This document shows positions 1 to 64,000 of a DNA stretch of 64,000 bases, one piece after another. The notes below the pieces were generated by a model that saw nothing but the letters and a program-made list of their open reading frames with translations, was not told the DNA's origin and did not search any database. Position 1 is the first letter of the stretch; the number at the start of each line of letters is the position of its first letter. A program made the translations under genes and the position numbers. Source of the stretch: Siphlonurus alternatus. Lineage: Eukaryota; Arthropoda; Insecta; Ephemeroptera; Siphlonuridae. The stretch is taken from NCBI GenBank assembly GCA_949825025.1, contig OX463781.1, positions 42,029,469 through 42,093,468 on the forward strand. Direction: 5' to 3'.

Positions 1-2287
<2,287 letters not shown>

Positions 2288-2621
2288 TATCGGGTCTCAA
2301 ATTAAAAACTAGACATTAACAGAGTCAAATTAATATATAGAGTTGACAATTAATATAATAAGATTTAACATTATTTTTCCCGTGCGCGATTCAGCTTCAT
2401 GAGCGGCGGCTACAAAGTAAGGATACAGATCTGACATCAAAATGATGTTAAAATCATGGTGACTTATGGCCAGTTGTGCATTGTGACGTCATTTTGACGT
2501 GAGTATTTTGAAGCTACCGCTCATGCAGCTGCATTGCGCACGGAAAGAAAAAATAATGCAAATGCTGATTTTCAACTCTCTGCGAATGTCTAATTTTTTT
2601 TTTAATTTGAAGCCCGATACC
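2288..2621. repeat. Palindromic MITE
   Basis: Arms TATCGGGTCTCAAATTAAAA and its counterpart TTAATTTGAAGCCCGATA, continuing through CCGTGCGCGATTCAGCTTCA and TGCATTGCGCACGG. Non-coding. Confidence 0.75.
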
Positions 2622-2667
2622 CATGTAGAGCAAAAGTTGTGATTCATTTCGGATTTTGTGTCTCACT

Positions 2668-2850
2668 ACAGTCAAATTTATATTGTATTTCCTCCGGAAG
2701 TAGCCGGAAATGTAAAAATTATGGCATTCCTATTCATATTTACACATTGAAATTTCACACATAAGTAAACACTTTTACTGTAAACCTTTCTGCAAAATTT
2801 CAAAACTGAATTACATATAGAATAGCCACAAAATAAAGACTTCATACGTC
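2668..2850. repeat. MITE family M2, copy 1
   Basis: Contains CTCCGGAAGTAGCCGGAA and TTTCAAAACTGAATTACA, shared with copies at 3132-3345 and 27220-27775. Ends about 50 bp before PDE8 exon a. Confidence 0.7.
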
Positions 2851-2901
2851 TAATTCAAGAAATAAAAATAAATTTAACTGTATTTCTGATGTGATGCGCA
2901 G

Positions 2902-37164
<34,263 letters not shown>

Positions 37165-38048
37165 TGTCCCAAAACCAACCCCCCATGTATGTGTGACCCC
37201 TCCCTCTTCTGAGCTGTGCTATAGAAGTAGCAACCGTATCCCTCCTTTCACTTAAATGTGATGTGAACTGTTTTACTATATTATTATTACTATCACTCAA
37301 AATGTTCGAGTACAATTTATATAAGTGACCTATAAAAACAGCTGGTTCTGTTTTTTTAGGATTTATGATTAGAGAGAAAGAAAAAATAAATGAAGAAGAT
37401 AAGAAAATAATAATTATATATCTATCTATATACTGACTGTTTTATTATTATTAATGATAATACTATATAATATAATATATTATTGTTCATAATTTTAATA
37501 TTAAAATTACATATTTTTTTTTTCATCTTCCAAAGAGACACGATTTTTAGTAAAAAAGAACATATATTATAATATATATATTATATTATATATATAAATA
37601 CACATTTAATTATATAAAACTGTTCAAATTCTATTCTTGTGTGCCAAGCTTTTTATTACTGGTAATTATTATAATAATTTAAAATAAGAAAAATGGAACA
37701 AAATTCTTGATGGCAATAGATGTTATTCATGTTTGTAATTAGTAAGTTAATTGTGTTGACCCTGAAAAAAATATAATATATATTGTTTTAAATATAATTT
37801 AAATAATGTAAAAAAAAAAAAATTAATTAATGTATTGTAATTTTCTTAAATAAAAAAATATATTGTTTAAAATATGATTTAATTCATGTAAAAACAATTA
37901 AATACAATTAATTCATTGTAACTTTGTAAGCCAACAATTTTCTGTCCAAGAAAAAAAAAAAAGGCGCTCTGTGATTGGTGTAAATTGTAAATGTATGGAT
38001 GTCAACAAAAATATATTTGATGTTTGTGTTGTCCGTTAATTAAAAGTA

Positions 38049-38054
38049 AATAAA
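38049..38054 (+). terminator. Candidate PDE8 poly(A) signal AATAAA
   Basis: AATAAA about 885 bp after the PDE8 stop. An earlier AATAAA is at 37385-37390. Either could end the mRNA; the AT-rich context makes chance matches likely. Confidence 0.35.
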
Positions 38055-39647
38055 ACTCGCACTGAAATTTGAAATTCAGGAATTGAATTGAAAATATTCT
38101 TTAAAGGAGCGGAATGGCTGTAGCTTTGGTATTTTTATCATTTTATTGATGACGTTAAAACGTGTACCTAAGAAAATATCATAACTCTTCTTCCCCTTCT
38201 TCTTTTAAAATTTCCAGCGAATAAAAATTTAATTTATTTTTAGAATTGCACTTAAAAATTTCACGCTAGCGCCGTAAAAGAGACAGTGACAGTTGAATAT
38301 TGCAGCAATTAAGCAATTATCACTATTAATTTAATAAAATGATAAAAAATAAAAATTTGAAGCCGTTCCCCTCTTTCAAAATAAAATATGTGTAAAAATA
38401 TGTGTTACTTCTATTTAACAAACAGGAATGTAAACAATTCAAAATATTTAATTTTCTTTGCTATCTGAAAATCTATTGTTTAATTATTTCAGATTTTTTT
38501 TTTTTTTTTTTTTTAGTATGGCCATAATCAGTCAGGTACTATCTTGCCATGGATAATGATTAAGAAAAATATTTAACTTTTTTTAAATGGCCTATGGAAA
38601 GATGAATTTGAAATAGATGGTACAGCTTTATTGGTATGGTATTGAAATAACAATTAATGAATTAATTTTAATTTGTAAAGCAAAAATGCACTTGTTTATG
38701 ATTTTTTTTAATGAAATTTCACTAAAAGAGAACAACACAAAAATATATGATTTCAAAAATGCAAAGAAGCAAAGAAATTAATTGCACTAAATACAATAAT
38801 GCATTATATTATAATTATATAAATTTCTGGTATAAGGAAAATGTAAGTGGTTTCAATGAAGCTTAAAGTTAAGGAATAAAAAGAAGAAAACAGTTATTAC
38901 TAAACACTAAACACTTTAATGTCACACAATATTTGTCAAGTATATTTAGGATAACGTTTAAATTATTCATCAGTATTTTATAAGTGAATTCTCTTTACTA
39001 AAATATTAATATATGAAAATTTTAACATAATTATGCCTATAATTAACATAATTATGCCTATAATTATCAATAAAAATAATAAATAATTGCAGCCTGCCAA
39101 AAAAACATTTCATAAAATATAAGAGCACAAATTCGTGTCTTATCAAATTTTTAAAAGTATATTCGTGGATATATATTACAAAAAACAAAAATAAAATAAA
39201 ATAAAATAAAAAAAAAAAAAAAAAAAAGTAAGAGTAAAAACTTTATTCAAGCCAATTTGAAGTGCCTCGTCTGACTTTTCCGTTTATTTTATTTAAATAA
39301 TTTCTATTTAATATCTTATTTAATGGACAACTTAAGAAACAATTTAATTTTAATATAAGTTGGTGCATTTTTGCAGATAAAAATAAAAAAAAGGGTGAAA
39401 AAAGTGGGACAATATTTTGCTACTTGTTTACAATAATTCTCTATAATCTTATCAAAAAAATCACTGTGCATTGTTTCCTTTGAATTAAAATGTCTGTGTT
39501 GATGAACTATTGGTGTCTTCTGGTATTTTATTATTCTCCTTTCAGTTATTTGTTGCTTAAATTTAGTATTCTCTACCCTAGAATAGGAATAGAGCTTCAT
39601 TTGAAATCTTTGTTTGCAACAATTTGCAATCAAAATTTGAATGAAAG

Positions 39648-39806
39648 CCAATATTACACGATACAATTTTTCTTAAATATTATTGTATGCAATCTTTCCT
39701 TTCAAGAAAACCTCAACTCCATTTGTTTGTATGGAGATGAAATTTTCTTGCAAGGAAAAACTGTGTGCAAAAATTGTATCATGATCGTATAATACCGGCT
39801 TAAATT
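39648..39806. repeat. Dispersed repeat M7, copy 1
   Basis: GCCAATATTACACGATACAA to TGATCGTATAATACCGGCTT: inverted ends, with inner TTTCAAGAAAAC/GTTTTTCC-like arms. Confidence 0.6.
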
Positions 39807-40302
39807 TGTGTAATACCGGCTTAAATTTTGAATTTGAAACATTAAAATAAAAGATAAAAATAAAAGATTTAGTGTAGTACAATAATTATAGTATATAATT
39901 TTGTGGAACATTTGATATATTTTGAAAATTAAAAGCAGTTAAGTTGATAATTACAAATAGACAAATAGTTACAATAGAGGCTTCAAGTCAGCTGATTTTG
40001 CGGTGTTCCCAACATCCCATCCAAACCTATGTAAAATAAACACTCAAAATTGCTTTTTCGAGTTTTTCGGCATTAAAGATATTTTTTAGAGGAAAATAAG
40101 TTTTCATTTATTTTTTAGAGGAAAATAAGTTCTTGATTCATTATCAGAAGACCTCTAAAAGAGGAGGGGGAGGTAGGAGATGTTTTCAAATTAATAGTTT
40201 TAATAGTTACTGAGAAAAAATTCAAATTTTCTAACATGGTGGCTTATGGAGAAAATTTTCCCGCCGGGGAACACTTGAAGCCTCTATAGTACCAATGTAA
40301 CT

Positions 40303-40436
40303 AAAGGCTGTATTACACAACACAATTTTGCATACAAGACAATTTTGCATACAACTTTTCCTTACAAGAAAATAAATTTCATCTCCATATAAACAAATAA
40401 ATTGTATCGTGTAATACTGCGCAGCTTAACAAATGT
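40303..40436. repeat. Dispersed repeat M7, copy 2
   Basis: GGCTGTATTACACAACACAA to TTGTATCGTGTAATACTGCG: same ends and inner CCATATAAACAAAT as copy 1. Confidence 0.65.
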
Positions 40437-40985
40437 ACAGTATAACAGAGAAGGAGGGGGGGGGGGGGATTAACATTGCTGTATATAAGTGTGACAAGAA
40501 GTAAAACATACCATACAGTACTTATTTTAGTAATTAGATATTTAAAACAAAATAATTTTGTTTCACTAAAATTTACAAAATACTCTTTAAGGAATATCAA
40601 GGTCCCTTATTGAAACAGGTTGCTTTAACAATAAAAATATTTAAACTGCTCCCCAATCATATTCAAGCAATTTAAACTCACCAAAAAGGGTTCACCAATC
40701 AGAAACAAATTAAGTGACAATCAGTACTCATTAAACTGCAAAATTTCTAAATTGACTCACCCTTGCAATGCTAATTTTAAAATTATATTATGGAATTCCT
40801 ACTTGGTATGAAGAAACCTTGGCACAATTACAATGGGAAAAATAATTTATATAAGCAAGAAAATACTAGATGAAATTAAATAAACGTTTTGTGCAAAATG
40901 AACCTTGCAAAGTAATTAATATTCACTTGGTGTCACTATTTCTATAATATAAACTTTGGATAACTTCTCTCTATTAAGTCGAGGC

Positions 40986-41105
40986 TCACGAAGATGATCC
41001 CCCGAACCACTCGGAGCTCATTGCCCCGAAGAGAGCGGCTGCCCCCGACCTTACGAGAGCACTCGCCGAGGGGTCCACCTTGGACGACAATGACGTCTTC
41101 TTGTT
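40986..41105 (-). CDS. COG1: COG1 exon 14, C-terminus and stop
   Basis: Acceptor GTTGCAG; 39 codons then TGA at 40988-40986. It encodes [18 protein letters not shown], then [21 protein letters not shown]1 proteins end in a similar LF...W.SS motif. A longer reading up to 41158 in other frames does not fit the incoming phase 0. Confidence 0.88.
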   Translation of the reverse strand, partial: NKKTSLSSKVDPSASALVRSGAAALFGAMSSEWFGGSSS

Positions 41106-41166
41106 CTGCAACAATCAGAGAGTCACACTCCAACTTTGGTGGGCTAGGACAATGGAGTATCGACCT

Positions 41167-41209
<43 letters not shown>

Positions 41210-44200
41210 AGAAATGAGTAGAGGGTGCAAAGTTATGCTACCCTGATTTTTTTTTTATAGATTTTTTACAGCCCTGGAAGTATTTTTAAAAAATTACTTT
41301 CAATAATTTTATTAAAAATACTTCCAGGGCTGTAAAAAAATGTGAAAAAAATCAGGGTAGCATAACTTTGCACCCTCTATTCATTTCTGCAATAAAAAAA
41401 ATTGAGGTTGATACTCCATTCCCAAACAAATCTATGCTAGATGCACAAAACTCATCCAAATTCTCTCACACACTATTTTGTTTGCAAACGGAATATTAAG
41501 GGTTAATGTCAAGGGCTTAGTAGATGGTGATGCTCTGAAATTTTCAACAAACCTTCCTCACACTATGAAATGATTTGTCGTGAAAAAAAAAAAAAAAAAT
41601 AGACCAAAATCGGTGATTTTTTTTTAGATATTTAGTATTGAAAAATAGCTTTGTTTTAAATGGGGACTGCTATGGTTTTGAGTCAAATTAATGCATTTTT
41701 TTTACACTTAAAAATTAATTTTTCAAAATCTACACAGATTTTTTTTTTTTTTTTTTTTTTTGAGAAGTAACATTAATCCTTAAAAAAGAAAATAACAAGC
41801 ATGAAAAAATTATTAAAATCAAATGAAAATTTGAAGTAGTATTTCTTGCAAGCAACTAAACCTGAATCAAGTTATGCAACAATTCATCATGCAGGTGTTT
41901 TTTTAGGTGACATAAATCACAAAATGAAATTATTGTTTCAATTCTAGGTGTTAAACTTACTCTACTTGGTAAAAAAAAAAAAAAAATAAATAAAATACAC
42001 ACAAAACAAAATTTTGTGCTTACAATTTTGGCTTGGGATCAATAAAAACTTGATAAATACTGTAAAGAAAACAAATGGAATATATTGAATTATACTGATA
42101 GAGGAAATTGAAACAAATACATAGATAGAAAATATGTTATGAATATTAATCACACATCTCTAACGACTTTTCTCACCTTTGTTCTGTCGGTCATTACGTC
42201 CACTCTCACTGGTGAAGGGTTGGGGCGAGAGGTGGGGGTGCTGGTTGGGAGGGAGGGCAGGCCGGGGGTGGCCACAGGCAGCAGGGGGAACCAGGGCGCC
42301 CCTGAGCACAGGGGTAGTGCAGAGGGATCATCAGGGGAGGGGGCGTCGCTGCCCCCACCCACCCTCACCCCTGCCAACACTGCCATCTTGGCGGGAGGAA
42401 CCAAACACCCCAGTAAATGCTGCAACAGAAGGATATGGCGATTGAGTGACTCATTTCAAGGCTAGGCGATGATGATCATTGATTGTAATAAAGTTAAAAA
42501 TATGTTTTAATCTAATTTAATTTAATTAATTTAGTTTAATTTTTTTTTTGTTTTCGTTTAATTATTATTATATTTTATTTTAATTTTTTTATTTCAAATT
42601 GAAATATTGATCAATATTGATCAATATAATCTTGATTATTGATAATCTTGATCAATATTGTTTAATTCTTGAAGAAAAATTATTATAACATTATGCACCA
42701 GCTTATAAGATTATTAAGTTAATTAACTCTGCTGGACAGTATTTTTAAATTTGTGAATCTAATATTAATAATAAATAATAAAAAAAAAATTGAGATAAAA
42801 ATTTAATTTTCAAAGAATTAAGATGTTACAAAGACGAGTTAATTGTTGTTGCAAGTACAATTTGACGTTATTGAGGCACACTAAATGATCTCACCTGCGT
42901 TCGTTGCACACTCTTCTTGATGTTAGTCTGCAGGTAGGGTTGGAAGACGTCAAGGTCAAAAGGGTCAATTTTGCTCTCCAAACTCTCACAAATATTCTGA
43001 GATTTATCCGAGAGAACCTAAAAGAAAAAAAATTAACTGGTTATAAATATTAAATTTAATAATAAATATTACCTTTACTTTGTTGATTTATTAAACACAA
43101 AAATGATTATATTAATTTTTTTTACAGCTCCAATAAACAGGCGCGGATCCAAGGGGGGGGGGGGGGGGTGATGGGGGCGATCGCCCCCTCCAAAAGATCC
43201 CAAAATACATTGAAGGTATTACCACCACCCACCCATCGCCCCCCCCTCTCCCACCCCAAAATTTAACATTGCGGGATAGGGCACCGCCCCCCCTCCCCCA
43301 AAGCCGCGGGCTGGATCCGCCCCTGCCAATAAAATAAGAAACTATCCTGCATATTGTCCTTTATCCAGAATAATTAATACAGTAAGCTATCTGCTTACCA
43401 CGATTTTGTTACAATAACACGCTACCTGCTATTTCAGGTGCACAATTATGAGCTGTGTATAAGTTTTGTTTACAGCTCATAATTGCACTCACCTGAAATA
43501 GCAGACAGCTCATTATTGCAACGAGATCGCACATACACGTAGTTCATTACTCCAGACGAGTAATGATATAGTACTTGCAGTATTTTTTGTTTCAGATTAA
43601 TTAATTTCCTAATTACGGTACATTAATTTTTCTTTATGGAGATTATGTATTCACGTCTCTATTACAGACAAAGTATATATTGTCTCCTATCTGTTCCATT
43701 GTCTCCATCTGCTGGAAAGGAGGATCTGCTCACCTTCGAGTCTCGTAAGATGAGCAGTGCCGAGACATAGCGAACGTCAAAGAGTGCTTGCAGGGCGAGC
43801 ACTTGAGGGGCGTTCTGAGTGGCGCTGACGCCCTCGTAACTTTCCAGCAGCCGCAGCACCAATGCCTCGACCAACTCCTGGTGAACCTCCCTGAACAAAG
43901 ACTGAGGTCACTACCCTGTTCGAGTACAAGGGTACCGTACATGGTAGAGGACTGTACAAGAATGAACAGCAGTAATAATTATTTTAAATTTTCTTCTCCT
44001 ATGCATGTGTTAATTTAGCTTAAATCCATGAGGAACAGGTAAAATTTTCATAGCAATTCCAGAATTAACACTGGTAGATAATTTAACATTAATGAAACAT
44101 AGTTTGTAACTCTGTAAGAGCTTAACAAAAAAAAACTTAGCATCATAGACAATTTTAGTACCAGATTTAGTACTTAATTTAGAAGAGGAGGAATTTGATA

Positions 44201-45676
44201 TACTGTTAATATGGTACTAATATGGTGCCTTGAAATCTACTTTATTGTAGAATTAGTAAAATAAAATTGGTTCATATTTTTATGTAGTTTTACATAATAT
44301 TTTTCACAGATTTATTAATAATATCTCTGGTACAGAGAGAGCAATAAAAGACACCGCCCCTTTACTTTGATCAATCAAGCCGTCTGTGCTCACCTAGGCA
44401 AGGCGTGCGGGGCTTGGGTATTGAGCTGCTGGCAGGCGAAGTGCAGGGCGCTCTGCAGGGGCAGGCTGGGCTGTGAGGGCACACGGATGTTGGAGCTGAC
44501 CCGCAGCCCCGCCTCCCCCTCCTCTTCAATTTTCACCACCTCCCACTGCTGCACAGCAAAAAAGTGTCACTTAATACGTCTTTAGGGTGGGATGAGTACC
44601 AGTATTTAAAAATTGGATCAGAATACAATATTGACATGGTGGAAAAAAATCCTAACTGCATTGGTAAGCTAGAAAAAAATATTCTTACTTTATTTTGCTT
44701 ACCAATGGAGTTAGGTTATTTTTCTGCTACCACGTCCATATTAAATTTAAATACACAAGTTAAACGATTTCTAAGTTTGTAGTTATAAATAAAACACAGT
44801 ATTTAATGACTAAGCCTTTTCATTTTTTGATCCTTGAGCTATAACTTTTAACTAATTCGGATGAAGCGTTTTTTAATCAGCAAGTAAATTTACAGTGTCT
44901 ATTTTATTTTTTATTTTTTTCAATCATCCCCCTAAAAATCATCAACCTACACGCTACTGTTTACAAAGGACACTTTGGTATTGTAATTTTGTAGCCAAAT
45001 TGAAACCAAATTGATATAGAAAAGCTCAATCTTTACTCTTGCTTTGTGTAACAATGTTTTCATAGGATTAAGTGAACTAAAATTATAGCTTGAACTTAAT
45101 TATGATAAGTAAAGAAAGAAAATGAACGAATATGAAAATATAAACAACAAACAATGTAGACAAGGTTCTCCAAGAAGGGTTGTAAAACTCACCGGCAGGG
45201 CCTGCAGCAGGGTGGCTGCGTCTGCTGAGAGGGGGAGGGGCGAGAGGGAGTTGTGGAGGCGAGATGCGAGGGCGAGGGCCCAGCACCGGAGCACCGACAG
45301 ACTCTCTGCCTCGAGCTGTCGGCCCAGCGACTGCCACTCCACTCCCACACACTGCAGAGAGCCGAGAAGGGCAGGCTGGAATAACCAACATACCAGTGAA
45401 CATTTTGATGACTTCATTGGTTAGTTTGCTCATTCTAATGCACTTAATGATTCATGTCACTAGTCAAAATATTTACTAATTCTATGTAGATGGTGACTCT
45501 AACGTACATACATACCATTATTATTACCTCGGCCATCCACAGATAGACCTCCACTGTCTATTCTTACATACTTATCTTGCTTCAGATACACTCATGATAC
45601 TCTTTTGTCTTCTATTGCATAAAATATTTCTGACATGCCTTTTCTTCATTCTGCAATCACCTAGCTCCAGGCAACC

Positions 45677-45728
<52 letters not shown>

Positions 45729-45782
45729 CAAAAATTAAATACAGCTCGACGTATTTAAAACCTATCACCGCAGGTGCTGCCA

Positions 45783-45872
<90 letters not shown>

Positions 45873-48800
45873 TGGCAGCACCTGCGGTGATAGGTTTTAA
45901 ATACGTCGAGCTGTATTTAATTTTTGTAATTATATAGTTTTTATAACTGAAATAGGTGTAAAATAGTGGCCTATAGTTTTATGAATATTAAGTGCACAGA
46001 TTGGAGTGAAAAAGAACAAGAAAAGTGTTATATTAATATTGAAAAAGTGTTTTGTTTGAGAAGCTGCCAAATATGGCGGCAAACAATCTCTACTCCTGTG
46101 GAAATTTTGGGATGCCGTCTGCAATTCGGTATAACCATCACTTTCCACCTCCACCATGGGCACCTCCTACAACAGGCCAACCTGATCTACAGCATAACTA
46201 CAAAGATGGCATAAGTATTGCTCAAAAAAATCTTATAGAAAAAGATGATAGTAAAATAATTGACAACAATATTTTTTTATCCATGCAAAACGACATAAAA
46301 AAATTACACTCAACTATAGAAGAAATTAAAAGTATCATTAGCAATAACACAAATATTAAAAGACATAATACTATAAATGAAAGAAATAATGTCGTGCATT
46401 CATATGGAGAGCAGCCATCTTTTAAGAGTATTCATAATCCTGTCGTTTCGCAGCAAGAAAGCTCGCAGTCTCGGATCAACGTGCAATATCGTGCTCGTCA
46501 GCGCACAGACGAATTCCGTCAACCAGTGCCAAGGTCAGCCCGGCCACCTGCACGTGGACCGCCGCGTCACACACCACGTCATCATGAGCCTGCGGGTATT
46601 TCTCCTCTGCCACTGAGAAATTTTTACTCACCATTGTCATCGAATGTAAACAACATTCCACACCGAAACCTACCTCAACGTCAACAAGCACCACGGCCTA
46701 ATTCACGTGAGTTACAAACAAGAATTAGGTCACACAAAAACTTTAAATTTTCAGAAGAGAGAGGTGATTTGTTTGACTGTCCCCCGGGTATAGCTTTCGC
46801 CCACTCTACTGCAGAGGATCTGTGGATGGGACGTGGAGTCGCCTCTGTTGTTAAACGCAAATATGGCAAAGTCTCCTTTCTTAAAAGTCAGTTAAAAAAG
46901 AAGGGAGAGGTAGCAGTATTAGAAACTGAGGAGAGAATAATATTTTATTTAATATCAAAAACTACATCTAATTCTTTGCCATTTATGGAAGATTTACGAT
47001 CATGCTTAAAAAATCTGAAACTGGCCTGTCAAATTCTTCAAATAAAGCAACTAGCTTTACCTCGCATAGGTAGTAAGCGTGATCGTCTACCATGGGAGCA
47101 GGTTAGAGAAGAATTAATTGATATTTTCAAAAATATGGATATAGCTATAACGGTGTATTATGACTGGAAACACAAAAAAATGGAAAAGAACGAGGAGCAG
47201 ACAATTCCAAAATCCCTTGCTGGAGATTACGTCACAAAAACTTTAGATAATCCAGAAGCAAATGTTTCATTTAATACACTGACACCTCAAATGGCTCTCG
47301 AAAGCAAAATTTCAACCTCTCCACCTGTTACCCGTCCTCTTGTCGTCACACATGTTGCAGAGGACATTGTCAAGCAGGTGGTGGTACCGTCAGCCGACCA
47401 GCAGCAGGCGACATCCACTGCCCTGGATGAGCCAGTACATAGGTCGGAGAAAAACGCTTTAGCCGTGTCCCTCGAAAGTGGAGACAAGGTAACATCACCA
47501 GCAGCATCGGCGAGAGCGGTGGGGACCGCCACGCACAGCCCGAGCCGTGTCACGACTGGGATGGGGAACACGCTGCCAGATCGTGGTTTGTCCTTGCTCC
47601 CCAGTGCTCCTCCATTCTCCCCATTTCAACAACTCCATAATAATTTTTCCCCAAGTGCACCGAATCTCTCACAGTTCACACAAAATACTGGTGAGTCATC
47701 AGTTTTGTTATCATCTCTTTTTCCCGCAGTTGAAGACGAGAAAGAGGTTGAAAGGTACAATCAGGCAATTAAATCTGCTGATTTAAATAAATCAGCCCTT
47801 GATGAATATAATGAATTTTGTGAAAATACATTAGCAGATGATAATGGTTTTGAGCGTAATGATAATAATAGGTTTCAGCATTCTCCTGAAACAATAAATC
47901 AAAACCACCATCGTCTTCGACCCCGAAATGTTGCTCAAAGTCAAAATTTTTCCCGCAAAAAAAGTCAGATCAAAAAAATTTAAGGAATAATTTAAGTGTA
48001 ATTTCAATTTTGCAGCTAAATATTCCTGGCTTTAAATCAAAATTAACATTATTTGAATCATTACTTGAATCTGAAAACACTGATATAGCGCTGATATGTG
48101 AACATGGGCTTAAGGATGATGAATTAAATACAATTGTATTTCAAAACTATAAGCTAGTAAGCTCTTTTTGTCGCACTTTACAAGTAAAAGGAGGGGTAGC
48201 AATATTTGCTAGAAAAGAGATGAATATTAGTAAAATAAACATAGAGTCAATAGAGTCATGTTTTGAATGCTGTCTTGCAAAATTAAAAATTAGTAAATCA
48301 CAGAGCATATTTTTTGCATCTTTATATAGGTCCCCGAAATATTTCAAAAAAGGTGTTTTGTGTATAGAAGAAAAGAGTATTAATAAATTTTTAGATTGTT
48401 TCGAGGATATGTGTCTTAAAATTTTAGACAAATGTAAAATAAATGACAAAATAATATTAGGTGGAGATGTAAATATCAATATTTTGAAAACAAACAATGT
48501 CACAAATCGATATATGGACTTACTGCAGTCATTTTCTTTATATATTATAAATCAGCTTCCAACCAGAGTAACTAATAAAACTGCAACATTGATAGACCAT
48601 ATAATAACAAAAAATACAGAATTTGTTCAACAATATTTTAGTAAAAAAACTATTTTATCTGATCATAACTACACTGTTGTTAAATTCAAGTTTAGTTCAA
48701 TTGATACAATAAAGCACAGTAAAATTGTTACTTATACAGTTAGAAATTTTAGCCAAGAAAATTATGAATACTTGTTTAGAATGTTAATTAACGAAAATTG

Positions 48801-51800
48801 GTTAGAAGTATTAAATCCTGAATTAAGTATTGAAGAAAAATGGGAAATATTCATTAATATATTTTTGTTTCACTTCAATGAAGCATTCCCCAAAAAAACA
48901 AAAAAAGTTGATATGTGTTTAAATAAGCCAAGTTGGATTAAAAATAATCCTCATTTGGCAGTATAAGGGAAAGTGTTAAAAGAATTATTTATAGAAGCAA
49001 AATATATTAATCCTGACTTGATGCCAGAGTACAAAAATAAATTAAAAATACATAAACAGAAAATAAATAAGGCAATAAAAGCTGAGGGTGACATTGAAAT
49101 AAATAAAGCTGATAATAAAATAAAAGCTGGATGGAAAATTATAAAAAGTAAATGCACTCTCTCAAAAGTTAATAATAATAACAATAATTGCGTTATAGAA
49201 ATTACAGTTGATGGTGAGCCAGTATCATCTCCTGCTGAAATAAGTAACATTTTAAATACCTATTTTGTTAAAACAATTGAAAATTTAATTTCTGAGAATT
49301 TTTCTAATACCTTTAAATCTATTGATAATCAAAATTTCATTCATTTAGAAACACAGCAAAAATTTGAATTTCAAAATATCGACTATTTTAAACTGTTACA
49401 GCATATTAATAACCTGCCAAATAAAAATGCGGCAGGACCAGATGAGATACCGTATACGGTAATAAAATACTGTAAAAAATTATTAACAGTTCCATTAACA
49501 TTTCTCATTAATAACTCCATTACACAGGGAGTATATCCTAAAATTTTAAAAAAATCTATTGTCAATCCATATTTTAAAGAGGGTGATAAAAAATTAATAA
49601 CTAATTATAGAGGCATAACTAAATCTTCAGTGTTTTCGAAGTTATTTGAAAGTGTTTTGGATGAACAATTAACAAATTATAGAATAGAAAATGACCTTAT
49701 TGCACAATGTGAGCATGGTTTTGTGAAAAATAGATCCACTACTACTGCAGCCTTTGATCTTTTAAGTACAGTATACTCAGCCATTGACAATAAAAAATTT
49801 TGCATTGCTATTTTTTTTGATTTATCAAAAGCTTTCGACTCCCTAAACAAAAAAATTGTAATTAATAAATTGAAAAATATTGGAGGCGTTGAAAACAGTT
49901 TAAAATTAATTGACTCATATCTCTCTGATCGGCAGCAATATGTTGAAATCAATTGTGTTACAGACAGCAAGAATTCTTTGGTTAAATCTGATATCCTACC
50001 CCTAACATTAGGGGTTCCGCAGGGGGGAAAAATTTCTCCAAGCTTATTTGGTATTGGAACAAATGATATTTTCAATCATATACTAAGTGCTAAAATAATT
50101 AAATATGCGGATGATACAACAGCAGTTATTGTTGCCGATAAGGAAGAAGAATTATTATTAAAAACAAAGCAAACTTTATGTGATATGAAAAAATGGTGTG
50201 ATAGCAATCAATTAGTATTAAATGATAAAAAAACTGCTTTTATTCAATTTCACTCTTACAGAAATATACAGTCTCATAGTTACTTACTTAAATTAAATAA
50301 TAACGCTCAATCAATTAAAAGAGTCGAGTATACAAAATTCTTAGGATTTAATATTCAGGAATGTTTTGACTGGAAGACACATATTGATTATGTTATAAAA
50401 AAAATAAACTCAGCAAATTTTGTACTTTTCTCCATCAGGGACCATGTATCAATTGAATCTCTTTTCTCAATTTATTATGCTTATGTTTATTCGCATTTAA
50501 CTTACGGTCTTATTTTCTTTGGAACTGATAATCAATCAATATGTAGGCTTTTTATTGCACAGAAACGATCATTAAGAACAATGCTGAGATTTAGGAAGAG
50601 AGATTCATGTGTATCGCATTTTAAAAGACACAATATGCTAACGTTGCCTTCATTGTATATTTTAAACAGTGCACTATTTAGAAAACAGCATCCTGAATTA
50701 TACGATCATAATCAGCATTCATATGAAACAAGAAACAGAACAAAAACTGTAGTAGCTAATCACAAATCAGCTTTATTGGAGAAAAGTCCTTTATATCAGT
50801 CAGCTAAAATTTATGACTTTTTACCAGCATGTATTAGAAACATTGATAGTCATAAATTGTTCAAAGCAAAACTGAAATCTATCCTGATAAAAAGAGAATT
50901 TTATTCAGTGAAAATGTTTTTTGCTAATAAGCTACCTGAAAATTGTCTTGTAGAGTAAATAATTGTAAACTTGATATTGTAATGTTTCAGTATATAGTGA
51001 TGACATAATATATATGGATATATATTGTAATATATGACTCTTAAAATATTGTAATTTTGTATATAATTTATTTTAAAGAATTTTGTTTGCATTGCTAATG
51101 TTGTATAGTTTTAGGAATGACCTGATTTATGTTGTATTGTACAGCCATTAATCAAATAAAGTATTATTATTATTATTATTATTTACTTTAAAAAGTGCAC
51201 AAAAACTAACATCCATACTTTGAAATATTTATTTTTCACGACAAATTACTTTAATAAATCTGATTAGGGTTTTTTAAGAAAGGCATTATTCAGATCGGGA
51301 CTTTTGATTGTCTCCATGACAACCAAATGGCATCAACACAAGACACCATTTCCACTTTAAAATACTCTCACCTTGGTGGGGTCCCACACCGCATCTGGGC
51401 TCATGGCACGCTGCAGGTGGGGACACAGGTCACACACGGCCTGCAGGAAGCGACCCAGCAACATCAGCGAGGCCTCACGATGACAGCCATCTCCATCAGG
51501 CTTGGCAACTCGAGCCCGCACAAAGGTGATCACCCTATCACAAAAAGTCACATCAAATGACACAACGGAGAGAACATTTTCAACATATTTTAATCTTTCA
51601 ACTTATTTTTTTTACCTGTCATAACTCCCAATTTAGAGATTTAGATTTAAAACTAGTAAAATATTTATTTTCTACATAACCTTTTTTTATTTCTTTTACC
51701 TTTACACTACTCTCTTTTCAAAAAAAAAAAAAAAAAAATTTCCCTTTCCTCTTTTATTTTTAGACAAAAGTGTTAATATATTTAATAATAATAATAATAA

Positions 51801-54800
51801 TAATTCCGCTCTGTGGTGTAGTGGTTAGTACCTCTGACTCTGGTCCGAGAGGTCTCCGGTTCAATACCCGAATCCGGCAGACTTTTCGTGACTTGGGATG
51901 GGTGTGACTGACTACTAGATGATGGAGTGGTAGGAGGAAGGCAGTTTACGATTGTCTATACTCCGCTGCCCTGCAGTCTTGCACTGCCACTGCAGGCTGC
52001 ACAGATCTGATAGTAGGAGCCCAGAAGAGTGCAGAAAAGGGTTCTGGGAGCCTGGTAAGCCCCAGCTCGGTCGCAAGATAACTCCTACTGGAAAGGCTAA
52101 AATATCGGCCTGGCCTCACTCAAAAGGGTAATAACGGCGTCAAGGATATATTTTAATAATAATAATATTTATATGTAGTTAATATATATTGTACCCCTTT
52201 AGAAAATTAATGTATTCCATCAAATTGTCAATTTAAGCAATTAAAAACCATTCTTCTTCATCTTTGATGCTTGTGACACATATCCTAACTGCAAGATAAG
52301 GACACTCACTCTTGCATGCAGTTTGTGGTGCAGGCCTGCAGATGTCTCTGCAGCTCCGGACGGTCCACAAACTTGTCGAAGGCGTCCTCGTGCCTCTTCT
52401 CCGAGAGGACTGCGAGACGGTCCGAGGTGCCGCGGTCCACGTACAGCAGGAGGTCCTCCAGCAGCACTTGCAGTTGCTGGTCGAGGCCGCGGCACAGACG
52501 CTGCACGCTCGGAGAGTAGCCCAGTGACTTGAGAAGCAGGCCTGACAACAGAGGGTATGTTATCTTAGGCACAATGTCCAGCAAGAACAGAGTAAATAGA
52601 GCTGATTGCGCTGACGTCATACCCCTGTAAGTTAAGCTGCCCTATGGAGGACCAGAATACACAGACTAGTATATAAACAAATTATGTATTGATTTTTTTT
52701 TTTTCTTTTTTTCACTTTATTAAACAAAACAAATCAGGTTTAAATTTTTGTAAAAATACGCCGATACACGATATCTACTTCTTCTTGTGACTGAAGAAGC
52801 ATCTCCACGATGCGAAACGTTTCAAAAATGTAAAAACTTTCGAGTGAACCTCTGTGACCACAAGAATTTCCACCTGCTGTGACTCTTTCGATCGGTAAGG
52901 CCTTGCTGGTTATTCCTATCCTTTTCTTTTAATAAGATACACGATAGATAGTATAAAAATAATCCCATCTTTATAGAACAATCAAAACTATTTTTTTCTA
53001 TTTATATTTGTCATTTCTCCTATCTAATGCCATAGTAGCTGGACCTCCACTTTCTCTTTTCTACCCTCCTGACCGTCCGTATACCTGCTATGCTATTTTT
53101 CCTCGTAAACAAAAACAGCAAACAACTCTATACACTCAGTTCTTTAATCTGAACTCATCATTTTAATTTGGTACTTTGTAACAAAATTGAATTAAAACAT
53201 CACAGGCACCTTGAATTTGTTTATAATTCTCTATAAAATTTTAGTTACGAGCAAGACTTTAAAACTGAAGATATTTTAAGGTTACGGTAACGTGCTCAAT
53301 GTTAAAAAAATTCCCACACATGAAAATAATGAAACATATACCTTAAAATGTTCTCCTTTACTTTCCCTATCAGTAGCTAAAATATCAGGTAGACAAATTC
53401 GTGCTAGTTATGAATTTTTAAAATTGACTAATTTAACATGGAAAAGTGGAACTCCCATGTTAAATTAGCCAACTTCAAAAATTAATAACTCAAAAACTAG
53501 ATCGAATTTATACAACTGATATTTTAGCTACTGATAGGGGATGTAGAGGAGTACGTATTAAGATATGTTTCATAATGTTCATAAGTGGGAATTTTTTTAA
53601 CATTGGGCACATTACCTAACCCTTAAAGTCAATTTCACATTAATTATCACGCAGTAAGTGACCAACATTTTCTTAATGTAATACAAGGTGATTTGGTTCT
53701 CTTAGTGTCCACCAGGTGTATCACCTCCTGCTTGGTTGACGGTGCGCGAGGCTTGCGTCATCCAGCCCCCAGCGGTGGGCAGGTCACCCGCCTCCTCCCT
53801 CCACACAAACCACCGAACGTCCCGCTCTCCCCTGCAAACATGAGCAATACGAAGTGAATGTCCGTGATTTTAGAGACTCCATTCTCAAACCAATTTAGTT
53901 AAATATGGATTACTGGGTAAAGTAATAAACTCCAATAATAACTTTAAGAAATATTTAAAACTATTTGAAAATATTATATATATTATAGAAGTAGTAGGAA
54001 CACAAGCTTAAAAAAATACAACAATAATGAAGAAACAAAAATAAGATAAATAAATAAACGAATAAAAATTAGACGCAGATTTAGGAGAAATAATTAAATT
54101 CAAGTGCAGTACGACTTTATTAAATTTTAAATCCATTTTAAACAAACCTTTAAAATTAAATGACCTACAGCAAATTGATATAAATAGGATTTTAAGAAAT
54201 CAACAACAAAATAAAACTTGTTATTACATAAAGTCAAGGGACCCAGGAAATTAGGTTTATCGTATATAATCAAATATTACCTTATATCGAGTTTTTCCTA
54301 TAACTGCAATCCTATCGTAATTATTTTTTACAGTACCGTGATCTTCTTTACTCAAAATTGAGTTTTACCTAACAACAAGTTGCGTAGTTACGAGTTTTTT
54401 CAGCATTACAGCACACATATGCAATTCTCACAGTATCCCTAGACTATTCGACTATTCTACACTCACTTGTCCGTGGCGAGGTCTCTCAGTGCTTGCTCCA
54501 GTTTGGCTCGCAGCTCAGTCGACACTTGCTGTAACTGCTGCTCCACCAGCGCTCGCACCCTCTGGGTCAGCAGGGGGCGGAAGGCCAGCTCCCAGACTGC
54601 ACCCCCCTGACTGCCCGCCCCCTGACTGGTGACGTGTGCTGCCTCCCTGATGGCTTGCACGCCGTGAACGGAGCTCACATAGCCTAGTAGCAGCCTCAGA
54701 CGAGAGCTGACCTCCGTACGAACCTCATCGAGCCAGGCCTCGCGAGCAGAGTCAAGCTGGGAGCTACTCAGACTCTCCACTCCCTGGCCCAGGTGCGGCC

Positions 54801-57800
54801 TGCAACACAATAGGGCCAGTCGAGGTTATAAGGGACATTTACATGGTATAGGAATCAGAACATTGAAAGAATTAGGTAGTGGAATTATTTGTAGCCATTG
54901 ACATGACATTACATAGAATTGATGGTATTTATATCAAGAGGTTTAATGTTTTTTATTATTATTTTAATAAAAAATCAATTTAAAGGATATATTTGAATCA
55001 GCCAGAACTCGTGATTATAATAGACATACAAATACTGCTAAATTCAAATTTGGCACAGGCCATGACTATCTTGGATGCTATTAGAAAAGATTTAAAATCC
55101 AAGATGGTGACATTTGTAAATTATGTAGTATGGAACCTCAAGACAGAGGGCATTTATTCAGATTCTCTGCAATATATAATATCAATGGAACTTGACTTGC
55201 TGCCTGGCAACATGAAGAGAGAGGAAAAAGAATCTTGTATTTATTGGCTTACTAGAAGTAAAATACTAGTTTAAACACCAAAACGTGAACGTGGGCATAA
55301 GAAAAGAAGAGAGAATTTAAAGAAAAAGTGGTTGCTTTAGATGTTTTGGTCATTAAAAAGAAAATACAAAAGAAGGCAGCATTTCATTCATTTTTAATTT
55401 AAAAACTGCCATTGTTTTCAGCTACCTTAATTTGAATTATATTTGAAAGAGTTGCAAGCCCACCTGAAGTTCTTGATGATCGGAGGAAGGTTCTGCAAGG
55501 TGTGATCGTCCAGGCAGTCCAGAAGAGAACTGACTGGTGACGCCCCCTCTCCCGCTACAGACTCGAGCGTGCTGACGACAGAGTGCTCTCCTCCCTCTGC
55601 AACAAACATCATGTGACCATTGTTGCAAAAACCATCCCGGTACCCGATCATGTAATTATAAAATCAATAACAACGTGTTAAATTAGAAATAGCAGTTAAA
55701 AAAGCATACACATATATCATAAATTTTGTACAGAGCAGTATATCAATGGTGTTCCGTCAAAAACGACTATCTCATTTTATAGCGTCCTCTCAAAAATGAC
55801 TAACTCGTTTTATCGCGAGCCGAGATGGTCGCTTTTGCACTATGGGTTTCCAGGTATACATTTTTTTTTATACCTGGAAACCCATAGTACAAAAGCAACC
55901 ATCTTGGCTCGCGATAAAACGAGTTAGTCGTTTTTGAGAGGACGTGATAAAATGAGTTAGTCGTTTTTGACGGAACACTGTCAATATTTATTACGTTTTA
56001 CGTTTTACGTATTGTATTTTAGTGACTGTTTATGAGATATTAAAATGAAATATGAATTTGATATGTGTTAATAAAAATATAATTATGTCCTACAAAAATA
56101 TATATTATAAAAATGTATTTATAGTAATCACGGGTAATGGGGTAATGGCTTATGCTATGTAATGTAGTAAACAACATAATAAAAGAACAATACAGTACTT
56201 TGATCGAACAAAGGTGATAAATGCAGTGACAATATATTGTAGATTGCATTGTCAGGAGGTATGCAGTTGACAGAGAATCTACTGGATCATTTTTAATGGA
56301 GTTAAAGCTGTTATTCTCATTAAATTAAAAAAAAAAAAAAAAACGTATTATACACTGTATCATGTTATTACTTAAAATAGTTGCTGCAGTAATAAATAAA
56401 AATACAAAATAAACAAACAACCCCTCATTGCCTCACCCTTGAAGCAGGTGTTGAGCAGGTCCAGGGTCTGCACCGTGAGGCTCAGGCTGTGGCACACCTG
56501 GTTACGAATGCTAGCTGCCGGAGTGTCTCCCCTCAGAACTTCTTGCAGAGCCTCCGTCCTTAAAGACAACAGTCTCGCCTGCGCCTGAGGTAGTGAGCAA
56601 CCTCCAAGCAGTAGTAGCACAGCCAGGCACCCTGCAGCATCCTGAAGATCCATTATTAGTGATAATGACTTTTGAAAGCCTAGTGCCTGCTTTTTTTTTA
56701 TTTTTTTTTCAAGGATACACCCCTAAGAGCTTACAGCTCGCGGCAGGGTACTGGGTAGGGATAAGGTAGGGAACGGATAGTGGCCACGGCCTGCGTGCTT
56801 AAGCGTCCCAGCATTCGCTGAGGTGAGACTGAGGGAACCGTGGAAAACCTCAGTCAGGACGGACACCTCTACTTTTTCTCAATGGACCAAAGCGATGTCC
56901 AAAGCCTGGGGAACCACACACAAGTGCGTCACTGCACTTGTGTGTGGCAGGTACAGTAATGAAAACTGTCCTGTTATTTACATGATGTATTGAACCTTCT
57001 TTAATTCAACAACTGATTGCAATGATTCTAAATGTTGAAAATAACATACTCTATAATAGAATTCCTTTTTTTTTTTTTCTTTTTTTTTTTTTCCCCCTCT
57101 TGGTATGATATTGTAAAATAATATTGTTTAAATTTTATTTTTTTTTTGTTTTTTTTTTTATTATTATCATTATTATTATTATAATCCCCATGCCAACTGC
57201 AACAACAGTTAAAAATGTGTTGAGGATGAAGCTTCTTATAATGGGAGACATATTGCCTCATCAAAACTTCAACATTTGCAGATGACAGTTCTATCCTTCA
57301 TGGGAAAAATTGAAATCGGCAAAAAATGAATTTTCTTTGAACTTGACAACGGCAATATAGACACTATCACGACAATATGCAGAGGATAGACAACAAGTGG
57401 TTAATTTTTTACCTGATGTGAGAGTTCGAGGGACTTCAGCTTCTCCTCACAGCCGGCCAGGATGAGCCCCTGGAAGGGTCTGATGGCCCCCCACTGACGA
57501 AGCACCACCGGGAACCAGCCCAGCACCTTCTCCCCACTCAGGGACGAGCCCTCCACCCCAATATTCAGCTTCAGACCTGAAACAACAACAATCACTCACC
57601 ATTATCTATAGAAAGTCCAAATAGTAATTCAAGGAAGAAAAATAACCAATTCTACCATATTGAAATGAATTATATATTAATATTATGTATTTTTTCTTAT
57701 TATTATTGTATTCAGACAATAAAGCTTAATTTGCGTAGAACCTAGTGGTAAACAATTCAAATTACAAGTCAAAAAAGGATTGTTGTAGGTTGATGAATAT

Positions 57801-58464
57801 TTTAAAATCATGTAAATGCTCTGACAGAGCAAACACCATAATTTTTACAGAAATGACTACACCATAATCACTTGTCACATGCCTTCAGATAAGTATTAAA
57901 AAATATATTAACTTCATAAGTGACGCCTTTTAAATAAATTTTGTGGTTTTTATGATCCTCCAAATGTTATAGGTATTGTTGTATCCTCACAGCAAAAACA
58001 ATCAAAATTTCTAAGCAAAGTGTCATCTACAGTAAAAGCTTGTTATTTCATAAAATTTACCAGGAAATTAGGTTTACCTTATATTGATTACCTTTTACAT
58101 CAAATTTTTCCTATACCTGCAATGCTAATTATTTTTCATGGGATCGCGATCCCTTCTATTCAAAATTAAGTTTGACCTAACAACAAGTTGCGTCATTATG
58201 AGTTTTTACTGTATTAGTCCTTTATGTCTCATGTAATAATTTATTATTTTGACAAATTATACATTGAAAGACACCATCTAACACCCGAGTCTCACAACTG
58301 TCATGTCTAAACTCTCACCATTGGTGATGCTGCTGGCCAGCAGGTAGAGTTGGGCTGCCAACAAGAAGTCCTGTCGGTCAAGGGCTGACCACACCTGCTC
58401 AGGTAGCAACACCAGCACTCGCACCTGGACCACCACCGCATGGTACGGCGAGCAAATCCCCGCT
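40986..58464 (-). CDS. COG1: COG1, conserved oligomeric Golgi complex subunit 1, 14 exons, 5' incomplete
   Basis: COG1 belongs to lobe A of the COG tether, a cytosolic complex that captures vesicles at the Golgi during retrograde transport. Exons in transcript order: 58319-58464, 57413-57576, 56437-56641, 55464-55596, 54467-54799, 53725-53831, 52310-52541, 51372-51534, 45193-45375, 44394-44548, 43734-43890, 42895-43017, 42177-42419, 40986-41105. All junctions are GT/AG and phases match throughout, giving about 820 residues plus TGA. Recognisable stretches: [43 protein letters not shown] and a WFGGSSS end, all collinear with vertebrate COG1. The N-terminal Vps51-like region is not visible up to 64000 and is presumably further right. 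A 5-kb LINE sits in the intron between exons 8 and 9. Confidence 0.93.
41151..41420. repeat. MITE family M1, copy 5
   Basis: Ends AATGGAGTATCGACCTCA and TTGATACTCCATT; a T-run of about 40 at 41168-41207. In COG1 orientation it ends about 45 bp upstream of the last exon's acceptor. Confidence 0.85.
41503..41762. repeat. Dispersed repeat M5, copy 2
   Basis: Same order of motifs as 31450-31680 (CTCTGAAATTTTCAACAAAC, TTTGTTTTAAATGGGGACTG), with added A/T runs. Confidence 0.6.
42177..42419 (-). CDS. COG1: COG1 exon 13, Pro-rich C-terminal region
   Basis: 81 codons, phase 0 both ends. Pro/Gly/Val-rich, including [19 protein letters not shown], which falls where vertebrate COG1 has RFGLLPLSMTSTR. 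Low conservation as expected, very GC-rich against AT-rich flanks. Confidence 0.85.
42895..43017 (-). CDS. COG1: COG1 exon 12
   Basis: 41 codons, phase 0 both ends. It encodes [20 protein letters not shown], then [13 protein letters not shown], nearly the same as COG1 [20 protein letters not shown] and VQRT. Confidence 0.97.
43138..43325. mobile_element. hAT-type MITE with 8-bp target duplication
   Basis: Imperfect terminal inverted repeats CAGGCGCGGATCCA and its counterpart CTGGATCCGCCCCTG. Flanked by the exact 8-bp duplication CCAATAAA (43130-43137, 43326-43333), as hAT transposases produce. 188 bp, G/C-run-rich, non-coding, in the COG1 intron between exons 12 and 11. Confidence 0.88.
43426..43505. 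repeat. Hairpin repeat in COG1 intron
   Basis: CTGCTATTTCAGGTGCACAA and TTGCACTCACCTGAAATAGC arms, with a 4-bp insertion in one arm and a 15-nt loop. Confidence 0.72.
43734..43890 (-). CDS. COG1: COG1 exon 11
   Basis: Encodes [20 protein letters not shown], then [20 protein letters not shown]. Matches COG1 VTLQEMLKSCMVQVVAAYEK and ALQLLYDLRYLNIVL. Phase 2 in, phase 0 out. Confidence 0.95.
44394..44548 (-). CDS. COG1: COG1 exon 10
   Basis: Encodes [20 protein letters not shown], then [20 protein letters not shown] and [10 protein letters not shown]. Close to COG1 WDELEIQEEAESGSSVTSKI and RLPAQPS. The acceptor is TGCAGCAG, so the exon can start at 44548 or 44545 with one Gln more or less. Confidence 0.95.
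45193..45375 (-). CDS. COG1: COG1 exon 9
   Basis: 61 codons, phase 0 both ends (ATTCCAG ... CCG|GTGAGT). It encodes [20 protein letters not shown], then [20 protein letters not shown], matching the COG1 KWQEVKEVLLQQS...VLIHGFTQSL region. Confidence 0.92.
45724..45932. repeat. Perfect foldback: 61-bp inverted arms around a (TA)n core
   Basis: The left arm 45724-45784 and right arm 45871-45932 are exact reverse complements, including CTCGACGTATTT and CACCGCAGGTGCTGCCACC. The core 45785-45870 is pure TA. Outside the left arm there is another (TA)n, 45683-45723. It abuts the 5' end of the LINE. Looks like a TA-targeted foldback element or an inverted duplication within a TA tract; an assembly artefact is possible. 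Confidence 0.8.
46073..47983 (+). CDS. LINE ORF1 protein with TARG1/OARD1-like macrodomain
   Basis: 636 residues from the ATG at 46073 (ATGGCGGCAAAC). Residues about 60-100 may form a short coiled coil ([14 protein letters not shown]). About 140-190 is Arg/Pro-rich and basic, plausibly RNA-binding. Residues about 225-363 (46745-47161) resemble the ADP-ribose-hydrolysing macrodomain of TARG1/OARD1: [72 protein letters not shown] and IAITVYY. The equivalents of TARG1 catalytic Lys84 (Lys296, in LISK) and Asp125 (Asp337, in KRDRLPW) are both present. The rest is polar and probably disordered. No CCHC knuckle or RRM was seen. In TARG1 this domain removes ADP-ribose from proteins; here the role is unknown. 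Expected products would bind LINE RNA or counter host ADP-ribosylation, but that is inference. Confidence 0.85.
   Translation: MAANNLYSCGNFGMPSAIRYNHHFPPPPWAPPTTGQPDLQHNYKDGISIAQKNLIEKDDSKIIDNNIFLSMQNDIKKLHSTIEEIKSIISNNTNIKRHNTINERNNVVHSYGEQPSFKSIHNPVVSQQESSQSRINVQYRARQRTDEFRQPVPRSARPPARGPPRHTPRHHEPAGISPLPLRNFYSPLSSNVNNIPHRNLPQRQQAPRPNSRELQTRIRSHKNFKFSEERGDLFDCPPGIAFAHSTAEDLWMGRGVASVVKRKYGKVSFLKSQLKKKGEVAVLETEERIIFYLISKTTSNSLPFMEDLRSCLKNLKLACQILQIKQLALPRIGSKRDRLPWEQVREELIDIFKNMDIAITVYYDWKHKKMEKNEEQTIPKSLAGDYVTKTLDNPEANVSFNTLTPQMALESKISTSPPVTRPLVVTHVAEDIVKQVVVPSADQQQATSTALDEPVHRSEKNALAVSLESGDKVTSPAASARAVGTATHSPSRVTTGMGNTLPDRGLSLLPSAPPFSPFQQLHNNFSPSAPNLSQFTQNTGESSVLLSSLFPAVEDEKEVERYNQAIKSADLNKSALDEYNEFCENTLADDNGFERNDNNRFQHSPETINQNHHRLRPRNVAQSQNFSRKKSQIKKI
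48001..48966 (+). pseudogene. LINE ORF2, N-terminal part: APE-type endonuclease
   Basis: The reading frame is open from 47890, overlapping the end of ORF1 in the -1 frame, and stops at TAA 48964-48966. Endonuclease motifs in order: LQLNIPG (Asn), LICEHGL (catalytic Glu), [21 protein letters not shown] (catalytic Asp/Asn), TLIDHII and LSDHNYTV (catalytic Asp-His). In the LINE family this nicks target DNA for reverse transcription. There is no ATG in frame before 48220, beyond the first catalytic residues. The stop separates it from the RT in the same frame, so the full ORF2 product would need readthrough. Confidence 0.9.
48967..50958 (+). pseudogene. LINE ORF2, C-terminal part: reverse transcriptase
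   Basis: Same frame as the endonuclease part, after the single TAA. RT motifs: [63 protein letters not shown] (first Asp), [26 protein letters not shown] (catalytic pair), then [15 protein letters not shown] thumb and a C-terminal QKRSLRTML...SCVSHFKRH region. No other break is seen, so 661 codons are continuous from the Leu-rich start at 48973. The enzyme copies LINE RNA at the nicked target. Confidence 0.93.
51372..51534 (-). CDS. COG1: COG1 exon 8
   Basis: Encodes [20 protein letters not shown], then [20 protein letters not shown]. Aligned with COG1 VLFMARLCQSLGELCPHLKQ. Ends AAG|GTGAGA in phase 0. The next intron contains the LINE. Confidence 0.95.
51805..52166 (+). mobile_element. tRNA-derived SINE
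   Basis: The head has a polymerase III A box (GTGGTGTAGTGGTTAGTACC) and B box (GGTTCAATACC) about 35 bp apart. A possible anticodon stem is CCTCT/AGAGG. A tRNA-unrelated body of about 260 bp follows, ending in TTTTAATAATAATAAT. The same TTTAATAATAAT string precedes the head at 51781, so it may be a target-site duplication or tail. It lies in the COG1 intron between exons 8 and 7, antisense to COG1. Confidence 0.8.
52310..52541 (-). CDS. COG1: COG1 exon 7
   Basis: Encodes [34 protein letters not shown] and [18 protein letters not shown], aligned with COG1 ISPCVQNFCSALDSKLKVKL and SAFDRYADAG. Donor CAAGA|GTGAGT, phase 2. Confidence 0.95.
52785..52828 (+). ncRNA. Hammerhead-ribozyme-like motif
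   Basis: CTGAAGA (CUGANGA core), stem II GCATC/GATGC, then GAAA and ACGT in order, with a possible stem I TTGTGA/TCAAAA (one mismatch). One extra A lies between the core and stem II. Such motifs with short stem III are known from Penelope-like retroelements. Activity is unproven. Confidence 0.4.
53278..53628. repeat. MITE family M4, complete palindrome
   Basis: Ends AAGGTTACGGTAACGTGCTC and GCACATTACCTAACCCTTAA. Arms share CTAATTTAACATGG and meet near 53455. In the COG1 intron between exons 7 and 6. A half copy is at 19262-19445. Confidence 0.8.
53725..53831 (-). CDS. COG1: COG1 exon 6
   Basis: Encodes [20 protein letters not shown], then [15 protein letters not shown]. Matches COG1 NMSLFLWSESPNDLPSDAAW. 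Phase 2 in, phase 1 out at GGAG|GTGATA. Confidence 0.92.
54208..54425. repeat. Dispersed repeat M6, copy 1
   Basis: CAGGAAATTAGGTTTA...CCTAACAACAAGTTGCGT shared with 58029-58213. Lies 42 bp downstream of COG1 exon 5 in transcript sense. Confidence 0.65.
54467..54799 (-). CDS. COG1: COG1 exon 5
   Basis: The longest COG1 exon here (333 nt). It encodes [20 protein letters not shown], then [20 protein letters not shown] and [20 protein letters not shown]. Aligns with COG1 LLMYVKSMKGLAGIRDAMWEL. Mostly helical, as expected for the COG1 rod. Donor ACAA|GTGAGT, phase 2. Confidence 0.94.
55464..55596 (-). CDS. COG1: COG1 exon 4
   Basis: Encodes [20 protein letters not shown] and [11 protein letters not shown]. 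Corresponds to the COG1 LLFSTLETITG...WFKHLPASIVEF region. Phase 1 in, phase 2 out at TTCAG|GTGGGC. Confidence 0.9.
55749..55979. repeat. Long hairpin element
   Basis: Arms of about 108 bp (GTGTTCCGTCAAAAACGACT ... TTTCCAGGTATA) around a T-rich 12-nt loop. Near perfect. In the COG1 intron between exons 4 and 3. Confidence 0.85.
56437..56641 (-). CDS. COG1: COG1 exon 3
   Basis: Encodes [20 protein letters not shown], then [18 protein letters not shown] and [18 protein letters not shown]. Aligns with COG1 ALCSIMLLEESSPRQAL...ICSLVELLATTLKQA. Donor AAGG|GTGAGG. Confidence 0.93.
56700..56865 (+). repeat. Dispersed repeat, related to 14599-14745
   Basis: Same motif order as 14599-14745, extended by AACCTCAGTCAGGACGG. 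In the COG1 intron between exons 3 and 2. Confidence 0.65.
57413..57576 (-). CDS. COG1: COG1 exon 2
   Basis: Encodes [20 protein letters not shown], then [20 protein letters not shown] and [14 protein letters not shown]. Equivalent to the COG1 RFPILIRQVAAASHF region. Phase 1 in, phase 0 out at CAG|GTAAAA. Confidence 0.9.
58029..58213. repeat. Dispersed repeat M6, copy 2
   Basis: Imperfect inverted ends ACAGTAAAAGCTTGTTATTT and ATTATGAGTTTTTACTGT, which suggest a Tc1-like MITE. Confidence 0.65.
58319..58464 (-). CDS. COG1: COG1 exon 1 of those visible
   Basis: After TTTCAG; phase 2 in, AATG|GTGAGA phase 1 out. It encodes [19 protein letters not shown], then [20 protein letters not shown], matching the COG1 QIKLLLEIPEKIW...ATQLYLLCCHL region. 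At least one upstream exon is missing. Confidence 0.92.
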
Positions 58465-58483
58465 CTGAAACACATGGGCAATC

Positions 58484-58676
58484 AATTACAGATATTAATA
58501 CTGAATGGTATGGTATTATTATGGTCAAAATTAAAATGCATTAATGTTAAAGCATTGAGTACAATAGTAAAAATTGCTACACACCGAGAATTTGCTACAA
58601 TCCATAATTTTAAATACTTCAGACAGGAAATTTATTTTCAATTTAGAAATAGATACAGTACTAATGAAGAATAATG
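58484..58676. repeat. Intron segment duplicated at 63270-64000
   Basis: AATTACAGAT...ACTGAATGGTAT, TTGCTACA..CGAGAAT and ATAGATACAGTACTAATGAA occur in the same order at 63270-63428 and 63977-64000, about 80% identical by eye. Copy 1 begins 20 bp upstream of the first visible COG1 exon. Confidence 0.75.
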
Positions 58677-58859
58677 TACAGGAATGTACAGTGTATTGAC
58701 CTCATAAAAAGCACCAAGAGATGGCATTGAAAACCTCCTCGATAAAATCAGTATAACTCAACTACACGTGTACTTTAGCTGATAGCAAGTCTCATACCAA
58801 AATAATGCCACTTTTAGAATCACTCAGGTAAAAGCTTCGACACCTTTCTTTATAACGTC

Positions 58860-59203
58860 AATGGACAACCTATATGAAAATTTTTTATTGCAGAAATGAA
58901 TAGAGGGCACCAAATTATGCTACTCTGAATTTTTTCAGATTTTTTTGAGACCCGGAACTATTTTTAAATAAATATTGAAAGTTCTAAGTTCTGTAAGTTA
59001 AGTTGGCACCCATGAATCCTTAATAAAAAGGATAAGACCAAGACGCCTATTGACGCCTCCAGGGGGCGTGGCCGAACTTTCAATAATTATTTAAAAATAG
59101 TTCTGGGTTTCAAAAAAATCTTGAAAAATTCAAAGTAGAATAATTTGGTACCCTCTATTCATTTCTGCAATAAAAAATTTTCATGACATGTATGTTGTCC
59201 ATT
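58860..59203. repeat. MITE family M1, subfamily B, complete copy
   Basis: Ends AATGGACAACCTATATGAAA and GTATGTTGTCCATT; inner arms CCAAATTATGCTACTCTGAA. It lies upstream of the first visible COG1 exon. Confidence 0.82.
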
Positions 59204-59598
59204 ATCAAAAATCAAGTATTTCATAAGTATGGACGTTGCTAGAGACATGCATGGCACCCTTGTCTAAAATAAAAGCTATTTTAACGTTAAATCGTTTATG
59301 TTCTAGGACTCCCCGGACTCCCGTGGAGACACTGTAGTTTTCATATACATGGTAGATTTCTACATAATAAATTCTATTTTGACTGCCTCGTCTCGATTAC
59401 AGACATGGCAGTCTATTAATAATAAAGTCCTTTAAAACGAAAAAAAAAATAATAATAATAAATAAATAGTACGGCACATTTTATGAAGAAGATGTGCTGA
59501 TGTGCGAGAGCAAGGAAAAAAATATGTTTAAATTTTCAAAATAAAATTAAACAAATAATTTATTAAACTATATATATAATGTATAAGTCTAGTATATT

Positions 59599-59669
59599 GT
59601 TTTACACTCCATTCTGATAAAAATGTCCGATCCGGCCATCAGACATTTTTATCTGAATGGAGTGTAAAA
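59599..59669. repeat. 28-bp-arm hairpin
   Basis: TTTTACACTCCATTCTGATA pairs with TATCTGAATGGAGTGTAAAA (one mismatch) around the loop CGATCCGGCCATCA. Confidence 0.8.
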
Positions 59670-59794
59670 TAGAATTAAAAATTCGCATTTATTTTAATTT
59701 CAATAATAATTTTAAATAGCTATAATAATGATAAAATATAGAAGTATACCACCTAAAATTAATTAAACTACTTTAAAGTAAAGTAAGCAATTGC

Positions 59795-60124
59795 ATTTTT
59801 TTTAATATTTTATTTTCTAAAAATAGTTTAACCTGACCTCTATTGAGAAATGAAAACCAAAAAATTCCATCTCAAATTGCTTCACCACAAAATAATCCCA
59901 AAGTTGGTGTTTTGGAGGTTTTTAACATGCAGCCTTATGGTACAGAAAACATCTTTTTAATCCAACTTCGTCTGAACTACGGTACCAATTAAAAAATACG
60001 TACGTATTAATCTGTGATGAATTCTTTAAGATTTTCAAATAAAATAATTTTTTAGGGAACGAGCCGTTTTTCCGGAAAAAAATCTAAATCTTGAAAATCC
60101 TTATGAGAATTAACCACGAAAATT

Positions 60125-60162
<38 letters not shown>

Positions 60163-60435
60163 GCTTCGTAATAAAATATTTTAATTGAAAATAAGTATTC
60201 ATCATAGATTACGTAGATATTTTTTAATTGATACCATAGTTCGGACGAAGTTGGAGTAAAAAGCTTATTTCTGTACTGTACCATAAGGCTGCATGTTAAA
60301 AACCTCCGAAACACCAACTTTGGGAATTTTTTGTGGTGAAGCTACTTGAGATGGAATTTTTTGTTTTTCATTTCTCAATAGAAAGCATCAGGTTAAACTA
60401 TTTTTAGAAAATAAAATATTTAAAAAAAATTGAAA
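59795..60435. repeat. Foldback element of about 640 bp
   Basis: Outer arms TTTATTTTCTAAAAATAGTT and its complement, then CAACTTCGTC...GGTACCA inner matches. A T-run of 33 is at 60129-60161. Open frames inside are low-complexity. Confidence 0.75.
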
Positions 60436-60489
60436 TCGCAATTGCAATGCACTCTAATTTAAAAAGAAATCTACATAAATGGTAATCAA

Positions 60490-60665
60490 TTTAAGGATTA
60501 TAAGTATCGTAGTGGTAAGAAAAAGAGGCATATAGTGCACCACTTTGAAATTTTTAAAACCTTTCTGAAATGATGAAATTAATTTTCATATAAAAAGGAC
60601 AAAATCGATTAATTTTTCTAGTTATATTCAACATTTTTAAGATATGCATTGTTTTTAAATAGAGA
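60490..60665. repeat. Dispersed repeat M5, copy 3
   Basis: A more diverged relative (ACCACTTTGAAATTTTTAAA, GCATTGTTTTTAAATAGAGA). Confidence 0.5.
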
Positions 60666-61897
60666 TAATAATAATAATAATATAATAATAATTTTATTTC
60701 GATCGTTGGCTTTACAGCATATAGATCACGTCAGAGTTGCTACATAAATCATACATAACAGAATTACCTAAAATTAACATACATAGGTTTACACAAATGA
60801 TTTTAAGTAAATTTATACTATTAACATAATATATGTATTATTCATTATTATCAGGTTTTTTTAATCTTGATGTTTGTTTTTTTTTTTTGTTTTTTTTTTT
60901 TTTTTTAATATTTAAAAATAGTTTAAGTTTTCAAAATCACTTTCACTCCTTTTAATATAATTTATTTATTATCTCCACGTATGATTTCTTGATGCACTAT
61001 TAAATAGATCACATAGACTGCTGTTTTATTTTTTTTAAAGCCAAATTAGCATATTTTCCACATGAAAAAAAAAATAATAATTATTAAAAAAGTATACCAA
61101 ATTTGTTGATTTTTTTATCGTGAGCAAACTGTTATTTTGTACTTTATAATTTTATGACCCAAAAATATTTTTGCTGTATGAGCATGTTCGGCCACGCTGA
61201 CATTAATGGTGATAAAAGAAAAATTAAACCAGTGAACAATTTTAAAATCGCTTAAATTTTATTAATTAACTGACACGCACGAAATGTGGAACTGTTGGTT
61301 ATTAGTTCATCACGGGTCGCTCTCTCTCTCACCAGCCAAAGGTGTACATTTGGAAGCCTGTCACCTGTTAGTCTTATCAAATCGTGACGTCATCACTCTC
61401 CAGCAGTACAAATAGCTCAAACTTCCAGCAACTAATAGATAAGGCGTCGTGGCCTAGTGCATGCGTGCCTGCCTACCACGAGAATATCCTAGGTTCAATA
61501 CCAAGTCACAGACAGCATGGCTTTTAAACAATTCTGGCCGTAGGTGGGGCGGGAAAAGGAGTACTAAAGAAGGGGAATTTTGGGAAAAAATTGAAATTTT
61601 TACGTAAAAGCCCCGTTAGATTACCATTAAAAAACTACAAATCCGATCTTCCGATATCTCATTAAAAAATACTTTTGCCAAACTATACGATTTAATTAAA
61701 AACGAGCATGGCCACCAAGTCTTTTTACCGTCATTTCCAACTAATAAAAAACTTGGTTAAATAGGGTCAGTCAAATGGCTTATATCTGCACTTTCCTGCC
61801 AAACACCACATTTTCGTTATTTTTTTTTTTATAAATTCATATATTCAAACAACATTACTAATAAAGTGAATGCTATATATTGTTTCGCTAATTTTTT

Positions 61898-61935
<38 letters not shown>

Positions 61936-63269
61936 TTTGTTTAATAGTTATACTCTATCCAAACATGCAATATAAAAACTCGTGTAACTATATAACCAAC
62001 AAAATTCAATATTTAACACGAAATCTTCATGATTTTCAAGTTTTTCTGTAAAGCTTGAAATAATTTTGTTGTTTCTAGAACTCATCAGCAACATCAATAA
62101 TTAAGCAAATAAAATTGAAGAGGAAAGATACACTGATATTTCAGATCCATATTCTTCAAAATCGCATTATCTGCAAATCAAACGCGCGAGACTAACAAAA
62201 CATTTTTGCAGATTTTTTGGACATTTGAAACTTTATAATGTAACGTAAATTCGAATTAATCTTTTTTTGCACAGGTCATACTATAAAATTTGCAATGAAC
62301 GTTTTGTAATGTTTACTTTGTGATGTTTCTCATCTTACAGAACACTGGTGGTAATTTATTATAATTTTAAACCCAAGACAAAAAATTGTCAGCTAGAATT
62401 TCAATGTTTTCGCCGCGGTGCGACGGGGTAAACAGTAAACAGGGTTACTTTTAAAATTATTGGATGGTAAAATTTATACCTCAAAGTCGATAATAATGCA
62501 TAAAAAATTACATATTTGGTCACGTGGTTTAAAAAACTGGCAACTGCGGCAAGTTAGTTGGAAAGCTCCCCCCCCCCCCCCACTGATGTGGGCCCCCCCA
62601 CCCCTCTTTGCTCAGTAGGCCTTTTGGACTATTTGGTCCCAGTCCAACCCTGGATGTCTATGAATATATACCATATATTCATTATATATAATTACATACA
62701 TAGTAATACATGCATATTAATATATTAACTCTATGATGTATAATTATACACTTCTGTCTTCCGTGTCTTTTTTGCGGAGACATGACAATTTTTACAAGAT
62801 ATATTGAATTTTTATTATAGTATAAATATACAAATATATCTATTTACGAACAGACCTAATATATGCTCTACATATTTATGTGTTATATGTGCGGACATTT
62901 AACTTATTTACATATCATGGCACATGTGCGGATGGAAATTCTATGATGAATTACAGTAAATGCTATTAATATTTTGAATTAAAGCTAGATGAAATATATT
63001 AGGTAATAATATTATATTTTAAAAAGTTTATTTAAATATATATTTTTATTCCTGTGTCTCTTCATATTGCTTATACACGGCAGTTAACATATGTTGCTGG
63101 TATTATATAGCATATATGGTATAGCGTGTCCTGAGTGCTTTTTCGAAGGGACAAGGCAGCATAAAACTGCATGTGCAGCCAGTTTGGCGAGTTGCATAGT
63201 GCACAAGCGCAAAAAAAATCCCTTGTCTTGATTCGAGACAAGGGTGTCGTGTCTCTAGCAACGTCCATA
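60666..63269. other. AT-rich sequence upstream of visible COG1 exons
   Basis: Holds the tRNA-like remnant (61441), long T-runs (61892-61938) and a C-run (62570-62581). A palindrome CCCTTGTC...GACAAGGG is at 63221-63243. No COG1 N-terminal exon found. Confidence 0.55.
61441..61515 (+). repeat. Decayed tRNA-like sequence, probable SINE head
   Basis: GTGGCCTAGTGCATGCG resembles an A box and GGTTCAATACC matches a B box, spaced as in a tRNA. The arms do not fold into a good cloverleaf, so a functional tRNA is unlikely. Confidence 0.45.
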
Positions 63270-63427
63270 AAATTACAGATCTGATATTAAAACTGAATGG
63301 TATAGCATTAGCATGATAAAAATTAAATGAATCATTATTAAAGTCCAGTAGTAGAAATTGCTACATTATCGAGAATCTGCTACAATCCATAATATTAAAT
63401 ACCTTCAGATAGGAAATTTATTTTCAA

Positions 63428-63970
63428 TGGGGAATTCTCCTACATTTATTTTAATTCTTTTTCAGATGCTCTATGCCTTAAAACTAAATGTCCTAAAACA
63501 AAAAAGTTTCAATTTTCAAAATTGGAGGCATGGGAATTTTTTAAAAATCTTCCTCCTTTTGAATTTAGCGACAAAACGTGACATAGAAACTGCCTAGCAG
63601 GCGAAATTTTCCGGCAATAAATTTATATTTTCGATTATCACTCTTCAAGTAAAATGATATTGGAGAAAAAACTATTGATACTAGGGTAGAAAAACCTGCT
63701 GATTTCGATCGTGTTACTAAAATTTATAGCCAATCACTCCTTGACGCTCAAACTATGATATCAGGCAGTTGTGTGTTAACTAGGGAGTTTCTACGTCACA
63801 ATTTTCAGGTTTGCGCGCGGGTTGCATACTTTGCCCCTATTCTAATAATCCCTTCAGAGTCCCCAAATTTGAGTTAAAAAAGTTGAAACTTAAGTCAAAC
63901 TTATTGTTAATATGTACCCTATCATAATATAGTAGTTAAATTAAAATTTGAGTTGTAAGAGAATACCCCA
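63428..63970. mobile_element. Non-autonomous element with TGGGG(A/T)ATTCTC ends
   Basis: Ends TGGGGAATTCTCCTACA and TGTAAGAGAATACCCCA are imperfect inverted repeats. It interrupts a duplicated intron segment. No target duplication seen, no protein recognised inside. Confidence 0.6.
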
Positions 63971-64000
63971 CTTGCCGTAGATACAGTACTAATGAAAAAT

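Follow-up and report, generated by a model that had tools for sequence, protein, structure and literature searches.

A TARG1-type macrodomain with both catalytic dyad residues in the ORF1 protein of LINE elements of Siphlonurus alternatus

The locus raises the question of whether the first open reading frame (ORF1) of a LINE element carries a macrodomain of the TARG1 type and what such a domain would do for the element. TARG1, also named OARD1 or C6orf130, is a macrodomain hydrolase of the ALC1-like class, and the bacterial antitoxin macrodomain DarG is of the same class. The first-pass annotation of the window (the whole stretch of 64,000 nucleotides that was analysed) had placed a TARG1-like macrodomain in ORF1. 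The region in question was translated into 139 residues free of stops and lying within ORF1, and the coordinates of all features are collected in Table 1. The Pfam Macro profile gave a significant match, with E values of 5.7e-6 for the whole ORF and 4.4e-7 for the domain, both exceeding the gathering score. The human TARG1 sequence from the PDB matched residues 5-138 of the domain with an E value of 2.7e-29 and 105 bits. The score of the domain against the human TARG1 stretch is 104 bits while the top score of 1000 shuffled versions is 6.2 bits. The predicted model of the domain revealed a macrodomain fold whose nearest structure is TARG1, thereby bearing out the annotation; comparison of the predicted model also indicated a fold in common with the alphavirus and rubella macrodomains. 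The identity of the LINE domain to DarG is 25%, which is lower than its identity to TARG1. In the alignments the equivalents of TARG1 Lys84 and Asp125 are Lys296 and Asp337, exactly as annotated when the residues are counted from the ATG, and the ORF1 domain is confirmed as a TARG1-type macrodomain with the catalytic dyad residues present. It differs from TARG1 in sitting within a protein of 636 residues and in the loop preceding the Asp, which reads GSKRD in the window subfamily and GCGLD in TARG1; hydrolase activity of the LINE domain is what we infer from this homology, and owing to the loop its kinetics may differ. Macro was the sole Pfam entry for the window ORF1 up to an E value of 1, and RRM, CCHC, PHD and esterase domains were not seen at this limit, where divergent domains could be missed.

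Table 1. Coordinates of the macrodomain-bearing LINE element and its parts in the window
Feature	Position	Strand	Basis
Perfect palindrome, two 109-nt arms around (TA)n, at element 5' end	45719..45936	.	self-comparison
LINE element with macrodomain (ends approximate)	45869..51190	+	aligned sibling copies from two further loci, 98.9-99.1% identity
ORF1, 636 aa from first ATG 46073 (643 aa from TTG 46052)	46073..47983	+	ORF reading; Pfam Macro
Predicted long coiled-coil-like helix of ORF1, residues 67-114 in 643-aa count	46250..46393	+	AlphaFold, ten-residue pLDDT means 47-82
TARG1/OARD1-type macrodomain	46745..47161	+	translation, Pfam Macro, TARG1 match, predicted model, shuffle test
Codon of TARG1 Lys84 equivalent (Lys296 from ATG)	46958..46960	+	alignments
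Codon of TARG1 Asp125 equivalent (Asp337 from ATG)	47081..47083	+	alignments
ORF2 part 1, APE-like endonuclease; open frame to in-frame TAA	47890..48966	+	weak profile matches
ORF2 part 2, reverse transcriptase and C-terminal region, frame shared with endonuclease	48967..50958	+	RVT_1 2.4e-26
(ATT)n 3' tail	51163..51184	+	sequence

The setting of the domain in a LINE ORF1, as annotated, was upheld by the frame downstream, in which an endonuclease (EN) is followed by a reverse transcriptase (RT; RVT_1 2.4e-26). The RT motifs FDLSKAFD and KYADD were read directly in ORF2 and the YADD-type motif is intact. The endonuclease matched Exo_endo_phos at 2.2e-4 with 21.5 bits, below the cut-off of 24.5, and an exodeoxyribonuclease III model at 2.5e-4, far below the cut-off of that model. 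Further hallmarks of LINEs are the dispersed copies with differing flanks, the 3' tail and 5'-truncated copies, with no ORF1 upstream of RT in L045-L047. The sibling alignments begin at 45868/45869 and stop at 51183/51193, with flanking DNA that differs between the places. Sibling L010, 98.9% identical to the window over 5325 bp, contains ORF1 and an ORF2 of 1022 codons without stops, with EN and RT in one frame; sibling L009 carries an insertion of about 2 kb inside the endonuclease. In the window copy ORF2 lies in the -1 frame and shares 94 nt with ORF1, and one in-frame TAA (48964-48966) separates EN from RT, owing to which this copy is probably not autonomous. The palindrome repeats the first ~68 nt of the element upstream in inverted form; the L009 and L010 alignments start at the element end and do not include it, and it is either a product of fold-back synthesis or an assembly artefact. 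No convincing target-site duplication was seen in 10 copies inspected, the element ends being inexact, and Rfam returned nothing at gathering score over 45000-52700. AlphaFold modelling of the whole ORF1, for which the alignment had two rows, gave a poor model with a mean pLDDT of 40.8.

Lineages differ in the frame of ORF2 relative to ORF1: of 21 copies, 8 have ORF2 at -1 (window, L009-L012, L026-L028) and the remaining 13 at +1. Thirteen of the 21 lack an ATG in the ORF2 frame as far as 120 nt beyond the point where the endonuclease match begins, and in 4 an ATG precedes that point; a programmed frameshift from ORF1 to ORF2 was considered. The C-terminal halves of ORF1 contain minisatellite-like repeats (e.g. 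TPGEESGLASVNDG) whose number varies between near-identical copies, the related length differences being 75 and 30 codons in the pairs L024/L025 and L015/L017.

The distribution of the domain was analysed in the 455.7 Mb assembly of 102 contigs. The window ORF1 search gave 69 scored matches among 356 candidates, the human TARG1 stretch 150 among 311 and a divergent LINE domain 150 among 307. Pooling these with the search by a second ORF1 (L031, see below) and one fetched locus gave at least 242 distinct macrodomain places, a lower bound because only the best candidates were scored; the tally was compiled by hand, the divergent-domain and L031-ORF1 searches contributed only new-looking entries, and it includes four places interpreted as genes of host type (L029, L030, L038, L039) and some unclassified ones. 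A chance fusion at this one locus, which the first-pass annotation had allowed for, is thereby at odds with a domain present at a couple of hundred places. Twenty of the 69 ORF1 places (L009-L028) were picked to cover the identity range and fetched. The macrodomain was found in 20/20, and the pairing of ORF1 with ORF2, which the annotation had proposed to look for in further copies, was likewise seen in all of them, with query-independent EN and RT matches lying downstream in the same orientation. In L028 the RT match comprises 111 residues, and frames are broken in L009, L014, L016 and L023; measured between stops, the ORF1 frames have 434 to 789 codons, the broken ones being the shortest. 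Among the matches listed in the divergent-domain search, a single domain score recurs at about 40 places whose frame has 789 codons, and a second score at 16 places whose frame has 772 codons. L011 and L012 lie on different contigs and show no difference over 5276 bp, and the spread is therefore recent.

The window RT search gave 67 scored matches among 8063 candidates, and 26 of the 67 had a macrodomain within 7.5 kb upstream according to the ORF1- and TARG1-search lists. Seven of the other 41 were followed: four carried a macrodomain (C5:38623183, a partial domain; C2:33047382; L043; L044) and three lacked ORF1 (L045-L047). No alternative kind of ORF1 was found among these 26 and 7 of the 67 RT matches.

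The conservation of the dyad was examined in aligned copies. Both residues are present in 21/21 copies (window and 20 others) and in five further LINE domains (L031, L033, L040, L043, L044), that is in all 26 aligned LINE domains, with an adjacent loop varying as GCGRD, ACGRD, ACGKD, ATGRD and GSKRD. In 12 hand-picked divergent LINE domains 18 of the 139 positions are invariant, including both dyad residues, and lineages whose domains are 33-55% identical to that of the window retain the same two. The dN/dS ratio was calculated by the Nei-Gojobori method with our own script for 14 pairs; as some sequences occur in more than one pair, the pairs are not independent. In seven pairs with usable domain dS (0.5-2.6) the domain dN/dS was 0.042-0.131, while that of the N- and C-terminal flanks of ORF1 in the same pairs was 0.35-0.72, a range from low-complexity alignments and less reliable. 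The other seven gave no finite domain value in five (four saturated, one changeless) and few changes in two. The window/L010 domains differ by 7 silent and 0 replacement changes, and the L015/L017 domains by 1 silent and 1 replacement (ratio 0.26). The domain is under strong purifying selection, and no arms-race signature was seen within it in the pairs computed, their dN/dS being very low.

Comparison of copies revealed that the ORF1 N-terminus and macrodomain were swapped between LINE lineages. The window and L011 ORF1 are 68-98% identical over residues 1-400 (646-residue count, 50-residue blocks) and 40-64% from there to the end, while their ORF2 identity is 29-66%. The window and L026/L027 show 38-82% identity in ORF2, mostly 55-80%, while their macrodomains are just 36-38% identical. 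A clade of window, L010 and L011 was rejected in the RT tree (p-AU 2.3e-8), and a clade of window, L010, L026 and L027 in the macrodomain tree (p-AU 7e-4); both tests used 14 of the 21 copies and one outgroup per tree, with groups named after the identities seen. Long branches were flagged for L011 and the outgroup in the RT tree and for human TARG1 beside L026/L027 in the domain tree, which makes the macrodomain-tree test the weaker one. The block identities point to the same exchange independently of the trees. Reticulate evolution of ORF1 has been described for Jockey-superfamily LINEs (PMC4120745), and the module exchange observed here matches it. Altogether the results support a macrodomain that occurs across numerous LINE lineages, has been maintained by selection and has moved from one lineage to another.

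A different LINE contains three of the TARG1 matches that were fetched (L031, L032, L036). Its ORF1, of 531 residues in L031, consists of a PHD finger (1e-5), the macrodomain and a C-terminal region without Pfam match, which we take to resemble the esterase-like part of CR1 ORF1. ORF2 was looked at in these three loci, and an endonuclease-like frame lies behind ORF1 in 3/3; in L031 it gave matches of 8.3e-10 for the endonuclease and 4.6e-36 for RT. L031 and the window are 26% identical in RT and 42% in the macrodomain. The L031-ORF1 search gave about thirty related places, 21 of them covering the macrodomain. The Pfam Macro score is weak on some LINE domains (19.6 bits for L031 and 14.3 bits for L033, the cut-off being 22), and these two were assigned by their match to human TARG1 itself (E about 1e-35). 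L041 and L042 were also assigned to this second clade with PHD and TARG1-type macrodomain.

The origin of the domain was considered next to host-type genes and database proteins. The closest kin of the LINE domains is animal TARG1, namely host-type genes of the same genome such as L029 (53% identical to human TARG1) and proteins of Neodiprion, Zophobas and Cloeon. L029, L030, L038 and L039 were read as host-type because no window-type EN or RT lies beside them; L030 has an RT piece of a different kind nearby on the opposite strand. The first of two macrodomains in L039 has R and N at the dyad positions. The domain tree contained 34 rows after removal of 8 identical ones, with the window-side LINEs named LINE-A and the second (PHD) clade LINE-B. 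Fifteen of 18 LINE-A domains formed one supported group (96/90), and L033, L043 and L044 were placed without support. A single clade of the 18 was not rejected (p-AU 0.237), and LINE-A with LINE-B as one clade gave p-AU 0.137, values compatible with one capture as well as with several. The simplest reading, and a plausible one, is that the domain would derive from an animal TARG1 gene captured long ago; the capture of a host OARD1 gene suggested in the annotation agrees with nearest kin in animal TARG1 rather than bacterial DarG. A recent capture is unlikely because of the 33-55% domain identities and the saturated dS in four pairs.

The full ORF1 searched against 5.8 billion proteins gave one match among 7999 scored candidates, the metagenome protein P0002 of 628 aa with a TARG1-like domain on a contig of 2006 bases; the domain region alone gave no match among 181 candidates. 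The P0002 macrodomain region retrieved 7 proteins including itself, with insect members from Neodiprion, Zophobas and Cloeon; no RT or EN is listed for these by Pfam and they are read as host-type TARG1 proteins. Scans of viral and prokaryote contigs, collections that hold no animal genomes by design, with ORF1, P0002, RT, an RT alignment and a macrodomain alignment found no relative.

Some further arrangements of the domain were noted. L039 (1286-2989; G000 C3:10610285-10611988) is a gene of host type in which two TARG1 macrodomains in tandem precede SYKQPSQYQ-type repeats, and the metagenome protein P0004 has a similar two-domain layout. The database protein P0006 (703 aa, contig of 2580 bases) has a TARG1-type macrodomain at its end and a start without Pfam match, which looks like the C-terminal end of a LINE ORF2; it is possibly a third LINE arrangement.

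The likeliest role of the domain is that of an eraser in the ribonucleoprotein (RNP), which would end or limit the modification of target DNA ends, of the element RNA or of RNP proteins by ADP-ribose. The main reading, given a probability of about 0.6, is a two-ORF LINE whose ORF1 protein combines a predicted N-terminal coiled-coil-like helix, disordered-looking stretches and a TARG1-type macrodomain that would have been captured long ago and would act as such an eraser. TARG1 cleaves ADP-ribose esters on acidic residues and on nucleic-acid phosphate ends, is able to release whole chains and is a PARP1 interactor (PMC7050489). In this reading, an animal TARG1-like gene would have entered ORF1 long ago and diversified since then into many LINE lineages under strong purifying selection; ORF1p would coat the element RNA with the macrodomain inside the RNP; and the domain would hydrolyse, via the Lys/Asp dyad, mono-ADP-ribose esters on acidic residues or nucleic-acid phosphate ends, or strip whole chains at their base. 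The marks reversed may be PARP-type ones on the nicked target site, the element RNA or ORF1p/ORF2p, and their removal would let target-primed reverse transcription or RNP survival proceed. This suggests that the elements edit a host DNA-damage or defence signal during copying. For human L1, the gap at the integration site is recognised by PARP2, and about half of retrotransposition is lost without PARP1 or PARP2 and 80% without both (PMC8535693, a review citing Miyoshi 2019). Such help by PARPs is evidence against a simple eraser at the nick; removal of ADP-ribose there may harm the element, and the useful substrate may lie elsewhere.

Two rivals of the RNP eraser are the main ones. Viral macrodomains are thought to counter antiviral-PARP-like host restriction, and the LINE domain could similarly oppose host ADP-ribosylation of the element RNA or RNP proteins rather than act at the nick, with the enzymology of the RNP eraser and a different substrate. 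This somewhat unlikely counter-defence role is in accordance with the fold common to alphavirus and rubella macrodomains, with the swapping of the ORF1 N-terminus and macrodomain, which fits an advantage under conflict, and with a retroelement precedent, the macro domain ORFs carried by epsilon-like endogenous retroviruses of fish (PMC4977317, citing Basta 2009); however, the very low domain dN/dS without arms-race signature speaks against it. The domain may otherwise be a reader that binds poly- or mono-ADP-ribose, anchors the RNP in this way at DNA breaks, replication forks or the nucleolus and aids target-site choice. ADP-ribose binding by the macrodomain fold (PMC7050489), PARP activity at L1 integration sites (PMC8535693) and the altered loop of the window subfamily agree with a reader, and the dyad could be kept merely for binding; the completeness of the hydrolytic dyad in 26/26 domains despite the variable adjacent loop makes this role doubtful. 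A purely structural RNA-binding or assembly role, with the dyad kept for folding or through recent capture, is very improbable: ORF1 shows neither RRM nor CCHC by Pfam, so something else may have to bind RNA, but the same two residues persist at 33-55% domain identity and a recent capture fits poorly with the divergence and saturated dS. A chance fusion, pseudogene or assembly artefact at a single locus, suggested by the in-frame ORF2 stop and 5' palindrome of the window copy, is contradicted by the at least 242 places, the 20/20 EN-RT pairing and purifying selection, and has practically no standing.

The role of ORF1 proteins for LINEs is still unclear. The scheme of Khazina and Weichenrieder, which Metcalfe and Casane 2014 (PMC4120745) describe, comprises LINE ORF1 types I-V; these resemble the present one in an ORF1 before an EN-RT ORF2, a coiled-coil-like N-terminus and modular, reticulate evolution with ORF1 transfer among lineages; they differ in the RRM, CCHC, PHD and esterase domains, which Pfam did not show in the window ORF1. 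The main text of that paper contains no word starting with 'macro', and a macrodomain ORF1 would be a new LINE ORF1 type. Some insect LINEs have captured a viral SF1 helicase, Jockey-like ones in ORF1 and TRAS in ORF2 (PMC5563155). They resemble the window LINE in an ORF1 with an enzyme domain foreign to LINEs and with active-site motifs retained, but theirs is a helicase of viral origin and that of the window LINE an animal-type ADP-ribosyl hydrolase domain. The fish retroviruses above are also macrodomain-bearing retroelements, but are LTR retroviruses with the domain in an additional ORF and its class unstated in PMC4977317. In view of these precedents the novelty is the ORF1 type, domain capture itself being known. 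Titles and abstract starts in the literature, with few subscription papers or preprints and Repbase outside the scope, described no macrodomain or OARD1 in a LINE, and the mentions found in PMC7217437 and PMC5434184 are unrelated.

A wider proposal can be put forward tentatively. The macrodomain ORF1 might be a new functional class with its own ADP-ribosyl hydrolase, found in at least two LINE clades (the CR1-like PHD clade too), with the dyad kept through deep divergence and the domain passed on as a module because PARP-type ADP-ribosylation would act generally in animals as a barrier to target-primed reverse transcription or as its checkpoint. To our knowledge, whether PARPs help or block LINE insertion has been argued mainly from human L1, and the macrodomain LINEs make this question testable by a single loss-of-function residue change. 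They add a new domain type to LINE ORF1 and show that a selfish element can conserve a domain of an animal ADP-ribosylation enzyme, and their copies form a natural series of divergent TARG1 domains.

Other features were noted in the window. The stretches 6044-6832 and 8983-9489 are fragments resembling the ends of RT ORFs from other LINEs and matched the window RT; 17666-18076 resembles the 6044-6832 fragment by eye only. The stretch 19596-19991 is a PAS-domain exon of a host gene (PF00989, 2e-8), which, together with the stretch at about 34700-34934, looks like a PDE8-type phosphodiesterase.
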